Assembly (NCBI RefSeq): GCF_002100115.1
Contig: NZ_ANBM01000002.1
Location: forward strand, 1-64,000
Source of the DNA: Anaerovibrio sp. JC8
GTDB lineage: Bacteria > Bacillota > Negativicutes > Selenomonadales > Selenomonadaceae
DNA: 64,000 nt
Reading direction: 5' to 3'
A program made the position numbers and the translations under genes. Every line of letters begins with the position of its first letter. Within the stretch, counting starts at the first letter, position 1. The notes beneath the pieces were generated by a model. It was not told the DNA's origin. It made no database searches and was given only the letters and a program-made list of their open reading frames with translations. Of this stretch, positions 1 to 64,000 are shown one piece after another.

Positions 1-126
1 CTACTTTATGAAAAGTAGTACCATCATCTGGCTTGAATCATGTGTGCATGATTCCTCATTGCATTGTTTAGTTTTCAAAGAACACCCGCTTTCTCAGAAG
101 CCTCAACTTCGTGAGTCAGCTTGTTT
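1..126 (-). promoter_or_regulatory. rRNA operon leader with boxA-like antitermination signal
   Basis: On the minus strand this follows the promoter at 127-155. It contains TGTTCTTTGAAAACT (complement of 70-84), the boxA-like sequence that precedes 16S or 23S genes in Firmicutes and recruits Nus factors. Two hairpins follow: GAATCATG/CATGATTC around 35-54 and CTACTTT/AAAAGTAG at 1-18. No rRNA sequence itself is visible, so the rRNA genes should begin just left of the window. This is inferred from the promoter, the boxA and the neighbouring tRNA genes. Confidence 0.7.
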
Positions 127-155
127 AGTATATCTTTTAAAACCTATCTTGTCAA
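127..155 (-). promoter_or_regulatory. Strong sigma-A promoter, probably of an rRNA operon
   Basis: On the minus strand: TTGACA (150-155), a 17-base spacer, TATACT (127-132). It reads into the boxA-containing leader and off the left edge. No terminator is visible between tRNA-Tyr and this promoter, so the tRNA transcript may run through it and give tandem promoters for the rRNA operon. Confidence 0.8.
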
Positions 156-210
156 GCACTTTTTAAAACTATTTTTAAAGCTGTATTTGACTTAGTTTTT
201 AAAAGAAAAA

Positions 211-295
211 TGGTGGGCAGGGATGGATTCGAACCATCGTAGCCTACGGCGACGGATTTACAGTCCGTTCCCTTTAACCACTCGGGCACCTACCC
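211..295 (-). tRNA. tRNA-Tyr (GTA)
   Basis: Minus-strand tRNA of 85 nt with encoded CCA. The anticodon loop contains ACTGTAAAT (anticodon GTA), and the extra length is the long variable arm expected of class II tRNA-Tyr. It is last in the array Gly-Gly-CAT-Arg-Tyr read from the promoter at 765-793. Confidence 0.95.
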
Positions 296-304
296 AATAT
301 AATA

Positions 305-382
305 TGGTGACCCAGGAGGGACTCGAACCCCCGACCCCTTGATTCGTAGTCAAGTACTCTAATCCAGCTGAGCTACTGAGTC
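305..382 (-). tRNA. tRNA-Arg (ACG), copy 1
   Basis: Minus-strand cloverleaf with encoded CCA. The acceptor stem GACTCAG pairs with CTGGGTC, and the loop CTACGAA gives anticodon ACG, read as ICG after deamination. An identical gene lies at 29032-29109. Confidence 0.95.
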
Positions 383-414
383 ATGTTAAAGGTTATGCTG
401 CTTGATCAGTGAAA

Positions 415-491
415 TGGTGGGCCCACCAGGACTTGAACCTGGGACCGACCGGTTATGAGCCGGTTGCTCTAACCAACTGAGCTATAGGCCC
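415..491 (-). tRNA. tRNA with CAT anticodon (Ile2 or elongator Met)
   Basis: A 77-nt minus-strand tRNA with encoded CCA, a perfect GGGCC/GGCCC acceptor and anticodon loop CTCATAA. It lacks initiator features. CAT can be elongator Met or tRNA-Ile2, whose C34 is changed to lysidine. The CTCATAA loop resembles Ile2 of Firmicutes, but sequence alone does not settle it. Confidence 0.85.
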
Positions 492-548
492 TTTATTTAC
501 TGATAGAAAATCTCGCACTGTTAACCAATGCGAGAATCGCAAACTTTA

Positions 549-624
549 TGGAGCGGAAAACGAGACTCGAACTCGCGACCCCCACCTTGGCAAGGTGATG
601 CTCTACCAACTGAGCTATTTCCGC
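549..624 (-). tRNA. tRNA-Gly (GCC), copy 1
   Basis: A 76-nt minus-strand tRNA with CCA. The anticodon stem-loop contains CTTGCCAAG (anticodon GCC). It is identical to the adjacent copy at 631-706, with a six-base gap, and so is a recent tandem duplication or homogenised pair. Confidence 0.95.
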
Positions 625-630
625 ATGATA

Positions 631-706
631 TGGAGCGGAAAACGAGACTCGAACTCGCGACCCCCACCTTGGCAAGGTGATGCTCTACCAACTGAGCTAT
701 TTCCGC
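631..706 (-). tRNA. tRNA-Gly (GCC), copy 2
   Basis: Identical to 549-624 and first in the five-tRNA array after the promoter at 765-793. Anticodon GCC, encoded CCA. Confidence 0.95.
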
Positions 707-764
707 ATTTTATGTAGTTATCATCAGCTTTCCCGCACCAGCGTTTCGCTGACTGACAAAACAT

Positions 765-793
765 ATTCTACTGTTTTCGGCTTTTCTTGTCAA
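765..793 (-). promoter_or_regulatory. Promoter of the Gly-Gly-CAT-Arg-Tyr tRNA array
   Basis: On the minus strand: TTGACA (788-793), 17-base spacer, TAGAAT (765-770). It lies about 60 bases upstream of the first tRNA-Gly. Confidence 0.8.
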
Positions 794-833
794 CACTTTT
801 TTCAAAAAAGTTTATTTTTCATCCTTTAGCTTG

Positions 834-866
834 AAAAATAAAGGCCCCCGCATGGACGGGAGCCCT
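834..866 (-). terminator. Rho-independent terminator after tRNA-Thr
   Basis: On the minus strand GGGCTCCCG pairs with CGGGGGCC around a TCCATG loop, followed by TTTATTTTT. It separates tRNA-Thr from the downstream array, which has its own promoter. Confidence 0.8.
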
Positions 867-875
867 GAAACTCAA

Positions 876-951
876 TGGTGCTGACAGCCAGGATCGAACT
901 GGCGACCTTCGGGTTACGAATCCGATGCACTACCAACTGTGCTATGTCAGC
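876..951 (-). tRNA. tRNA-Thr (CGT)
   Basis: A 76-nt minus-strand tRNA with encoded CCA. The loop TTCGTAA gives anticodon CGT, reading ACG. It is its own transcription unit, with a promoter at 963-991 and a terminator at 834-866. Confidence 0.95.
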
Positions 952-962
952 GACACTAATAC

Positions 963-991
963 ATTATAGAGCATGACCAATAGCTTTTCAA
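963..991 (-). promoter_or_regulatory. Promoter of tRNA-Thr
   Basis: On the minus strand: TTGAAA (986-991), 17-base spacer, TATAAT (963-968), 12 bases before the tRNA. It sits directly after the stop codon of the 490-residue gene. Confidence 0.8.
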
Positions 992-998
992 TCCTTTA

Positions 999-2471
999 TC
1001 AGAATTTTTCCAGCCGTTTTTTGGTCTGCTCATTTACTTCACTGTCCTTCAGCTTCAACAGGGTTGATTCCATGGCACTGGTCAGCTGAAAGTCTGACTT
1101 TCTCCACTTATCAACAGTATTTAAGGCAATATTCCTTGTGCCTATAACTGGAGAATAGAGTCCTGCACAAATAAGCTTCTCACCCTTGCCCGGAACAGCC
1201 TGAAGCCCCTGAATAACATAAGACAATATACCATAATCGGCAAACTTCTCATCATTGCCCATTTCATTTTCCGGGCCGGAAGCCATATCCTCCAATGGCA
1301 GTTCATCCTCAAAGAGCTCAATGATTTCATCCACGTACTGTTTTTCCGGAAGCAGCAGGTCAATCATATCATACTTGGTCTGCCAATCATGACGCAGGGT
1401 ATCCATAGCCCGATCAGCATAGTCAAGTCCCAATGCCTTGCCAAGATAGAAGCCTTCACCTGCATCCATGGACGCTTCTACACAATCAATACACTCCTTG
1501 GAATCGAGAATTACAGCGGCACTATTCAGCAAACTGCCCTTTTCTGCCAGCTCGCTTTTCTCCAAAAAGTCCCGAATATCAAAAATATTACTGTAATCCT
1601 CCAGCTCCTCTGCGTATTTGTCCGCCAAATTGAAATACGCAGTAAGCAACTCGTTGGTTTTCTTGTATTTACTGAGTCCCGGAATCGGATTATCCTCCAA
1701 AGAGGCACCAATAAGCTGACCCGCCAATACAAAATCCTCTTTGGTTGCATCATCAGCAGACAGCTTTTCCAAAAGCCCGCCCCGCTTAATGGCTACAATG
1801 GCAGAATATTCCGGCATAATCTCATTCTTCCAGCCTTCCTCCAACAGCCACTGGGCCATCTCATCATTTTCAGGCTTCAGCATGCTCACGGCATGAATCC
1901 TGCCCCAGCCCTTAAGACGCTTGGCAACAGAATAAATCAGGGCATTGCCATCCTCAAAGGTACTCAAAAGGAACAGACAGAATAATGTCAGCTCCTCAGA
2001 TGCAGCCAATACCAGCAGAATATCCCGCAGTTCCTGGCTTTCCTCACGGTCAAGAAGCTCCAGAATAGTAATGGCAAATTTTACGGATTCCACATCCTCA
2101 CTCTGCACCAGCAGGGTCATGCAAAAACGGCCCAGTGCCTCCGGAGAAAGCTTCTCCGGATGTTCAAATACCCAATCCTGAAGAGCATCCATAACAGGCA
2201 GCATAACGCCTCCTGCCTGGAAATGAGTCAGCAGTGCGTTAACAGAATCCTTAAAACGCTCCTGGGAAGCCATTTCCAGCACCAGTGTCAAGGCACTGAT
2301 ATCCGGATTCTTGGTAGGTCCCATATGATAGCGGACAGTGCCATCAATAGCACCATCAGCAAAACGAAGCCCCTGCTCCGGCAACTGACGGAGCACAAAA
2401 TCATCAGGCAGGGTGCCATCCGGCAGCAATGCCTCTTTTATTCTATTATAAATTGATAAATTCTCTGACAT
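999..2471 (-). CDS. Uncharacterised alpha-helical protein, 490 aa
   Basis: I do not recognise this family. The protein has no signal peptide or membrane segment. It is acidic and Leu/Glu-rich, and looks helical throughout, with short recurring Leu/Ala helix pairs that would suit a HEAT- or TPR-like solenoid; this is an impression, not a domain match. The N-terminal part (residues 1-70) contains more aromatic and turn residues than the rest. The ATG at 2471 follows a GGGG ribosome site. The stop is 48 bases before tRNA-Thr, so the 3' end abuts the tRNA promoter. The amino acid permease lies 35 bp upstream on the same strand, so the two are probably co-transcribed. The length and codon pattern look like a normal resident gene. 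Confidence 0.8.
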   Translation of the reverse strand: MSENLSIYNRIKEALLPDGTLPDDFVLRQLPEQGLRFADGAIDGTVRYHMGPTKNPDISALTLVLEMASQERFKDSVNALLTHFQAGGVMLPVMDALQDWVFEHPEKLSPEALGRFCMTLLVQSEDVESVKFAITILELLDREESQELRDILLVLAASEELTLFCLFLLSTFEDGNALIYSVAKRLKGWGRIHAVSMLKPENDEMAQWLLEEGWKNEIMPEYSAIVAIKRGGLLEKLSADDATKEDFVLAGQLIGASLEDNPIPGLSKYKKTNELLTAYFNLADKYAEELEDYSNIFDIRDFLEKSELAEKGSLLNSAAVILDSKECIDCVEASMDAGEGFYLGKALGLDYADRAMDTLRHDWQTKYDMIDLLLPEKQYVDEIIELFEDELPLEDMASGPENEMGNDEKFADYGILSYVIQGLQAVPGKGEKLICAGLYSPVIGTRNIALNTVDKWRKSDFQLTSAMESTLLKLKDSEVNEQTKKRLEKF

Positions 2472-2505
2472 AGTAAAATCCCCTAAAATACCCCAAAATT
2501 ATATA

Positions 2506-3864
2506 TTATTCCACGCTGCCCTTTTTCTCCCGGCTCATCTTAAAACGGTAGCCTGCATAAAGAATACACAGCCAGATAGGAAGTGCAATAACCGCCATTC
2601 GCATATCCGGAATCTGGGTCATCATTACAATTACCCCCACCAAAAATGCCATACTAATATAGTTGGTCAGCGGATAAAGTACAGACTTGAATTTGGAATG
2701 AACACCATTTTCCTCGCAATACTTTCTGAACCGCATGTGAGTCAGGGTAATGCATACCCAATTTATAACTGCAGAAATGACCACAACCGCAAAAAGATAC
2801 ATAAATATCTGGCTTGGGAACAGATAGTTCATAACCACAATAATAAGGGTTATACAGGATGATACCAGAGTACCAATTACTGGCACGCCACGGGAGGACA
2901 GCTTCATAAACACCTTAGGTGCATCTCCCTTTTCAGCCAAGCCGTAAAGCATACGGGCATTACTGTAGATAGCGGAGTTATAAACAGATACCGCAGCTGA
3001 CAGCACAACGAAATTCAGAATATGGGCTGCCGCCGGAATACCTACATTATCAAAAATCTGTACAAACGGAGAAGACTCCATCCCCACCTGGTTCCAAGGC
3101 CACAGGCACATGAGCACAAACATGGTGCCCACATAGAATATCAGAATTCTCCAGATAACCTGGTTGATAGCCTTTGGAATGGAACGGTCAGGATCTTCTG
3201 CTTCACCGGCCGTAATACCCAAAAGCTCAATACCACCATAGGAGAACATAACCACAACGCAGGCCATAGCCAGGCCCCATACTCCATTTGGCATAAATCC
3301 GCCGTAGCTCCACAAATTGCTGATATTGTCAGGATAGCCCAAAGGATTTGTAATAATAAGATAAGCTCCCAAAAGAATCATACTGAGAATAGCCACTACC
3401 TTAATGAGGGCCATCCAAAATTCAGTCTCACCATAGGCACTTACATTAACCAGATTAATCGCCGTAATTACAATAAGACAAATAAGTGCTGACAGCCACT
3501 GAGGCACATCAGGCCACCAGTAATTTACATATATACCCACGGCAGTTATCTCTGCCATACTCACCATAATATAACAATACCAATAATTCCAGCCTGCCAA
3601 AAAGCCCGGGAATCCCCCCCAGTACTTGGTGGCATAATAACTGAAGGAACCTGCCACTGGCTCATGCACTGACATTTCCCCAAGCATACGCATGATAAAA
3701 TAAATTACTATGCCGCTTACCAGATATGCCAGCATAACTGACGGCCCGGTAAGGGCAATAGTTGAGGCCGAACCATAAAAAAGACCTGTGCCGATAGCAC
3801 TCCCCAGTGCCATCATTTGCAGGTGCCGGTTCTTCAAGCCTCGTTTAAGATTCTTGTTTTCCAA
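2506..3864 (-). CDS. Amino acid permease, AAT family of the APC superfamily
   Basis: Predicted inner-membrane proton-coupled amino acid importer of 452 aa with about 12 transmembrane segments. The N-terminal sequence LKNRHLQMMALGSAIGTGLF is the TM1 signature of the AAT family, whose unwound GxGxG-like segment binds the substrate carboxylate. HEPVAGSFSYYATKYWG and the later segment with GGIELLGITAGEAEDP are also typical. Family members carry proline, aromatic amino acids, GABA or D-Ser/Ala/Gly; substrate cannot be assigned here. The start is TTG at 3864 behind AGGAG. Its upstream region holds the DnaA-box cluster and repeat element at 3910-4138, including a minus-strand TATAAT at 4047-4052 that could drive it. 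Confidence 0.9.
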   Translation of the reverse strand: MENKNLKRGLKNRHLQMMALGSAIGTGLFYGSASTIALTGPSVMLAYLVSGIVIYFIMRMLGEMSVHEPVAGSFSYYATKYWGGFPGFLAGWNYWYCYIMVSMAEITAVGIYVNYWWPDVPQWLSALICLIVITAINLVNVSAYGETEFWMALIKVVAILSMILLGAYLIITNPLGYPDNISNLWSYGGFMPNGVWGLAMACVVVMFSYGGIELLGITAGEAEDPDRSIPKAINQVIWRILIFYVGTMFVLMCLWPWNQVGMESSPFVQIFDNVGIPAAAHILNFVVLSAAVSVYNSAIYSNARMLYGLAEKGDAPKVFMKLSSRGVPVIGTLVSSCITLIIVVMNYLFPSQIFMYLFAVVVISAVINWVCITLTHMRFRKYCEENGVHSKFKSVLYPLTNYISMAFLVGVIVMMTQIPDMRMAVIALPIWLCILYAGYRFKMSREKKGSVE

Positions 3865-3909
3865 TTAACCCAACTCCTAAAATTGAACATTATCTCACAG
3901 CCAATTTCT

Positions 3910-4023
3910 TGTGGATATTGTTAATAAGTTATGCACAGAATACCCCTTTTTGTGAATAACTTAGTGGATAACCCGAAAAATCAGCCATGTTTTTGCCAAC
4001 TTTTCCCCAATTTCTGTGGATAA
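3910..4023. promoter_or_regulatory. Cluster of DnaA boxes
   Basis: Using TTATNCACA/TGTGNATAA as the box, there are three exact matches: 3929-3937 (TTATGCACA), 3951-3959 (TGTGAATAA) and 4015-4023 (TGTGGATAA). Two more are one mismatch away: 3910-3918 and 3963-3971. A further near match, TTGTTCACA at 4059-4067, lies inside the repeat element. The cluster fills most of the 351-bp gap between the permease and the 125-aa gene. Neighbouring genes do not switch strand overall, so a bidirectional origin is unlikely; a DnaA-titrating or DnaA-regulated site is more plausible. Confidence 0.65.
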
Positions 4024-4045
4024 GTGTGTGGCAAATGACAAATAG

Positions 4046-4138
4046 TATTATAACGCAATTGTTCACATTTTTCCATTTTTTGAAATGGAAAAATATTCCT
4101 CTTAGCGTTTCAACGAGGCAACAGCCGAGTTATAACAT
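4046..4138. repeat. Two-copy structured element, copy 1
   Basis: Shares a framework with 61530-61609: TATTATAACGCA, TTGTTCA, a hairpin, GCGTTTCAACG, then TATAACAT. The hairpin here is a perfect 12-bp stem (4067-4078 with 4083-4094, ATTTTTCCATTT/AAATGGAAAAAT). The stem sequence differs from the other copy while pairing is kept. Read on the minus strand it includes TATAAT at 4047-4052, facing the permease. Confidence 0.6.
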
Positions 4139-4215
4139 ATTTTCAGTTTAGAAATAAATAACCTCTTGATGTATACATCCGCTTATGCTTTAATTACCTT
4201 CAGAGGTGACATTTT

Positions 4216-4593
4216 ATGGAAGAAAATAACAATCAGCAGCTTATAGATATGGCCCACGGTATGCAGGAAGACATCAAGATGAAGATGCTGGAAATGGTCC
4301 AGCAGGCTGCCAGTCCTTATGATATTCTCTATGAGATAGCTAATTATCTGGAAGCCGTTTCTGCAGAAAGAGGCTACGCCCAGCACATTATTGACAACAT
4401 CCACACCATTTATGGCATCGCCCTGAAGGATAAGAAGCCTCTGGAGGATGAGATAAAGGATCTGAAGGACCGGGCTGCACGAATTCAGGAATCCCTTGAC
4501 AGCGGCAAATTCTCCGAAGAAGAAAATGCCAGAATGGATTTTGCCATTAAGGCCCACCAACGAAAAATCAATCAGCTGAAAGACATGCTGTAA
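4216..4593 (+). CDS. Uncharacterised small coiled-coil protein, 125 aa
   Basis: One of only four plus-strand genes in the window. It begins at an ATG preceded by GAGGTGAC. The protein is soluble, charged and almost entirely helical, with heptad-like spacing in residues 70-125 (KKPLEDEIKDLKDRAARIQ and onward), so a coiled coil is likely. No signal peptide, cysteines or catalytic motif is visible, and I do not recognise the family. It ends at a strong hairpin terminator shared with the convergent GGDEF/EAL gene. The upstream gap carries the repeat element and DnaA boxes. Confidence 0.8.
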   Translation: MEENNNQQLIDMAHGMQEDIKMKMLEMVQQAASPYDILYEIANYLEAVSAERGYAQHIIDNIHTIYGIALKDKKPLEDEIKDLKDRAARIQESLDSGKFSEEENARMDFAIKAHQRKINQLKDML

Positions 4594-4596
4594 CCA

Positions 4597-4638
4597 AAAA
4601 ACTGTAGCAAGCATCAAGCCTGCTACAGTTTTTGTTTT
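4597..4638. terminator. Bidirectional terminator
   Basis: ACTGTAGCA pairs with TGCTACAGT, flanked by A-runs on the left and T-runs on the right. It serves the 125-aa gene on the plus strand and the GGDEF/EAL gene on the minus strand. Confidence 0.85.
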
Positions 4639-4640
4639 TA

Positions 4641-6332
4641 TTATATAAGCTTTTCAAATTCTTCTACGGAAAGTGGCTGAGAGAAATAATATCCCTGCAC
4701 CCAATTACAGCCAATGGATTTTAAGAATTCTGCCTGCTCCTCAGTCTCAACCCCCTCGGCAATAGTGTGGAGATTAAGGCTGCCCGCCATCTGAACCATG
4801 GCACTGAGAATATTGCCTCCTCTGCCGGTCTGGTCGGTGCTCCGCAAAAATTCCATATCCAGCTTTAATATATCTATATGAATATCCTTCAGCATGTTCA
4901 GAGATGAATAGCCGCTGCCGAAATCATCCATAAGAATCAGAAATCCTTCATTCTGGAGGGATTCCGTAACCTGCATAATCATCCTCGGGTCATCTGTATA
5001 GGCCGATTCGGTAATTTCCAGCTCCAGCAGATGCTTAGGAATGTTATATTTCCCCGTAAGCCCCACCAATACATTGATCAGCTCCGGATCATACAGGTCT
5101 ATTCTTGATACATTTACAGAAACCGGCTTAACTTCCTTCCCCAAATCCATCCATCTCCGGAGATTCCTGCAGGTTTCCTCCCAAATGTAACGGTCCACAG
5201 AATAAACGGAGCCATTCTTTTCCAAAACCGGTATAAACACCGAAGGCATCACACTGGTACCATCTGACTTAATCCAGCGTACAAGAGCCTCAGCTCCTAT
5301 GATGTCCTTGGTAACCAAATCATATTTTGGTTGAAGAAACAGCTTGAATTCCCTGTGCTCCAATGCGGCATCAAACTCATTGACTATTTTTTGCTCCAAA
5401 AGCATCTGGTCCCGCATCTTGTTGTCATATAAGCAATAAGGCATCACATGATTGCCCTTTGCCTGATTCAGGGCCATATTAGCCCTCTCAATCATTGTGC
5501 TGACAGGTATGCTCTTATCATCAACATGATATATCCCGAAGGTCAGTACCGTGCGATGGGATATCTCAAAGCTATTGGCCACTATCTGCATGGTATAAAT
5601 CAGCTTTTCTGCATCGCCCTCACCAGATTCAAAGCAAACCACAAAGTTATCGGCATAAAGTCTGGCCGAAAGACACAGCTCCAGGTCAATACTCTTAAGA
5701 AAGCCCGCTATATAGTTCAGCAGCTTATCTCCCTGATGCTCGCCAAATACCTCATTAATGACCTTAAACCTCTCAATGTTGATGCGCAGGATATCAAAGG
5801 ATTTCTCCGGATAGTCCGTCATCATATCCGACGCCCGGGCACAAAAAGCCTCACGATTAAGAAGGCCGGTAGCACTGTCATAGGACGCCAAAAATTCCAA
5901 ATCGTCCATGGCAGTCTCTGTCAAAACCTTGTAGGTTTTTTCCCGGTCATAGTCCAGAGCCATATTAATGCCGTTAATCATGAAGCCATCCGGTACCATG
6001 CGGTACATGGTGTTGATATTTAAAAGCAGCAGCTTTCTTTGCTGCAGGCTGGTCATGATTACATGGGATTCAATGGAAAGCTGCCCCTCCCGGATAAACT
6101 GCCGGCTGCGGATCTTGCTGATGTTGCACGGAGCAAACCGCTCATATTCTCCCTGCAGGAACCTCTTAACTTCCCAGCTGCCGCGGAAATAATAATGATC
6201 CGACGGGCTGAAGCCCACTACATTATCATCCAGCACATCGGCTATGGCATCCACTACTCCCTCGGTAAACAGACGCTTTATTAATTTTTCAGTTGCTCTT
6301 TGAAGATTATCTATTCCTACTCTTAAAGCCAT
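4641..6332 (-). CDS. GGDEF-EAL protein with degenerate GGDEF and intact EAL
   Basis: Cytoplasmic 563-aa signalling protein, predicted cyclic-di-GMP phosphodiesterase. Residues 1-130 look like an NTF2/SnoaL-type alpha-beta sensor domain. Residues 145-305 form a GGDEF domain whose active-site loop reads YADNF (226-230) instead of GGDEF, so cyclase activity should be absent. The EAL domain from about 320 keeps its key residues: EAL at 348-350, NVSR, ELEITES, DDFGSGYSSL, KLD, AEGVE and QGYYFSQP. There is no membrane segment. The degenerate GGDEF may bind GTP as an allosteric input, as known for some family members; that is inference. The ATG at 6332 follows GGGG. It is a single-gene unit ending at the shared terminator. 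Confidence 0.92.
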   Translation of the reverse strand: MALRVGIDNLQRATEKLIKRLFTEGVVDAIADVLDDNVVGFSPSDHYYFRGSWEVKRFLQGEYERFAPCNISKIRSRQFIREGQLSIESHVIMTSLQQRKLLLLNINTMYRMVPDGFMINGINMALDYDREKTYKVLTETAMDDLEFLASYDSATGLLNREAFCARASDMMTDYPEKSFDILRINIERFKVINEVFGEHQGDKLLNYIAGFLKSIDLELCLSARLYADNFVVCFESGEGDAEKLIYTMQIVANSFEISHRTVLTFGIYHVDDKSIPVSTMIERANMALNQAKGNHVMPYCLYDNKMRDQMLLEQKIVNEFDAALEHREFKLFLQPKYDLVTKDIIGAEALVRWIKSDGTSVMPSVFIPVLEKNGSVYSVDRYIWEETCRNLRRWMDLGKEVKPVSVNVSRIDLYDPELINVLVGLTGKYNIPKHLLELEITESAYTDDPRMIMQVTESLQNEGFLILMDDFGSGYSSLNMLKDIHIDILKLDMEFLRSTDQTGRGGNILSAMVQMAGSLNLHTIAEGVETEEQAEFLKSIGCNWVQGYYFSQPLSVEEFEKLI

Positions 6333-6423
6333 AACAAAGCCCCATTTATCGTAACGTTTATTAACTATTGATAACTATTATTGTAAAACAAATACTACTT
6401 TTTAGCAATATTTCATTTTACCT

Positions 6424-6481
6424 GCAAAAATAGAAAGCGGGGAATAGTAAAGGCCGTTGTTACCCTTACTAATCCCCGCTT
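6424..6481 (-). terminator. Terminator after the 3D-domain gene
   Basis: On the minus strand AAGCGGGGATTAGTAAGG pairs imperfectly with CCTTTACTATTCCCCGCTT, then TTTCTATTTTT. Confidence 0.8.
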
Positions 6482-6515
6482 CCTATTGCTTCCCTTCAGG
6501 AAACAATCTCCGGTT

Positions 6516-7283
6516 TTAGTTTAATATGTACACCTCTACAGTACCACGGCCAAAGTTAATGGCCTCACGATAAGTATTCATGCACAAGTCTATTCTATTG
6601 CCTCGGATAGCTCCACCGGTATCTGCGGCAATTGCCATTCCATATCCCGGAATGAACACGCGGCTTCCCAGCGGTATCACATCTGGATCAACAGCGATTA
6701 CTCCATGCTGTGCAACCATGCCGGTAGCAGTTATACCGCTGCCGCCACCATCACTTGGAATATATGCTGTGGCCTCCATTGTTAAATGACTCTTGTAAGT
6801 CATGGACCCCTGTGGGGTATTTACTACATTTACCGGAACAACTGGTACATCAGTAACCTTTATGTGCATACCAGCTACAACGTCTGTTTCTCCGGCCTTA
6901 TCAATCTTATATCTGTTACCTACATAACCAAGCTCTATCATGATGTCGTCTACAGTAGCATTGGCAGTAAGCAGCTCTTTCTGCTCGCCCTTGTACTCAA
7001 CAACAACTGGTACAGCTCTTCTGATGTTGATGACCTCATTGCCATTTTCATCAGCAGTTATCTTATACACATCCTTCTCATTTCTGATGACACCAGCCTG
7101 AGAAAGGATATTATCCACAACGTGATATGGAGTGCTTAGCTCAATGTGCTGACCATCAACGGAAATTGTCACATGTCTTTGGGACACAAAACCTGTTACC
7201 ATGGTCATCACAGTAAGCAGTCCAATGAATATCAGGAACCGGAAATCCCGGATACATCGGACATGGGACTTGTCAAAATTCAT
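6516..7283 (-). CDS. yabE: YabE-like cell-wall protein with DUF348 and 3D domains
   Basis: Predicted exported peptidoglycan-cleaving protein, 255 aa, related to YabE/Rpf-type lytic enzymes. It has an N-terminal membrane anchor or signal at residues 14-32, two DUF348 (ubiquitin-like) repeats at about 36-80 and 90-145, and a C-terminal 3D domain at about 165-255. The 3D signature Asp residues are visible in DPDVIPLGSRVFIPGYG, AADTGGAIRGNRID and the C-terminal strand. It lacks the G5 domain of longer homologues. Its position downstream of metG and tatD matches metS-yabD-yabE in Bacillus. It has its own promoter (7318-7346) and a GGGAGG ribosome site. Confidence 0.9.
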   Translation of the reverse strand: MNFDKSHVRCIRDFRFLIFIGLLTVMTMVTGFVSQRHVTISVDGQHIELSTPYHVVDNILSQAGVIRNEKDVYKITADENGNEVINIRRAVPVVVEYKGEQKELLTANATVDDIMIELGYVGNRYKIDKAGETDVVAGMHIKVTDVPVVPVNVVNTPQGSMTYKSHLTMEATAYIPSDGGGSGITATGMVAQHGVIAVDPDVIPLGSRVFIPGYGMAIAADTGGAIRGNRIDLCMNTYREAINFGRGTVEVYILN

Positions 7284-7317
7284 TCAATTCCTCCCTTGTT
7301 CTGAAAACATGTTTGTT

Positions 7318-7346
7318 AGTATATCAGCAAAAAATTGCTTTGTCAA
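7318..7346 (-). promoter_or_regulatory. Promoter of the yabE-like gene
   Basis: On the minus strand: TTGACA (7341-7346), 17-base spacer, TATACT (7318-7323), 35 bases from the start codon. Confidence 0.8.
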
Positions 7347-7409
7347 ATTTTAGAAATTCTCAATCACCACTTTGGGGGTAATATTATACTCCAAACATGA
7401 AAATAATAT

Positions 7410-7439
7410 GAAAAAACGGCTGCAAAATAGCAGCCGTCT
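7410..7439 (-). terminator. Terminator after tatD
   Basis: ACGGCTG (7416-7422) pairs with CAGCCGT (7431-7437), followed on the minus strand by TTTTTT. Confidence 0.85.
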
Positions 7440-7470
7440 CCCACATTGGTATATTTTTGCCCTTGATGGC

Positions 7471-8256
7471 TTATTTAAGCCTTGTGTATAGTGACTTGGC
7501 ATTAATTGTGGTTTGCCTTTTCACAGCCTCAAAATCCATACCTTTCAGTTCCGCCAATTTCTCCGCCACAAACTTAACAAAAGCCGGTTCATTGCGCTTT
7601 CCCCGCATAGGTGCAGGAGCCATATACGGACAGTCCGTTTCCACCAAAATTCTTTCCAGAGGAATATCTTTCACAATCTCCGGCAGCTTGGCCGCATTTT
7701 TGAAGGTGAGGGGACCGTCCACTCCAATATACCAGCCCATTTTCACCAGTTCCCGGGCAATTTCCAGGCTGCCTGAATAGCAGTGCATAACACCAACAAT
7801 GCCCTTACCCTCTTTTTTCAGTATTTCCATGGTGTCTCCGTGGGCATCCCGGTTATGGACACACACCGGTAAGTCCAGCTGTCTTGCCAGATCAAGCTGC
7901 TGAATAAAAATACGTTTTTGTAAATCTCTTTTTTCCGGATCTTTTTCCCAATAATAATCTAGTCCGATTTCCCCGATACAGACAACCTTTTTATTTTTCG
8001 CCCAAATTGACAATTTATCAAAATCATCATTTTTCATTTCAAAGGCTTCCTCAGGGTGTACGCCAACACCAGCATAGCATATATCATAGGCTTCAGCCAG
8101 CTCCAACACGTGTTTAGATGATTCTATGGTGTCGCCCAAATTAATGATTGCCCCCACGCCATTCTCGATAGCGTTGGTAATAATTTTTCCTCTATCTTGG
8201 TCAAATTTTTCACTATTTACATGAGCATGTGTATCAATTAAAATATTTTCTTTCAT
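7471..8256 (-). CDS. tatD: TatD-family metal-dependent DNase
   Basis: Cytoplasmic hydrolase of 261 aa with a TIM-barrel amidohydrolase fold (YabD/TatD family), expected to act as a divalent-metal 3'-5' exonuclease on DNA or RNA. The metal ligands are visible: HAH in IDTHAHVN near the N terminus, the Glu of GEIGLDYYW, the His of VHNRDAHGDT, the His of MHCYSG and the Asp of ETDCPYMAP. Length is standard. It lies between metG and yabE, the Bacillus arrangement. Terminators on both sides suggest a single-gene unit or partial read-through from metG. The start is ATG at 8256. Confidence 0.95.
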   Translation of the reverse strand: MKENILIDTHAHVNSEKFDQDRGKIITNAIENGVGAIINLGDTIESSKHVLELAEAYDICYAGVGVHPEEAFEMKNDDFDKLSIWAKNKKVVCIGEIGLDYYWEKDPEKRDLQKRIFIQQLDLARQLDLPVCVHNRDAHGDTMEILKKEGKGIVGVMHCYSGSLEIARELVKMGWYIGVDGPLTFKNAAKLPEIVKDIPLERILVETDCPYMAPAPMRGKRNEPAFVKFVAEKLAELKGMDFEAVKRQTTINAKSLYTRLK

Positions 8257-8344
8257 ATTATATATTTCTCCAAAATAATTTTTTCAAAATTTTGCTCTAA
8301 TTTTGCCACTTTAATTACAATGTTTTTTCAAGAAATTTCCTATA

Positions 8345-8382
8345 TAAATAAGGGCTGCCACAAAACGCAGCAACCCCCATAA
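8345..8382 (-). terminator. Probable terminator after metG
   Basis: On the minus strand GGGTTGCTGC pairs, with a bulge, with GGCAGCCC and is followed by TTATTTATA. It is weaker than the others in the window. Confidence 0.6.
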
Positions 8383-8390
8383 AATATTTT

Positions 8391-10340
8391 TTATCTAACA
8401 ATACTGCCCACTGGCATATCCACAGTGACAACCTCCAGGTCATCCCCCTTGGTTGCAGCCAAAATCATACCCTGTGATTCTACACCACGGAGCTTTGCAG
8501 GCTTCAAATTCATCACCAAAATTACCTTTTTGCCAATAAGCTGGTCTATTTCATAATGCTTGGCAATGCCGGATACCACCTGTCTCTTTGCCTCACCCGT
8601 GTCCACAATGAGCTTTAAGAGCTTATCTGCCTTTGGAACTGGCTCCGCCTCCACAATTTCTACCACCTGCAGCTTCACCTTGCCAAAGTCATCAATGGTA
8701 ATGAGGCCATCCCCGGCTGGTGCCTCCTTCTTCTCAGCCTTGTCTTTTTTAGGCTGCTGCTTTTCCTTCTTTGGAGCCTGAGTCTTGGCCTTATCCTCTT
8801 CGTCCAGCTCAATACGTGGGAACAGCTGCTGCGCCTCACCAATATGCATACCGGCAGGAGTGCCGCCCCAGTTACGGATATCATCAATACGGACATCCTT
8901 GAAATCCCCCGGAATGTTCAGCTGCTGCCAAACCTTCTCAGCAGTTACAGGCATGTACGGAGCAATCATTACGCTGATAACACGCATGGACTCAATGAGA
9001 TTGTACATTACATTGGCCAGCTCCTGCTTCTTGGCAGGATCCTTGGCCAAAGCCCACGGTGCAGTTTCATCAATGTACTTGTTGGCCCTACTGATAAATG
9101 CCCACACAGCCTTCACTGCATTGCTGATTTTCATATTGGCCATGCCATCATCAAAGGCCTTAACTGCCTCATGGGCTTCATTAATGAGGGACTCATCAAT
9201 TTCAGACCGGCCCTCAGGAGCCAATACCTCACCATTCTGGAACTTGCCCACCATGTTAAGGCTGCGGTGCAGCAGATTACCCAGGTCGTTGGCCAAATCG
9301 GAATTAATACGCTGCACCAATGCCAGCTCCGAGAAGTTGCCATCCTGTCCCAGATTAATCTCACGAAGCAGGAAATAACGGATAGCATCTGGTCCATATT
9401 TCTCAATCAACTCAATAGGGTCAATTACATTGCCCAAAGACTTGGACATCTTGGTACCGTCCACCACCAACCAGCCGTGGCCATAAATCTGCTTAGGCAG
9501 TGGCAAATCCAGAGCCATGAGAATGCAAGGCCAGATAATGGAATGGAAGCGCACAATTTCCTTGCCCACCAGATGAACATTGGCAGGCCAGAATTTCCTG
9601 AACTTTTCAGGATCATCCAGGAAACCAATTGGAGTCAAATAGTTGGTCAGAGCATCAAACCATACATAAATAACATGCTTCTCATCTATTGGCACAGGAA
9701 TGCCCCAATCAAAGGAAGTACGGGAAATGCAAAGGTCGTCCAGTCCCTGCTTGATAAAATTAATCATCTCGTTGCGGCGGGATACTGGCTGGATAAACTC
9801 AGGATTATCCTCAATATACTGCAAAATCTTGTCAGCATATCTGGACATCTTGAAGAAATATGCCTCCTCGGCTACTTCCTTAACAGGACGGCCGCAATCA
9901 GGGCAGCAGCCATTCTCATCAAGCTGCAGCTCAGTCCAAAAGCTCTCACATGGAGTGCAGTACAGCCCCTTGTAGGAGCCCTTATATATATCGCCCTTGT
10001 CGTAAACACGGCGGAAAATCTCCTGAACCACCTTCTCATGGCGTGGCTGGGTGGTACGGATAAAATCATCATTGGAAATATTCAGCATTTTCCAGAGGTT
10101 CTGGAAACCTGCCACAATCTTGTCAGTGTATTCGATAGGCTTAATACCCTCAGCTTCTGCCTTTTCCTGAATTTTCTGGCCGTGCTCATCACTGCCAGTA
10201 AGGAAAAATACATCATCCCCGGCCAAGCGATGATAACGGGCCACAGCGTCCGCAATAGTGGTGCAGTACGCATGACCAATGTGCAGCTTGGCACTTGGAT
10301 AATATATTGGTGTAGTTATGTAAAAGCTCTTATTACTCAC
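8391..10340 (-). CDS. metG: Methionyl-tRNA synthetase
   Basis: Class I aminoacyl-tRNA synthetase of 649 aa that charges tRNA-Met. HIGH-type motif KLHIGHAY is at residues 18-25 and KMSKS is in GTKMSKSLGN. A zinc knuckle with two CxxC pairs (CTPC and CPDC) sits in the connective peptide. After a Lys/Ala/Glu-rich linker (about 535-555) comes a C-terminal OB-fold tRNA-binding (EMAP/Trbp111) domain, ending in LRGVESQGMILAA, which dimerises the enzyme. The start is GTG at 10340 behind AGGAGG. It sits 37 bp after rsmI, in the Bacillus-like block. No T-box leader fits in that gap. Confidence 0.97.
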   Translation of the reverse strand: MSNKSFYITTPIYYPSAKLHIGHAYCTTIADAVARYHRLAGDDVFFLTGSDEHGQKIQEKAEAEGIKPIEYTDKIVAGFQNLWKMLNISNDDFIRTTQPRHEKVVQEIFRRVYDKGDIYKGSYKGLYCTPCESFWTELQLDENGCCPDCGRPVKEVAEEAYFFKMSRYADKILQYIEDNPEFIQPVSRRNEMINFIKQGLDDLCISRTSFDWGIPVPIDEKHVIYVWFDALTNYLTPIGFLDDPEKFRKFWPANVHLVGKEIVRFHSIIWPCILMALDLPLPKQIYGHGWLVVDGTKMSKSLGNVIDPIELIEKYGPDAIRYFLLREINLGQDGNFSELALVQRINSDLANDLGNLLHRSLNMVGKFQNGEVLAPEGRSEIDESLINEAHEAVKAFDDGMANMKISNAVKAVWAFISRANKYIDETAPWALAKDPAKKQELANVMYNLIESMRVISVMIAPYMPVTAEKVWQQLNIPGDFKDVRIDDIRNWGGTPAGMHIGEAQQLFPRIELDEEDKAKTQAPKKEKQQPKKDKAEKKEAPAGDGLITIDDFGKVKLQVVEIVEAEPVPKADKLLKLIVDTGEAKRQVVSGIAKHYEIDQLIGKKVILVMNLKPAKLRGVESQGMILAATKGDDLEVVTVDMPVGSIVR

Positions 10341-10377
10341 GAAAGAATGCCTCCTAAAGTGTAATTATAAATTCTAT

Positions 10378-11235
10378 TTATTTTAGCAGTGCCTGATAAA
10401 CATCACGGCGACTGATTCCCAGCTTCTTTGCAGCTTCCCGCATGGCATCCTTACGGCCCATGCCCTCAGCTTCCAGCTTGGCCACCATTTCCTCGGGACT
10501 AAGCTGCTGCTCCGGCTCAGCGAAAATATCATTATCCGCATCAAAGCCTTCTATTATAATGACGAACTCACCCTTGGGCTCACGTTCATCATAATATTCC
10601 TTTAACTCACCCAAGGTACGGCGGTTAAATTCCTCAAAGGTCTTGGTTAGCTCCCGGGCTGTTGTTGCCCGACGATGGCCTCCTAACGCCTTGATTAAAT
10701 CTTCCAAGGTCCCCTTTAAATGGTGGGGTGCCTCATAAAAAATCAATGTTTCAGGACTTTTGGAAATGCGTTCCAACAGCTCCCGACGCTTTTTCCCTGT
10801 CCTTGGCAAAAAGCCATAGAAAGTAAAGGCCGTAGTATCAAGTCCTGAGCATATAAGGGCGGATAATGCCGCATTGGCTCCTGGCAAAGGACTTACCTGA
10901 ACCCCCGACTCAATGGCCAATTCAGCCAAATGAGCTCCAGGGTCAGATATTCCCGGCAGGCCCGCATCGCTGATACAAACAATGGTATCTCCCGCCAGCA
11001 TCCGTTCCACCAGCTCCGGCCCCTTTTCCAGCTTGTTGTGTTCATGGTAGCTGGTAAGAGGTGTATGTATATCAAAATGGGACATCAGCTTGCGGGAATG
11101 CCTGGTATCCTCAGCGGCAATCAAATCCGCTTCACCTAGTATCCGCACACTTCTGTAGGTCATGTCCTCCAAATTGCCAATTGGGGTAGCTGACAAATAC
11201 AGCATACCTATTTTTTTGTTGCTTTCCTCTGACAT
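10378..11235 (-). CDS. rsmI: 16S rRNA (cytidine1402-2'-O)-methyltransferase
   Basis: SAM-dependent tetrapyrrole-methylase-fold enzyme of 285 aa that 2'-O-methylates C1402 in the ribosomal decoding centre. Diagnostic stretches are LYLSATPIGNLEDMTYRS at the N terminus, AAEDTRHSRKLM, SDAGLPGISDPG and PLPGANAALSALICSG. The C-terminal 50 residues contain a helix-turn-helix-like tail (GISRRDVYQALLK). It corresponds to yabC of Bacillus and follows trmN6 by 18 bp, so it is translated from the same operon. Confidence 0.97.
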   Translation of the reverse strand: MSEESNKKIGMLYLSATPIGNLEDMTYRSVRILGEADLIAAEDTRHSRKLMSHFDIHTPLTSYHEHNKLEKGPELVERMLAGDTIVCISDAGLPGISDPGAHLAELAIESGVQVSPLPGANAALSALICSGLDTTAFTFYGFLPRTGKKRRELLERISKSPETLIFYEAPHHLKGTLEDLIKALGGHRRATTARELTKTFEEFNRRTLGELKEYYDEREPKGEFVIIIEGFDADNDIFAEPEQQLSPEEMVAKLEAEGMGRKDAMREAAKKLGISRRDVYQALLK

Positions 11236-11253
11236 AAATGCGTCATTCCTTTT

Positions 11254-12027
11254 TTAATCCTGCTTCATATTGTATATCCGCAAAATATCATCAGTGTAGC
11301 TCCCATCGTCATTATGCACAAAAAGAGGCAGCTCAGCCTTCATGCCACCAGGCACTGCCCCCACAATCCCCTCCACCAGCATAAGGTTGGAAGGCTTGCC
11401 GGGCTTAGGCTGTACCAGCTGCAACCGCTTAATTTCTATCTGATTTTCATGCATGGCCACAATGATTTCCCCCAGCCGCTCCGGCAGATGTACCATGGCA
11501 AACTTCCCCCGAAATCTCAGGAGATATCTGGCAGCCTTTACCACATCCTCAAGGGTAGCAGTAATTTCATGCCTTGCCCTGGCCACACCATCCTCAGCAC
11601 TTAGGGTGCCCTGATTCAATGGACGATAGGGTGGATTTGCAATAACACAATCAAAGCATTCCGGAGGATACAGCTCGCGAATTTTCCTGTAATCCCCCTG
11701 CTGAACGGTAATCTTCTCCTCCAAATGATTCAGCCGCACATTTCGTTGGGCCAGCTCTGCCATTACCGGATTAAGCTCCAGTCCATGAACCTCCTTCACC
11801 TCATCTGCAATCAGGAGAGGCATCACTCCAGTACCGGTACCAAGGTCAAAAACCCGCCAGTTTGTATGGTACTTGGGATAATGTGCCAACAGCACCGCAT
11901 CAATGGAAAAGCAGAACTCCTTGGTATTTTGGATTATTTTTCGGCCGCCCAGCAGCAAATCATCCAGTCGTTCATCAGGCCCCAGTTCAATTTCCATATC
12001 CCCATGGGCCTCCTTATCAAATGTCAT
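11254..12027 (-). CDS. trmN6: TrmN6-like tRNA adenine-N6 methyltransferase
   Basis: Class I SAM-dependent methyltransferase of 257 aa, the YabB/TrmN6 (YfiC) group, expected to methylate A37 of tRNA1-Val. Motif I is VFDLGTGTGVMPLLIA and the catalytic NPPY of N6-adenine methylases is in IANPPYRPLNQG. The ATG at 12027 lies within the end of ricT, overlapping it by 11 bases, which implies translational coupling. The gene order ricT-trmN6-rsmI matches yaaT-yabB-yabC of Bacillus, minus yabA and yazA. The tRNA target is family knowledge, not shown here. Confidence 0.9.
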   Translation of the reverse strand: MTFDKEAHGDMEIELGPDERLDDLLLGGRKIIQNTKEFCFSIDAVLLAHYPKYHTNWRVFDLGTGTGVMPLLIADEVKEVHGLELNPVMAELAQRNVRLNHLEEKITVQQGDYRKIRELYPPECFDCVIANPPYRPLNQGTLSAEDGVARARHEITATLEDVVKAARYLLRFRGKFAMVHLPERLGEIIVAMHENQIEIKRLQLVQPKPGKPSNLMLVEGIVGAVPGGMKAELPLFVHNDDGSYTDDILRIYNMKQD

Positions 12028-12844
12028 CTTCGTCCTTCTCGATTACATCCTCCCAGGATGCCACAATAGTCTTGCTGTTATCCAGAAGGATAGTAGCAGT
12101 CCGGCGCTGCTGGTTTAGGTTAATAACCTTGCCCTCACCCTCGGCTGTTATTACCTTGCAGCCCTGAGTAGGTGGCTTCACCTTAATCCGCTTCTGGGAT
12201 TTGCCACAGTAGCACTCGTTTTCGTACTTTAAGCAGCACATAAGACGGCCGCAGATACCGGAAATCTTGGTAGGATTAAGGGACAGATTCTGTTCCTTGG
12301 CCATACGGATAGACACCGGCTCAAACTCTCCCAGGAAGGTATGGCAGCAAAGGGAACGCCCACAGCAGCCAATGCCCCCCATAAGCTTTGCCTCATCCCG
12401 CACACCGATCTGACGAAGCTCAATACGGGTACGGAATACGGCAGCCAAGTCCTTTACCAGCTCTCTAAAATCAATACGGCCATCAGCAGTAAAGTAGAAT
12501 ATAATCTTGTTGACATCAAAGGTATATTCTACCTGCACCAGCTTCATAGGAAGACCATGGGCACGGATTTTCTCCTCGCAGATGCCAAAGGCCTCCTGCT
12601 CCTTGTGGCCATTGTCAATAACCTTGTTTTTATCGGCCTCAGTGGCCTTGCGAAGCACTTCCTTCAGTGGAAGCACCACATCGCTGTCCGGAACCTCACG
12701 GGGACCGATTACAGCAGTACCATACTCAATACCTCTGGCGGTTTCCACAATAACATCATCATTTGTTTCAATTTCCAGCTTTCCCGGACTAAAATAATAT
12801 ATCTTTCCAGCCCGCTTAAAGCGAACACCAACTACTGTCTGCAC
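12017..12844 (-). CDS. ricT: PSP1-domain protein RicT (YaaT)
   Basis: Cytoplasmic 275-aa PSP1 protein. In Bacillus RicT works with RicA and RicF, carrying iron-sulfur clusters and assisting RNase Y in mRNA maturation; it also affects phosphorelays. The conserved cysteine-rich core is clear: GGIGCCGRSLCCHTFLG and SGICGRLMCCLKYENE, followed by a further Cys. The start is GTG at 12844 behind GGAGGATTAAG. It begins one base after holB ends. No ricA or ricF gene is in this window. Function here is transferred from the family. Confidence 0.93.
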   Translation of the reverse strand: MQTVVGVRFKRAGKIYYFSPGKLEIETNDDVIVETARGIEYGTAVIGPREVPDSDVVLPLKEVLRKATEADKNKVIDNGHKEQEAFGICEEKIRAHGLPMKLVQVEYTFDVNKIIFYFTADGRIDFRELVKDLAAVFRTRIELRQIGVRDEAKLMGGIGCCGRSLCCHTFLGEFEPVSIRMAKEQNLSLNPTKISGICGRLMCCLKYENECYCGKSQKRIKVKPPTQGCKVITAEGEGKVINLNQQRRTATILLDNSKTIVASWEDVIEKDEDDI

Positions 12845-12845
12845 C

Positions 12846-13865
12846 TTAATCCTCCAATAAATCCTTAACTTTTATAATAAAGCTTTCCACCATCAGCTGC
12901 GGGACTATGTTGTATCTAAGTCTCCCCTGATACTCCCGCACCAGCTTAAGCATAGCAATCAGCCGGTTCTGTGAAAGCTGACCAGCCAGCTGATTTATTC
13001 TTGCGATATCTGTCTGATTATAAAGGCTGACCTCACTGCCACTATACAGTACCAGCTGATCACGGATAACCATAGACAAAAAGCTGAACCATTGCTTAAG
13101 CCTTGCCTTATTTTCCTTGCCCATGGCCCCCAGCCTGCTGCCCTCGCTCCATACCTTTTCCATGTCCAGCCCATGATTGACACAGGCTTCAAAGAACTCC
13201 ACTGCTGACTTTTGCAGTGCAATCCCCTCCTCATCATTAAGGAGCATGGCGTGACGGACACTGCCATCTGCAAAGGCTGCCAGGTAATTGGCCTGATATT
13301 CAGCCACTCCCTGCTGCACCAGCACGGTACTGATATCCTCAGAACTCAATCCGGCAAACTCCTCCCGCATACAACGGGAAATAATAGTGTCCAAAAGGGC
13401 CATAAGTGAATTAGTCACCAAAATAAAATAAACCTGCCCCCCTGGCTCCTCAATGGTCTTCAACAGACTGTTGGCAGCCGCCTCATTCATGGTCTGGGCA
13501 TCGTCAATAATCACCGCCTGTACCTTCGACATAATAGGCACCCTGGCGATTTTCCCCTGCATTTCACGAATAGAATCAATGACAATATTTGCATTGCCTT
13601 TTTTTCTCTCCGGCTCCACAGTAAAAAAATCCGGGTGAGTTCCGGCCAAAAGGGCCCTGCAGGAGGGACACTCCCCACAGGCCGCACCCTCAACAGGATT
13701 ATGACATAAAAGAGTGGCCGCCATAGCCTGGGCAGCCAGCTTCTTGCCTATGCCATCAATGCCGCAAAACAGCATGGAATGGGGCACCATATCCTCCCTG
13801 CAAAGGGTTGTCAGGCGTTCAATATTAGATTTGTGACCTGTAATATTATTCCAAGAAATGTTCAT
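12846..13865 (-). CDS. holB: DNA polymerase III subunit delta'
   Basis: Clamp-loader subunit of 339 aa. It shows the AAA+ fold with a weak P-loop (GIDGIGKK), a four-cysteine zinc module in CHNPVEGAACGECPSC at about 53-68, and the sensor region EEPGGQVYFILVTNSLMALLDTIISRC ending in the SRC motif typical of clamp loaders. The C-terminal 120 residues form the helical collar domain. It sits between yaaR and ricT, the conserved Firmicute order. The start is ATG at 13865 and the yaaR stop overlaps it as TAATG, so the two are coupled. Confidence 0.93.
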   Translation of the reverse strand: MNISWNNITGHKSNIERLTTLCREDMVPHSMLFCGIDGIGKKLAAQAMAATLLCHNPVEGAACGECPSCRALLAGTHPDFFTVEPERKKGNANIVIDSIREMQGKIARVPIMSKVQAVIIDDAQTMNEAAANSLLKTIEEPGGQVYFILVTNSLMALLDTIISRCMREEFAGLSSEDISTVLVQQGVAEYQANYLAAFADGSVRHAMLLNDEEGIALQKSAVEFFEACVNHGLDMEKVWSEGSRLGAMGKENKARLKQWFSFLSMVIRDQLVLYSGSEVSLYNQTDIARINQLAGQLSQNRLIAMLKLVREYQGRLRYNIVPQLMVESFIIKVKDLLED

Positions 13866-14311
13866 TACATATATAAGTCTACCAGCATACCACGGATGGC
13901 ATCATGGCTGGCCACCACATCCAGCTGGTCAGACTGTCCCAGGCGAATTTTTTCCGCCATGCTTTCCAGCTCCGTATCAATTTTCCGCACAGTGGTATAC
14001 ACCTTCTGACGGCCCATACGGTCCCAGCCTGACTGGGTGCTGACATCATACATCTGGCTGACAACAGTTCCCACAAAATTCTTGATGAGACTGCGATATT
14101 CAATGAGCTCATCATATGTAGGAGTCTTTGTAAGCTTGGCCCCCTGCTCATCAATCTGATCCAAAAGGCGCTGCAGCTGTTCATGAGAAGCACTGCTTCG
14201 CTGATCCTCAAACTCGGAGGAAAAATCAGATTCCATGGCATTGGCTTTTCGATTGGAGCTGCTGCCCATGGCAGGCATTGTTCCTCTGGTACCTAAGCCT
14301 TCTATTTTCAT
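13865..14311 (-). CDS. yaaR: YaaR family protein (DUF327)
   Basis: Soluble helical protein of 148 aa in the YaaR/DUF327 family, found next to holB across Firmicutes; its function is not established. The family segment GWDRMGRQKVYTTVRKID is visible in the C-terminal half. The ATG at 14311 is preferred over the GTG at 14320 because AGGTG lies six bases before it. It is the first gene of the block, driven by the promoter at 14375-14404, and its TAA overlaps the holB ATG. Confidence 0.88.
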   Translation of the reverse strand: MKIEGLGTRGTMPAMGSSSNRKANAMESDFSSEFEDQRSSASHEQLQRLLDQIDEQGAKLTKTPTYDELIEYRSLIKNFVGTVVSQMYDVSTQSGWDRMGRQKVYTTVRKIDTELESMAEKIRLGQSDQLDVVASHDAIRGMLVDLYM

Positions 14312-14374
14312 ATTAATCACCTGTTATCCATAAAAAGTAGAATACAATATTTACAAGTATACATACCTATTATG

Positions 14375-14404
14375 ATTATAACTTAGTTTTGTGGCTCATG
14401 GCAA
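14375..14404 (-). promoter_or_regulatory. Promoter of the yaaR-holB-ricT-trmN6-rsmI-metG operon
   Basis: On the minus strand: TTGCCA (14399-14404), 18-base spacer, TATAAT (14375-14380), about 64 bases before the yaaR ATG. Confidence 0.7.
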
Positions 14405-14430
14405 CAAAAGTCATGGTCATTTTCCCATTA

Positions 14431-14474
14431 AAACAAAAATGCCAGAGAAATATGTTATCACACAAATCTCTGGC
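14431..14474 (-). terminator. Terminator after serA
   Basis: GCCAGAGA (14441-14448) pairs with TCTCTGGC (14467-14474), followed on the minus strand by ATTTTTGTTT. Confidence 0.8.
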
Positions 14475-14491
14475 GTCAAATATGTCTTTTT

Positions 14492-16072
14492 TTATTTAAA
14501 CATAATCATCTTGGCATCGAAAATTTCTTCCATGGAGGTAATGAGCTTCAGCACATCAGCCGGAACCTCACTGTCCAGTGTAAGAATCATCAGGTTTACA
14601 TCCTCCTTGCCGGTGGTGGAAACCTGCATGCCGGAAATGTTTACACCAGCTGCGCCCATGATGGAGCCCACCTGACCGATAACGCCCGGACGGTTGTTGT
14701 GAGGGCAAAGGAGCAGGCAACGGCGCGGAGCCACATCCACTCTGTTATCATCGATCTGTACAATGCGGGCCTTATCCCCAAACAGGGTACCCATAATGCT
14801 TACAGTCTGGTTCTTGCCGGCAGTTACATGGACAGTAACGGTATTGGCAAACCTTTCAGTATTCTTGTTCTTAACCTCACTGATCTTAATATTACGGTCC
14901 TTGGCCAGACCAGGGGCATTGACGAAGTTTACAACATCATCCAGCTCTGCACTCAAAATTCCCTTCAGGGCAGCAGTGGTAATCATACGGGTGCTCACAT
15001 CGGCAATCTCACCGTTGTAGGTAACCTCCAGCTTCTTGATGCCACCCTCTACCAAAGCCCGTGCAGCACAGCCCAGTCTTTCTGCCAAATCGAAATAAGG
15101 GGCAATGACCTGCATTACAGACTTGTCTACAGGAGCCATATTAACTGCTGTCATAACAGGCTCACCCCGGAGTGCTGCCTTGATACCCTGAGCCACATCA
15201 ACAGCCACACCTACCTGGGCCTCTACAGTAGATGCACCAAGATGAGGGGTAACAAAGATATTCTTTACACCCAAAAGCGGATGATCTGCCGGAATAGGCT
15301 CGCTGGTAAATACATCCACAGCTGCTCCGGCCACCTGACCGTCAAGCACGGCATCCCGCAGGTCTTCCTCAACGATAATGCCACCACGGGCACAGTTAAT
15401 GAGGCGAACCCCCTTCTTCATCCTGTACATAACTTCCTTGTTAATCATGCCTCTGGTGGTATCAGTAAGAGGCATGTGCACAGTGATAAAGTCAGACTTG
15501 GCAATAACATCGTCAAAGGTACCAACCTCAACGCCCATATCCTTGGCCCGTTCCTCATTAATATAAGGATCGTAACCGATAACCTTCATTTCAAAGCCCA
15601 AGGCTCTCTTTGCCACGCCACTGCCGATACGGCCCATGCCGATAACTCCCAGGGTCTTGTCCTTTAACTCCACGCCGGTGTACTGCTTGCGATTCCACTC
15701 GCCCTTCTGCAGTGTCTCATTGGCTATTGGAATATTGCGGGCCATGGCCAGCATCATGGCACAGGTATGCTCAGTAGCGGCATTGGTATTGCCGCCTGGG
15801 GAATTGATAACGATAATGCCCCGGGCAGTAGCAGCCGCCACATCAATATTATCTACACCAACACCGGCCCGGCCAATAATCTTCAGATTGGTGGCGGCAT
15901 TAATAACCTCAGCAGTCACCTTGGAGGCTGACCGGACAATCAAAGCGTCAAACTCTGGAATAATCTGTAAAAGTTCCTCGGCTGGCAGCTTGTCTTTAAT
16001 AACACATTCATAATCATCCTTAAGAATGTCCACCGCCATCTGAGAAACGCCATCTGCAATTAATACTTTCAT
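14492..16072 (-). CDS. serA: D-3-phosphoglycerate dehydrogenase
   Basis: First enzyme of serine synthesis, oxidising 3-phosphoglycerate with NAD. At 526 aa it is the long form with an intervening (ASB) domain and a C-terminal ACT domain. The Rossmann motif GMGRIGSGVAKRA, the catalytic Arg in NCARGGIIVEED and the His in FVTPHLGAST are present. The ACT domain (about 455-526, HNNRPGVIGQVGSIMG) suggests allosteric control by serine. The ATG at 16072 follows GGAGGCTTACC. It is divergent from serC, so the two pathway genes share the 215-bp region between them. Confidence 0.97.
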   Translation of the reverse strand: MKVLIADGVSQMAVDILKDDYECVIKDKLPAEELLQIIPEFDALIVRSASKVTAEVINAATNLKIIGRAGVGVDNIDVAAATARGIIVINSPGGNTNAATEHTCAMMLAMARNIPIANETLQKGEWNRKQYTGVELKDKTLGVIGMGRIGSGVAKRALGFEMKVIGYDPYINEERAKDMGVEVGTFDDVIAKSDFITVHMPLTDTTRGMINKEVMYRMKKGVRLINCARGGIIVEEDLRDAVLDGQVAGAAVDVFTSEPIPADHPLLGVKNIFVTPHLGASTVEAQVGVAVDVAQGIKAALRGEPVMTAVNMAPVDKSVMQVIAPYFDLAERLGCAARALVEGGIKKLEVTYNGEIADVSTRMITTAALKGILSAELDDVVNFVNAPGLAKDRNIKISEVKNKNTERFANTVTVHVTAGKNQTVSIMGTLFGDKARIVQIDDNRVDVAPRRCLLLCPHNNRPGVIGQVGSIMGAAGVNISGMQVSTTGKEDVNLMILTLDSEVPADVLKLITSMEEIFDAKMIMFK

Positions 16073-16131
16073 GGTAAGCCTCCTGTTATTTTAAGAATAG
16101 AATAATATATATTCATTTCACTATACCCTAC

Positions 16132-16160
16132 ATCATATTTTATTTACACCAAAAAATCAA
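16132..16160 (-). promoter_or_regulatory. Promoter of serA
   Basis: On the minus strand: TTGATT (16155-16160), 17-base spacer, TATGAT (16132-16137). Confidence 0.65.
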
Positions 16161-16205
16161 GTGTATTCTGGAGTAAAACTTTTTGTAACAGTACCACAAA
16201 CTTCC

Positions 16206-16235
16206 TTGACCCTTTTCCTTTTTCTGATGTAAAAT
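16206..16235 (+). promoter_or_regulatory. Promoter of serC
   Basis: TTGACC (16206-16211), 18-base spacer, TAAAAT (16230-16235), 53 bases before the serC ATG and back to back with the serA promoter. Confidence 0.7.
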
Positions 16236-16287
16236 TAAGGATAGACGTTTTAAACAATACTACTTTATATTTTTAGGAGGTTGTCCC

Positions 16288-17379
16288 ATGGAAGCAAATC
16301 GTATATATAACTTTAATCCAGGCCCTTCAATGCTGCCTTTGGATGTATTAAAGGAAGCCCAGGCCGAGTTTTTGAATTTCCAGAACACCGGCATGTCCAT
16401 ATTGGAAATCAGCCACCGTGCCAAGGCTTATGACGATGTTCACAACCAGGCCAAGGCAGATATTCTTGAACTGATGGGTTTGGGTGACGATTACGAAGTA
16501 TTGTTCATCCAGGGTGGAGCCAGCCTGCAGTTCGATATGATTCCTATGAATTTTGCCACCAAGGAAAAGCGGGGCAATTATGTACAGTCCGGAAGCTTTG
16601 CTACAAAGGCTTTCAAGGAAGCCCAGATTTTGGGTGTAGGTTATTCCGCAGCTTCCAGCAAGGATGTGGACTACAAGCACATTCCAACCCAGGACGAAAT
16701 CAAGATGAGCGATGATGCCGCTTATCTGCATCTGTGCTACAACAACACCATCTACGGAACTGAGTACCACTATATTCCTGAGACCGGTGATGTGCCACTG
16801 ATTGCCGATATGTCCTCCGATATTCTTTCCCGCCCTCTGGACTTTAAGAAATTCAGCTTCATTTATGCCGGTGTCCAGAAGAATCTTGGTCCTGCCGGTG
16901 TAGTATTGGTAGTAGCCAGAAAGTCCATGCTGGAAAAGAGTCCGGAAACTCTGCCAACCATGCTGCGCTATGACACCTTCTACAATAAGAATTCCCTGTA
17001 CAATACTCCACCAGCCTTCTGCATCTACATGGTGGGCAAGACTGCCAAGTGGATTAAGGCCCAGGGTGGTCTGGAGGCTCTGGCCAAGGTTAACAAGAAA
17101 AAGGCTGACCTGATATACGGTGTTATCGACAGCAGTGATGGCTTCTACAAGGGTCATGCTGACAGGGACAGCCGTTCCTTCATGAATGTAACCTTCCGTC
17201 TCCCTAGCGAGGAGCTGGAAAAGAAATTCGTAGCCGAGGCACTGGAAAACGGCCTCAGCGGTGTAAAGGGTCACAGAAGTGTGGGCGGTATGCGTACCTC
17301 CATTTACAACGCCATGCCTTATGAAGGGTGTGAAAAGCTGGCAGACTTCATGGAGAAATTCCACAAGGCAAATAAGTAA
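16288..17379 (+). CDS. serC: Phosphoserine aminotransferase
   Basis: PLP-dependent class V aminotransferase of 363 aa converting 3-phosphohydroxypyruvate to phosphoserine with glutamate. The N terminus RIYNFNPGPSMLPLDVL and the PLP-lysine region FIYAGVQKNLGPAGVV (Lys after GVQ) are diagnostic; GGMRTSIYNAMP near the C terminus binds substrate phosphate. An AGGAGG site precedes the ATG at 16288. It is divergent from serA. A serB is not in the window. The gene ends at a strong bidirectional terminator. Confidence 0.97.
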   Translation: MEANRIYNFNPGPSMLPLDVLKEAQAEFLNFQNTGMSILEISHRAKAYDDVHNQAKADILELMGLGDDYEVLFIQGGASLQFDMIPMNFATKEKRGNYVQSGSFATKAFKEAQILGVGYSAASSKDVDYKHIPTQDEIKMSDDAAYLHLCYNNTIYGTEYHYIPETGDVPLIADMSSDILSRPLDFKKFSFIYAGVQKNLGPAGVVLVVARKSMLEKSPETLPTMLRYDTFYNKNSLYNTPPAFCIYMVGKTAKWIKAQGGLEALAKVNKKKADLIYGVIDSSDGFYKGHADRDSRSFMNVTFRLPSEELEKKFVAEALENGLSGVKGHRSVGGMRTSIYNAMPYEGCEKLADFMEKFHKANK

Positions 17380-17414
17380 GCCAGTCTCCAATTACAATAT
17401 AATTACATAAAAAC

Positions 17415-17448
17415 AAGCCAGTTTCCTGCTAGTTCAGGAAACTGGCTT
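17415..17448. terminator. Bidirectional terminator between serC and the DUF4127 gene
   Basis: A perfect 14-bp stem, AAGCCAGTTTCCTG with CAGGAAACTGGCTT, flanked by A- and T-rich tails on both sides. Confidence 0.9.
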
Positions 17449-17464
17449 TTAAATTGCCGTATAT

Positions 17465-19138
17465 TTATTTTTCAGGACTTATCTTAACCTCAAACAATCT
17501 GTTCCATGGACAGGTTATCTGCATTTTCTTAATAAAATCGCTTTTATCTGCAGGCAGATTATCCACGGCAAAGGTATGCATCAAGGAAGTAGCCCGACGC
17601 TCCACATCGCCCTTATCGGCCCCCAGCTCGGAATACACACCCGCATCCTTGAACCAGGAAAGCTGGCGGTTCACCATCTGACGGATATTGGCCTGATAGA
17701 GCCAATCATCCATATAACGAATGGTAAGAAGCTCGTCCTTATCCTTCTTCTTCATATCCTTGGCCAACACACCCTGAGCCAGGGCAAAGCCAATGCTGTT
17801 GGTAGGAGTATTCCACCCGGAATAGGACTGGAGCTTGTAAAGCATCCCCCGGTCCCTCAGCTCCTCCATCAGAGAATTATCGGAGCCGTTTACAAAGGAA
17901 ACATCCGCTACACCTACGGGCTCGCCACGATTAATGGCCCGCTCCATATAGGATACAAATGTCTTAATATCAGGACGTACCTTTTTGGCATTGCTGAACC
18001 AGTTGGCCCCCAGATTATCTCCGGTCTGATGGGTATTCACCATCAGCAGCAAATCCACGTTAGTGCCATTGTCCACATATTCCCCGCCCAAAAGCTTGAC
18101 ATGGGACCGAACCGTGGTATCCACCGGTTCATCGGAATATGGCGGAATAAGATATTTGCCGCTGCCCCAGTTGTAATCAGCTGTTACCACCGGTCGTCTG
18201 CCGGTAATCTCATTAACGGCCCTGGTCAACAGCAGCAGGCCCATTTCATCAATACCAGCAATGTTCTGTACCCGGTCAGCCAGCTTGGAATTACTGTATT
18301 CCTTTAAATGACGGGCCTCCATGTGGGTCTGGGACCAGGCCGCATTGTCATCCCGCCCCAGAACGAGGCACTCAAATTTATTCTTGGCGCCCAAATCAAT
18401 AAGAGCCTCATTTACCCGATAATTTTTATCCCGGCGGTTATTCCAGTCCCGAAGATATTCAGATGGAATCAGCTCCTGAAGGAATTCCAGCTCCTTCTTT
18501 TCCCGGGAATTGAGCCCCCTGTCATCTGCCTTGTCCTTAAGGGCCGTATAACGAAAAATATCCCGGCCATAGGCCTTATAATAATCCGGCTCCTGAGACC
18601 CGGAGTTTTCTCCGGAGGTCGGAGTCCTCATAACAGAGGAAAAGACATAAAGCTTGGCATCATCGTGACGATATTTGTAATCAGCAAAATTAGCCACCCG
18701 TTCCTTGAGCTTCCGCTCCGTAATACTGTGCTTGCGGGAGCTTACCAGACTTCCATAAATCATGCTGTCAGCAGAAATAACGATGGCCTTGATATTAGGG
18801 TCCAGGCCCCATATCTGACCACCGGTATGGAAACGCTTCTGTTCCAGCTTGCTTGGCTTTCTTTTCACGGTTGTATTCTTTTCCAGCCACATCCAAAGCT
18901 TTTCAGGATTCCCCATATTGTCATTGCTTCCCAGCAGCTCGTCAGGAGGTACAATTACCTCGTAGCCCAGCTTTCTGATAGTTTCAGCCGCCATCTCATC
19001 GGATACCGGCCGGTTATCATGGGGAACGAATACGATCTTGCCCTTGGATGCACTATCACTTACTTTCTTGGCAGCCTCAGTGCCCGATGCCACCATCAAA
19101 CATAAAAGACATATAAATAAAACAAATAATTTTTTCAT
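17465..19138 (-). CDS. Exported DUF4127 family protein
   Basis: A 557-aa protein with a clear signal peptide (MKKLFVLFICLLCLMVASG, cleavage near residue 22), placed outside the inner membrane. The body matches my recollection of DUF4127: IVFVPHDNRPVSDEMA near the start, the VISADSMIYGSLVSSRKH segment and LGRDDNAAWSQTH, all rich in Asp/His that could bind metal. Biochemical function is unknown to me. It is the last gene of a minus-strand run with the 223-aa and DUF2225 genes, 32 bp after the former, and ends at the terminator shared with serC. Confidence 0.85.
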   Translation of the reverse strand: MKKLFVLFICLLCLMVASGTEAAKKVSDSASKGKIVFVPHDNRPVSDEMAAETIRKLGYEVIVPPDELLGSNDNMGNPEKLWMWLEKNTTVKRKPSKLEQKRFHTGGQIWGLDPNIKAIVISADSMIYGSLVSSRKHSITERKLKERVANFADYKYRHDDAKLYVFSSVMRTPTSGENSGSQEPDYYKAYGRDIFRYTALKDKADDRGLNSREKKELEFLQELIPSEYLRDWNNRRDKNYRVNEALIDLGAKNKFECLVLGRDDNAAWSQTHMEARHLKEYSNSKLADRVQNIAGIDEMGLLLLTRAVNEITGRRPVVTADYNWGSGKYLIPPYSDEPVDTTVRSHVKLLGGEYVDNGTNVDLLLMVNTHQTGDNLGANWFSNAKKVRPDIKTFVSYMERAINRGEPVGVADVSFVNGSDNSLMEELRDRGMLYKLQSYSGWNTPTNSIGFALAQGVLAKDMKKKDKDELLTIRYMDDWLYQANIRQMVNRQLSWFKDAGVYSELGADKGDVERRATSLMHTFAVDNLPADKSDFIKKMQITCPWNRLFEVKISPEK

Positions 19139-19170
19139 ATTCTCTCAATTATCAAAAACTCACTCAACAA

Positions 19171-19842
19171 TTAACGCAATACATTCAATGCCATTTCCTT
19201 GATATCATCAGGAACATCCACCTTGGTCTGAACTGTAATATACCCTTCATGTGGAGTGGCCGACTCAACCCTGAACAAATCCAGCAGGCGGTGTCCCCTA
19301 AGCTCTGTGGTGGCCAGCTCCGTATTCTCCAGAACAGGCTTTAAATCCACAGTTACCCGGTTGCCCTTAATGGTAGTGGGTATATCCTCCACCTCTATTT
19401 TTCCAAAGAGGTCCTGCACCATGGAAAGGGACATACGGGAAAAGAACCAGGAGGCCAGGCCATGATCCTTCAGGGCTCTTTCCTTCACCTTGAAGGTTAA
19501 GTGGGAATCATCGGTATTATGTACCATATCCTCAATAAGACAGGAAAACTCAATCCGCCCCAATTTTCTGGTATCCGCCTTAATGTCAATCTTTCCATTT
19601 TCATGGGAAGCAACAGTCATAGTCTTAATATTATACTCTTCCTTACTCAGGCGATGCTCCAGAGCATCATTAATGACAGAATCCGGCACGGAAATACTGC
19701 CATTCATAATGTCCATTAACGACTGGTGACTCCAGGTATGCTGTATCACCTGAACCACAGGGCCAAAATCTTCAATGACCTCTGACACCTGATACCAATC
19801 TATATTTGAAGCAGCCTCTATTATAGCTGCAGGTAAATCCAC
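19171..19842 (-). CDS. Uncharacterised protein, 223 aa
   Basis: I do not recognise this family. There is no signal peptide. The middle (residues 75-190) alternates charged and hydrophobic residues in strand-like blocks (IDIKADTRKLGRIEFSCLIE, TIKGNRVTVDLKPVL), suggesting a beta-rich domain after a helical N-terminal part. The GTG start at 19842 follows AAGGATGACC. It lies between the DUF2225 and DUF4127 genes with gaps of 21 and 32 bp, so the three are probably one transcript. Confidence 0.8.
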   Translation of the reverse strand: MDLPAAIIEAASNIDWYQVSEVIEDFGPVVQVIQHTWSHQSLMDIMNGSISVPDSVINDALEHRLSKEEYNIKTMTVASHENGKIDIKADTRKLGRIEFSCLIEDMVHNTDDSHLTFKVKERALKDHGLASWFFSRMSLSMVQDLFGKIEVEDIPTTIKGNRVTVDLKPVLENTELATTELRGHRLLDLFRVESATPHEGYITVQTKVDVPDDIKEMALNVLR

Positions 19843-19863
19843 TATTGGTCATCCTTTTTATGA

Positions 19864-20577
19864 TTACTTCTTCGCAGGCTGCTCCGGAGCCTTGTTTTCC
19901 TCAGCTTCCTCTGCCCGGATATCCTGCCAGAGCTTGCGTGCATCATTATAGAGCTTGTTATCCGTCATCTTCAGATCCTTGTCGTTTATCATTCTGCCCA
20001 AATACTGGGTACAATGCTCCCGATCGCCAAGGCGGTTAAAGAGGGTAGCCAGCAGATACATTACCGTATTGTCTGAAAGACTCTCCACCGGATAACGCTC
20101 CGTCATAAGGGAACGCTCGTAGAGCTGCACTGTCTTTCTGGCCCATTCCAGCTCCTGTTCCTTAAGGCCAACAGTACGGAATACCCAGGAAAGGCGCAGG
20201 GATAAGCCAGCGCTCCTTGAAGGCGGGGTTGAAATGGCCTCAGCACAATAAATAGCCAGCTGGTAGGAGGCAATAGCCTCCGGCAGACCTCTTTCCGGAG
20301 TAAATACAAAACGCACCCGTTTGTCATGAAGGAATTTTGCCAGCATTTCCTTGTGCCTGTCAGGCAATGCTGCGAGGAAATGCTTTTCATCAGCAGCAAA
20401 GCCGCAGTGCTCGCAAACCCAAATGGTGTAGTAATACGGGTTGAAGTCACGGTAATGATTGCAGTAATCATCATCAGTGCGGGAAATCATCAGTCTGGAC
20501 TTAACTTTTACAACTCTGGTTTCCTTGCCGCAAACAGGGCATTGCTTCTCCACCACGAAGGTAAATTCATTTGACAT
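19864..20577 (-). CDS. DUF2225 family protein with zinc-knuckle cysteines
   Basis: Cytoplasmic protein of about 237 aa recognised as DUF2225. Two CxxC pairs near the N terminus (CPVCGK and CEHCGF) suggest a zinc-ribbon, followed by a helical TPR-like body (residues 90-215) and a Pro/Glu/Lys-rich tail. The third candidate ATG (20577) is preferred because GAGGG lies at the best distance; 20586 and 20583 are also possible. Function is not established for the family. Confidence 0.85.
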   Translation of the reverse strand: MSNEFTFVVEKQCPVCGKETRVVKVKSRLMISRTDDDYCNHYRDFNPYYYTIWVCEHCGFAADEKHFLAALPDRHKEMLAKFLHDKRVRFVFTPERGLPEAIASYQLAIYCAEAISTPPSRSAGLSLRLSWVFRTVGLKEQELEWARKTVQLYERSLMTERYPVESLSDNTVMYLLATLFNRLGDREHCTQYLGRMINDKDLKMTDNKLYNDARKLWQDIRAEEAEENKAPEQPAKK

Positions 20578-20628
20578 ACTCATCATCCCTCATTTGGTCA
20601 GTGCCACAAGCACCGACTGTTTTTCTCA

Positions 20629-21327
20629 CTATTTCTTTTCCTTCTTTTTCTTTTTGTCCTTATCGTTACCCTGAGCCTCCATAGCCGCCTTTAACTTGGC
20701 AGCTGACTTCTCATCCAGTTCCTCATTGTCCCTTGCATCCCATGGCTTATGCTCGGCCCGGTATTTGTCCTGGTCAGCCTGCATACGGGCAAGAAGCTCA
20801 TCATCAGCATTGCTGTTGCTTCTAAGTACCAGCTTCACCCTATTGCGCAGGGCATAATCAATGATTCTGTTGTAGAACTTATAGTCGAAGCTCTTTTCTG
20901 AGAGTTTTTCCATCTTAACGGTCTGATCCGGCTTATTCTCTGCCAGAGTGGTCCAGGTAGAGTCCAGAAAATCCTGCTGCTTAAAATCAACAGTCTTGTC
21001 CTGAATATTTATCACATAATACTCAGCCGCACCTACCAGATCGCCAAATCCCTCCACGGAGTTACCGTTCCAGCGGCGCTTGGCCACCACATCATTAATC
21101 ATAAGCTCATCGTAAACCTTGAGGGCAGGCACTACCAGCTTATTATAGTCATAGTTGCCCTCACTGTCCTTAGCATAGCATATCTGCTGCATGTTAAAGA
21201 AATAATCACATCTGGCTGAGGACTGGACCCATTTAAATATAGACTCATCCACCTGGGGACTGGCACCGGCCACGGCGGTCCACAAGGTACATAGAATTGC
21301 AAATAATACAAACACAGACTTTTTCAT
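20629..21327 (-). CDS. Exported uncharacterised protein, 232 aa
   Basis: Signal peptide MKKSVFVLFAILCTLWTAVAG, then a mature part starting SPQVDESIFKWVQSS. The C terminus is a lysine tract. I do not recognise the family. The start at 21327 is chosen over an ATG 18 bases upstream because the GGAGG ribosome site lies between them. Blocks such as FDYKFYNRIIDYA resemble FDEDFYCYIVDSY in the exported protein at 22382-23257, so the two may be distant paralogues flanking metA. It is upstream of DUF2225 on the same strand. Confidence 0.82.
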   Translation of the reverse strand: MKKSVFVLFAILCTLWTAVAGASPQVDESIFKWVQSSARCDYFFNMQQICYAKDSEGNYDYNKLVVPALKVYDELMINDVVAKRRWNGNSVEGFGDLVGAAEYYVINIQDKTVDFKQQDFLDSTWTTLAENKPDQTVKMEKLSEKSFDYKFYNRIIDYALRNRVKLVLRSNSNADDELLARMQADQDKYRAEHKPWDARDNEELDEKSAAKLKAAMEAQGNDKDKKKKKEKK

Positions 21328-21406
21328 CACAAAATATGCCTCCATACATACATCTTCAAAAGTTTACTCTAACCCATCAAAATGAAAAAATTATGAAAAC
21401 ATCTCC

Positions 21407-22348
21407 TTAAACCCGATCATCAGACGGTGTAAGAGTATCCAGTTCATATGGAGTCTCCTGATATACATAATAGTTGAGCCAGTTGGCAAAAAGCAGATTG
21501 GCCACAGACCGCCATCTAACTATAGGTGGCTGGGAAGGGTCATCATCGGGATAATAATTAATTGGTACATTGACATTTGGCATGCCAGCTGCCATATCCC
21601 TGTCGTACTCTGCCTTCAGGGATAACGGATCATACTCGGCATGGCCTGTAATAAAGAACTGACGCTTTTCCAGGTTGGCAATGGCGTAAACCCCGGCCTC
21701 CTCATCGGATTCTGCCATTATAGTAAGCTCTGGCACCTTCAGAATATCCGCCTTGCGGATTTCCGTATGGCGGGAATGAGGCACATAGAACTCATCGTCA
21801 AAGCCCCGGAACAGTCGCTCATTTTCTACACAAAGATGGTGCCTGTACACACCGAAAATCTTTGGTGCCACATCATACTTCTTTATACCATAATGGTAAT
21901 AAAGACCGGCCTGAGCCCCCCAGCATATATGGAAGGTGGAATAGGCATGGGATTTGCTCCACTCCATTATCTCAGCCACCTCGTCCCAATAGGCCACATC
22001 CTCGAAGGGCATCTGCTCCACAGGGGCACCGGTTATGATAAATCCGTCATATTTCTTATGGCGAACCTCTGCAAAGGTTCCATAAAACTCAGTCAAATAA
22101 TCCGTGGCTGTATGGGTAGGTACGTAGGATTCCGTATAAATGAAATCCACCTCCACCTGCAGCGGGGTATTACCCAGCAGGCGCAACAACTGGGTTTCTG
22201 TTACCTGCTTTATGGGCATAAGGTTCAAAATCAACAATTTAAGTGGGCGGATATCCTGACTGTATGCCCGGTCAGAATCCATAACGAATATATTCTCACC
22301 CTCTAAAATCTTCGTTGCCGGAAGATTATTGGGTATCTTAATTGGCAC
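21407..22348 (-). CDS. metA: Homoserine O-acetyltransferase (MetA type)
   Basis: Cytoplasmic 313-aa enzyme that acylates homoserine, the entry to methionine synthesis. The catalytic Cys142 is in HICWGAQAG and the His/Glu pair in ITGHAEYDP (His236, Glu238). Residue 111 is Glu (GAPVE): family work shows Glu here selects acetyl-CoA and Gly selects succinyl-CoA, so this should be the acetyl form despite frequent annotation as succinyltransferase. The start is GTG at 22348 after TGAGGTG. It sits between two exported proteins of unknown function; no other met gene or SAM riboswitch is near. Confidence 0.95.
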
Positions 22349-22381
22349 AAAATCACCTCAAAAACATTTATTGAAAACCGG

Positions 22382-23257
22382 TTACTCCTCATCCAGGCTG
22401 TAACGCTTTAACCAGTTTTCATGCGTGCTCCCGTAAATTTTGAGAGCATTAAGGGCCTTTTCACTGTTGGTGCCCTTTTCGATGGCGTGATACATGCCAT
22501 CTGTGGTATTGGTAATATCCTTCCAGCCGTTTTTGGCATTCCAGGTCATGACCCGAACCACCTTTTCGGTGTACATAGGAATATTCACGGCCTTTTTCTG
22601 GAAGATAATGCTGTCCACCTCACCGCCGGATTTTTTCTTTTCCTGCCATTCCCAGAAAATCACATTCTGCCCCTTCAGGCGCATGGTGGATGTATCAGCC
22701 ATGCTGTACAGAACATCTCCATCCCCGGCCACGTCCTGCCACAGGGTAAGCCAGCGGTCACCGGCAGTGCGCCGCTCATTTTCCCCTTGCTTAAAATAGC
22801 TGTCCACAATGTAGCAATAAAAGTCCTCATCAAACTCCTGGGAATTCATTTCCTTGGGACGAACCGGACTATACTGCTTTTCCCAAAGCTTCTGGTCATT
22901 CTGATCATAGAAGGTCTCATGGATATAAGCCAACATACGGTTCTGAGGATTTACCTCCACCTCTGCCAAGCTGTAAGCCAGCTGCTCCGGCTTGATATCG
23001 CTGATACCATAATTGTCCAAGGTCTCCTTTGCCCCGGCAGGGCTGTAGGTTGTCTTGGTCCAGGCACTTATCTGGACTGCTATATTACCAAAGGACCGCA
23101 GTACCTGTACCTTATCCGGTGCATAAAACTTACTGTATTTATCATCGGAGGAAATCCAGTACCATTCTGCACTATCGTTGGCAGCATATCCCACGGTAAA
23201 CATCATCATGAGGCTGCACAAGCACATAAAGCTAACTATGAATCGGCGTATCATCAT
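22382..23257 (-). CDS. Exported uncharacterised protein, 291 aa
   Basis: Signal peptide at residues 1-25 (hydrophobic core FIVSFMCLCSLMMMFTVGYA) followed by a mature domain beginning NDSAEWYWISSDDKYSKFYAP. The sequence is rich in aromatic residues and Asp/Glu. I do not recognise the family. The pattern W-[IV]-x-S near the mature start and the block FDEDFYCYIVDSY recall the protein at 20629-21327. It is 33 bp upstream of metA. Two adjacent ATGs (23257 and 23254) follow GGAGTGA; the choice is open. Confidence 0.82.
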   Translation of the reverse strand: MMIRRFIVSFMCLCSLMMMFTVGYAANDSAEWYWISSDDKYSKFYAPDKVQVLRSFGNIAVQISAWTKTTYSPAGAKETLDNYGISDIKPEQLAYSLAEVEVNPQNRMLAYIHETFYDQNDQKLWEKQYSPVRPKEMNSQEFDEDFYCYIVDSYFKQGENERRTAGDRWLTLWQDVAGDGDVLYSMADTSTMRLKGQNVIFWEWQEKKKSGGEVDSIIFQKKAVNIPMYTEKVVRVMTWNAKNGWKDITNTTDGMYHAIEKGTNSEKALNALKIYGSTHENWLKRYSLDEE

Positions 23258-23366
23258 ATATCACTCCTTCATAATCTCTTCTGACACTGCATAAAGAGAT
23301 ACAAATACTTCAGCACTATATATTTTATCATAAAACAGTATTTTTGGACAGATAAGCCTGTTAACC

Positions 23367-23395
23367 TTGTGAGATATTTCAGGATATGATAAACT
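23367..23395 (+). promoter_or_regulatory. Possible promoter of the 188-aa gene
   Basis: TTGTGA (23367-23372), 17-base spacer, TAAACT (23390-23395), 29 bases before the start codon. Confidence 0.5.
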
Positions 23396-23424
23396 GCATT
23401 CAGACAAATAGGGGGTTGTAAACC

Positions 23425-23991
23425 ATGAGTTATACTAATTTTCAGGTGGGAGAGAAATTCCCGCTACCAATAAAAAATCAGGGAGACGGAGGACTTTTCC
23501 AGATAGACTCCAACGGTGCCATGTTTATTTTACAGCTGAGCCACACGGACGTTATTGCCACTGAGGCCTTCCGCACCGGGGCCATGGAGCTGGGACTCTT
23601 TGAAGATGAGGGGATTGTGTTCTTCCTCTACAAGATAGACGGTATTTTTAAAGAAGGCTGGGGCGACTCCCCTCTGGGCATTCATCTGCTGCCACCGGGG
23701 AACAAGCCATGCATTGCCGATCTGGATGACCCGGTTATGCACCTTTATCTGGTGGACACCAACCTACAAATTCTCCTGGCCCAGCGCACCGTGACTTTAG
23801 ACAAGGATTTCCACGCCATGCTCCAGAAAAAGGTCCAGGAGCAGCTGGAAAGCTCCATCACTCCGGGTGCCTTTGTCACCACCCTCCAGCGGGTATGGCA
23901 GAAGCACAGCTCCAAGGACATGAGTGACAATGCTTTAATAAAACAATCCGTGGCACTGAACATTCCAAAGCCACCAACACCATTGCACTAA
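23425..23991 (+). CDS. Uncharacterised protein, 188 aa
   Basis: Plus-strand gene starting at ATG after GGGGGTTG. No signal peptide or membrane segment. Residues 1-125 look like one beta-rich domain (MFILQLSHTDVIATEAFRTG, IVFFLYKIDGIFKEGWGDSP), followed by helices and a Pro-rich end. I do not recognise the family. It stands alone between divergent and convergent neighbours, with its own promoter and a strong terminator. Confidence 0.8.
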   Translation: MSYTNFQVGEKFPLPIKNQGDGGLFQIDSNGAMFILQLSHTDVIATEAFRTGAMELGLFEDEGIVFFLYKIDGIFKEGWGDSPLGIHLLPPGNKPCIADLDDPVMHLYLVDTNLQILLAQRTVTLDKDFHAMLQKKVQEQLESSITPGAFVTTLQRVWQKHSSKDMSDNALIKQSVALNIPKPPTPLH

Positions 23992-24005
23992 TCCCGGAAA
24001 CAAAT

Positions 24006-24043
24006 AAGAGGTATTTTGCACGTTTCTGTGCAAAATACCTCTT
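24006..24043. terminator. Bidirectional terminator
   Basis: A perfect 16-bp stem, AAGAGGTATTTTGCAC with GTGCAAAATACCTCTT, between the convergent 188-aa gene and the PHP phosphatase gene. Confidence 0.9.
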
Positions 24044-24049
24044 TATTTT

Positions 24050-24901
24050 TTACCCCAAATCCACCATGATACGCTTGCGCTTGTCGAACATTACCCCCTG
24101 GGTGTAGCCATAGCGCTTTACGTACTCTACGGCTTCGTCTATGTAGCTGCCGCAGTCCTCCGGCTTATGGGCATCGGAGCTGGTGATAACCGGCAGCTCT
24201 GCCTGGGCTGCCAACTTCATAAACTTATAATATGGGGTTATTTCCGCAATTGGATAGCGGTACACGGTTCCGGTGTTTACATCCACACACATATTGGCCT
24301 TCTTTAAGGCCGCGATAGCCCTCTCCAGATAAGGAGTGGCATCAAAGGACGGAATAATGCGGTAAAGGCGGATATTGTATGGGTGACCCAGTATATCATA
24401 AAGACCGCTGGTCACCATATGCTCAATCTCCTTGGTGTAGGCATCATATATTTCATCCAAATTATGGTGGTTCCATTCTGCCATAATTTCCTCAGAATCA
24501 TAGGCCCAGCCATTAATGAAGTGAATGGAGCCAATTATATAATCGAAATCGTACTCCTTCAGGATTTCTGCCACCTGCTCCTGGTTCTGGAAATTGCAGA
24601 CCTCAATGCCGGTCTTGGCATTGTAGCCGGCGGATTTCAGCTTTTCCATAAACTCAAAATAATCATCCAGGGTATGCTTGAATTTGTTGGATTTCAGCCA
24701 CTGCTGCTGAAAACGGCCCACAAAGGAATCATCCAAAATCAAGTCATCGTAGTAAAGCTGCTTGAACTCCGGAAAGGTATGGCTATGCTCGGAAATACCG
24801 ATTTCGTCCAATCCCCGGGCAGCCGCTGCCTCAAAGAAACCCTTGGCCCAGTCAACGTCGTAATCGCCTTTTTCAAAATGCATGTGGTAATCGAATTTCA
24901 T
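24050..24901 (-). CDS. PHP-domain phosphatase, HisK/histidinol-phosphatase-like
   Basis: Cytoplasmic 283-aa metal-dependent phosphoesterase of the PHP family. Metal ligands expected for the trinuclear site are visible: HMH in FDYHMHFEKGD, the His of ISEHSHTF, the Glu of TGIEVCNF, the His in GSIHFINGW, HPYN and SSDAHKPED. The length fits HisJ-type histidinol-phosphate phosphatases, and that is the closest named relative, but no other his gene is nearby, so another phosphate ester is possible. The ATG at 24901 follows AAGGAG. The HAD phosphatase gene lies 49 bp upstream, probably in the same transcript. Confidence 0.85.
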   Translation of the reverse strand: MKFDYHMHFEKGDYDVDWAKGFFEAAAARGLDEIGISEHSHTFPEFKQLYYDDLILDDSFVGRFQQQWLKSNKFKHTLDDYFEFMEKLKSAGYNAKTGIEVCNFQNQEQVAEILKEYDFDYIIGSIHFINGWAYDSEEIMAEWNHHNLDEIYDAYTKEIEHMVTSGLYDILGHPYNIRLYRIIPSFDATPYLERAIAALKKANMCVDVNTGTVYRYPIAEITPYYKFMKLAAQAELPVITSSDAHKPEDCGSYIDEAVEYVKRYGYTQGVMFDKRKRIMVDLG

Positions 24902-24950
24902 ATACTTTCTCCTTACCCCTATAAACCCCTAATATGCTTATCGAAAAATC

Positions 24951-25748
24951 TTAGATTAACCCTTGTTTTATAAAATCCTTAATCTGGTACATTACCCCGT
25001 GCTCCACGTTGCTTCTGGTGGTAAACCGTGCCACCTTCTTAAGCTCAGGATGGGCATTTTCCATAGCATAGCTGTAATATACCGCCTGCATCATTTCGTA
25101 ATCGTTCATATAATCCCCGAAAGCAGCACATTCCTCCGGCTTAAAGCCAAACCTTTCCTGAACCTTCTTAATGGCCCAGCCCTTGTTGGCACCTGGGTTA
25201 AGTACGTCCACCCAGTAATTGCTGCTTAATGACACCTGCTGCTCCGGCTCAAACCGACTCAGTACCGGCATCAGGTTGTGCTCTGCATCCAGCCCTTCAC
25301 AGTCCGCAAAGGCCATCTTCACGAACTCATCGTCGATATCATCAAAGCTGTCCACAAACACGCTGTGGGTAAAGAAGCGACGGGCCTCATGGATATAAGG
25401 CTCCCATTCCTTCCGCACGTAGGCATTTTTCTTGCCGCAGAGAATGGCGTAAATATGATGTTTGTCCGCCTCGGCAATTACCCGGTGAACCAAATCCATA
25501 TCCAGCACGCTGGAACAGATTTCCTTTTCCTGATAAATGTTGAAGGCGCCGTTTTCTGCCAGAAACATGAACTCGTTTTTATATTCCCCCATCTGCTCCA
25601 AAAGGGCAAAATACTGGCGGCCACTGGAAGGGGCAAAAATAACATTGCGCTTTTTCAGCTCCGCCATGACCTCCGGAAACTCCTCCGGCAGATTCCCGTT
25701 TTCGTCCAGCAGGGTACCATCCATGTCTGAAAAAATAATTTTTATCAT
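24951..25748 (-). CDS. Cof-type HAD-superfamily phosphatase
   Basis: Cytoplasmic 265-aa HAD hydrolase of the Cof (IIB) subfamily, which dephosphorylates sugar phosphates or cofactor intermediates. Motif I is FSDMDGTLLDENG, motif II is in APSSGRQ, the lysine of motif III is in NKGWAIKK and motif IV is GDYMNDYEMM; the alpha-beta cap lies between. Substrate cannot be predicted. The ATG at 25748 is followed 797 bases later by the PHP phosphatase. The region upstream contains the palindromic element 25822-26011. Confidence 0.92.
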   Translation of the reverse strand: MIKIIFSDMDGTLLDENGNLPEEFPEVMAELKKRNVIFAPSSGRQYFALLEQMGEYKNEFMFLAENGAFNIYQEKEICSSVLDMDLVHRVIAEADKHHIYAILCGKKNAYVRKEWEPYIHEARRFFTHSVFVDSFDDIDDEFVKMAFADCEGLDAEHNLMPVLSRFEPEQQVSLSSNYWVDVLNPGANKGWAIKKVQERFGFKPEECAAFGDYMNDYEMMQAVYYSYAMENAHPELKKVARFTTRSNVEHGVMYQIKDFIKQGLI

Positions 25749-25821
25749 ATATTCACCTGCATATCAATATTACATTACATTATACCGCAATAACGCAGAT
25801 GATTAAAGTATTTCAATAGAA

Positions 25822-26011
25822 AAAGGGCAGAAACAGATTGTCTTGAACGTACGGCATCGCTGCGTTAATAAATCTTTTTCTTGGTATACTATCACCTAGT
25901 GAAAAAAGTCGATGTCTGAGCGTAGCGAGTTTCGACTTTTTTTGCTATTTAATAGAGCAAGAAAAAGTTTTAGCAGCGTGACCGTGTGAAAGACAACTGC
26001 TTCTGCCCTTT
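25822..26011. repeat. Large palindromic intergenic element A
   Basis: A 190-bp nested inverted repeat. Outer arms begin AAAGGGCAGAA and end TTCTGCCCTTT, extending about 23 bp. A middle arm pairs CTTTTTCTTG with CAAGAAAAAG and CGCTGC with GCAGCG. The inner hairpin pairs AAAAAGTCGA with TCGACTTTTT around a loop that reads AACTCGCTACGCTC on the minus strand (25918-25931). It starts 14 bp after the nirJ2 stop. It contains no open reading frame of note. Related to elements at 46219 and 47339. Confidence 0.8.
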
Positions 26012-26025
26012 ATAATTACTATATT

Positions 26026-27018
26026 TTATCCTTTGCGCCCATGATACAGACACCATGGCTCTTCTGCCATATAATCCCCTTCGTGATAATACGCAGCTCT
26101 GGCCCGGCATCCACCGCAGGCCTTCTTGAACTGGCACTCGCCGCAGCCGCCCTTATATTCCAAGGTACGCAGGGTATTTAGCACCTCATTGTTCTTCCAG
26201 ATTTCATCAAATGGAGTTTCCCGCACATCACCCAGCTCCATATTTAGGTAAGCACATGGCTGTACCTTGCCCCGTGGGCTGATAATACAGTAAGCAGTGC
26301 CGGCCAGACATCCCCGACGGAATCTGGTCTTTACGCCCATCTGGGCCGCAATCCGCATAAACTGCGGTGCACAGGTCGGCTTCAATTCAATGTCGACCTC
26401 CTGCTGCTTCTTCATAATACGGGTAAGGGTTTCCTCATACTGCTCTGCCCGCAGGGACTCAGCCTCGATGGTCTTGGCCCGCCCCGTTGGCACCAGGAAG
26501 AAGAAATGATGGGCCACTGCCCCTTCTGCTACTGCAAAATCCGTAATAGCCTCCAACTCATGGTTATTCCAATCCATAACCGTGGTATGAATCTGGAATG
26601 GCAACCCGGCCTCCCGGCAATTCCGCATGCCCTGAACAGCACCTTCCCAAGCCCCTTCAAACTTGCGGAACTCATTGTGCTTCTTTTTATCCATGGAATC
26701 CAGGGAAATTCCCATGCCCATGGCTCCGGCAGCCTTCAGCTTCCTGGCCATATCCAGGGTAATCAGGGTACCATTGGTACCAAATACGCACCGCAGCCCC
26801 AGCCCGGTGGCATAAGCCACCAGCTCCAGAATATCCGGCCGCATAAGCGGCTCGCCACCGGAGAAAATCATTATCTTAAAACCTGCCCTGGCAATCTGAG
26901 CCAGCAGGGTCTTGGCCTCCTCTGTGGACAGCTCCTCTTCTGCCTTGCAGCCGGCCTCACGATAGCAGTGGTCACAAAACATATTGCAGGCATTGGTTAC
27001 ATTCCAGGAAACTATCAT
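26026..27018 (-). CDS. nirJ2: Radical SAM/SPASM protein, NirJ2 (AhbD-like)
   Basis: A 330-aa radical SAM enzyme with CxxxCxxC at Cys11, Cys15 and Cys18 (CNMFCDHC), the GGEP motif (FSGGEPLMRP) for SAM, and a C-terminal SPASM-type cluster region (CLAGTAYC, then CGECQFKKACGGC and a final Cys). The sequence matches my recollection of the NirJ2 family, which sits with NirJ1 and resembles AhbD, the enzyme that converts Fe-coproporphyrin to haem in the siroheme-dependent route. Its ATG overlaps the nirJ1 stop as TAATG, so translation is coupled. Exact reaction in this organism is inferred. Confidence 0.85.
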   Translation of the reverse strand: MIVSWNVTNACNMFCDHCYREAGCKAEEELSTEEAKTLLAQIARAGFKIMIFSGGEPLMRPDILELVAYATGLGLRCVFGTNGTLITLDMARKLKAAGAMGMGISLDSMDKKKHNEFRKFEGAWEGAVQGMRNCREAGLPFQIHTTVMDWNNHELEAITDFAVAEGAVAHHFFFLVPTGRAKTIEAESLRAEQYEETLTRIMKKQQEVDIELKPTCAPQFMRIAAQMGVKTRFRRGCLAGTAYCIISPRGKVQPCAYLNMELGDVRETPFDEIWKNNEVLNTLRTLEYKGGCGECQFKKACGGCRARAAYYHEGDYMAEEPWCLYHGRKG

Positions 27019-28208
27019 TATCTCGCACCTCCAGCCAGACCAATTTCTTCATCCGTCAAGTAGCAGGCCGGATCTGACTCCCAGAAATCCCCGGTCCGTG
27101 CTTCTGCCCGTGTACGGAAATTACCATTGCAGTTATCTAGGAATTTGCACTGGCTGCAGCGTCCCTTTAAGAGTTGTTTTCTGTCCTTCAGCCCTGTCAT
27201 AATTGGGTGGCTGGTATCTGTCCAGATTTCGCTGAATTTCTTGTCCCGAACATTGCCAAAGGTATGATGCTGAGTAAACTGGTCAGGGTGAACATAGCCA
27301 AATGGGTCCACCTCGCCGAAGGCAATGCCGGAACGATTGCCGCCGTTCATGGAAATATATTCCTTAATCTGGGCAGCGATTTTCTCATCACCCTCTGCCA
27401 GGGCCTTCAAATACATATAAACACCATCACAGTGATTATCTACTGTGAGAATCTCCTTTTCCAGTCCCCGCTCCTCAAAGTCCCTGGTACGACGAATAAT
27501 GGTATCCATGGCCCTGCGGGATTCCTCAGGTGTTACATCCTCGTCCATCATGGCATTGCCCCGTCCGGAGTATACCAGATGGTAGAAGCATACTCTGTTG
27601 ATGTTTTCCCGCTCGATGAAATCAAAGATATTATCCAATTCCTGAATGTTGTGATGATTAATGGTAAAGCGCAGGCCAACCCGCTGACCTACTGCCACGC
27701 AGTTCTGAATGCCCTGCATCGCCTTTTCATAGGCTCCGTCCACACCCCGGAACTTATCGTTGACATCCTTCAGGCCATCAAGGGAAATACCTACATAGCC
27801 AACACCGATGTCCTTAATTCGCTGAGCCACCTCTCTGGTAATCAGGGTACCATTGGTGGACAAGGTTGGACGAACCCCCTTCTTTTGGGCATATTCTGCC
27901 AGCTCAAAGAAATCAGGGCGAATAAGAGGCTCTCCGCCGGAGAACAGCAGCACCGGTACCTTGAAATCAGCCAAATCGTCAATAAATTCCTTGGCCTCCT
28001 GGGTAGTCAGCTCATTCTGATACTTTTTGTTATCAGAACTCATATAGCAATGACGACATTTAAGGTTGCAGGTCTTGGTGGAATTCCACACCACCACAGG
28101 CCCCATGCCTTCACCGGCACCGTTTCTCTGAGCATGGGCACCCTTGGTATAGCGCAGGGAATCCCCATAATACTCTCTAGCGAATAATAACTTTGTTACA
28201 CTGATCAT
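27018..28208 (-). CDS. nirJ1: Radical SAM/SPASM protein, NirJ1 (AhbC-like)
   Basis: A 396-aa radical SAM enzyme. CNLKCRHC gives the cluster ligands Cys47, Cys51 and Cys54; FSGGEPLIRP is the SAM-binding GGEP. The C-terminal cysteines CSQCKFLDNC and a later Cys form a SPASM-like auxiliary cluster. The N-terminal MISVTKLLFAREYYGDSLRY extension is typical of AhbC/NirJ1, which removes the acetate side chains of didecarboxysiroheme. With nirJ2 it suggests haem b or haem d1-like synthesis from siroheme. It is 42 bp after a TetR regulator, likely in one operon. Confidence 0.85.
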   Translation of the reverse strand: MISVTKLLFAREYYGDSLRYTKGAHAQRNGAGEGMGPVVVWNSTKTCNLKCRHCYMSSDNKKYQNELTTQEAKEFIDDLADFKVPVLLFSGGEPLIRPDFFELAEYAQKKGVRPTLSTNGTLITREVAQRIKDIGVGYVGISLDGLKDVNDKFRGVDGAYEKAMQGIQNCVAVGQRVGLRFTINHHNIQELDNIFDFIERENINRVCFYHLVYSGRGNAMMDEDVTPEESRRAMDTIIRRTRDFEERGLEKEILTVDNHCDGVYMYLKALAEGDEKIAAQIKEYISMNGGNRSGIAFGEVDPFGYVHPDQFTQHHTFGNVRDKKFSEIWTDTSHPIMTGLKDRKQLLKGRCSQCKFLDNCNGNFRTRAEARTGDFWESDPACYLTDEEIGLAGGAR

Positions 28209-28250
28209 CTTTTTCCACCTAAATATAAATCTAATATAAAATTACACACA

Positions 28251-28910
28251 CTATTTTTTCTGACTGCAAATTCCCGCCAACAGCAGAGTCAGCTTCATTT
28301 CGATATTCTCCTCAAAGGAAACCGGAATATGGCTGAAGGCCGCCGCCTGAAACATGGAATGGAACATTTCTGCCATTATTTCCGGAGGGATATCGTTGCG
28401 GAACTCGCCACTGGCCTGCCCTGCCTTTAACAAGTCCAGGAACTTGCCCATGAACTTCGGTGCCGGCATATCTATTTTATGGCCGCCCCTTGGGTTGGAC
28501 TGAGTCATTGCCCCTGTAAAGAGCAACGGCAGCAGATACCGGTTCTCACCCACCAGCTTCGCCGTCAGCATGACCATTTCCCGCAGAATCACCTTATAAC
28601 CAGGCCTGGTCTTCATCAGTGCCTGAAGCTCCTCCGACATGGTGCCGGCAAAGCGGTTCAGCAGATTAATCAATATATCTTCCTTGGATGTAAAGTAATT
28701 GTAAAAAGTCCCCAGGCCCATATCCGCCCCAGCCATAATATCTGCAATGGAGGTGGCCTGAAAGCCCTTTTCACTGAACTGAATTACTGCCGCATTCAAG
28801 ATATCATTGCGGGCCTTGATTTTCTTCTGCTCCCGACGGCCCAGCTTCTCCTCCTGCTCCTGACCATCCTGTATTTCTGTTTTATCTAAAGTCAATGGAT
28901 GTCCTGTCAT
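28251..28910 (-). CDS. TetR-family transcriptional regulator
   Basis: A 219-aa regulator with an N-terminal TetR DNA-binding domain: helices in ILNAAVIQFSEKGFQATSIADIMAGADMGLGTFYNYFTSKEDIL form the classic helix-turn-helix ending in YNYF. The C-terminal 130 residues are the helical ligand-binding and dimer domain. The ATG at 28910 is chosen because GGAGG lies seven bases before it; the upstream TTG at 28934 has no such site. As first gene of the TetR-nirJ1-nirJ2 unit it probably autoregulates the operon, possibly in response to a tetrapyrrole; the ligand is unknown. Confidence 0.92.
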   Translation of the reverse strand: MTGHPLTLDKTEIQDGQEQEEKLGRREQKKIKARNDILNAAVIQFSEKGFQATSIADIMAGADMGLGTFYNYFTSKEDILINLLNRFAGTMSEELQALMKTRPGYKVILREMVMLTAKLVGENRYLLPLLFTGAMTQSNPRGGHKIDMPAPKFMGKFLDLLKAGQASGEFRNDIPPEIMAEMFHSMFQAAAFSHIPVSFEENIEMKLTLLLAGICSQKK

Positions 28911-28969
28911 TCTGTTACCTCCATGAATCCACAATTAATGAATCCCATTCACTTTTTAACAGCTTGTTT

Positions 28970-28978
28970 AGTATAACA
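28970..28978 (-). promoter_or_regulatory. Extended -10 promoter of the TetR-nirJ operon
   Basis: On the minus strand TGTTATACT, a TGn-TATACT extended -10, 60 bases before the TetR ATG. No good -35 is seen, and the region upstream is the tRNA-Arg terminator. Confidence 0.55.
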
Positions 28979-28989
28979 CAAAATAGTAG

Positions 28990-29020
28990 AAAATAAAAGC
29001 GCGAAGCAAATGCTTCGCGC
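28990..29020 (-). terminator. Terminator after tRNA-Arg copy 2
   Basis: A perfect 10-bp stem, GCGCGAAGCA with TGCTTCGCGC, followed on the minus strand by TTTTATTTT. Confidence 0.9.
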
Positions 29021-29031
29021 TTAATATGCAA

Positions 29032-29109
29032 TGGTGACCCAGGAGGGACTCGAACCCCCGACCCCTTGATTCGTAGTCAAGTACTCTAATCCAGCTGAGC
29101 TACTGAGTC
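29032..29109 (-). tRNA. tRNA-Arg (ACG), copy 2
   Basis: Base-for-base identical to the gene at 305-382, including CCA and anticodon ACG. It is an isolated single-tRNA unit with its own promoter and terminator. Confidence 0.95.
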
Positions 29110-29138
29110 ATGGTCGGTCTTAAATAACCAACACGAGT

Positions 29139-29167
29139 ATATTACCCTAATAAGGAATATTTGTCAA
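29139..29167 (-). promoter_or_regulatory. Promoter of tRNA-Arg copy 2
   Basis: On the minus strand: TTGACA (29162-29167), 17-base spacer, TAATAT (29139-29144). Confidence 0.75.
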
Positions 29168-29185
29168 ATACTTTTTAAGAAAATT

Positions 29186-29545
29186 TTAAATCTCAGCCTT
29201 TTTCTCTCCATCAGATACCAGGGCACCGCTGAGCTTCACAAATTCCTCATCTGCCGAGGTGCAGGTAAAAATCTTCTGGTGATCCTTCTTGATTATCTGA
29301 TTTTCCTCTGCAATGCTGATATCCAGCTGAATACGGTTGTGGCGGTCCTTGCGGAAGGAATACTCTCCCCGGGTGCTTAACCACTCATTAATCATTTCCA
29401 GATTCATGAAGGATGCCTGCTTATTGTATTCCTTGTATTCATCCGTGGCTGCTGCCGCCGCCTGCTTCATATCGGAAAAACTGCCAATAAGGAAAAAATC
29501 AGTACTGTTCTCCGTAGTCAGCAGCTTAGTAACTATATATGACAT
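29186..29545 (-). CDS. Uncharacterised protein, 119 aa
   Basis: Small soluble protein beginning MSYIVTKLLTTENSTDFFLIG from an ATG at 29545. It mixes short strands with a helical centre rich in Ala/Glu (MKQAAAAATDEYKEYNK). No known motif, signal peptide or membrane segment is visible and I do not recognise it. It is the last gene of the minus-strand run trmB-ftsW-pdxK-like-radical SAM-yqeB and ends just upstream of the tRNA-Arg promoter. The gap to yqeB is 28 bp, so co-transcription is likely. Confidence 0.72.
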   Translation of the reverse strand: MSYIVTKLLTTENSTDFFLIGSFSDMKQAAAAATDEYKEYNKQASFMNLEMINEWLSTRGEYSFRKDRHNRIQLDISIAEENQIIKKDHQKIFTCTSADEEFVKLSGALVSDGEKKAEI

Positions 29546-29573
29546 CTATTACCATCCTCAAATTTTATTTAGT

Positions 29574-30413
29574 TTACTTCTTCCAAGGCAACCGTGACTT
29601 CTTCACATGGGAGTGCTCCCAACCCACAATTACCTCCAGCACGGAGCCGGATACACATCTGGTCTTGGCAGAAATACTCATGCAGTTGGCCGGCTTGGTG
29701 CTTGGGTCAATCTCCGCAATTTTCAGGCCGGTACGCACCGGACAGTTATCGTGAAGCATGCCCCGCAGTACTCCAGCAATCGGGGTCCGAATCTCCATTA
29801 CATGGCCCCCATCCACATGCAGACGGCCAATCAGCTCATTCTTGTCAATAATATACGCTGTAGGATGCCCGGCCTCCAAATAACCATCACATGGAGAATT
29901 AATGGAATGGGAGGCCCGCATAATAGCCCGTGCTTCCGCAATATCCTTCTCCGGCAGAGCAATCCCCTCATGGAGAATCCGCCCCAAATTATGTCCCCTG
30001 GCGGTTTCAATAACACATGTTACATCCTGTCCTGCAACAAAACCAGGACCGATACCAATGGTCAACGGAGCCATATCTTTTCTGGTACCAAGATTGCGCT
30101 TGGCATAAATGGCATCCACCAGTACATTGGGTTTGAAGATATGCAGGCTATCAAGGCCAGGATCAACCATAATGACCAGCTTACCATCCTTTAACATTTT
30201 GGCAGCTTCCTTGGCATTATCAGCCTTATAACAGGTAACCCTTTCCACAGTGGCTTCACCGTCATAAACGGCCTCGGAAAAAACAATATTTCTTCTGATA
30301 GCGGATGGATACTGCTGCTCCAGCATGAGCACCTTATATCCGCAATTATGGAGACGATGGGCAATGCCCGTTGCCAGCTCGCCACCGCCCCTAATCATAA
30401 TAAGTTGTTTCAT
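29574..30413 (-). CDS. yqeB: YqeB, selenium-dependent molybdenum hydroxylase accessory protein
   Basis: A 279-aa protein recognised as the YqeB/EF2563 family, which is linked by genome context to selenium-dependent molybdenum hydroxylases. It starts with a Rossmann-like MIRGGGELATGIAHRLHNCG and has VDPGLDS, GIGPGFVAGQDVTCVIETARGHNLG and a C-terminal biotinyl-like HVMEIRTPIAGVLRGML segment. No selD, yqeC or hydroxylase gene is in the window, so its role here rests on the family. The ATG at 30413 lies three bases after the preceding radical SAM stop, so the two are tightly linked. Confidence 0.88.
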   Translation of the reverse strand: MKQLIMIRGGGELATGIAHRLHNCGYKVLMLEQQYPSAIRRNIVFSEAVYDGEATVERVTCYKADNAKEAAKMLKDGKLVIMVDPGLDSLHIFKPNVLVDAIYAKRNLGTRKDMAPLTIGIGPGFVAGQDVTCVIETARGHNLGRILHEGIALPEKDIAEARAIMRASHSINSPCDGYLEAGHPTAYIIDKNELIGRLHVDGGHVMEIRTPIAGVLRGMLHDNCPVRTGLKIAEIDPSTKPANCMSISAKTRCVSGSVLEVIVGWEHSHVKKSRLPWKK

Positions 30414-30416
30414 TTC

Positions 30417-31079
30417 TTAGCTGTCCTCATATATACGAACACGAAGCTTCAGGCCCCGCTCATCACAAATCTTCTGGCACAGGTCGATTTCCTGCTGGTT
30501 CTCCACCTTTTCCACCACGGTCATGACCACATTGGGCACATAGGCCTTGCAGTCCACGGCAAAATTAAGCATGGCATCAAAGGATTCAATACCGTACTTG
30601 GCACGGGTCAGCTCCAGATACCGCTCCCTGTTGGAGGCGTTCAGGCTGATGGAAATAGTGTCAAGAATATTCCCGGCAAAATCCCCGGCAGTACTACGGC
30701 CGTACATCAAATCAGACAGGCCGTTGGTATTCAGCCTGGTCTTCACCTCCGGATGAGTACTCTTAACATACTTTAAAAGCTCCACCACTGCCTCAATTCG
30801 GCAGGTAGGTTCACCAAAGCCACAAAATACAATTTCCGATACCTTCTCCCAAGGAAGCTCATCAAGAAGAAGCTTCACCTCATCAACGGCAGGCTCCTCC
30901 TTCAGCCACAGGCTGCTCTGTTCCGCCATTTCCTTCATATTGCGCAGACAGAAGGTGCAGGCGCAGTTGCACTTGTTGGTCAGATTGACATATATACTGC
31001 GCTTGCCCTCAGGCTGTTCCTTTAAGCTGTCAGCCACCTGCAAATAGCGGCCGCCGGCGTGAGTTGCATAAACTATCAT
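30417..31079 (-). CDS. Radical SAM protein, TatD-associated type
   Basis: A short 220-aa radical SAM protein with CxxxCxxC at Cys37, Cys41 and Cys44 (CNCACTFC) and FCGFGEPTCR as the GGEP equivalent. It lacks a C-terminal auxiliary-cluster domain. The sequence resembles the TatD-associated radical SAM family, although tatD here is 23 kb away. The ATG at 31079 is chosen over an upstream alternative because GGGGTGG lies just before it. It is followed by yqeB with a three-base gap, so a link to the selenium/molybdenum accessory pathway is possible but unproven. Confidence 0.85.
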   Translation of the reverse strand: MIVYATHAGGRYLQVADSLKEQPEGKRSIYVNLTNKCNCACTFCLRNMKEMAEQSSLWLKEEPAVDEVKLLLDELPWEKVSEIVFCGFGEPTCRIEAVVELLKYVKSTHPEVKTRLNTNGLSDLMYGRSTAGDFAGNILDTISISLNASNRERYLELTRAKYGIESFDAMLNFAVDCKAYVPNVVMTVVEKVENQQEIDLCQKICDERGLKLRVRIYEDS

Positions 31080-31114
31080 ATTGCCACCCCGTACTACTCC
31101 AAACACTTACACTG

Positions 31115-31942
31115 CTATTTCAGCTCTGTTAAAAATTCCTCAAAGGCCAGACCGTAATTCCACGGCAAATCCAGCTCACAGGTGTATTCCAGAACCTTAT
31201 TTATAAAATCAGCAGCCTTTATAACTGCCGTCTCCAAAGTTTCTCCGTTTACCAAGCTGCCTGCCACAATGGCAGCGAAGGCATCCCCCGTACCGGACCG
31301 GTCATCTCCCACCTTGTCCTTTTTGATAATCCGCTGAACTCCATTCTTTTCATAAAGGTAATTCTTTATATGACTATCATCGCTAAGACCGGTAATAACC
31401 ACCTGCTCCGGACCCCGTTCTGACAGGGCCTTGGCCATTCCGGCCAGTTCTTCCTCCGTAATGCGGCCATTTTCCGGATATTCCACATCAAGAAGCTGGC
31501 AGGCCTCCGTAAGATTTGGTGTTACCAAATCCGCCCATTTCAGGAGGCGGCGCATTTCCCGGCACATCTCCGGAGTATAGGAGGAATACAACCTCCCATA
31601 ATCACCCATAACGGGATCCACCATAACCCGGGTGTTATCGCCCTTAAAACGGTGAATAAACTCCTCCACCAGATTAATCTGGTCAAGACTGCCCAAAAAA
31701 CCGGTGCAGATGCCATCAAATTCAATTTTATGCTGAGCCCAGCTATCCATATATGGAGTCATGCGCTGGGTATAATCATCAATAAAGGGATTCTCAAACC
31801 CGGTATGAACCGATAATATGGCGGTTGGCAGCGGACAGGCCTGAATTTTCATGGCAGAAATCAGGGGCAGCTCCACCGCAATTGAGCAACGGCCAAAGCC
31901 TGTAATATCATTAACTAACGCAATGCGCTTCTGTCGTTTCAT
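31115..31942 (-). CDS. Pyridoxal/pyridoxamine kinase-like ribokinase-family protein
   Basis: A 275-aa ribokinase-fold small-molecule kinase. IALVNDITGFGRCSIAVELP at the N terminus, MVDPVMGDYGRLY, DLVTPNLTEACQLL and the catalytic DDRSGTGDAFAAI (Asp of GTGD as base) match PdxY/PdxK-type vitamin B6 kinases rather than sugar kinases. It would phosphorylate pyridoxal or pyridoxamine with ATP. The internal ATG at 31942 is preferred, with GAAGGT upstream, over the one at 31969. It follows the ftsW gene by 30 bp on the same strand. Confidence 0.87.
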   Translation of the reverse strand: MKRQKRIALVNDITGFGRCSIAVELPLISAMKIQACPLPTAILSVHTGFENPFIDDYTQRMTPYMDSWAQHKIEFDGICTGFLGSLDQINLVEEFIHRFKGDNTRVMVDPVMGDYGRLYSSYTPEMCREMRRLLKWADLVTPNLTEACQLLDVEYPENGRITEEELAGMAKALSERGPEQVVITGLSDDSHIKNYLYEKNGVQRIIKKDKVGDDRSGTGDAFAAIVAGSLVNGETLETAVIKAADFINKVLEYTCELDLPWNYGLAFEEFLTELK

Positions 31943-31972
31943 TAAACAATCTACCTTCAATCCAGTCAAAAC

Positions 31973-33184
31973 TTACTTTACCCGCCGCAAATTTGGCCTT
32001 GGGCGCTTTATTAGATGAGGTTCCTTTTTCAGAGCTTCCCGAATAAGATCTCTTTCCTTTATTCTCACAGTCTGGCGGCTTATATTGACCATAATGCCCA
32101 CAGCAAACAGGGACATTACAAGAGAAGTACCACCATAGCTTATGAACGGCAGTGGCACACCTACCACTGGAATCATGCCGCTGACCATAATCAGATTGGC
32201 CACAGCCTGCCCGCCAATAAGAAGAAGTATTCCCACCGCCAGCATCTGGCCGTACATATCCTGGGCCTGTTTGGCAATGCTTGCCGCATATCGGCAAAAC
32301 ATCATATAAACAATCAAAATACCCAAAACCACAAAAAAGCCCATTTCCTGGCTAAATACCGCAAACGCAAAATCAGTATGGGCCTCCGGTAAATAATCGT
32401 ACTTGCTGAGGCCTTCGCCAATGCCCATGCCAAACAGCCCACCGGAGCCTATGGACATAAGTGAGCGTACTGTCTGATACCCCTGATCCTGCTCATAGGG
32501 CCATGGGTCATAGGTTACCATCAGGCGCTCCAAACGATAGGGCTGCATGTAAATCATAACACCCACCAGAATAAAAGCTCCAAGTACCAGCCACTTTATC
32601 TTGCTAAAATGCAGGCCTCCCACTACCATCATTATAATGGGAATACCCATAACGATACAGGCAGTACCCATATCCGGCTCCACATAAACCAGTAGGGCCA
32701 TAAGCCCCACCACTGCCAGCTGACGGTTAAAGAGATTCAGTTCCTTCCCCAGGCCATTTCGAAAGGATATATAATATCCTGCCAGCATAATGCTTACCAG
32801 CTTGGCGAACTCTGCCGGCTGGAAGGAAAAGCCCGGCAGGGAAATCCAACGACGGGCTCCATTAATCGGTGCCGTAAACAAAAGAACCACTACCAAAGCC
32901 ACAACTATAATGCCAGTCACAGGCATAATCAGACTGCGCCATTTGTGATAGTCAACCCGGGCCCCAACAAAGCATGCCAGCAAGCCAAGCACCATGCTGA
33001 TTGCATGGCGTATGAGAAAGGCATAGGGACTGCCATAATCCCGTTCAGCCATGACAAAGGTGGAGCTGAATACGTTGAACAGCCCGGCAATAAGCAATAT
33101 TATCACCAGAGTCATTACTGCCTCATGGTTGTTTTTCCATAGTTTAACGCCTTGCCTACGGGCCAGTGGCTCTATTTTACTCAC
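31973..33184 (-). CDS. ftsW: FtsW/RodA-type lipid II polymerase
   Basis: Integral SEDS-family protein of 403 aa with about 10 membrane segments, a peptidoglycan glycosyltransferase for cell division. The hallmarks are present: GARRWISLPGFSFQPAEFAK, EPDMGTA, PEAHTDFAFAVFSQEMGF in the large outer loop, and the C-terminal PLPFISYGGTSLV. FtsW fits better than RodA by the Q-P-A-E-F context, but the two are close. The start is GTG at 33184, overlapping the trmB stop by four bases. It is not in a division/cell-wall cluster here but among tRNA-modification and cofactor genes. Confidence 0.92.
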   Translation of the reverse strand: MSKIEPLARRQGVKLWKNNHEAVMTLVIILLIAGLFNVFSSTFVMAERDYGSPYAFLIRHAISMVLGLLACFVGARVDYHKWRSLIMPVTGIIVVALVVVLLFTAPINGARRWISLPGFSFQPAEFAKLVSIMLAGYYISFRNGLGKELNLFNRQLAVVGLMALLVYVEPDMGTACIVMGIPIIMMVVGGLHFSKIKWLVLGAFILVGVMIYMQPYRLERLMVTYDPWPYEQDQGYQTVRSLMSIGSGGLFGMGIGEGLSKYDYLPEAHTDFAFAVFSQEMGFFVVLGILIVYMMFCRYAASIAKQAQDMYGQMLAVGILLLIGGQAVANLIMVSGMIPVVGVPLPFISYGGTSLVMSLFAVGIMVNISRQTVRIKERDLIREALKKEPHLIKRPRPNLRRVK

Positions 33185-33831
33185 TGGAAGGTTACCTCAC
33201 AACGATTAATTTTCTCACCAAAACCACTAAACTTCCGCTCATATTCCGTCATGATGTTGTCAGGACGGTTCTCTGCATGAAGGTCAAAGGACACATCATC
33301 CACCTGAAGGCCAGCTTCTTCAAACTGCTCCAGGGAGAAATCAAAGAGAGGGCGGTTATCTGTCTTAAACACCAGCTTACCCGGGTGCTTCAACAGCTTT
33401 GCATAACGCTTCAAGAAGCCCACATGGGTAAGACGGCGCTTGGCGTGTCTTGCCTTTGGCCATGGGTCACAGAAATTGATGTAGAACTGGTCTACCTCAC
33501 CCTCGGCAAAAATATCCTCAATATTATTTATATCAAACACCAGAAGCTTTACGTTGGTAAGGCCTAGCTCACGAATTTTCTTGGCAGCCATATACAGTAC
33601 GTCCTGCTGGGCCTCAATGCCAATGAAATTTATGTCGGGATGGCGCAGGGCCATCTGGCTGATAAAGTCACCCTTACCGGTGCCCAGCTCCACATGAAGG
33701 TCTGCCTTGCGGCCGAAAACCTCATGCCATTTGCCCTTCTGGTCCTCAGATGCAGGAGCATCCTTGGGAAATACAAAATCGTCAAAATCATGAATAGCCT
33801 GGTCCACCCAAGGCTTTCTTCTTAAACGCAC
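33181..33831 (-). CDS. trmB: tRNA (guanine-N7)-methyltransferase
   Basis: SAM-dependent enzyme of 216 aa that makes m7G46 in the tRNA variable loop. Motif I is VELGTGKGDFISQM, and the family signature NFCDPWPKARHAKRRLTH (Asp-Pro-Trp-Pro and following basic residues) is intact, as is FKTDNRPLFDFS. The start is GTG at 33831 behind GGAGAG. It overlaps ftsW by four bases, so translation is coupled. The AcoR-like regulator lies 18 bp upstream on the same strand. Confidence 0.97.
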   Translation of the reverse strand: MRLRRKPWVDQAIHDFDDFVFPKDAPASEDQKGKWHEVFGRKADLHVELGTGKGDFISQMALRHPDINFIGIEAQQDVLYMAAKKIRELGLTNVKLLVFDINNIEDIFAEGEVDQFYINFCDPWPKARHAKRRLTHVGFLKRYAKLLKHPGKLVFKTDNRPLFDFSLEQFEEAGLQVDDVSFDLHAENRPDNIMTEYERKFSGFGEKINRCEVTFQ

Positions 33832-33849
33832 AGAATCTCTCCTATTCTA

Positions 33850-35766
33850 TTATTTCTTTTCAAAACCGTATTTTTTCAAATAGCGATAGAGTGTAACCCG
33901 GCTTACATGGAGCAGATTCGCCATACGGGATACGTTGCCCCCGGCTGCCTTCCAGGCCTTGACGAAGATGTCCTTGTCTTCTTTCCATTTGTTGTCCGGC
34001 TTCACATCCCCCATAAGGTTGATGTCCTCAGGACGGATAACACCATCAGTAGTCTTAAAGAAGGCAACCTCCAGCACTCCCTGAAGCTGCTTGATATTCC
34101 CCGGCCAATCATAATTGGTAAGAATATTGACAGTTTCCTCCGCAATGGTCTTTTGCGGCATCTGATGCTGGCTGGCCAGCTCGTTGACAATGTGAACCGC
34201 CAAATCACGGATATCCTCCCGACGGTTCCGCAGGGATGGAATACGAATCACACTTCTCGAAATAATATCATATAATTCTCTTGCAAACAAGCCTCTTTCC
34301 GTGAGACGTTTCAAATCACTGTCACAGGCGCCCACGATGCGCACATCAATGGACCGGTCCACGTCCTCACCTACACGGTTGGATTGACTGGTATTCAAGG
34401 CTGCTGCCAATTCAACGGCAATATTTTTCGGCATTTTCTCAATTTCATCAATAAAGAGAGTTCCGCCGGAAGCCAGCTCCAGCTTGCCCGGGTGGCTGAT
34501 TTCGGAATTCAGTGACACACCAAAAAGCTCCTGTTCCAAAATTTCCGGTGTGGTGTCACCACAGTGAATGGTAATAAGCGGTCCCGCTGCCCGTGGGCTG
34601 GCCTGATGAATACCGTGGGCCATACGCTGCTTGCCAGTACCAGCCTCACCCTGAATCAACATGTGATGCTTGTTACGGGCAATACGCAGAGCCTTGTCCT
34701 TGATGGAACTGAAGTTGGTGCCGGCACTGACCAGAGAATTAAGGCTGTACTTGGCGGTAAAGCCGGCAGCATGGGCCACCAGGGTACGCAGGTCCTCAAT
34801 TGGCATGGACACAGCCACCACGCTGCGGACTGTTTCATCCCCATTGTAGTCCAAAGGCACAACAGTGGTAATATCCTCGTAGGTCTTGGCCTGGGTAATC
34901 CAGGTGACCTCTTTGTTATAGGATGGCACACCGTTAAAGCCACGATATATTGGGGTGTGACGATAATTCATTATCACTTCATTGAGGTTGGTTTTGACCT
35001 CCTTGCTGTCCTGTGGCTTGGCTCCGATTCCCATAAGACGGCTCATACCAAGCTTGTTGGCGTATGCTACCTCATCTCCGGCCATAACATGATAAACAGC
35101 AAACGGAGTTGCATCCAAAATAGCCTCCTGGGCCTTAATCCGGGTGAACTGATGGAGGTAAACCTCCAGGGACTCCTTTATGGTCAGCAGCATGGCAATG
35201 ATGGCATCCTGCGGCATATCGGTCTGCTCTACTGCCACCAGAGAAATAATGTAGCTGAGCTCATTATCCACGATAATTGGTGCAGAGCAGGCATCACTCT
35301 GCTGGCACTCAGCCGCCCACATCTCAGGGCCAAAAAGCCAGAAAGGAGCCTTGTGCTCATAGGCAATACTTATACTTGAGGTACCTACTTCTTCGATACC
35401 AACCCGCACACCTTCTATCTCTCCCGGTGTCATCTGATAAAAAGGCATGGAATAGCTCTTCAGTACCGTACAGTTGGCGTCCAAAATAAGCAGACTTATA
35501 TTATATTTCTGGAAGAATTCACGAACATTGGCACAAATATCCTCCAAGTATTTTATTGCCGGCTCATGGAGTCTCTGGGCCTCCTTCAGCTCAGCCTCAG
35601 AAAGGCGTTTGACAGTAGACATCCTGTCAGATGGTACCTTCAGTTTGGCACTCTTCTCCCAGGACTTGGCCACCCAGGGATGTACATTAGGGTCAATTTC
35701 ACCCGTTTCGATAAATCTATGATAATATGCTTCAAGCTTTTCTCGACTACGACGTTCTCTAATCAT
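33850..35766 (-). CDS. AcoR-like GAF-PAS-AAA-Fis regulator lacking the GAFTGA loop
   Basis: A 638-aa regulator. Residues 60-205 form a GAF-like sensor domain (EEVGTSSISIAYEHKAPFW), 212-330 a PAS-like domain, 350-560 an AAA+ domain and about 605-638 a Fis-type helix-turn-helix. Walker A is GEAGTGKQ (373-380) and Walker B TLFIDE (436-441). After ELFG (413-416) the usual YEKGAFTGA stretch that contacts sigma-54 is missing: the text goes straight to VSLNSEISHPGKLELA. So, like TyrR-type proteins, it probably acts without sigma-54. The ATG at 35766 has a promoter at 35843-35871. Its ligand is unknown. Confidence 0.9.
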   Translation of the reverse strand: MIRERRSREKLEAYYHRFIETGEIDPNVHPWVAKSWEKSAKLKVPSDRMSTVKRLSEAELKEAQRLHEPAIKYLEDICANVREFFQKYNISLLILDANCTVLKSYSMPFYQMTPGEIEGVRVGIEEVGTSSISIAYEHKAPFWLFGPEMWAAECQQSDACSAPIIVDNELSYIISLVAVEQTDMPQDAIIAMLLTIKESLEVYLHQFTRIKAQEAILDATPFAVYHVMAGDEVAYANKLGMSRLMGIGAKPQDSKEVKTNLNEVIMNYRHTPIYRGFNGVPSYNKEVTWITQAKTYEDITTVVPLDYNGDETVRSVVAVSMPIEDLRTLVAHAAGFTAKYSLNSLVSAGTNFSSIKDKALRIARNKHHMLIQGEAGTGKQRMAHGIHQASPRAAGPLITIHCGDTTPEILEQELFGVSLNSEISHPGKLELASGGTLFIDEIEKMPKNIAVELAAALNTSQSNRVGEDVDRSIDVRIVGACDSDLKRLTERGLFARELYDIISRSVIRIPSLRNRREDIRDLAVHIVNELASQHQMPQKTIAEETVNILTNYDWPGNIKQLQGVLEVAFFKTTDGVIRPEDINLMGDVKPDNKWKEDKDIFVKAWKAAGGNVSRMANLLHVSRVTLYRYLKKYGFEKK

Positions 35767-35842
35767 AAAACCTTCACACTCCCATCCTCTTAATTCTATA
35801 AAGCTAAAAGTAAAACTTTTCTAAAACTAATCATATACACCT

Positions 35843-35871
35843 ATTTTAACATTAGTGATTTTTCTCTGCAA
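35843..35871 (-). promoter_or_regulatory. Promoter of the AcoR-like gene
   Basis: On the minus strand: TTGCAG (35866-35871), 17-base spacer, TAAAAT (35843-35848). It is of sigma-A type. Confidence 0.6.
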
Positions 35872-35961
35872 ATTTTCCCGCCTAAAAGTTACAATTAAGA
35901 CCATATTTTATCTTATATAATGTAATATTTTGTTTACTGGCTTTTTTCAATACTCCAATTA

Positions 35962-35970
35962 TGGTATAAT
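35962..35970 (+). promoter_or_regulatory. Extended -10 promoter of the 112-aa membrane protein
   Basis: TGGTATAAT, with the TATAAT at 35965-35970 preceded by TGn; the -35 region is only T-rich. The start codon is 53 bases downstream. Confidence 0.6.
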
Positions 35971-36022
35971 CTCAGTGTCTGTTTATATAATAGGCAAAAA
36001 ATAAAAGAATGGTGGTTTATAA

Positions 36023-36361
36023 ATGTCTACTCAATATAAGAAGATTCAGAAGAAAAATGCTCCTGCTGCAGATGCAGGCCAGGCAAAATCCAATATGAAG
36101 CCAAAGGCTTCCAGAGATTTACTGCTCCTCATCATGATGGCCTTTTCCGTATTGATTATGGCTCTGGGCTGGGAGGCATTGGATTCCATCGGTGTCGCCA
36201 TGTACACCTGCCTTATCATTGGTATGGGTGTGGTATACGTTAACCGTCATGGCAACTTTACCGACAAGGTACACAGAATTCTCGTGGGCGTAAGCATGGG
36301 TACCCTCTTTGCTTCCGTTGGTCTTCTGGGACTCAGCGTGTACATGCAGTATTTTGCATAA
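36023..36361 (+). CDS. Uncharacterised small membrane protein, 112 aa
   Basis: Plus-strand gene with ATG after GGTGG. The first 33 residues are basic and polar (KKIQKKNAPAADAGQAKSN), then three membrane segments: LLLIMMAFSVLIMALGW, GVAMYTCLIIGMGVVYV and LVGVSMGTLFASVGLLGLSVY. I do not recognise the family. It sits alone between the divergent AcoR-like gene and the convergent ATP synthase operon and has its own terminator. Confidence 0.8.
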   Translation: MSTQYKKIQKKNAPAADAGQAKSNMKPKASRDLLLLIMMAFSVLIMALGWEALDSIGVAMYTCLIIGMGVVYVNRHGNFTDKVHRILVGVSMGTLFASVGLLGLSVYMQYFA

Positions 36362-36378
36362 TAAAATCAAAGTTTAAA

Positions 36379-36409
36379 ACGGCTTTCTTCAGAAAGCCGT
36401 TTTTTATTG
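36379..36409 (+). terminator. Terminator of the 112-aa gene
   Basis: ACGGCTTTC pairs with GAAAGCCGT, followed by TTTTTTATT. Confidence 0.85.
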
Positions 36410-36422
36410 CAGTTTTATACAT

Positions 36423-36452
36423 AAAAAGACTGGTCCGAAAACCAGTCTTTTT
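36423..36452 (-). terminator. Terminator of the ATP synthase operon
   Basis: AAAAAGACTGGT pairs with ACCAGTCTTTTT, a 12-bp stem with T-runs. It lies nine bases after the atpC stop codon. Confidence 0.88.
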
Positions 36453-36460
36453 GCATTTTA

Positions 36461-36889
36461 TTAAATTTCACCCTTGGTTCCCAAAGCCTTAAGACGGGCC
36501 AACGCACGCTGCAGGGAAGCCTCTGCCCGGAGGAGATTAATATGGTCACGACCTTCTCCACCAGCCTTATAAGCCTCGATGCGTTCCTTGGCACGTTCCA
36601 TGGACTTGCGGGCACGATCTGCATCAATGTCCTCAGGAAGCTCTGCCACAGAGGCCAGGACGGAAATCTTTTCCGGCTGCACCTCCATAAAGCCACCGCC
36701 TACAGCCACCAGCTTCTCGGTACCTTCCATCTTCACCCGCATGGCATGTGGTACAAGACCAGTTACCAATGGTGCGTGATGAGGCAGAATACCCAGTTCA
36801 CCGGCAGTGGAGCGGACAATCAGCATATCGATATCAGCAGAATAAACGATCTTATCCGGAGATACAATCTCTAGCTTTATTGTAGCCAT
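36461..36889 (-). CDS. atpC: ATP synthase F1 subunit epsilon
   Basis: A 142-aa subunit of the central stalk, which can inhibit ATP hydrolysis. The N-terminal beta-sandwich is recognised by ATIKLEIVSPDKIVYSADIDMLIV and GELGILPHHAPLVTGL, and the C-terminal helical hairpin (residues 88-142) is full length. The ATG at 36889 follows AGGAGGGATAATCC. It is last in the operon, three bases after atpD, and is followed by the terminator. Confidence 0.96.
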   Translation of the reverse strand: MATIKLEIVSPDKIVYSADIDMLIVRSTAGELGILPHHAPLVTGLVPHAMRVKMEGTEKLVAVGGGFMEVQPEKISVLASVAELPEDIDADRARKSMERAKERIEAYKAGGEGRDHINLLRAEASLQRALARLKALGTKGEI

Positions 36890-36892
36890 GGA

Positions 36893-38317
<1,425 letters not shown>

Positions 38318-39178
38318 TTATTTAAGCGCCTCAGCACCGCCCACGATTTCTGTAATCTCGCGGGTTATGCCGGCCTGACGAACTTTATTATAGTGCAAAT
38401 CAAGTTTTGCGATAAGCTCCTGAGCATTATCCGTAGCGTTACTCATGGCATTCATACGGGAACTGAGCTCACTGGCAGATGCCTGTAAGAGTGCCGCATA
38501 AATGGTGGTAACCAGATACTGTGGCAGAAGATACCCCAGCACCTCCGCTGCATCAGGCTCGTAGATGTATTCGGAACGAATCTTCTTCTCCTCGCCCTCC
38601 TCACTGGTCAAATCACCAAAAGGAAGCAGCTTGACAGTTTCAGGAACGCAGTTAATTGCAGAAATGAATCTGGTATAAACCATGTACACCTCTTCAATTT
38701 CACCGGACTTGAAACACTCAATGATATTTTCAGCTATATCCTTGGCATTCTCGAACTTTGGTCGCTCACTGATGCCGATGTATTCGCTGCAAACATCATA
38801 GCTACGGTTGGAAAAATAATCTCTTGCTTTACGGCCTACAGTAATAAACTGAGTATTGCCCTTATCCGCCACCTGGGAAACCGCTTCTTTAATTGCATTA
38901 CTGGAATAGGCACCAGCAAGGCCCTTATCAGAAGCCATAACCAGAATAAGACGTTTGCCTCCCGGATAAACCTCCAGGAGAGGGTGGCTGAAATCAGTCA
39001 CATTAGCGGCAACATCAGATACGACCTGAGCCATTTTATCTGCATAAGGCTTATTGGCAACAGCAGCCTCTTTGGCCTGACGAAGGCGGGAGGTTGCTAC
39101 CATGTTCATGGCATTTGTGATTTGCTGTATACTCTTTACGCTCTTGATACGACGGCGTATGTCCTGTAAACTAGCCAA
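38318..39178 (-). CDS. atpG: ATP synthase F1 subunit gamma
   Basis: Central rotor shaft of 286 aa, made of long N- and C-terminal helices that form the coiled coil inside the hexamer. The N terminus SLQDIRRRIKSVKSIQQITNAMNMVA and the C terminus RQAGITREITEIVGGAEAL are diagnostic. The start is TTG at 39178 after GAGGTGA. It lies between atpA and atpD as in all F-type operons. Confidence 0.98.
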   Translation of the reverse strand: MASLQDIRRRIKSVKSIQQITNAMNMVATSRLRQAKEAAVANKPYADKMAQVVSDVAANVTDFSHPLLEVYPGGKRLILVMASDKGLAGAYSSNAIKEAVSQVADKGNTQFITVGRKARDYFSNRSYDVCSEYIGISERPKFENAKDIAENIIECFKSGEIEEVYMVYTRFISAINCVPETVKLLPFGDLTSEEGEEKKIRSEYIYEPDAAEVLGYLLPQYLVTTIYAALLQASASELSSRMNAMSNATDNAQELIAKLDLHYNKVRQAGITREITEIVGGAEALK

Positions 39179-39197
39179 ATAAAATCACCTCGCTGCC

Positions 39198-40715
39198 TTA
39201 TGCCATTTTGTAGGTTACAGTTTCCTTAAATTCCTCAATAGCCTTGGAAATCTCAGCCTCTAAAGCATCATCCAGCTTCTTCTGGTCTGCAACCTTCTGG
39301 AGAACCTCTGCATGCTCATTGTGCATGAACTTCAGGAGATCGCCCTGGAAGGTAACAACCTTGTCTACCGGAATATCGGTCAGGAAGCCACGAACTGCGG
39401 AGAAGATTACTACAACCTGTTCCTCTACAGCCAGTGGAGAATACTGAGCCTGCTTCAGGGTCTCAACCATACGGGCACCACGGTCCAACTGGGCCTTGGT
39501 AGCCTTATCCAAATCGGAAGCGAACTGTGCGAATGCAGCCAGCTCACGATACTGAGCCAGATCCAGACGCATGGTACCGGCAACCTGCTTCATAGCCTTA
39601 ATCTGAGCACTACCACCTACACGGGATACGGACAGACCTACGCTGATTGCAGGACGGATACCGGAATAGAACGCATCAGTCTCCAGCATAATCTGACCAT
39701 CAGTAATGGAGATTACGTTGGTAGGAATGTATGCAGAAACGTCACCTGCCAAAGTCTCGATAATAGGCAGTGCGGTAATGGAACCGGCACCCAGCTTATC
39801 AGAGAGCTTCGCAGCACGCTCCAGCAGACGGGAATGTAAGTAGAATACATCGCCCGGATATGCCTCACGTCCTGGTGGACGACGGAGCAGCAGGGACATT
39901 GCACGATATGCAGCCGCATGCTTGGTAAGGTCATCATATACGCAGAGGCAGTGACCGCCCTTGTACATGAAGTACTCAGCCATAGCAACACCGGCATAAG
40001 GAGCCAGATACTGGAGTGGAGCACTATCAGAAGCTGTAGCAACAACTACGATGGTGTATTCCATAGCACCGGCATCTTCCAAAGTCTTTACTACACGGGC
40101 AACGGTGGACGCCTTCTGACCAATTGCAACGTAAACGCAAGTACAGTTCTGACCCTTCTGGTTCAGAATGGTATCTACGGCAATGGCAGTCTTACCAGTA
40201 CCACGGTCACCGATAATCAGCTCACGCTGGCCACGGCCAATAGGTACCAGGGCATCAATTGCCTTTAAACCAGTCTGGAGTGGCTCATGTACTGACTTTC
40301 TGTCAGCAATACCAGGAGCCTTGTACTCTACTGGACGATATTCGGTTGTGTTGATAGGTCCCTTACCATCAACTGGACGGCCAAGTGCATCAACTACACG
40401 GCCAACCATGGCTTCGCCTACAGGAACCTGCATGATGGTGCCGGTACGTTTTACCATATCCCCTTCCTTGATAGCAGTATCGCCACCAAGAATAACTGCA
40501 CCAACGTTGTCCTGCTCCAGGTTAAGAACAAGACCATATATATCGTTACCGAAATCCAGGAGCTCGCCGGCCATAGCCTTGCTGAGGCCATGAACGTGGG
40601 CGATACCATCACCGATTTCGATAACAGTACCTACATCATCAACATTCAAATCAACATTATAGTTTTTGATTTGATCCTTGATAATGGCTGTTATTTCTTC
40701 CGGATTCATTTTCAT
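39198..40715 (-). CDS. atpA: ATP synthase F1 subunit alpha
   Basis: Non-catalytic nucleotide-binding subunit of 505 aa. Walker A is [11 protein letters not shown], and the sequences [37 protein letters not shown] and [19 protein letters not shown] are the standard family landmarks. The N terminus binds the delta subunit. The ATG at 40715 is favoured, and a second ATG two codons on is possible. Standard length and position in the operon. Confidence 0.98.
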
Positions 40716-40737
40716 ACTTCGCTGTCACCCCAATTTC

Positions 40738-41280
40738 TCAATTACTTGCCATCAATTCAGCCTTGAGTGCCTGCAAACGACCGGTTACACTGCCATCGAT
40801 GCGCCTGTCACCGATTTTTACAACCACGCCGCCGATGATTTTCTTATCCTCGTGCATGCGGAGCTGTACCTTCTTGCCGGTCACTTCTTCCAATTTGCTG
40901 CCAAGACTTGCCTTGAGTTCTGCCTTCAAATCAAATGCACTGGTCACATCAGCGATTACAATGCCCTGTGCCTTATTGGACAGTTCCTGATAGCACTCGT
41001 TAATGGCCTCCAGCAATACAATACGACGCTTGTCCACCAGAAGCAGCAAAAACTTAAACATCAAGTCAGAAATCTCACCCTTTAAAAGCTTGGTAATGAG
41101 ATCTTTCTTGGCTTGAGGCTGTACCTGCGGGTTGGTCAGGAAGCCCTTAAGATCAGCCTGGGAAAACAGATCCTGGCTTACCTGGGTAAGCTCTTTTCCG
41201 TATTTCTCAAGCTCATTTTCTTCTTTGGCAATCTCAAAGATTGCAACCCCGTATTTACGGGCAAGCTGTATATTTAACAT
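40738..41280 (-). CDS. atpH: ATP synthase F1 subunit delta
   Basis: Peripheral-stalk subunit of 180 aa that joins F1 to subunit b. The helical N-terminal domain begins NIQLARKYGVAIFEIAKEENELEKY and the C-terminal domain has KIGDRRIDGSVTGRLQAL near its end, the usual signature. Its ATG overlaps the atpF stop region by seven bases, so translation is coupled. Confidence 0.96.
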   Translation of the reverse strand: MLNIQLARKYGVAIFEIAKEENELEKYGKELTQVSQDLFSQADLKGFLTNPQVQPQAKKDLITKLLKGEISDLMFKFLLLLVDKRRIVLLEAINECYQELSNKAQGIVIADVTSAFDLKAELKASLGSKLEEVTGKKVQLRMHEDKKIIGGVVVKIGDRRIDGSVTGRLQALKAELMASN

Positions 41281-41777
41281 GGCAAATCACCAATCTTGTC
41301 CTTATCGAGCTGGTCGATAAACTCCTTGATAAGTGCTTCATTCTCAGCAGCATCGATATTCTTGGAAACGATTTTCTCAGCTGCGGCAATGGAGAGTGCA
41401 GCAACCTGACCCTTGAGTTTTTCAACTGCCAGAGCGCGTTCCCTCTGAATTTCCTGCTGGGCTGCATGCTTCATCTGATCGATCTCAGCTCTGGTTGTCT
41501 GCATGCTGGCCTCATGATCCTCACGAGTACGCTTTTCTGCCTTGTCGATGATTTCCTGAGCCTTAACCCGGGCGCCGGCCAACTGGTCCTGATACTGTTT
41601 CAGGGTAGCCTCGGCAGCCGCGGCATCGTCGTCAGCCTTTTTAATGCTGTCAGCGATTCTTTCCTCGCGCTCCTTGAGCATCTTGACGATAGGCTTATAA
41701 GCTACTACGCGGAGAAGAATAACCAAGAGAAGGAAGTTCAGCATCTGCGCAAGTAATGTTGCGTTTATATCTATCAA
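41274..41777 (-). CDS. atpF: ATP synthase Fo subunit b
   Basis: Peripheral-stalk subunit of 167 aa with one N-terminal membrane helix (LLAQMLNFLLLVILLRVVAY) and a long charged coiled coil to the C terminus (residues 30-160). The start is TTG at 41777 after GGAGG. No second b-type (b') gene is present, so it should be a homodimer. It sits 42 bp after atpE. Confidence 0.95.
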   Translation of the reverse strand: MIDINATLLAQMLNFLLLVILLRVVAYKPIVKMLKEREERIADSIKKADDDAAAAEATLKQYQDQLAGARVKAQEIIDKAEKRTREDHEASMQTTRAEIDQMKHAAQQEIQRERALAVEKLKGQVAALSIAAAEKIVSKNIDAAENEALIKEFIDQLDKDKIGDLPC

Positions 41778-41819
41778 TTATATTACCTCCTCTACTTATC
41801 ACGTCACCCAAAAGCTTTA

Positions 41820-42074
41820 TTATTTGGTGAGAAGTGGGTTAGCGTAGAGCATAATCAACGCGATAACGGTTGCGATAATACACATAGCCTCGATCAGACC
41901 TACGGAGATCAGGGTGTTAGTGAAGAGTGCATTCTTAGCCTCAGGCTGACGGGTCAGACCCTCAATGAACTTACTGGTTACCAAAGAGTCACCAAGAGCT
42001 GCGCCAACTGCTGCCAAACCCATGATAATACCTACACCGATCATAGCTGCCGCTACCATAATTGCATTTTCCAT
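41820..42074 (-). CDS. atpE: ATP synthase Fo subunit c with a carboxylate in each helix
   Basis: Ring-forming proteolipid of 84 aa with two membrane helices and the RQPEA loop (Arg42-Gln43-Pro44). The ion-binding Glu62 is in helix 2 (VGLIEAM). Helix 1 carries Asp29 (ALGDSLV) where Escherichia has Ile28 and classic sodium enzymes have Gln32. The Ser that follows the Glu in sodium enzymes is Ala63 here. This gives a two-carboxylate site; whether the ion is H+ or Na+ cannot be read off. The ATG at 42074 is chosen because AAGGAGG lies eight bases before it; an in-frame upstream ATG is ignored. Confidence 0.96.
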   Translation of the reverse strand: MENAIMVAAAMIGVGIIMGLAAVGAALGDSLVTSKFIEGLTRQPEAKNALFTNTLISVGLIEAMCIIATVIALIMLYANPLLTK

Positions 42075-42145
42075 TTGATAATCCTCCTTAAATTTGAACA
42101 AATCTCGCTGTAACAGTTACGTTTAAAATTTCGCAACCACAGCCA

Positions 42146-42817
42146 TTACTCTTCACTATCCTTAACAGCGTTTGCAAGGTAAGCCATAGAAAGGCTTGTG
42201 AAGATAAAGGCCTGAACTCCGCCGATGAATATACTGAAAGCCAGCCATATTACTGATGGAATTGGCATCCAGATTGGTACCAGCTTCAGCAGGATGATGA
42301 TGAGAATCTCACCTGCCAAAATGTTACCGAATAGACGGAAGGCCAGTGTGATTGGTTTTGCTACTTCTTCGATTACGTTGATAACCACAAAGATTGGGAA
42401 CGGCTGGAAGAAATGCTTGATATAATGCATTCCCTTCATGTAAAGTCCCAATACATGCACAATCAACACAATGAGGAGAGCCAAACCAAATGTGGTGTTC
42501 AGGTCGTTTGTCGGCGACGCCATGGTTGGAACCAGGCCCCACCAGTTTGCCACAATCAGGAACAAAAACAGGGTTACGATCAAAGGACAAAGGAAATCGC
42601 CCTTTGGACCAAGATTGGTCGCAACCTGTTCTCTGAGCCACACTATGAGTGCTTCAACCACATTCTGGGTACCCGTTGGTACCATCTTGAGGTTCCTGGT
42701 AGCCAGTACAGCAATGATTAAGCAAATCGCCATACAAATCCAGGTCATCACCAGTGTCTCCCAATTGAAGGTCAGTCCGGCAAACTGCACTGTTTCGCGA
42801 ACACCGATTTCGTGCAT
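42146..42817 (-). CDS. atpB: ATP synthase Fo subunit a
   Basis: Membrane stator of 223 aa with five to six membrane segments, providing the half-channels. The essential Arg is in TLAFRLFGNILAGE in the penultimate region, preceded by a VIEEVAKPI segment; the C-terminal helix region IGGVQAFIFTSLSMAYL is normal. The ATG at 42817 starts MHEIGVRE. It is 63 bp after the atpI-like gene. Confidence 0.97.
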   Translation of the reverse strand: MHEIGVRETVQFAGLTFNWETLVMTWICMAICLIIAVLATRNLKMVPTGTQNVVEALIVWLREQVATNLGPKGDFLCPLIVTLFLFLIVANWWGLVPTMASPTNDLNTTFGLALLIVLIVHVLGLYMKGMHYIKHFFQPFPIFVVINVIEEVAKPITLAFRLFGNILAGEILIIILLKLVPIWMPIPSVIWLAFSIFIGGVQAFIFTSLSMAYLANAVKDSEE

Positions 42818-42880
42818 AACCTATACCCCCTTCTAATGTGTCTGGCACATGCCAAACACAACATGAGAATTTACATTGAC

Positions 42881-43258
42881 TTACAGATACCTGCTGTAGT
42901 TGGTCTGTATCAGCAGAACCATTCCCAATAAATAAACAATGGCGAAGCCTACGACAACAGCCGCAAACTGTTCCACCGAAATCTGAATGGCCACACCCAA
43001 CACAACCAAAAGCAGCACCAACCGTAAAATAAGTCCCATTGCCATGGTGCTTTTCGCCTGTGCCACAGTCATTTCAGAGCTGCGCCACAGTCGCCCCAGC
43101 ATAACTCCATACCAGACAAAGCCCATAAGATAACCGGCTGCCAGTCCACAGAGCAGGACTATCTGCTGATATACCAGGAGAGAAACCGCCGCCATAGCGG
43201 TCAAAATTCCCAGTATCTTTAACATCCTGATGATGTTAGTCAATATAACTTCCCGCAT
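42881..43258 (-). CDS. atpI: AtpI-like ATP synthase assembly protein
   Basis: Membrane protein of 125 aa with four predicted helices, like AtpI/Atp synthase protein I, which helps build the c ring in other bacteria. The segments LGILTAMAAVSLLVYQQIVL, LAAGYLMGFVWYGVMLG and two more after residue 70 are clear. The ATG at 43258 follows an AGGAGGA. A promoter-like extended -10 lies in the 147-bp gap upstream, so this gene may be the start of a second transcript. Confidence 0.82.
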   Translation of the reverse strand: MREVILTNIIRMLKILGILTAMAAVSLLVYQQIVLLCGLAAGYLMGFVWYGVMLGRLWRSSEMTVAQAKSTMAMGLILRLVLLLVVLGVAIQISVEQFAAVVVGFAIVYLLGMVLLIQTNYSRYL

Positions 43259-43341
43259 ATTCCTCCTCCGACAAGTTTTTATTTACCCGTCTTCGTTGAA
43301 TATAGTATTGCTCTGCACCGGAATTATTCCGATACAGAATA

Positions 43342-43350
43342 ATTATAGCA
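43342..43350 (-). promoter_or_regulatory. Internal extended -10 promoter before atpI
   Basis: On the minus strand TGCTATAAT (TATAAT at 43342-43347), with a weak -35. It is followed by a CGGAAT/ATTCCG palindrome. It could give atpI-atpC extra transcription. Confidence 0.5.
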
Positions 43351-43405
43351 TAAATGGTTACTGTATTCATCTAATTTTCATAAAAGAAAATCCCATGAAT
43401 ACGGC

Positions 43406-43660
43406 TTAAATTATGCCTTTAAGCTGCTTGTAGGTCAGATAAAAAGCAATGGGAAATCCAAGGACGATCCCCGTCAGCTTTCCTCCGTATTCAAGGCCCA
43501 GAAATTCATCTGCCATAGCTCCCAGGAAAATACATATTCCCATGACTACCGCGAAGAAAATCCCTACGCCGCCTAAAACACCGAAGGCCTTCAGAGCCTG
43601 AGCCAGCCCGCTGGCTTCCTTCTCCTTATGCTCATCATCGTGATTATTCGCCGCCTTCAT
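43406..43660 (-). CDS. atpZ: AtpZ-like ATP synthase accessory protein
   Basis: An 84-aa protein with two membrane helices (FGVLGGVGIFFAVVMGICIFLGA and LTGIVLGFPIAFYLTYKQL) and a charged N terminus. It matches the AtpZ/AtpI family (putative F0F1-ATPase subunit), first gene of many Firmicute atp operons and proposed to help Mg or Ca handling with AtpI. The ATG at 43660 is preferred to the GTG at 43669 because AGGTG lies before it. Confidence 0.82.
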   Translation of the reverse strand: MKAANNHDDEHKEKEASGLAQALKAFGVLGGVGIFFAVVMGICIFLGAMADEFLGLEYGGKLTGIVLGFPIAFYLTYKQLKGII

Positions 43661-43714
43661 GTGCTTCACCTGCCTTTGGCCCTTGAAATATCTACAACAC
43701 TTGCAACATTTGTA

Positions 43715-43723
43715 ATTATAGCA
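43715..43723 (-). promoter_or_regulatory. Promoter of the ATP synthase operon
   Basis: On the minus strand TGCTATAAT (TATAAT at 43715-43720), an extended -10; a TTCACA-like -35 lies 16 bases upstream. The start of atpZ is about 55 bases downstream. Confidence 0.6.
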
Positions 43724-43870
43724 AATTATTGTTAATTGTGAAACAATTCTGTGAAATTTATGAAAATAATTTCATATTAATATTTTCATAATTTCCATTT
43801 ATGATGTTTTCAAATTGGAGTGCTCAGGGGAACGCGAGCGGTTTACTGAGGCATTATAAGCTATTTAAAT

Positions 43871-43900
43871 AAAAAAGAGACTGCTATAAAACAGTCTCCT
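43871..43900 (-). terminator. Terminator after wecB
   Basis: GAGACTG pairs with CAGTCTC, followed on the minus strand by TTTTTT. Between it and the atp promoter (43800-43860) lies an imperfect hairpin, TGCTCAG with CTGAGGCA, of unknown role. Confidence 0.8.
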
Positions 43901-43908
43901 AAACACAA

Positions 43909-45069
43909 TTATTTTGCTACAAAGCGGTCCGGCTTTGCATGACCCTTGCCATACTTATGGAGAATGGCTTCCACGATGCGGCGGGATGCCTGACCATCAC
44001 CATATGGGTTGCAGGCCTCAGCCATGCTGTTGTACTCTTTGACATCAGTCAGAAGCTTTTTGGCTTCATCATATACTACCTTTTCATCAGTGCCAATTAG
44101 CTTAACAGTGCCAGCCTCTACAGCCTCTGGACGCTCAGTGGTATCACGAAGCACCAGTACAGGCTTGCCCAGGGCCGGAGCCTCCTCCTGCACTCCGCCG
44201 GAGTCAGTAAGAATCATGTAAGCTCTGTGCATAAGGTTGGCAAATGGCTCATAGTCCAATGGATCGATAAGGTAAACCTTATCATGGCCTCCCAGCTCTG
44301 CCTTAACAACTTCCCGAACCTTAGGGTTCTTATGTACAGGGAACACAATCTCCACGTCTTCAAATTCCTCAGTGAGCTGACGCAGAGCCTTGTATACATT
44401 GCGCATTGGTTCACCAAGATTCTCACGGCGGTGGGTGGTAACCAAAATAATCCGCTTGTTTTTGTAATCAATCTTCTGCAGGGTTTCGTTTTCAAATACG
44501 AAATCATCACGCACAGTCTTATGGAGAGCATCAATAACCGTATTGCCGGTTACATAAATGCCATCCTTGTCAATGGATTCAGCCAACAGATTGTTCTCGG
44601 AAGTATTGGTAGGCGCAAAGTGCATATCGGCAATGGAGCCGGTCAGCTTGCGGTTCATTTCCTCAGGGAATGGCGAATACTTGTTATGAGTTCTGAGGCC
44701 AGCTTCCACGTGGCCTACTGCAGTCTGATGATAATACGCAGCCAAAGCCCCCGCAAAGGTAGTAGTAGTATCACCATGTACCAGCACGATGTCAGGCTTT
44801 TCCTTCTGCAGCACCTTGTCCAGGCCCATCATGGCCCTGGTGGTAATATCAAATAATGTCTGACCGGCGGCCATGATATCCAGGTCGTAGTCAGGCCTTA
44901 TATGAAAAAGATTCAACACCTGGTCCAGCATATCACGATGCTGGGCAGTAACTGCCACCACCGGCTGAATTTCCTCAGGATGTTTGGCCAGCTCCAGCAC
45001 TACCGGAGCCATTTTTATTGCTTCTGGACGGGTACCAAACACGGTCATTACTTTTATTTTCTTACCCAT
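43909..45069 (-). CDS. wecB: UDP-N-acetylglucosamine 2-epimerase (non-hydrolysing)
   Basis: Cytoplasmic 386-aa enzyme interconverting UDP-GlcNAc and UDP-ManNAc, a precursor for surface polysaccharides or wall-linked polymers. The N terminus KVMTVFGTRPEAIKMAPVV, the central VEAGLRTHNKYSPFPEEMNR and the C-terminal TDSGGVQEEAPALGKPVLVLRDTTERPE are diagnostic. AAGGAG precedes the ATGs at 45072 and 45069; I take the latter. The WecA/TagO-like transferase gene lies immediately upstream, so the pair likely feeds one polymer. Confidence 0.96.
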   Translation of the reverse strand: MGKKIKVMTVFGTRPEAIKMAPVVLELAKHPEEIQPVVAVTAQHRDMLDQVLNLFHIRPDYDLDIMAAGQTLFDITTRAMMGLDKVLQKEKPDIVLVHGDTTTTFAGALAAYYHQTAVGHVEAGLRTHNKYSPFPEEMNRKLTGSIADMHFAPTNTSENNLLAESIDKDGIYVTGNTVIDALHKTVRDDFVFENETLQKIDYKNKRIILVTTHRRENLGEPMRNVYKALRQLTEEFEDVEIVFPVHKNPKVREVVKAELGGHDKVYLIDPLDYEPFANLMHRAYMILTDSGGVQEEAPALGKPVLVLRDTTERPEAVEAGTVKLIGTDEKVVYDEAKKLLTDVKEYNSMAEACNPYGDGQASRRIVEAILHKYGKGHAKPDRFVAK

Positions 45070-45089
45070 CATTCTCTCCTTCCGCACAA

Positions 45090-46127
45090 TTAAGGGTTCT
45101 TCATTCTGAGAATGCCCAATTTTTTCGCACCTAAAAATACAACCAAAACGACCGCAATAACGATAGCAATGGCTATTCCTCCGGATACTTCATTTAAAAG
45201 CACGGCACTGAGGCCCAGCATGGCACTGATAATATACATCAGCAGCACGGCCTGACGCTGATTAAAGCCCATATCCAGCAAACGATGGTGGAGATGTCCC
45301 TTATCAGGCTTAAAAATAGGCACACCGCCCCGATAACGGCGGATAATGGCAAAGGACGTATCAAGAATTGGCACACCCAGAGCCAAAATAGGCACGATCA
45401 AAGCAATGGTAGCTGCACTCTTTACAGCACCAATTACAGAAATACCAGCCAACACAAAGCCCAGGAGCATACTGCCTGTATCCCCCATGAAAATCTTGGC
45501 CGGGTTGAAATTATACCACAGAAAACCGATAGCTGCTCCAGCCAACGCAGCTGTAACAACGGTCACCAGGAAAAATTCGTTCTGAATTGCCACCAGCAGA
45601 ATAGTGATGGAGGCAATGGTTGCCACGCCTGCAGCTAAACCATCCAGTCCATCAATAAGGTTCACTGTATTGGTCAGGCCAACAATCCAAAAGATAGTAG
45701 CCGGAACGGCAAAATATTCGAGATAGAAATAATCACCAAAAGGATCAGCTATGAAGTCAATCTGAACTCCAAAGGCCACCAGCACCCCGGCAGCCACTAT
45801 CTGTCCCAGGAGCTTCACCTTTGGCGGAAGATTTTTATAATCATCCACCAGGCCAAGAATCACAATCAGGGTGCTGCCCACCAGCAGACCGATTACCCCG
45901 GAGCGCACATCCTCCGGCAAAAGGTCCAGCTGCAGGGTGCCCAGCACACCGGCCATAAAGGCAATATACATACCCAATCCGCCAATACGTGGGATTGGCT
46001 TTTGATGAACCTTTCTGGCATCCGGTGCATCCATGGCACCAGTTTTATCTGCAAAAATTATAACCACCGGAGTAATCACAAGGGATACCACCAGTGCAAT
46101 CAACAATGCCCAAATAAAATTCGGCAT
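45090..46127 (-). CDS. WecA/TagO-like undecaprenyl-phosphate HexNAc-1-phosphate transferase
   Basis: Integral 345-aa enzyme of the MraY/WecA superfamily with about 11 membrane segments. It transfers GlcNAc-1-P (or a related sugar phosphate) to undecaprenyl phosphate, starting O-antigen or wall-polymer synthesis. Landmarks are [37 protein letters not shown] (Asp-Asp), [27 protein letters not shown] and the cytoplasmic [14 protein letters not shown] that distinguishes WecA from MraY. The start is ATG at 46127 and wecB follows after 20 bp. Confidence 0.93.
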
Positions 46128-46218
46128 AAAAAAGTCACCTGCTTTCTTTAGAACATACCAATTTTACTGCACGAAATTCACTATGTCAACAGGATAAAAA
46201 GCAGGGATTCTGAACCTC

Positions 46219-46405
46219 AAAAGGCTGAGACTGCTTATTGTCACGTCGGCCATGTGCCTAAAGCTTTTTGTCCGATTATATAGTGAAAAAAATCATAACT
46301 CGCTTCGCTCAAACAAATGATTTTTTCCACTATAATCAAGGTACGGACATAAGAGTTTCTTAACGTCCCATGTCCTAATTGTTCCAATAATCAGCCTCAG
46401 TCCTT
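46219..46405. repeat. Large palindromic intergenic element B
   Basis: About 187 bp. Outer arms pair AAAGGCTGAG... (46219-46240) with ...CAGCCTCAGTCCTT (46385-46405), about 17 of 21 positions. The inner hairpin pairs ATTATATAGTGAAAAAAAT with ATTTTTTCCACTATAAT, closed outside by GTCCG/CGGAC. The loop reads AACTCGCTTCGCTC on the plus strand (46297-46310), the motif shared with elements A and C. It ends three bases after the dCMP deaminase stop. It contains no gene. Confidence 0.8.
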
Positions 46406-46408
46406 CGC

Positions 46409-46867
46409 TTACTCTATATCTTTAGGAGCCACTTCCACCGTGGAACCATCCGATTCAAGATAAATAACCTTGTCCAGCATGGCGTTTCTCAGCATACGGC
46501 GGCAAAGGAGGCATGGCTTGCCACTGGCCAAAGTGCCATCTGCATTATAGCCTACAATATAGGCCGTAGCTCCCTTCATCTTTTCCGGATCACCATTAAT
46601 AATGGCATTCTGCTCCGCATGAACTGCCACACACAGCTCATAATTCTGTCCCGGCTTGATACCAAGACGCTGACGCTCGCAAAGCCCCGTGTCTATACAG
46701 TTGGCCTCTCCCCGGGGAGCTCCGTTGTAGCCGGTACTGATAATTATCTTATCCTTTACGATAATTGCCCCATATTTACGTCTAAGACAGGTGGAGCGCT
46801 TGCCCACTGCCTTGGAAATATCAAGAAAATAATCATTCCATTCAGGTCTTTTTGACGCATCAGCCAT
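46409..46867 (-). CDS. comEB: dCMP deaminase (ComEB type)
   Basis: Zinc-dependent cytidine/deoxycytidylate deaminase of 152 aa that turns dCMP into dUMP for thymidylate synthesis. The HAE motif is in VAVHAEQNAIING and the PCxxC motif in GKPCLLCRRML; together they bind zinc and activate water. STGYNGAPRGEANC binds the nucleotide. The internal ATG at 46867 has AAGGGGAG six bases ahead and is preferred to the upstream 46891. It follows the YqgF-like gene, whose stop lies 21 bases before this ATG. Confidence 0.93.
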   Translation of the reverse strand: MADASKRPEWNDYFLDISKAVGKRSTCLRRKYGAIIVKDKIIISTGYNGAPRGEANCIDTGLCERQRLGIKPGQNYELCVAVHAEQNAIINGDPEKMKGATAYIVGYNADGTLASGKPCLLCRRMLRNAMLDKVIYLESDGSTVEVAPKDIE

Positions 46868-46887
46868 TTCTTTCTCCCCTTCTCTGA

Positions 46888-47313
46888 TCACTTTTTACTA
46901 TGCTCTTCCAAATACCTTCTAGCCAAAATAACCGCCACAAAATCATCCACCGGCTCCGGTGGCTCCTGCATACTGGTTGGCAACAGCTTCCGCCATCCCC
47001 TTGGCGGTTTTACCTTCCAGTATTCACGGCGGGCCAGCTGGGTAGTAAAGTACTCGTCCATCTCCACTATCTGCAGCTCCGGACATTCACCTTTAATATG
47101 TTCCTGGGCCTCACTGGAGGTTGTACCATTACCAATTACAAGTATATCAGCTTCATACTCTCTCTTCAAACGGCTAATTTTTCCAGGCATGGCTGCAGTC
47201 TCCACCACCCGCTGGTAAAGGACTGTCCCGTCTATGTTCAATGCAGCCACACCGCATTTATCCCGTCCCGGGTCAACAGATAATATAGTTTTTCCAATCA
47301 ATTTCGTACTCAA
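46888..47313 (-). CDS. RuvC/YqgF-fold protein
   Basis: A 141-aa RNase H-fold protein of the RuvC/YqgF superfamily. The first catalytic Asp sits in TILSVDPGRDKCGVAALN, a middle acidic/Gly segment is LVIGNGTTSSEAQEH and the last Asp pair is DDFVAVILARRYL. YqgF acts in pre-16S rRNA maturation or in recombination, but this shorter relative diverges from the canonical family and its role is uncertain. The start is TTG at 47313 behind AGGAG. It precedes comEB and follows element C. Confidence 0.8.
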   Translation of the reverse strand: MSTKLIGKTILSVDPGRDKCGVAALNIDGTVLYQRVVETAAMPGKISRLKREYEADILVIGNGTTSSEAQEHIKGECPELQIVEMDEYFTTQLARREYWKVKPPRGWRKLLPTSMQEPPEPVDDFVAVILARRYLEEHSKK

Positions 47314-47338
47314 AACAAATACTCCTATATATTGTCAA

Positions 47339-47546
47339 GGGCAGATGCTGATTGCCTTAAGCATTAAGTTTCGAAGCGTAAGAAAATAGTTTTTGCGTAC
47401 TTACACAGCGAGAAAACACCCGCTGTTTGAGCGACGCGCAGCTAGTCCCGTAGGGGCGAAGCGAGTTCGGATTTTTCTTGCTGTTAATTTTAATGCAAAA
47501 AATATTTTTAGCATCGAAACTGAGCGAAAGGCAACAGTATCTGCCC
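47339..47546. repeat. Large palindromic intergenic element C
   Basis: About 208 bp. Outer arms start GGGCAGATGCTG and end ACAGTATCTGCCC. A middle arm pairs AGTTTCGA..GC with GC..TCGAAACT. The inner hairpin pairs ACAGCGAGAAAA with TTTTTCTTGCTGT; near the tip the minus strand reads AACTCGCTTCGCCCC (about 47453-47467), with an extra CCCTACGGGAC-type sub-hairpin. It lies 22 bp after the DUF3084 stop. It matches element A best in the outer arms. Confidence 0.8.
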
Positions 47547-47568
47547 TATGTAAATTTTTTTCAGTATT

Positions 47569-48777
47569 TTAAAATGCACCAATAACTCCGGAGGCTATAA
47601 TCTTCAGTTTAATCCTCAACGGCCCGAATACCTCACAGGCCCCCTTGGCGTAAGCATATATAGTTGCATTGCCGTGGGCAGCCTTCAGGCCATTGATGGC
47701 GTTGTAAATTTCCTCGCCCTCAATAAGTCCCACATTGCCAGAAAGAGGGTCAGGCAGCACTCCCTTTTGGGTTGCAATGCCATTAACCTCCTGAAGGAAT
47801 CTGGTTATCTCCGAATCCACAGCATCATCCTTGTTGGCATCAACATGGATACTCCTGGTGGCAATGAGCTCACCGTCATTAAATACCCGCTTATTGCGAT
47901 ACAGCTGCAATACAGTACGGACATCCTCACCACGAACCAGATTGCCAATAGAGACTATACGGACAATCATATCGTCCTTACTTTCAGAAATAATCCGGGA
48001 AGCATATTGATAATCTGTCTCCAAAATCCAAATCTGCTTTTCCTGCTCTGTAGCCTTGTCACCTAGCCGACGGGCAATATTTTCCCTGGCAATATCTGTA
48101 AGCATTCGCAGGTCATTCATGGTCTCCTCAGGACTGCGGCCACATTTAACCACACCACCTGACAGAACCTCACCGGCCCGGAAGGTAATATCACCCTCCC
48201 GCATAATCTGTATACCGGTGGTCAGGCTGGCATTTCTGTCCTCCAGGTGCTTGTTGTCATCCACCAGCTTGGCATTATCATCAGCCAGCCCATGATTTTT
48301 GGCAACCAGGTTATTATTTTCCGCCATAAGCTCAGCCTTGGCAGCCTCCAGCATATCATTGCCCCGCTGAAGCTCATCGGCCCTTTCCTCCAAGGCACGG
48401 CGCTGATCCATCAGCTGGTTCAAATCATCACGGGTAGTGGCCAAAGCTGCTTCAGTTTTGGACTGCTCTGCCTTGGCATTTTCCAGCTCCCTGGAAGCAG
48501 CCGCCAAACGGGTTTCCGTAAGGGCCATGGTCTGCTGAAGCTTTTCCATGCCAAAAAGGGCAGTACGAACATTATCAGATACCGTGGTCATTACTGCCAA
48601 GGTCATGGTGGTAATGCTGATACCCGTAAGAATAGTCACCAAAACAGAAGTATGCTTCGGTCTGAGTCCAAAAATAGTCAGCTTTTTCTTGCCCACCTTG
48701 GACCCCAGTCTATCACCAATAAAGGCTATGGCTCCGCCAACTACTACCAGAACCACAATCAAAAACAGACCATACAC
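47569..48777 (-). CDS. DUF3084 membrane protein with coiled coil
   Basis: A 402-aa inner-membrane protein. Two N-terminal membrane helices (LFLIVVLVVVGGAIAFIGDRLG and SVLVTILTGISITTMTLAVMTT) flank FGLRPKHTS, the DUF3084 hallmark. Residues 85-200 are a long coiled coil of heptad repeats (ARLAAASRELENAKAEQSKTE and onward), followed by a compact alpha-beta domain to the end. Function is not established. The start is GTG at 48777. It is the last gene of the LPS run, 68 bp after lptF, which suggests an envelope role by context only. Confidence 0.88.
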   Translation of the reverse strand: MYGLFLIVVLVVVGGAIAFIGDRLGSKVGKKKLTIFGLRPKHTSVLVTILTGISITTMTLAVMTTVSDNVRTALFGMEKLQQTMALTETRLAAASRELENAKAEQSKTEAALATTRDDLNQLMDQRRALEERADELQRGNDMLEAAKAELMAENNNLVAKNHGLADDNAKLVDDNKHLEDRNASLTTGIQIMREGDITFRAGEVLSGGVVKCGRSPEETMNDLRMLTDIARENIARRLGDKATEQEKQIWILETDYQYASRIISESKDDMIVRIVSIGNLVRGEDVRTVLQLYRNKRVFNDGELIATRSIHVDANKDDAVDSEITRFLQEVNGIATQKGVLPDPLSGNVGLIEGEEIYNAINGLKAAHGNATIYAYAKGACEVFGPLRIKLKIIASGVIGAF

Positions 48778-48845
48778 GGCGAAGTCACTCCCTTTCTCAA
48801 TAAACTATCAACAAAATAATTTGTCATTTTGTGTAATTATTCCAA

Positions 48846-49937
48846 TTATCTTGACGCCCTATGCATGAGCCAGCCACCAGCTATAAGTCCCACAATATTA
48901 GGCAGCCATACAGCAATAATTGGTGGAACGGTACCTCCCTGGGCGATTGCTCCCGCCATGGTCATCATACTGTAATAAATAAAGATAATTATTATGCTGA
49001 TAACAAAGCCCCGGGAAGAGCTGTTACGGTTTGGCTGCATCCCCAACGGAACTGCCACCAATGTAAATATAAGGCTGGCCATAGGAATGGTTATGCGCTG
49101 ATAAAGCTCAGTTTCCAGCTTGGCAGTATTAACATACTGGCTCTTCATAATCTCAATCTGGGCCGTCAGCTCAGCCATGGACATTTCTTCTGGTTTCTTC
49201 TGCTCCCGGACAATTTCCTTAGGACTTTCATTTACCGGCAGAACCTGACTGTCAAAATGCATGGTATGACGAGACTCGCCACTGGATACATCATAAATAA
49301 TCCCCTGATGCATGGTCCACTGATTATCCTTCCATTCAGCGTACTCCGCATTTTCCACATGGCTCAGCTCCCCTTTTTCAAAGGACTGCATGGTAATACC
49401 CAACATTTTATTGGTAACAGCATCATACTGACGGGCATAAATCAGGTTTTCAATATTGCCGTTTTTAATGTCCTTAATGATAATATGCTCCTGAGACTGA
49501 GGTGCCAAGTTTCCCCTGATTTCATAGTTCAGAACATTGCTGTAGGCCTCGTTGGACCATGGCACCACATATTCACTGAAATAGACAGCAAATACGCTTA
49601 CAAAGGCACCCAAAACAATAGCCGGTGCCGCAATGCGATAGAAGCTGACACCACAGGACTTCATGGCAGTTATCTCACTGTTGCCGGACAGGCGGCCTAT
49701 GGTCAGCAGGCCGGACAACAACATGGACATAGGGAAGGTCCAAATCACTACGCCCGGCAGGCTAAGTACGAAAATCTTGGCCACAGAAGTCAGCGAAGCA
49801 CCGTATTCAGTAATGTACTGTGCAATACGGAACAGGGTTCCCGAACCAATAAAAACAGCAGAAAATGCACATATACCAAATATAAAGGTCTTAAAAACCT
49901 CTTTAAATATGTATTTATCTAAAATTCGAATCTGCAT
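48846..49937 (-). CDS. lptF: LptF/LptG-family permease of the LPS exporter
   Basis: Integral subunit of 363 aa in the YjgP/YjgQ (LptF/G) family, which with LptB and LptC lifts LPS out of the inner membrane. It has three N-terminal helices, a periplasmic beta-jellyroll domain (about residues 125-270) and three C-terminal helices. The N terminus IRILDKYIFKEVFKTFIFG is typical, as is a C-terminal PLGMQPNRNSSSRGFV loop. Only one such gene is present, so LptF and LptG roles may be served by a homodimer or a second gene elsewhere. The ATG at 49937 is chosen, clear of lptB. Confidence 0.92.
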   Translation of the reverse strand: MQIRILDKYIFKEVFKTFIFGICAFSAVFIGSGTLFRIAQYITEYGASLTSVAKIFVLSLPGVVIWTFPMSMLLSGLLTIGRLSGNSEITAMKSCGVSFYRIAAPAIVLGAFVSVFAVYFSEYVVPWSNEAYSNVLNYEIRGNLAPQSQEHIIIKDIKNGNIENLIYARQYDAVTNKMLGITMQSFEKGELSHVENAEYAEWKDNQWTMHQGIIYDVSSGESRHTMHFDSQVLPVNESPKEIVREQKKPEEMSMAELTAQIEIMKSQYVNTAKLETELYQRITIPMASLIFTLVAVPLGMQPNRNSSSRGFVISIIIIFIYYSMMTMAGAIAQGGTVPPIIAVWLPNIVGLIAGGWLMHRASR

Positions 49938-49950
49938 CTTCCTACCCCTA

Positions 49951-50670
49951 TTATAATGTAAAGTCATCACCAAGATAGAATTTCTTGGCAAGTTCACTGT
50001 TTGCTATGGTATTGCTGTCACCCTCAAGAAGGATTTTACCATTATTGAGGATGTAGGCCCTGTCAACGATGTGCAGGGTCTCTCTTACATTGTGGTCTGT
50101 AATAAGAATGCCCATGCCACGTTCCTTCAGGTACTTAATAATTCCCTGAATATCTGCTACTGCCAGCGGGTCAACCCCGGCAAAGGGCTCATCCAGAAGG
50201 ATAAACTGTGGCTCCAAAGCCAGGCAGCGGGCAATCTCCACCCGGCGGCGCTCACCACCGGACAGCTCAGTACCCAAACGGTCAATGACGTGGGATACAT
50301 GGAACTCCTCCAGCAACTGCTGGACCCGCTTTTTCCGGGCGTCCTTATCCTTAATGGTTCCCTCCAGAATAGCCATTATATTTTCCTCCACCGTCAGGCT
50401 GCGGAAAATAGATGCTTCCTGGGCGAGGTAGCTTATACCCAGCCGTGAACGCTTATACATAGGCATATCACCAATAGGCACATCAGATAAATATACCTCA
50501 CCATTGGTTGGCTTCTCCAAGCCTACTATCATATAGAAAGTGGTAGTCTTACCGGCACCATTTGGTCCCAACAGGCCTACGATCTCTCCCTTGCTTACCG
50601 TCAAGGAAATACCATCTACCACGTTGCGCTTTTTAAATGTCTTTACTAAATTTTTGGCCTCTATATGCAC
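49951..50670 (-). CDS. lptB: LPS export ABC transporter ATPase
   Basis: A 239-aa ATPase that powers LPS extraction with LptF/G. Walker A is [13 protein letters not shown]-loop sequence is [12 protein letters not shown], signature [16 protein letters not shown], Walker [14 protein letters not shown] and switch His in [10 protein letters not shown]. The sequence is of full family length. The start is GTG at 50670 after GGAGGTC. Its place between lptA and lptF is the standard order. Confidence 0.97.
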
Positions 50671-50686
50671 TGAATAGACCTCCTAA

Positions 50687-51379
50687 TTATTTAACAGACG
50701 CCTTGCCGTCATCAGCCAAATATACTGTAAGCTTTTTGCTTTTCATAGTGTTGTTGTCCTGCACGGCCCAGGCATTGCCGGTAATAACCGCCTTTCCCTG
50801 TTCCTTGCCCCAATAATCCACTTGGTCACCGCCGGCTTCCATGTTATTCTTCGGACTTACCATATGGGCATTGCCACTGCCCACAAAATGATCTTCCTTC
50901 ATGAAGCCGCGAATAAGGTCTGCCTTAAAAGTACCATCAGCAGAGGTAATGCTGCCGCCTGACGGAATGAGCACATACTCATCCTGCTGGAAATATTCCA
51001 CCCGCGGACCAATAAAATGGGTATCGGCCTTTATACCATTCACCGCCCCCTGGGCAACTAAATGGTCCTTGCCATCGGTTGTTACCAGCTCAGCAGTAAC
51101 CCGCATATCATCCTTGGTAGCCACAACATTGCCACTGAACTTTCCCTCCTGGGTATTGGAATTATACTCGGCATAATCCCCCGTAACAGTGGCATTACCC
51201 TTGGTCATAACCACATTGCCTCTGGCACTGGCCTGACCGGTCCTCATATCATACTCAACCTCTTCCGCGTCCAAAGTGGCCGGCTCATTGGTTTCAGCCG
51301 CATAGATGGTACCTGTTACTGCCATAGTAGCAATACCAGCCATAACGATGGCTTTTTTTATATTTAATCTCATGCTCAT
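50687..51379 (-). CDS. lptA: LptA-like periplasmic LPS-bridge protein (OstA family)
   Basis: A 230-aa exported protein. A signal peptide spans residues 1-28 (KKAIVMAGIATMAVTGTIYAAE). The mature part carries the beta-jellyroll repeats of the OstA family (VEYDMRTGQASARGNVVMTKG, AEYNSNTQEGKFSGNVVATKD), which stack to form the periplasmic LPS bridge. It is a little longer than Escherichia LptA (185 aa). Start at 51379 or two codons later. It lies between lptC and lptB with gaps of about 17 bp. Confidence 0.92.
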   Translation of the reverse strand: MSMRLNIKKAIVMAGIATMAVTGTIYAAETNEPATLDAEEVEYDMRTGQASARGNVVMTKGNATVTGDYAEYNSNTQEGKFSGNVVATKDDMRVTAELVTTDGKDHLVAQGAVNGIKADTHFIGPRVEYFQQDEYVLIPSGGSITSADGTFKADLIRGFMKEDHFVGSGNAHMVSPKNNMEAGGDQVDYWGKEQGKAVITGNAWAVQDNNTMKSKKLTVYLADDGKASVK

Positions 51380-51396
51380 AGCTTAATCTCCTATTG

Positions 51397-51942
51397 TCAA
51401 TTGCCCTTTTCCAGATGTGCCTTGCCTATAACCTTAAACTTATTGAAGCCATCGGAGCTTTCAATACGGTCACCGGAAGCTTTTACATGGGCCTGCTCAT
51501 AATCTATTTTGGCTTCACCCTTCATGACCAGCATATCCTTATCATGGAGCCATTCCACTTCCTTGCAGGAAAACTTGCCGCCATCACTGGACTGTCCCTC
51601 CACACCATCGAGGATTTCCAGATTGTGTGTCTTGTCACGATAAATAGCCTTGGCCGCCCTCAGTTCTACATTCCGGCCATCCTCAAAGTTATAAACTGCC
51701 TTCATATCCTTGAGAAAAACATCCTTGGTATCAATATCCATATCAATACTTTCAGCTGTAACAGTCCATATAACCCTGCCGTCCTTTTCCTCGCGGATAG
51801 TATTGCCGTCAAAATTTACAACACGCTTGTCCAGTTCACCGCCATCACCAGGTGGCTCCGGTATACTATTGACTGCCCAGACAATGAGGATTACCAGCAA
51901 GGCTGACACAATGCCTATTAAGGCCTTCCCTTTTTTATTCAT
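51397..51942 (-). CDS. lptC: LptC-like LPS exporter component
   Basis: A 181-aa protein anchored by one N-terminal helix (KALIGIVSALLVILIVWAVNS) with a periplasmic jellyroll domain (VVNFDGNTIREEKDGRVIWTVTAESID and onward) matching LptC, which receives LPS from the transporter and passes it to LptA. The start is ATG at 51942, with GAGGTAG upstream; a GTG one codon earlier is possible. It overlaps the end of the acyltransferase gene by eight bases, so the two are coupled. Confidence 0.92.
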   Translation of the reverse strand: MNKKGKALIGIVSALLVILIVWAVNSIPEPPGDGGELDKRVVNFDGNTIREEKDGRVIWTVTAESIDMDIDTKDVFLKDMKAVYNFEDGRNVELRAAKAIYRDKTHNLEILDGVEGQSSDGGKFSCKEVEWLHDKDMLVMKGEAKIDYEQAHVKASGDRIESSDGFNKFKVIGKAHLEKGN

Positions 51943-52849
51943 CACTTGCTACCTCTGTTTTTACTATATGATGCTTCTGCACCTTCTGCTCAGGGGCTGT
52001 ATTCCAACGCTTCTGGAACCAAAGCCACTGAGTCGGATTTTCAATAATAATTTTTTCAAGAATTTTAGTCATCTTATAGGTCAAATCGAATAAATCCTTG
52101 TCGCTGTCGCCGGTATCCTCATATCGAAGAACCTCTCCGATTACAACCTTGTGATGGCCATCCGGCTGGCGAAGAATAAAGGCTGGCAAAATCGGTGAAT
52201 TGAACTTCTTGGCAAATACAGCAGCTCCCATAGGAGTAGAAGCCGTCTTGCCCAAAAATTCAATAAAAGCGCCACCAGGACCAGCATCCTGATCGGCCAA
52301 AAATCCTAATATTCTCCCTTTTTTCAGGGCCTTGGCAGCAGCCAGAAGCTCACTGGTACCCCGGGAGAAAATCTCTACATCAATAGTCGCCCGCAAATCA
52401 TTCAGGGCATTGGTATAATCCATATTCGGCTGTGGCTTGGCAATAGCACTGACAGGCATATCGTTCATGGTAAAGGCCGCTGACAGCCACTCCCAGTTAC
52501 CCACATGACCTGTCAGGACAACAACGCCGTGCTTTTCTGCCAAAGCCGCCTCCATCCTTTCCAGATGGTCGATTTCAATATGCTTTTTAAAATTTTCCTT
52601 GTTAAGGGCTGGCATATACAACACTTCAAAGAAATTGCGGCCCATATTGATGAAGGATTCCCGAACCAGCTTCTCAGCCTCTTCCTGAGAAACTTTCAAG
52701 GATTCTCTCATCTGCTTAATCGCCAGATTTCTCTGTTTCTTTATTAATTTGTAATACAGGATGCCCAAGCCCTTGCCCGCTGCCATAAGCCAGCTGTAAG
52801 GGGTTCTGCATGACACCCAGCTCAGAAACATAAGAAGCTTGTATACCAT
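51935..52849 (-). CDS. lpxL: Lipid A lauroyl-type acyltransferase (LpxL/HtrB family)
   Basis: A 304-aa inner-membrane-associated late acyltransferase that adds a secondary acyl chain to Kdo-lipid A. The HX4E catalytic motif is in LTGHVGNWEWLSA, followed by the family stretches AIAKPQPNMDYTN, RGTSELLAAAKALKKGRILGFLADQDAGPGG and PMGAAVFAKKFNSPILP. An N-terminal hydrophobic segment anchors it. Only one such gene is here, so a pentaacyl form is possible unless others exist elsewhere. The chain specificity cannot be read. It sits between kdsC and lptC. Confidence 0.92.
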   Translation of the reverse strand: MVYKLLMFLSWVSCRTPYSWLMAAGKGLGILYYKLIKKQRNLAIKQMRESLKVSQEEAEKLVRESFINMGRNFFEVLYMPALNKENFKKHIEIDHLERMEAALAEKHGVVVLTGHVGNWEWLSAAFTMNDMPVSAIAKPQPNMDYTNALNDLRATIDVEIFSRGTSELLAAAKALKKGRILGFLADQDAGPGGAFIEFLGKTASTPMGAAVFAKKFNSPILPAFILRQPDGHHKVVIGEVLRYEDTGDSDKDLFDLTYKMTKILEKIIIENPTQWLWFQKRWNTAPEQKVQKHHIVKTEVASDE

Positions 52850-52891
52850 AAAAATCCAAATCTCCTATCCCTATAACAAAGAATAATATAT

Positions 52892-53452
52892 TTATTGACC
52901 CACACCGTCAACTGGTTTTTTTCCAATAAATGTTCCCACAAGGGAATCCCATTTCCCCTGCTCCTTCAGTATAAACTCAATAATCTCCCGAACCGCACCA
53001 TTGCCTCCCTGGGCATCAGCCACCACCTGGGCCAACTCCCTGACCTCCGGCACTGCATCTCCTACTGCACAACCCAAACCGGCCTGCATAATAAGAGGAA
53101 TATCATTTATGTCATCACCTACGTAGGCAATCTCATCGTCCTTAAGGGAGAATTTAAGCTTAAGCTCCTCGTAAGCTCCCCGCTTGTCGATACACCCCTG
53201 GTAAACAGCAGTGAATTTCAGCTCATCAGCCCGTCTGGACATAATGCGGGAGCTACGGCCGGTAATAATGGCACTCTTCAGCCCTGCCTTATGAGCCATG
53301 GCAATTCCCATACCATCCCTGGCTGAAAAAGCCTTCATGGCCTCTCCCTCAGGCCCCATAAAAATACGGCCATTGGTAAGAGTTCCATCCACGTCAAAAA
53401 TAATCATCTTAATTTTCTTGGCAATTGTTGAAGCAGCATTTTTCGTTTTCAT
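52892..53452 (-). CDS. kdsC: 3-deoxy-D-manno-octulosonate 8-phosphate phosphatase
   Basis: HAD-family phosphatase of 186 aa that releases free Kdo from Kdo-8-phosphate. The nucleophile motif is MIIFDVDGTLTNGRI, motif II is IITGRSS, and motif IV is YVGDDINDIPLM-like (YVGDDINDIPLI); there is no large cap, as for the tetrameric KdsC. ATG at 53452 is preferred over the upstream TTG, because GGGAG is nine bases before it. It starts one base after the kdsD stop. Confidence 0.95.
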   Translation of the reverse strand: MKTKNAASTIAKKIKMIIFDVDGTLTNGRIFMGPEGEAMKAFSARDGMGIAMAHKAGLKSAIITGRSSRIMSRRADELKFTAVYQGCIDKRGAYEELKLKFSLKDDEIAYVGDDINDIPLIMQAGLGCAVGDAVPEVRELAQVVADAQGGNGAVREIIEFILKEQGKWDSLVGTFIGKKPVDGVGQ

Positions 53453-53453
53453 A

Positions 53454-54422
53454 TTATACAACTCCCTGACGCAAAAGGTCTGTCAAATGCACAATACCAA
53501 CCGGCTTATTATCAGCATCCACCACCGGCAAAACAGTAATCGGACGTGGCTTATGCTTTTCCATAATACTCAGTGCAGAAGCTGCCAGCTTCTCCTTGGA
53601 AATAGTCTGCGGTGTTTTGGTCATAAGCTCTTCCACCGGCTCATCCAGAAACTGACTGCCCTTGGCAAGACAGCGACGGATATCACCATCTGTCACCAAA
53701 CCTATAAAATTGCCATTATCATCCACCACGGAGGTAGCACCAAGCCCCTTGTCGGTCATCATAAAGAGAGCCTCCTTGGCAGTAGCACTGTAGTGGATAA
53801 TAGGGTTATCCTCACCACTGTGCATAACATTTTCCACTGTCAGCAGCAGACGACGGCCCAAGGAACCACCCGGATGAAACAGTGCAAAATCCTGACGGGT
53901 GAAGTTACGGGCCTCAAGGAGTGCCACCGTAATGGCATCACCCATGGCCAGGGTTGCCGTGGTGCTGGCTGTAGGCGCCAGCCCCAAAGGACATGCCTCT
54001 TTTTCCACGCTGACATCAATAAAGAAATCAGCATTACGCCCCAGGGCAGATTCCCGACGGCCTGACATGGCAATAATTTTGGCACCAATGCGCTTTACCA
54101 CCGGCAGGATATTAACTACCTCCGTGCTTTCACCACTGTTGGAAATAGCTACAACCACATCATCTGCAGTAACCATACCCAAATCGCCGTGAAATGCCTC
54201 GGCAGGATGCATGAAAAATGATGGTGTACCGGTGCTGGCAAGACTGGCGGCAATCTTTCTGCCCACGTGGCCGGATTTGCCCATACCGGTTATAATTACC
54301 CGTGCCTTGCACTCCAATATACACTGAACTGCCTGCACAAATTCCTCATCAACATGATCAATCAGCTTCAAAACTGAGTCGGCTTCAATACGAAGAGTTT
54401 CGATTGCAGAATCCTTAATCAT
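53454..54422 (-). CDS. kdsD: Arabinose-5-phosphate isomerase with SIS and two CBS domains
   Basis: A 322-aa enzyme converting ribulose-5-phosphate to arabinose-5-phosphate, first step of Kdo synthesis. The SIS domain (residues 1-190) shows GMGKSGHVGRKIAASLASTGTPSFFMHPAEAFHGDLGMV in pieces and NSGESTEV. Two CBS domains follow (about 205-322). The catalytic His region AEAFHGDLG is present. It is in the KpsF/GutQ family. It follows kdsA by 22 bp. Confidence 0.96.
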   Translation of the reverse strand: MIKDSAIETLRIEADSVLKLIDHVDEEFVQAVQCILECKARVIITGMGKSGHVGRKIAASLASTGTPSFFMHPAEAFHGDLGMVTADDVVVAISNSGESTEVVNILPVVKRIGAKIIAMSGRRESALGRNADFFIDVSVEKEACPLGLAPTASTTATLAMGDAITVALLEARNFTRQDFALFHPGGSLGRRLLLTVENVMHSGEDNPIIHYSATAKEALFMMTDKGLGATSVVDDNGNFIGLVTDGDIRRCLAKGSQFLDEPVEELMTKTPQTISKEKLAASALSIMEKHKPRPITVLPVVDADNKPVGIVHLTDLLRQGVV

Positions 54423-54444
54423 TTACTACAAGCCTCACAAAAAA

Positions 54445-55269
54445 TCACAACTGTTTTCTTACAATATCATGAATTGCAATGGCATCCTTCAAAAGCTCCT
54501 CCAGCTTATCCAGATAAATCATATTTGGACCGTCGCAGAGAGCCTCCTCAGGATTGTCATGAACCTCCATAAAGAGGGCATCAACACCAGCGCCCACAGC
54601 AGCCCGTACCAGATTTGGCACATACTCGCGATTGCCCGCAGAGCAGGTTCCCGCACCGCCAGGCAGCTGAACGCTATGAGTGCCATCAAATACTACAGGA
54701 TATCCAAAGGAACGCATAATTGGAAATGCACGCATATCCACCACAAGATTATTGTAGCCGAAGGTTGCACCGCGCTCAGTAAGCATAATCTGGGAGCAAC
54801 CTCCCTCATGGAGCTTATCCACTACGTTACGCATATCTGCAGGAGCCATAAACTGGCCCTTCTTGACATTTACCACGGCACCGCTCTTGGCAGCAGCGTA
54901 AAGCAAGTCAGTCTGACGGCACAAAAAAGCCGGAATCTGTATAATATCTGCCACCTTGGCCACAGGCTTGACCTGCTCCTCAGTGTGAATATCAGTAACA
55001 ATAGGCACCTGCAGCTCATCCTTGATATGCTGCAACATCTCCAGACCCTTTTTCAGGCCAGGACCTCTAAAACCGTTAAAGGAAGAACGGTTGGCCTTGT
55101 CAAAAGAAGCCTTGAAAACATAAGGGATACCCAGCTTACCGCAGATTTCCTTGATAGTGCGGCCAATCAGCAGACAACGGTCCATTTCCTCCAGGACACA
55201 TGGGCCAGCCAACAGAGCCAGTGGCTTGCCATTGCCAATTTCAAAATTTCCTACCTGAACAGTATTCAT
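54445..55269 (-). CDS. kdsA: Kdo-8-phosphate synthase, metal-dependent type
   Basis: A 274-aa TIM-barrel enzyme condensing arabinose-5-phosphate and phosphoenolpyruvate. [15 protein letters not shown] carries the Cys of the metal-dependent class at the position where Escherichia has Asn; other landmarks are [44 protein letters not shown] and [11 protein letters not shown]. The ATG at 55269 follows a GGGTGG. It is 20 bp after kdsB, and the four kds genes form one run. Confidence 0.96.
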
Positions 55270-55289
55270 AATGCTACCACCCTTCTTCC

Positions 55290-56042
55290 TTAGGCATTCT
55301 GCCCATCTAAACGCTGTTTATATGCTTTATTTACTGCTTCCAGATCTTCCTTTGTATCCACTCCAACGAAATGGAAGTCAGTTTTGATAACCTTGATTTT
55401 ATAGCCATTTTCCAAAGCCCGAAGCTGCTCCAGAGATTCAGTGGTCTCCAGAGGCGTTGGTTCCATCTTGGCATAATTGAGCAGAAAATCCCGCTTGTAT
55501 GCATAAATGCCAATGTGCTTATACACTGTGACCCCCGTATCCTCTCTCGGATATGGAAGGACACTTCTGGAGAAATACAGGGCGTAGCCCTTTTTATCAG
55601 TAATCACCTTAACATTATTTGGATTTTTGATATCCTCAGAATTGGTCATGGGTGACTTCACTGTGGCCATCTGCAAATCCGGGTCATCGTCAAAGGCTGC
55701 TGCCAATTCATCAATAAGGGATGGCTCTATCATAGGCTCATCACCCTGAACATTGATAATAAGCTCTGCCTCCGGATGAGCTGCAGCCACCTCTGCCAAA
55801 CGGTCTGTGCCCGTTGGATGGTCCTTGGCAGTCATCATTGCCTGGCCGCCATTTTTTACCACAGCCTCATAAACCCGCTCATCATCAACAGCCGCAATAA
55901 CTCCCGTAAGGCGTTTTGCCTTGGCTGCCTGCTCATAAACCCTGGAAATCATAGGCTTGCCGCATATATCTGCCAGGGGCTTCCCCGGAAGGCGAGTAGA
56001 TGCAAAACGCGCCGGAATTACACAAAGTGTATTCATTGACAT
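55290..56042 (-). CDS. kdsB: CMP-Kdo synthetase
   Basis: A 250-aa nucleotidyltransferase that activates Kdo with CTP. The N terminus [23 protein letters not shown] is the CTP-binding signature, with [12 protein letters not shown] and [12 protein letters not shown] also present. [13 protein letters not shown] completes the active site region. Start ATG at 56042 (a second ATG two codons on). It lies 18 bp after the waaA-lpxK fusion gene. Confidence 0.97.
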
Positions 56043-56060
56043 ATCAGCCTCTCTTTAATA

Positions 56061-58553
56061 TTAGACTTTCCGCTGCCCCAGCTTTTCAGCAATTTTCTTC
56101 TGCAGCAGCTCCTCAAATTCATCCTTGCCATTCTGGAGTACCACCTCAACAGTGAGTATGAGTACTGGAATAGCCTTATCATCAGGCACCGCTGCCAGGA
56201 ATTCCATCGGCAGCTTAACCGCATCCTTCTCAGTGGTTACAATGGCCTCAGCCCCCTGACGGACAGCCTGCTCCATGGCATCCACCATTTCCTCCTGGGT
56301 ATATTCATGGTGATCCGGGAAACGGAAGCTTTCGATAATTTCCGCTCCGGCACTGGCCACCGTCTGCTCAAAGGATGACGGATTGCCTATGGCGGAAAGG
56401 GCAACTACCTTCTTGCCCTTAATGACGGAAATGGACATTCCCTCGCTGGCCACATTGCGCTTCCAGTCACACAGCTCTATGCAGGACTGAGGATGATGGA
56501 TACTCTCCACTATGGTAGGATTGCTGCCATACCTGGCAATCTGATCCCTGATATATTTCTTGAAGCCTGGAAGCCCCTGATCCACCTTGGTCATAAGGCA
56601 CACATCAGCACGCTCCAGGTGGGTAATTGGCTCACGGAGTGTGCCCCTTGGCAGCACATGGCCATTGCCAAAGAGGTTAACTGAATCAATAAGCACCACA
56701 TCCAAATCACGGGCCAGCTTCCAGTGCTGGAAGCCGTCATCCAGTATGGCCACCTCAGCACCAAAATGCTCCACGGCATACCGGCCGGTTTTATAGCGGT
56801 CACGGCCAATTAACACCGGAACCTCCGGCAGGTGCTTGGCCAGCATATAGGCCTCATCACCGGCCTGATCAGCTTCCATGTAGATATGGCCTCCATCTGA
56901 TACCAGACCGACCTCCCCCTGCCACTTGGCACGGTAGCCCCGGTTAAGGATAACCACCTTATAGCCCAGATCCCGAATATATCTGGCCAAACGCTGGGCC
57001 GTAGGGGTCTTGCCAGTACCACCCACAGTAATATTGCCCAAACTGATTACGAAGCAATCCAGCTTGTTGGTCTTTACAATACCAAATTTATAGCTGTCCA
57101 GCTTCAGATTTACCAGCATACTGTACACCTTGGAAAGTATGAACAGTACAGCCATTACGCAACGTGTAAAAAAGCCCTGTGGTTCCTTATTATGGATAAT
57201 CTGCATGAAATAGGTCTGAAAGTTTTCCAACTTGTCGGTGGCCTTGACCTTGTTCATTTCCACCTTGGTGAGAAGATCATTAAGAATTATGGCAGTTCTA
57301 TGTGCTGCCCCCTTGTTCTCCTTAACAATGGCCAGGGTTTCAGCTTCCATGCGATGACGTTCCACATCATCTCTGAAGAGATGCAGTGCCTCCACTGCCA
57401 GCCCGTCCCCATTCTTGACGGTAACTACCGCATTGCGCTTCTTGAATAATACGTGGGTATCCTTAAAATTCTGCATGTTTTCACCCACGATAATGGCCTT
57501 GCCATGGGCAGCCGGCTCCAAAATATTATGGCCGCCATGTGGCACAAGGGTACCACCTACAAAAATAACATCACCCACACTGTACATTTTTCCCAGCTCA
57601 CCAATGGTGTTCAGTATTACCACGTCATGGTCAGTGGAGAAATTCTCCTGCAGCTGGGTTCTGGTCACTGCCTTAAAACAGTACTGATCACAAATCTCCA
57701 AAATTTCATTGGTCCGAAGAATAGCCCGTGGAGCAATAACCAGCTTGGCCTTTGGAAAAAGACGACGTATATCGTTAAATGCCCGAATTACATGTTCTTC
57801 TTCACCCTTGTGTGTAGAACCGGCCAGCAGTACCCCCTGATTATCTTCCAGCCCCAGCTCCAGCAGCAGATTGCGCTTTTCCTCAGGGCTTACATCTGTA
57901 TAGGTCTGATCATACTTAGTATTGCCGGTTACCGTCACCAGGTCCGGATCGGCCCCCAGCTTCAGAATATTTTCCGCATCCACATTGGACTGCATGGCAA
58001 AAACCTTAATGGAGCTCAGTATTTCATCCCACAGGCCCATCATATAACGATAGCTCTTGGCACTCTTGTCGCTGATTCGGCCATTAACCATAAGCACCGG
58101 AATATCAAGCTTTTTGCAGGCTCTGAGGAAGTTGGGCCAAAGCTCGGTCTCCACTGGCATAAACACCCGTGGGCGCACCCTATATAGAAGATTGGCTGAT
58201 AACCACGGCAAATCAAAAGGGAAGTGAATTATGCTGTCCGCGTCCTTAATAATGCGGTTAGCCATTTCATAGCCACTGTTGGTAAACACCGATACTAGAA
58301 TCGGGCTCTGGGGGAATTCCTTGTGGAACTCCTTAATCAGCGGACTGGCAGCCACAATTTCACCTACAGAGGCCGCATGAACCCATATACAATTTTTACG
58401 GGCGACCTTGTCCAGGGCATGCTTGGGCAAAAATCCCAGTTGCTGCCTGATTCGTTCTACGAATCCCTTTTCCCGGACAGCCCTGATGCAGAATACGGGA
58501 GTCATGAGAATGACCGCCAATATGCCTGCAATATTGTACACTAAATGGAGCAT
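56061..58553 (-). CDS. waaA-lpxK: Fusion of Kdo transferase (WaaA) and tetraacyldisaccharide 4'-kinase (LpxK)
   Basis: A single open frame of 830 aa. Residues 1-430 are WaaA/KdtA (GT30): an N-terminal membrane anchor, the catalytic Glu65 in HAASVGEIVA, FMPVETELWPN and HGGHNILEPAAHGK. Residues 435-500 are a linker with a hydrophobic helix. Residues 500-830 are LpxK with Walker A in GNITVGGTGKTPT (506-518), RGYRAKWQG, DEAYMLAK and ILDDGFQHWKLARD. It thus combines 4'-phosphorylation of the lipid A disaccharide and Kdo transfer at the cytoplasmic face. Each domain is of full length and no stop or frame break separates them. It lies between msbA and kdsB. Confidence 0.95.
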   Translation of the reverse strand: MLHLVYNIAGILAVILMTPVFCIRAVREKGFVERIRQQLGFLPKHALDKVARKNCIWVHAASVGEIVAASPLIKEFHKEFPQSPILVSVFTNSGYEMANRIIKDADSIIHFPFDLPWLSANLLYRVRPRVFMPVETELWPNFLRACKKLDIPVLMVNGRISDKSAKSYRYMMGLWDEILSSIKVFAMQSNVDAENILKLGADPDLVTVTGNTKYDQTYTDVSPEEKRNLLLELGLEDNQGVLLAGSTHKGEEEHVIRAFNDIRRLFPKAKLVIAPRAILRTNEILEICDQYCFKAVTRTQLQENFSTDHDVVILNTIGELGKMYSVGDVIFVGGTLVPHGGHNILEPAAHGKAIIVGENMQNFKDTHVLFKKRNAVVTVKNGDGLAVEALHLFRDDVERHRMEAETLAIVKENKGAAHRTAIILNDLLTKVEMNKVKATDKLENFQTYFMQIIHNKEPQGFFTRCVMAVLFILSKVYSMLVNLKLDSYKFGIVKTNKLDCFVISLGNITVGGTGKTPTAQRLARYIRDLGYKVVILNRGYRAKWQGEVGLVSDGGHIYMEADQAGDEAYMLAKHLPEVPVLIGRDRYKTGRYAVEHFGAEVAILDDGFQHWKLARDLDVVLIDSVNLFGNGHVLPRGTLREPITHLERADVCLMTKVDQGLPGFKKYIRDQIARYGSNPTIVESIHHPQSCIELCDWKRNVASEGMSISVIKGKKVVALSAIGNPSSFEQTVASAGAEIIESFRFPDHHEYTQEEMVDAMEQAVRQGAEAIVTTEKDAVKLPMEFLAAVPDDKAIPVLILTVEVVLQNGKDEFEELLQKKIAEKLGQRKV

Positions 58554-58583
58554 ATAATAATTTTCTCCTCAAAAACGTGAAAC

Positions 58584-60314
58584 TTACGCATTACTGTTAC
58601 GGAACTGTATATTGTAGAGGTTGCTGTACAAACCATCATTGGCCAGCAGCTCCTCATGGGTGCCATGCTCAACCACATGTCCATTTTCCACTACAAAAAT
58701 CTGGTCTGCATTAAAAATGGTGGACAGACGGTGAGCAATAACAAAGGAAGTGCGGCCCACCATGAGATGGTCCAAGGCCTCCTGCACTATTTTCTCACTT
58801 TCCGTATCCAAGGCCGAGGTTGCCTCATCCAGTATCAGCACCCGCGGGTTCTTCAAAATAGCCCGGGCAATAGCCAAACGCTGACGCTGGCCACCGGAAA
58901 GGTTCAGCCCCCGTTCACCAATCTTGGTATCATAACCATCAGGAAGCTCCCGGATAAATTCATCTGCATTGGCAGCCTTGGAGGCCTCAATTATTTCTTC
59001 ATCCGTGGCGTCCAACCGGCCATAACGGATATTCTCCATTACGGTGGTACTGAACAGCATGGTCTCCTGAGGTACCAGACCAATCTGTTCTCTCAGTGAG
59101 GCCGTGGTCACCTCCCGCACATCATAGCCATCAATGGTAATGCTCCCGGAATCTATATCATAAAATCTTGGAATCAAATTAGCTATGGTGGACTTACCGC
59201 TACCACTTGGACCTACCAGGGCAATCATCTGGCCAGGTTCCGCTGTAAGGCTGACATTGGCCAAGGCTGCCTGGCCTTCCTTGTAGGAGAAGGTAACATC
59301 ATCAAAGACCACCTTGCCCTCGATTTTAGGCAGCACCTTGGAATCAGGACCATCCTTAATCTGCTCATCCATATCCATAACCTCAAACACGCGCTCAGCA
59401 GCTGCCATGGCCTTCTGAATGGCGCCATAGACACGGCTTAGACGCTTTACGGGATTGGCCAGATTAACGGCATAGGTCAGGAATGCCACCAGCTCACCGG
59501 CAGTAATGGTTTCGTTGACAACCTCATAGCCACCGAACCATACTATGAAGGTCACCGCCACTGCGGCCAGAAACTCCACAGTAGGAGTCAACAGGCTCAT
59601 GAGCTTCACATTCTTCATGGCTGCCTGAAAATTCAGCACATTCTGATGATCAAAACGCTTAATCTCATAGGCCTCACGGACAAAGGACTTTACCACCCTG
59701 ATAGCCGCAATGCTCTCCTGAAGCATGGAGGTAATATCAGCCAAGCGCTCCTGTATAAGAGTGCCGGAAGATTTAAGCTTACGACCAAAAATCTTCATGG
59801 CATAGCCTACCAGCGGGATGGTCATCAAGGTCAACAAGCTCAAACGCCAGTCCAGATAAACCATCATTACCAGCGATCCCACCAATACGGATGCCTCAGT
59901 TACCATCTCAATAAGGTTATTGACAATGGCACTCTGCATGGCAGCCACATCGTTGGTAATATAACTCATTACCGTACCAGTCTGCTGCTTGTCATAGTAG
60001 GACAGCGGCATTTTCTGAAACTTGCGGAACAAGATGCTACGGACATCAATAATAACCTTTTCCCCCACGTAGGACACCAGATAGCTCTGACCATAGTAGA
60101 ACACGCCCCGAAGGAACATTACCACCAAAATACCAATGGCAATCAGGTTCAGCATATACATATCCTTTTCCATGAGCACCTTATCAATCATGTCCTTGAT
60201 AATCCATGGAAGATATAGATTGGCTCCTGCTGCCATAATAATACAAAATACTGCCGCCACCAGTCTTCTGGTATAAGGCTTTATATACATAAGCAGACGC
60301 TTATAATTCTTCAT
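58584..60314 (-). CDS. msbA: MsbA-like lipid A ABC exporter
   Basis: A 576-aa half-transporter with a six-helix membrane domain (residues 1-310) and an ATPase domain (330-576). Walker A is VGPSGSGKST, signature NLSGGQRQRLAIARA, Walker B VLILDEATSALD, switch His in IAHRLSTI. Its position between lpxB and the waaA-lpxK fusion points to flipping of core-lipid A across the inner membrane, though the family includes drug exporters. The ATG at 60314 directly follows the lpxB stop. Confidence 0.95.
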   Translation of the reverse strand: MKNYKRLLMYIKPYTRRLVAAVFCIIMAAGANLYLPWIIKDMIDKVLMEKDMYMLNLIAIGILVVMFLRGVFYYGQSYLVSYVGEKVIIDVRSILFRKFQKMPLSYYDKQQTGTVMSYITNDVAAMQSAIVNNLIEMVTEASVLVGSLVMMVYLDWRLSLLTLMTIPLVGYAMKIFGRKLKSSGTLIQERLADITSMLQESIAAIRVVKSFVREAYEIKRFDHQNVLNFQAAMKNVKLMSLLTPTVEFLAAVAVTFIVWFGGYEVVNETITAGELVAFLTYAVNLANPVKRLSRVYGAIQKAMAAAERVFEVMDMDEQIKDGPDSKVLPKIEGKVVFDDVTFSYKEGQAALANVSLTAEPGQMIALVGPSGSGKSTIANLIPRFYDIDSGSITIDGYDVREVTTASLREQIGLVPQETMLFSTTVMENIRYGRLDATDEEIIEASKAANADEFIRELPDGYDTKIGERGLNLSGGQRQRLAIARAILKNPRVLILDEATSALDTESEKIVQEALDHLMVGRTSFVIAHRLSTIFNADQIFVVENGHVVEHGTHEELLANDGLYSNLYNIQFRNSNA

Positions 60315-61475
60315 TTATTTACTAACCTCCAGGCGGTCCCTGCCATATCTTTCTGCCGCCGCCAATATTTTCTCTGCTACTCTGGATGCTGCACCAGGCT
60401 TGCCCAGCTTGGCTACAGCTTCCCTCAGGCCTTCCAGGACCCTGTCCCGAAAGCCCTTCTCTGCATAATACTTTCTTGCCTCTTCAAATATTCTTGGGCC
60501 CGTAACCTCATTCTGCAAAAGCTCCTTTTGCACCTGACGTCCCATCAAAATATTTGGCAATGTAAAAAATTCGATATCAACCAATAATTTGCCAATGGCA
60601 TAGTTAAAGGATGCCATCTTGTAAAGGCAAACACAGGGAAGCCCCAAAAGAGCTGCCTCCATTACCACCGTACCAGATGTTGCCAACGCAAATGACCCAA
60701 TGGACATGAGGTCATAGTTCTTATCCTCAGTATAATGGACAGTCACCTTATATGGGGCCGCAATATCCGTAACCAGCTTCCTGTCTATCCCCGGTGCCAC
60801 CGGTAAATAAAACTCCAATACATCATTTTCCTGCCGCAAAAGCTCTGCAGCCTCCAGCATGGACGGCAGCAGCATGTTTATTTCCTGCCTACGGCTACCC
60901 GGCAACAGAATAACAGGCTGCTTTCCATCAGGCACACCAAAGTATCGGCGTGCCTCTGTCTCCGTCATGGATGGCTTAACCGTATCCACCAGCGGATTAC
61001 CATTAAATGAAATATTGGCTCCCGCAGCCTCATATACAGGCAGTTCAAAAGGAAAAATGGCCGCAAATTCATCTGCAATGGCTGCACATTTTCTGGCCCG
61101 TCCTTTCCGCCATGCCCAGGCGGAAGGCGGAATGTATGAAAACACCGGTATACCCATGGCCTTGGCTTTTTTTGCCAACCGCCAGTTAAAATCCGGGTAA
61201 TCTATCAATACTAACAGGTCGGGCTTCTCTGCTCTCATAAAAGCCTCCAGCTTATCCAAAAGAGCAAATATCCTCCGAAGGTTTTTAATAACCTCCCAGA
61301 CCCCCATAATGCTATATTCCCGCATATCAGAGCACAGGCGAACTCCTGCCGCTGCCATTTTAGGCCCCCCGAAGCCGACTAACTCCGCCTGGGGACACTT
61401 TTCCAAAACAGCCCTGGCCAGGCTTTCCCCATGCACGTCCCCAGAGGGTTCTCCAGCAGAAAACATTATTTTCAC
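60315..61475 (-). CDS. lpxB: Lipid-A-disaccharide synthase
   Basis: A 386-aa GT19 glycosyltransferase joining UDP-2,3-diacylglucosamine and lipid X. KIMFSAGEPSGDVHGESLARAV at the N terminus, SYIPPSAWAWRKGRARKCA, LPGSRRQEI and TSGTVVMEAALLGLPCV are diagnostic. The start is GTG at 61475 with AAGGAGG upstream. It is the first gene of a run that follows the lpxI terminator. The region upstream holds the second copy of the repeat element, whose TATAAT (61531-61536) faces this gene. Confidence 0.97.
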   Translation of the reverse strand: MKIMFSAGEPSGDVHGESLARAVLEKCPQAELVGFGGPKMAAAGVRLCSDMREYSIMGVWEVIKNLRRIFALLDKLEAFMRAEKPDLLVLIDYPDFNWRLAKKAKAMGIPVFSYIPPSAWAWRKGRARKCAAIADEFAAIFPFELPVYEAAGANISFNGNPLVDTVKPSMTETEARRYFGVPDGKQPVILLPGSRRQEINMLLPSMLEAAELLRQENDVLEFYLPVAPGIDRKLVTDIAAPYKVTVHYTEDKNYDLMSIGSFALATSGTVVMEAALLGLPCVCLYKMASFNYAIGKLLVDIEFFTLPNILMGRQVQKELLQNEVTGPRIFEEARKYYAEKGFRDRVLEGLREAVAKLGKPGAASRVAEKILAAAERYGRDRLEVSK

Positions 61476-61529
61476 AATAGGCCCTCCTTAAAAATACGCG
61501 CAAAAATCCATTAAAAAAGCATTACAATA

Positions 61530-61609
61530 TATTATAACGCAGTTGTTCAAATTTTGCCACAGGCAAAATAACCTTATAACGCGTTTCAACGTGATAGAAG
61601 ATATAACAT
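61530..61609. repeat. Two-copy structured element, copy 2
   Basis: Counterpart of 4046-4138, with TATTATAACGCA, TTGTTCA, a perfect hairpin (ATTTTGCC 61551-61558 with GGCAAAAT 61562-61569), GCGTTTCAACG (61581-61591) and TATAACAT. The hairpin sequence differs from copy 1 but remains paired. On the minus strand it contains TATAAT (61531-61536), placed to drive lpxB. Confidence 0.6.
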
Positions 61610-61671
61610 TTTTTATTTCAAAAGAAATATCTTAAATCACGTTATCGCACATTTCTCTAAAACGCACAAGA

Positions 61672-61699
61672 AAAGGGCCTGAAATCTCAGCCCCTTTTC
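61672..61699 (-). terminator. Terminator after lpxI
   Basis: AAAAGGGCCTGA pairs with TCAGCCCCTTTT around AATC. On the minus strand it lies 18 bp after the lpxI stop. Confidence 0.8.
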
Positions 61700-61716
61700 C
61701 ATTATTTTTCATATTT

Positions 61717-62526
61717 TTATTCCATAACAGCAATGGTAATGTCATTGGCATCGGCCATTTCAATAACCTTGGCCCTGTCCACCAGCAATGTTCTGCCAGC
61801 CTCAATAACCAAAGCCTTGGCTCCCACAGAAATCATGCTTTCAAGAGTTGTAGTACCAACAGCAGGAACATCAAAGCGCAAATCCTGATTTGGCTTGGCA
61901 ACCTTGGCTACCACGGCACCACCACGGGCCAGCTCGCCGCCACGGCGAATGCAGGCATCGGTACCCTCAATAGCCTCCAGTGCCATAACCCCCAGCTGCT
62001 TTACCACAGCAGTCTGTCCCACATCAAGACGGCCAATCTCCCGGGCCATCTCCATGCCGAACTTCATATCCTTTATTTCTTCATCAGTCGGCTGCCGCTT
62101 AGTGAGAACACCCACCTCAGGCATTAGGGATTTAATCAGTGCTGTCTGGTCAAAAGCCACCAGATCATCCTTGGCCAACTCCTTAATAAAGGCCAGCATC
62201 AAGGTATCATCCTTACGGTCCGGCAAAGTAAATATCAGGGAAAGCATACGAAGATCCGGCTGCACATGCTGACCACTATAGAGAATCTCCTTGGTAACCT
62301 TGCCAATCATGGTTACCTGCTGAACCCTATTTTCCTTCAAGTAGTCGATGATAGCCTGCAACTGGGCCACATTTATATCCTTGTAGCCAGCGGTGCATTC
62401 CTTTAACTCCTCATCGACTCCAGGAACCAAGCCCACACAATATACCTCATAGCCCATAGCCTTAGCCGCCATTGCACATTCCACAGGCAAACGGCCCACA
62501 CCAGCCAAAAGACCAATTTTTTCCAT
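61717..62526 (-). CDS. lpxI: UDP-2,3-diacylglucosamine pyrophosphatase, LpxI type
   Basis: A 269-aa enzyme releasing lipid X and UMP from UDP-2,3-diacylglucosamine, the analogue of LpxH in bacteria that lack it. IGLLAGVGRLPVECAMAAKAMGYEV begins the N-terminal domain, and the C-terminal half has the family stretch ALEAIEGTDACIRRGGELA and DLRFDVPAVGTTTLESM. The ATG at 62526 follows an AGGCTAGG region. It lies 16 bp after lpxA and is followed by a terminator. No lpxH was seen. Confidence 0.95.
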   Translation of the reverse strand: MEKIGLLAGVGRLPVECAMAAKAMGYEVYCVGLVPGVDEELKECTAGYKDINVAQLQAIIDYLKENRVQQVTMIGKVTKEILYSGQHVQPDLRMLSLIFTLPDRKDDTLMLAFIKELAKDDLVAFDQTALIKSLMPEVGVLTKRQPTDEEIKDMKFGMEMAREIGRLDVGQTAVVKQLGVMALEAIEGTDACIRRGGELARGGAVVAKVAKPNQDLRFDVPAVGTTTLESMISVGAKALVIEAGRTLLVDRAKVIEMADANDITIAVME

Positions 62527-62541
62527 ACCTAGCCTCCGATA

Positions 62542-63381
62542 TTACTCCTCAGATTCCTCGCCGGATTTGGAAGTATGCTTCACATTTGGACGGCATATCC
62601 CCCGATCGGCATTTCTGAGGAAATTAAGTAAGTGCTCTACTTCCTCGCAGGAATCCACCTGCTCCTCAATGGCCTCAATGGCCTCCGGCAAACGAAGGCC
62701 GGAACGGTACAGGAATTTATACGCCTGCTTTATCTTGCTGCGATTCTCCGCTGTAATACCAGCCCGGGACATACCAACACTGTTAAGGCCACATGCTCTG
62801 GCCGGAGAACCATCCACAATGGTAAACGGAACAATATCATGAATATTGCGGGACATGCCACTGACCATGGCGTTGCGGCCAATGCGAACAAACTGATGCA
62901 CCCCGGCCATCCCGCCGATAACCGCTCTGTCCTCTACCACCACATGACCAGCCACCATGGCAGCGTTGGCCATGACAATGTTATTGCCCAAAACACAATT
63001 GTGAGCCACATGAACATAGGCCATTAGCAGACAGTCATCACCAATCCGTGTAACCTCGTCCTCTCCACAGGCGCGATGTATAGTGCAAAACTCATGAATC
63101 TTGGTACGGTTGCCAATCTCCACAAAGCTGCGTTCACCCTTGAACTTCAAATCCTGAGGTTCCTCACCAATGGAAGCCCCCTGGAAAATATGGCAATCCT
63201 GCCCAATCTTTGTATAGCCGGTAATTACCACGTTAGGGCCAATTTCCGTACCATCACCGATTTCAACATTTTCCCCGATAACAGTGAATGGACCAATTTT
63301 AACATTTTTGCCCAATTTGGCATTGGGATGGACCACGGAAAACTTATGTATATCAGCAACAGAATTATTGTTATCTGTCAT
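62542..63381 (-). CDS. lpxA: UDP-N-acetylglucosamine acyltransferase
   Basis: A 279-aa left-handed beta-helix enzyme that starts lipid A synthesis by 3-O-acylating UDP-GlcNAc. Hexapeptide repeats run from VHPNAKLGKNVKIGPFTVIG through IGGMAGVHQFVRIG, with the catalytic His in YVHVAHNCVLG; the C-terminal helical bundle is intact. The first residues (MTDNNNSVADIHKFS) are a short extra N terminus. The ATG at 63381 follows GGAGTG. It lies 201 bp from fabZ in the same direction. Confidence 0.97.
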   Translation of the reverse strand: MTDNNNSVADIHKFSVVHPNAKLGKNVKIGPFTVIGENVEIGDGTEIGPNVVITGYTKIGQDCHIFQGASIGEEPQDLKFKGERSFVEIGNRTKIHEFCTIHRACGEDEVTRIGDDCLLMAYVHVAHNCVLGNNIVMANAAMVAGHVVVEDRAVIGGMAGVHQFVRIGRNAMVSGMSRNIHDIVPFTIVDGSPARACGLNSVGMSRAGITAENRSKIKQAYKFLYRSGLRLPEAIEAIEEQVDSCEEVEHLLNFLRNADRGICRPNVKHTSKSGEESEE

Positions 63382-63582
63382 ATAAAACTACACTCCTTTA
63401 GTACGCCCGAAAAAAGCCAAACAGCATTCAGCATACAACCATAGCCACAATCAATGACATATCTTTACTATGGTATAAGTCATGAAATAGTTGTATGCTG
63501 CTACACGCCATTTTGGCCTATTTTCCATCATTTTTAGGCAAATACTAAATATTTCTCTGCTTTTCTTTATTTTATGTCTATT

Positions 63583-64000
63583 TTACTCTCCGGCTGGACG
63601 TTGCAATGCAAAGGTGAAGTCACCCTGTGCGGCAAAAACACCATCTACAAAGGATTCAGCGTGTAATCTGCCATAATCGCCGTGAACCTTTACCAGCTCT
63701 GCCTTCATTATCAGCTGATCCCCTGGTACTACCGGCTTCTTGAACTTAATATTATCCATGCCACCAAAGAGGGCAATTTTACCACGGTTTTCCTCAGGAT
63801 AAAGCATAGCAATGCCACCCACCTGGGCCATGGCCTCCAAAATCAGCACACCTGGCATAATAGCCTGATGTGGAAAATGACCATGGAACTGTGGCTCATT
63901 ATAAGTTACATTCTTGATGCCGGTGGCAGATTTGAATGGGTCAATCTCAATAATACGGTCAACCAACAGGAATGGTGCCCGGTGAGGCAAAATCTTCTTG
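63583..64000 (-). CDS. fabZ: 3-hydroxyacyl-ACP dehydratase FabZ, 5' end beyond window
   Basis: Partial gene, cut by the right edge. The visible 139 codons begin KKILPHRAPFLLVDRI, which is already inside the protein; the true start lies to the right. The hot-dog-fold active-site His and Glu are in HFPHQAIMPGVLILEAMAQ, followed by the normal core. It dehydrates 3-hydroxyacyl-ACP in fatty acid synthesis and shares 3-hydroxyacyl-ACP with LpxA and LpxD, which explains its place next to lpxA. lpxC/lpxD are probably further right. Confidence 0.95.
   Translation of the reverse strand, partial: KKILPHRAPFLLVDRIIEIDPFKSATGIKNVTYNEPQFHGHFPHQAIMPGVLILEAMAQVGGIAMLYPEENRGKIALFGGMDNIKFKKPVVPGDQLIMKAELVKVHGDYGRLHAESFVDGVFAAQGDFTFALQRPAGE

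Follow-up and report, generated by a model that had tools for sequence, protein, structure and literature searches.

A conserved array of DnaA boxes beside an amino-acid permease gene in Anaerovibrio, probably a control site rather than a second replication origin

Introduction

Clusters of DnaA boxes outside the replication origin have been described, in the literature that we found, mainly for Escherichia coli and Bacillus subtilis. In E. coli, DnaA is reported to bind in vivo mainly to double boxes separated by 2 or 3 bp, including the pair at nrdA, one half of which is TTATNCACT (PMC11317965). The same bacterium carries datA, a box cluster far from oriC that lowers initiation (PMC5295017), as well as DARS1 and DARS2, which have equal spacing and a first box in the opposite orientation (PMC5742627); both DARS2 and datA require IHF (PMC5295017, PMC5742627). 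In B. subtilis, DnaA-box clusters (DBCs) outside oriC were reported by Okumura et al. (2012), cited here through other papers, and deletion of six such clusters leads to early initiation (PMC5295017, PMC13220808). PMC5295017 also states that, in B. subtilis, no regulator turning DnaA-ATP into DnaA-ADP had been identified, nor any cluster that contributes significantly to initiation. A literature search covering few subscription journals returned no paper title on such clusters in Negativicutes, Selenomonas or Anaerovibrio, and no paper joining the DnaA box, a permease and DnaA as a transcription factor.

Here, we analyzed a DnaA-box array in a 64,000-nucleotide stretch of Anaerovibrio sp. JC8 DNA (hereafter, the window), which comprises bases 1-64000 of contig C2. 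Similar to the double boxes of E. coli, the array contains a tandem pair of boxes with 3 bp between them, one of which, as at nrdA, is TTATNCACT, but it adds a facing box and three more boxes and belongs to a genus of the Negativicutes. Similar to the B. subtilis DBCs, it consists of boxes away from oriC in a genome with several clusters, and it differs in having a stereotyped core and a constant place next to a permease gene in 16 genomes, with DnaA binding being predicted. It shares with datA, the layout of which is IHF-dependent, the nature of a DnaA-box cluster far from oriC, and with the E. coli DARS core the arrangement of one box opposite two tandem boxes with a 3-bp gap, a geometry that recurs at several loci. 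With its genus-wide occurrence, its invariant boxes, its double-box core and its constant transporter neighbor, the array offers a clean natural case for asking whether such a site acts in timing, in transcription, or in both.

Results and Discussion

Composition of the Array

Positions 3910-4023 hold six DnaA boxes, R1 to R6, three of which match TTATNCACA exactly and three with one mismatch; a preliminary description of this DNA was right about the three exact boxes but had put the total at five rather than six. R1 (3910-3918, ATATCCACA) and R2 (3919-3927, TTATTAACA), both on the minus strand and each with one mismatch, are followed by R3 (3929-3937, plus strand, exact TTATGCACA), which faces R4 (3951-3959, minus strand, exact TTATTCACA) and R5 (3963-3971, minus strand, TTATCCACT, one mismatch), and the array ends with R6 (4015-4023, minus strand, exact TTATCCACA), just beyond which a weak seventh box begins at position 4059 of the plus strand. 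R4 and R5 form a tandem double DnaA box with a gap of 3 bp, in agreement with the definition of 2 or 3 bp in PMC11317965, so that the core of the array is R3 opposite to R4-R5, with gaps of 13 and 3 bp.

The boxes are denser than chance would have it, as the preliminary description had supposed. Neither three exact boxes nor six boxes with at most one mismatch fell within any 114 bp of 120 Mb of simulated sequence (first-order Markov, matched to contig C2 in composition), and neither combination ever arose when the intergenic region was simulated 100,000 times. Contig C2 as a whole (303 kb) is enriched as well, with 39 exact boxes observed versus 14 simulated. As in a DBC, several boxes thus lie in a short stretch above chance expectation and outside oriC.

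Position Relative to the Replication Origin

The dnaA gene (C2:291395-292786, minus strand), the product of which contains all three DnaA domains, is located ~288 kb from the array, and the two also share one contig, ~309 kb apart, in one (G013) of the seven relatives in which dnaA was placed. Judged by their sequences, the open frames on one side of dnaA are recF- and dnaN-like and that on the other side is rnpA-like. Every one of the 32 bins of the window has a negative GC skew. Below 290 kb, the skew of C2 is negative in 27 of 29 10-kb bins and stands at 0.009 and 0.001 in the remaining two, and it turns positive in 11 of the 13 1-kb bins from 290 kb onward, C2 extending just 13 kb past this turn. 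In the gap between dnaA and dnaN, TAGTAGCCGTAGTAGTAG is followed by GGCC and boxes, near C2:291170-291210, and this motif (trio at C2:291170-291193) resembles the DnaA-trio that PMC13220808 and PMC7561715 describe in B. subtilis and C. difficile. At the array, the skew does not change sign, and reading of positions 3864-4215 revealed no tandem DnaA-trio beside the boxes.

Because the distance to dnaA, the turn of the skew and the DnaA-trio-like motif all point to the dnaA region, the array is not oriC. The preliminary description fared well here, having placed the cluster away from dnaA and judged an origin at this point unlikely unless the skew were to switch sign. The rRNA operon promoter that it had assigned to the surroundings found no support, given that Rfam at gathering thresholds yields no rRNA in the 64-kb window, where it detects seven tRNAs, six at 214-951 and one at 29035. 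A secondary or former replication origin could explain why DnaA boxes are dense at the array, but we consider it extremely improbable, with the skew being negative across the 32 bins of the window and positive only near dnaA, and the DnaA-trio-like motif sitting between dnaA and dnaN.

Conservation Within Anaerovibrio

We searched 16 Anaerovibrio genomes, several of them incomplete assemblies, for the core pattern TTATNCACA-N13-TGTGNATAA-N3-AGTGNATAA, allowing up to three mismatches. The pattern was found once per genome in 15 of the 16, with 14 exact matches and one with a single mismatch, and the reversed control gave no match in these genomes; in the 16th genome (G005), the first gap of the core is 1 bp shorter. 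In every genome, the array lies upstream of a gene for a 125-aa protein and has an amino acid permease gene as its divergent neighbor; the preliminary description had suggested looking for the same cluster upstream of this permease in relatives, and there it is, in 16 of 16. In both R4 and R5, eight of the nine positions are invariant in all 16 genomes and variation is confined to the free base of the DnaA box, with the off-consensus T, the last base of R5, kept throughout; R6 consists of the same nine bases in all 16. Mean information over the 16 genomes amounts to 1.59 bits for R1, 1.63 bits for R2 and 1.70 bits for R1-R5 together, versus 0.61 for the 17 columns between the boxes, averages in which G005 is one base out of register at R3.

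Because the same divergent gene pair flanks the array in all 16 genomes and R4 and R5 tolerate changes at the free base alone, the array is, as judged from the alignment, under selection. Its retention in the relatives is also the reason why we regard it as probably no second origin but a real control site beside the gene of an amino-acid transporter.

Measured from start to start, R5 and R6 are 51-52 bp apart in 13 of the 16 genomes (52 bp here) and 42-43 bp apart in the other three, and since the two classes differ by about one helical turn, the spacing hints at DnaA-DnaA contacts, a suggestion and no more. Such contacts would be at home in a site that, like DARS or datA, alters which nucleotide DnaA carries, as would the box order of DARS with its 3-bp tandem gap, repeated at several loci. 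When we read the cores of E. coli K-12 DARS1 and DARS2, we found the same order of boxes as in the array and gaps of 5 and 3 bp, so that the facing box, which stands 5 bp from its partners in both DARS cores, is 13 bp away in the array. The DARS spacing itself, at up to three mismatches, occurs in only 1 of the 16 genomes, which is not the one analyzed here, and on a contig other than that of the array. For these two reasons, the wider facing-box gap and the absence of the DARS spacing from this genome, we do not class the array as a DARS; it resembles DARS in box layout, and an ADP-release activity would be hypothetical. The option of DnaA reactivation raised in the preliminary description accordingly holds for the order of the boxes and fails on their spacing. 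Considering further that DARS2 and datA depend on IHF and that, according to PMC5295017, no regulator converting DnaA-ATP to DnaA-ADP has been identified in B. subtilis, a site of this type appears quite improbable to us.

Relationship to the Permease Gene

The permease gene (2506-3864, minus strand; PF00324, 452 aa, TTG start) begins at a nearly constant distance from the array: the separation between R3 and the start codon is 57-65 bp in all genomes but G010, where it is 101 bp. On the other side of the array, a putative permease promoter, TGGAAA-N17-TATAAT, occupies positions 4047-4075 of the minus strand, with the -10 at 4047-4052, a consensus match only, promoter-like sites being about as frequent here as in shuffled sequences. 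A minus-strand TATAAT recurs past R6 in the 16 genomes, at 27-33 bp from the start of this box in 15 of them and at 101 bp in G010. The array thus has a fixed place between the putative -10 and the start of the permease gene and, if TATAAT is taken as the permease -10, spans the leader from about +17 to +130.

Our leading interpretation, held with somewhat less than even confidence, is that the array is a predicted DnaA-binding control site in the permease leader, which would also hold DnaA and thereby come close to the DBCs of B. subtilis. DnaA would be anchored at the double box R4-R5 and at the strong boxes R3 and R6, and the weak boxes R1 and R2 would then be filled cooperatively. The bound DnaA would cover the DNA just downstream of the permease transcription start, and the permease would be repressed or paced by free, probably ATP-bound, DnaA, while the occupied array would also keep several DnaA molecules away from oriC and so might affect the timing of initiation.

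Because the facing boxes R3 and R4 have opposite orientations and would be part of the transcript, the permease leader RNA might alternatively fold into a hairpin at these boxes, or the cluster might be recognized by a regulator other than DnaA. The fifth bases of R3 and R4 could form Watson-Crick pairs in 9 of the 16 genomes and G-U pairs in 3, but they are unpaired in the remaining 4, and R5 and R6, which lie outside the hairpin, are conserved at least equally, both of which weaken the hairpin. Furthermore, no Rfam leader family reached threshold over the window, and the variable base is exactly the free base of the DnaA box, which speaks against any other regulator as well as against the hairpin. 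We therefore rate this pair of possibilities as highly improbable.

The 125-aa Gene and the Inserted Repeat

The other neighbor of the array encodes the 125-aa protein (4216-4593, plus strand), which has no Pfam or NCBIfam match and, counting this genome, was detected in 35 of 60. From R3 to its likely start codon, the distance is 188-229 bp in 13 of the 16 genomes, the exceptions being 287 bp in this genome, where a repeat is inserted, 270 bp in G010 and 665 bp in G012. Hence, both flanking distances are fairly constant, that on the permease side somewhat more so, with the permease side widened by insertions in 1 of the 16 genomes and the 125-aa side in 3. A putative promoter of the 125-aa gene, TTGATG-N17-TTTAAT (4166-4194, plus strand), a consensus match that is not the best candidate in every relative, is separated from the array by ~140 bp.

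Control of the 125-aa gene, or of both divergent genes, rather than of the permease alone, would be consistent with the presence of this gene beside the array in all 16 genomes, with its fairly regular spacing, and with the location of the core 1.8 kb from the 125-aa gene in G030, at a locus without the permease. We nevertheless deem it very unlikely. The putative promoter of the gene lies well outside the array in this genome; the array is separated from the gene by the repeat here, by an extra stretch in G010 and by a 665-bp gap with a further open frame in G012; exact boxes are missing within 1.5 kb at all 14 other-genus loci of the gene that were read, from a total of 19 matches; and in G060, a member of another genus, the core is found between other genes. 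As for the coupling to replication that the preliminary description had proposed for either the permease or the 125-aa protein, the permease is somewhat better supported and the 125-aa protein less so, owing to the 57-65 bp distance in 15 of the 16 genomes, the longer gaps on the 125-aa side in 3 of them, and the presence in another genus of a core upstream of a permease ortholog. Since R3 also keeps a fairly steady distance from the start of the 125-aa gene, the evidence from these alignments links the array to the permease only moderately.

The AT-rich repeat next to the array, which the preliminary description had noted, is real and looks unrelated to it. It occupies positions 4048-4136, with TTATAAC at both ends (4048-4054 and 4130-4136), is a multi-copy insertion and not a part of the array, and has no counterpart in the 15 further genomes of the 16-genome alignment, G010 having a different extra stretch at this place. 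Ten other matches to the repeat (TTATAACGC ... TTAGCGTTTC), of 52-81 bases and at least 78% identity, are present on C2. A search of positions 2400-4700 against a phage collection gave no match.

Distribution in the Family

Across 121 genomes of the family, the core pattern with at most two mismatches was found in 35 genomes from 12 of the 30 genera, namely, in all 13 Anaerovibrio genomes sampled and in 22 of the 108 others, compared with no match for its reversed control. Convergent pairs of exact boxes no more than 30 bp apart are far more widespread, with 495 pairs in the 121 genomes, 104 of which carry at least one, versus 5 for the reversed control. Genus g13 is unlike most of the family in this respect, with no convergent exact box pair in any of the 12 genomes sampled.

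A match to the permease was obtained in 76 genomes, from which 30 loci were read. In G060 (genus g44), the core R3-R4-R5 lies upstream of a permease with 67% identity and is flanked on its far side by a gene for hydroxyethylthiazole kinase, and R1, R2 and R6 were not seen at this locus; in G019, two exact boxes in a different geometry precede a permease ortholog (78%). Three observations count against a permease operator. No exact box is present within 420 bp at 21 of the 22 permease loci from other genera; the core of G030, which carries one mismatch and lies between the kinase gene and a gene for an EAL protein, occurs in the absence of the permease; and other clusters, one of them present in all 16 Anaerovibrio genomes, adjoin unrelated genes. 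Moreover, constant short distances are weak evidence, as short stretches may simply gather few indels. A bolder proposal is that Selenomonadaceae reuse the three-box module, in which one box is set opposite a double box with constant spacing, at multiple sites on the chromosome as an element for remodeling or sensing DnaA, that is, a counterpart of DARS with a geometry of its own, the Anaerovibrio copy of which makes the amino-acid permease follow the replication cycle; we put this forward as an unlikely generalization.

Other DnaA-Box Clusters in the Genome

Besides the dnaA region, contig C2 contains DnaA-box clusters starting at 188309, 275694, 277428 and 300272. Judged by their sequences, the neighboring genes are ilvA and NlpC (188309), cdd (275694), TPR and LytR (277428), and pfkA (300272). 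The first of these clusters (C2:188309-188388), located between ilvA and an NlpC/P60-like gene, recurs at up to three mismatches in all 16 Anaerovibrio genomes, where one or both of the flanking genes accompany it each time. A tandem pattern common to the TPR/LytR and pfkA clusters is found in 6 of the 16.

The multiplicity of such clusters on the contig that bears dnaA, together with the retention of the ilvA/NlpC cluster beside at least one of its two genes in all 16 genomes, is what would be expected if the array were a DnaA sink resembling the DBCs of B. subtilis, which would hold DnaA after early duplication and delay reinitiation, with the permease as a bystander. Also compatible with a sink are the similar distances between the array and dnaA in G013 and here (~309 and 288 kb; one of seven relatives), the 495 convergent exact pairs versus 5 in the control across the family, the core of G030 that stands without the permease, and the early initiation that, according to PMC5295017 and PMC13220808, follows deletion of six clusters in B. 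subtilis. A sink, however, has no need to keep its distance from a gene start and a -10 constant, even though the scarcity of indels might account for that constancy, and PMC5295017 states that no B. subtilis cluster contributing significantly to initiation had been identified. Overall, we hold a sink to be a real possibility that nonetheless falls well short of even confidence, and retain the permease-leader control site, which would itself sequester some DnaA, as the preferred interpretation.

Several features of these clusters and of the DnaA repertoire can be added. The clusters at C2:275694-275759 and C2:277428-277647 flank a gene for a TPR protein, and boxes near cdd and an MgtC-like gene occur in another genus, too (L139). 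The cluster at C2:300272-300456 is located beside pfkA, ~7.5 kb from dnaA; the tandem-pattern search recovered a pfkA cluster in no other genome of the 16, and a nearly identical sequence to the pfkA-side cluster is present at G013:C3:10425-10467, ~8 kb from the dnaA of that genome. Finally, this genome encodes a 433-aa protein (L002:616-1917; G000:C5, ~140.7-142.0 kb) that has no match to the DnaA DNA-binding domain, contains two tandem DnaA-type AAA+ domains (PF00308, two stretches), and adjoins a protein with the metallo-beta-lactamase fold.
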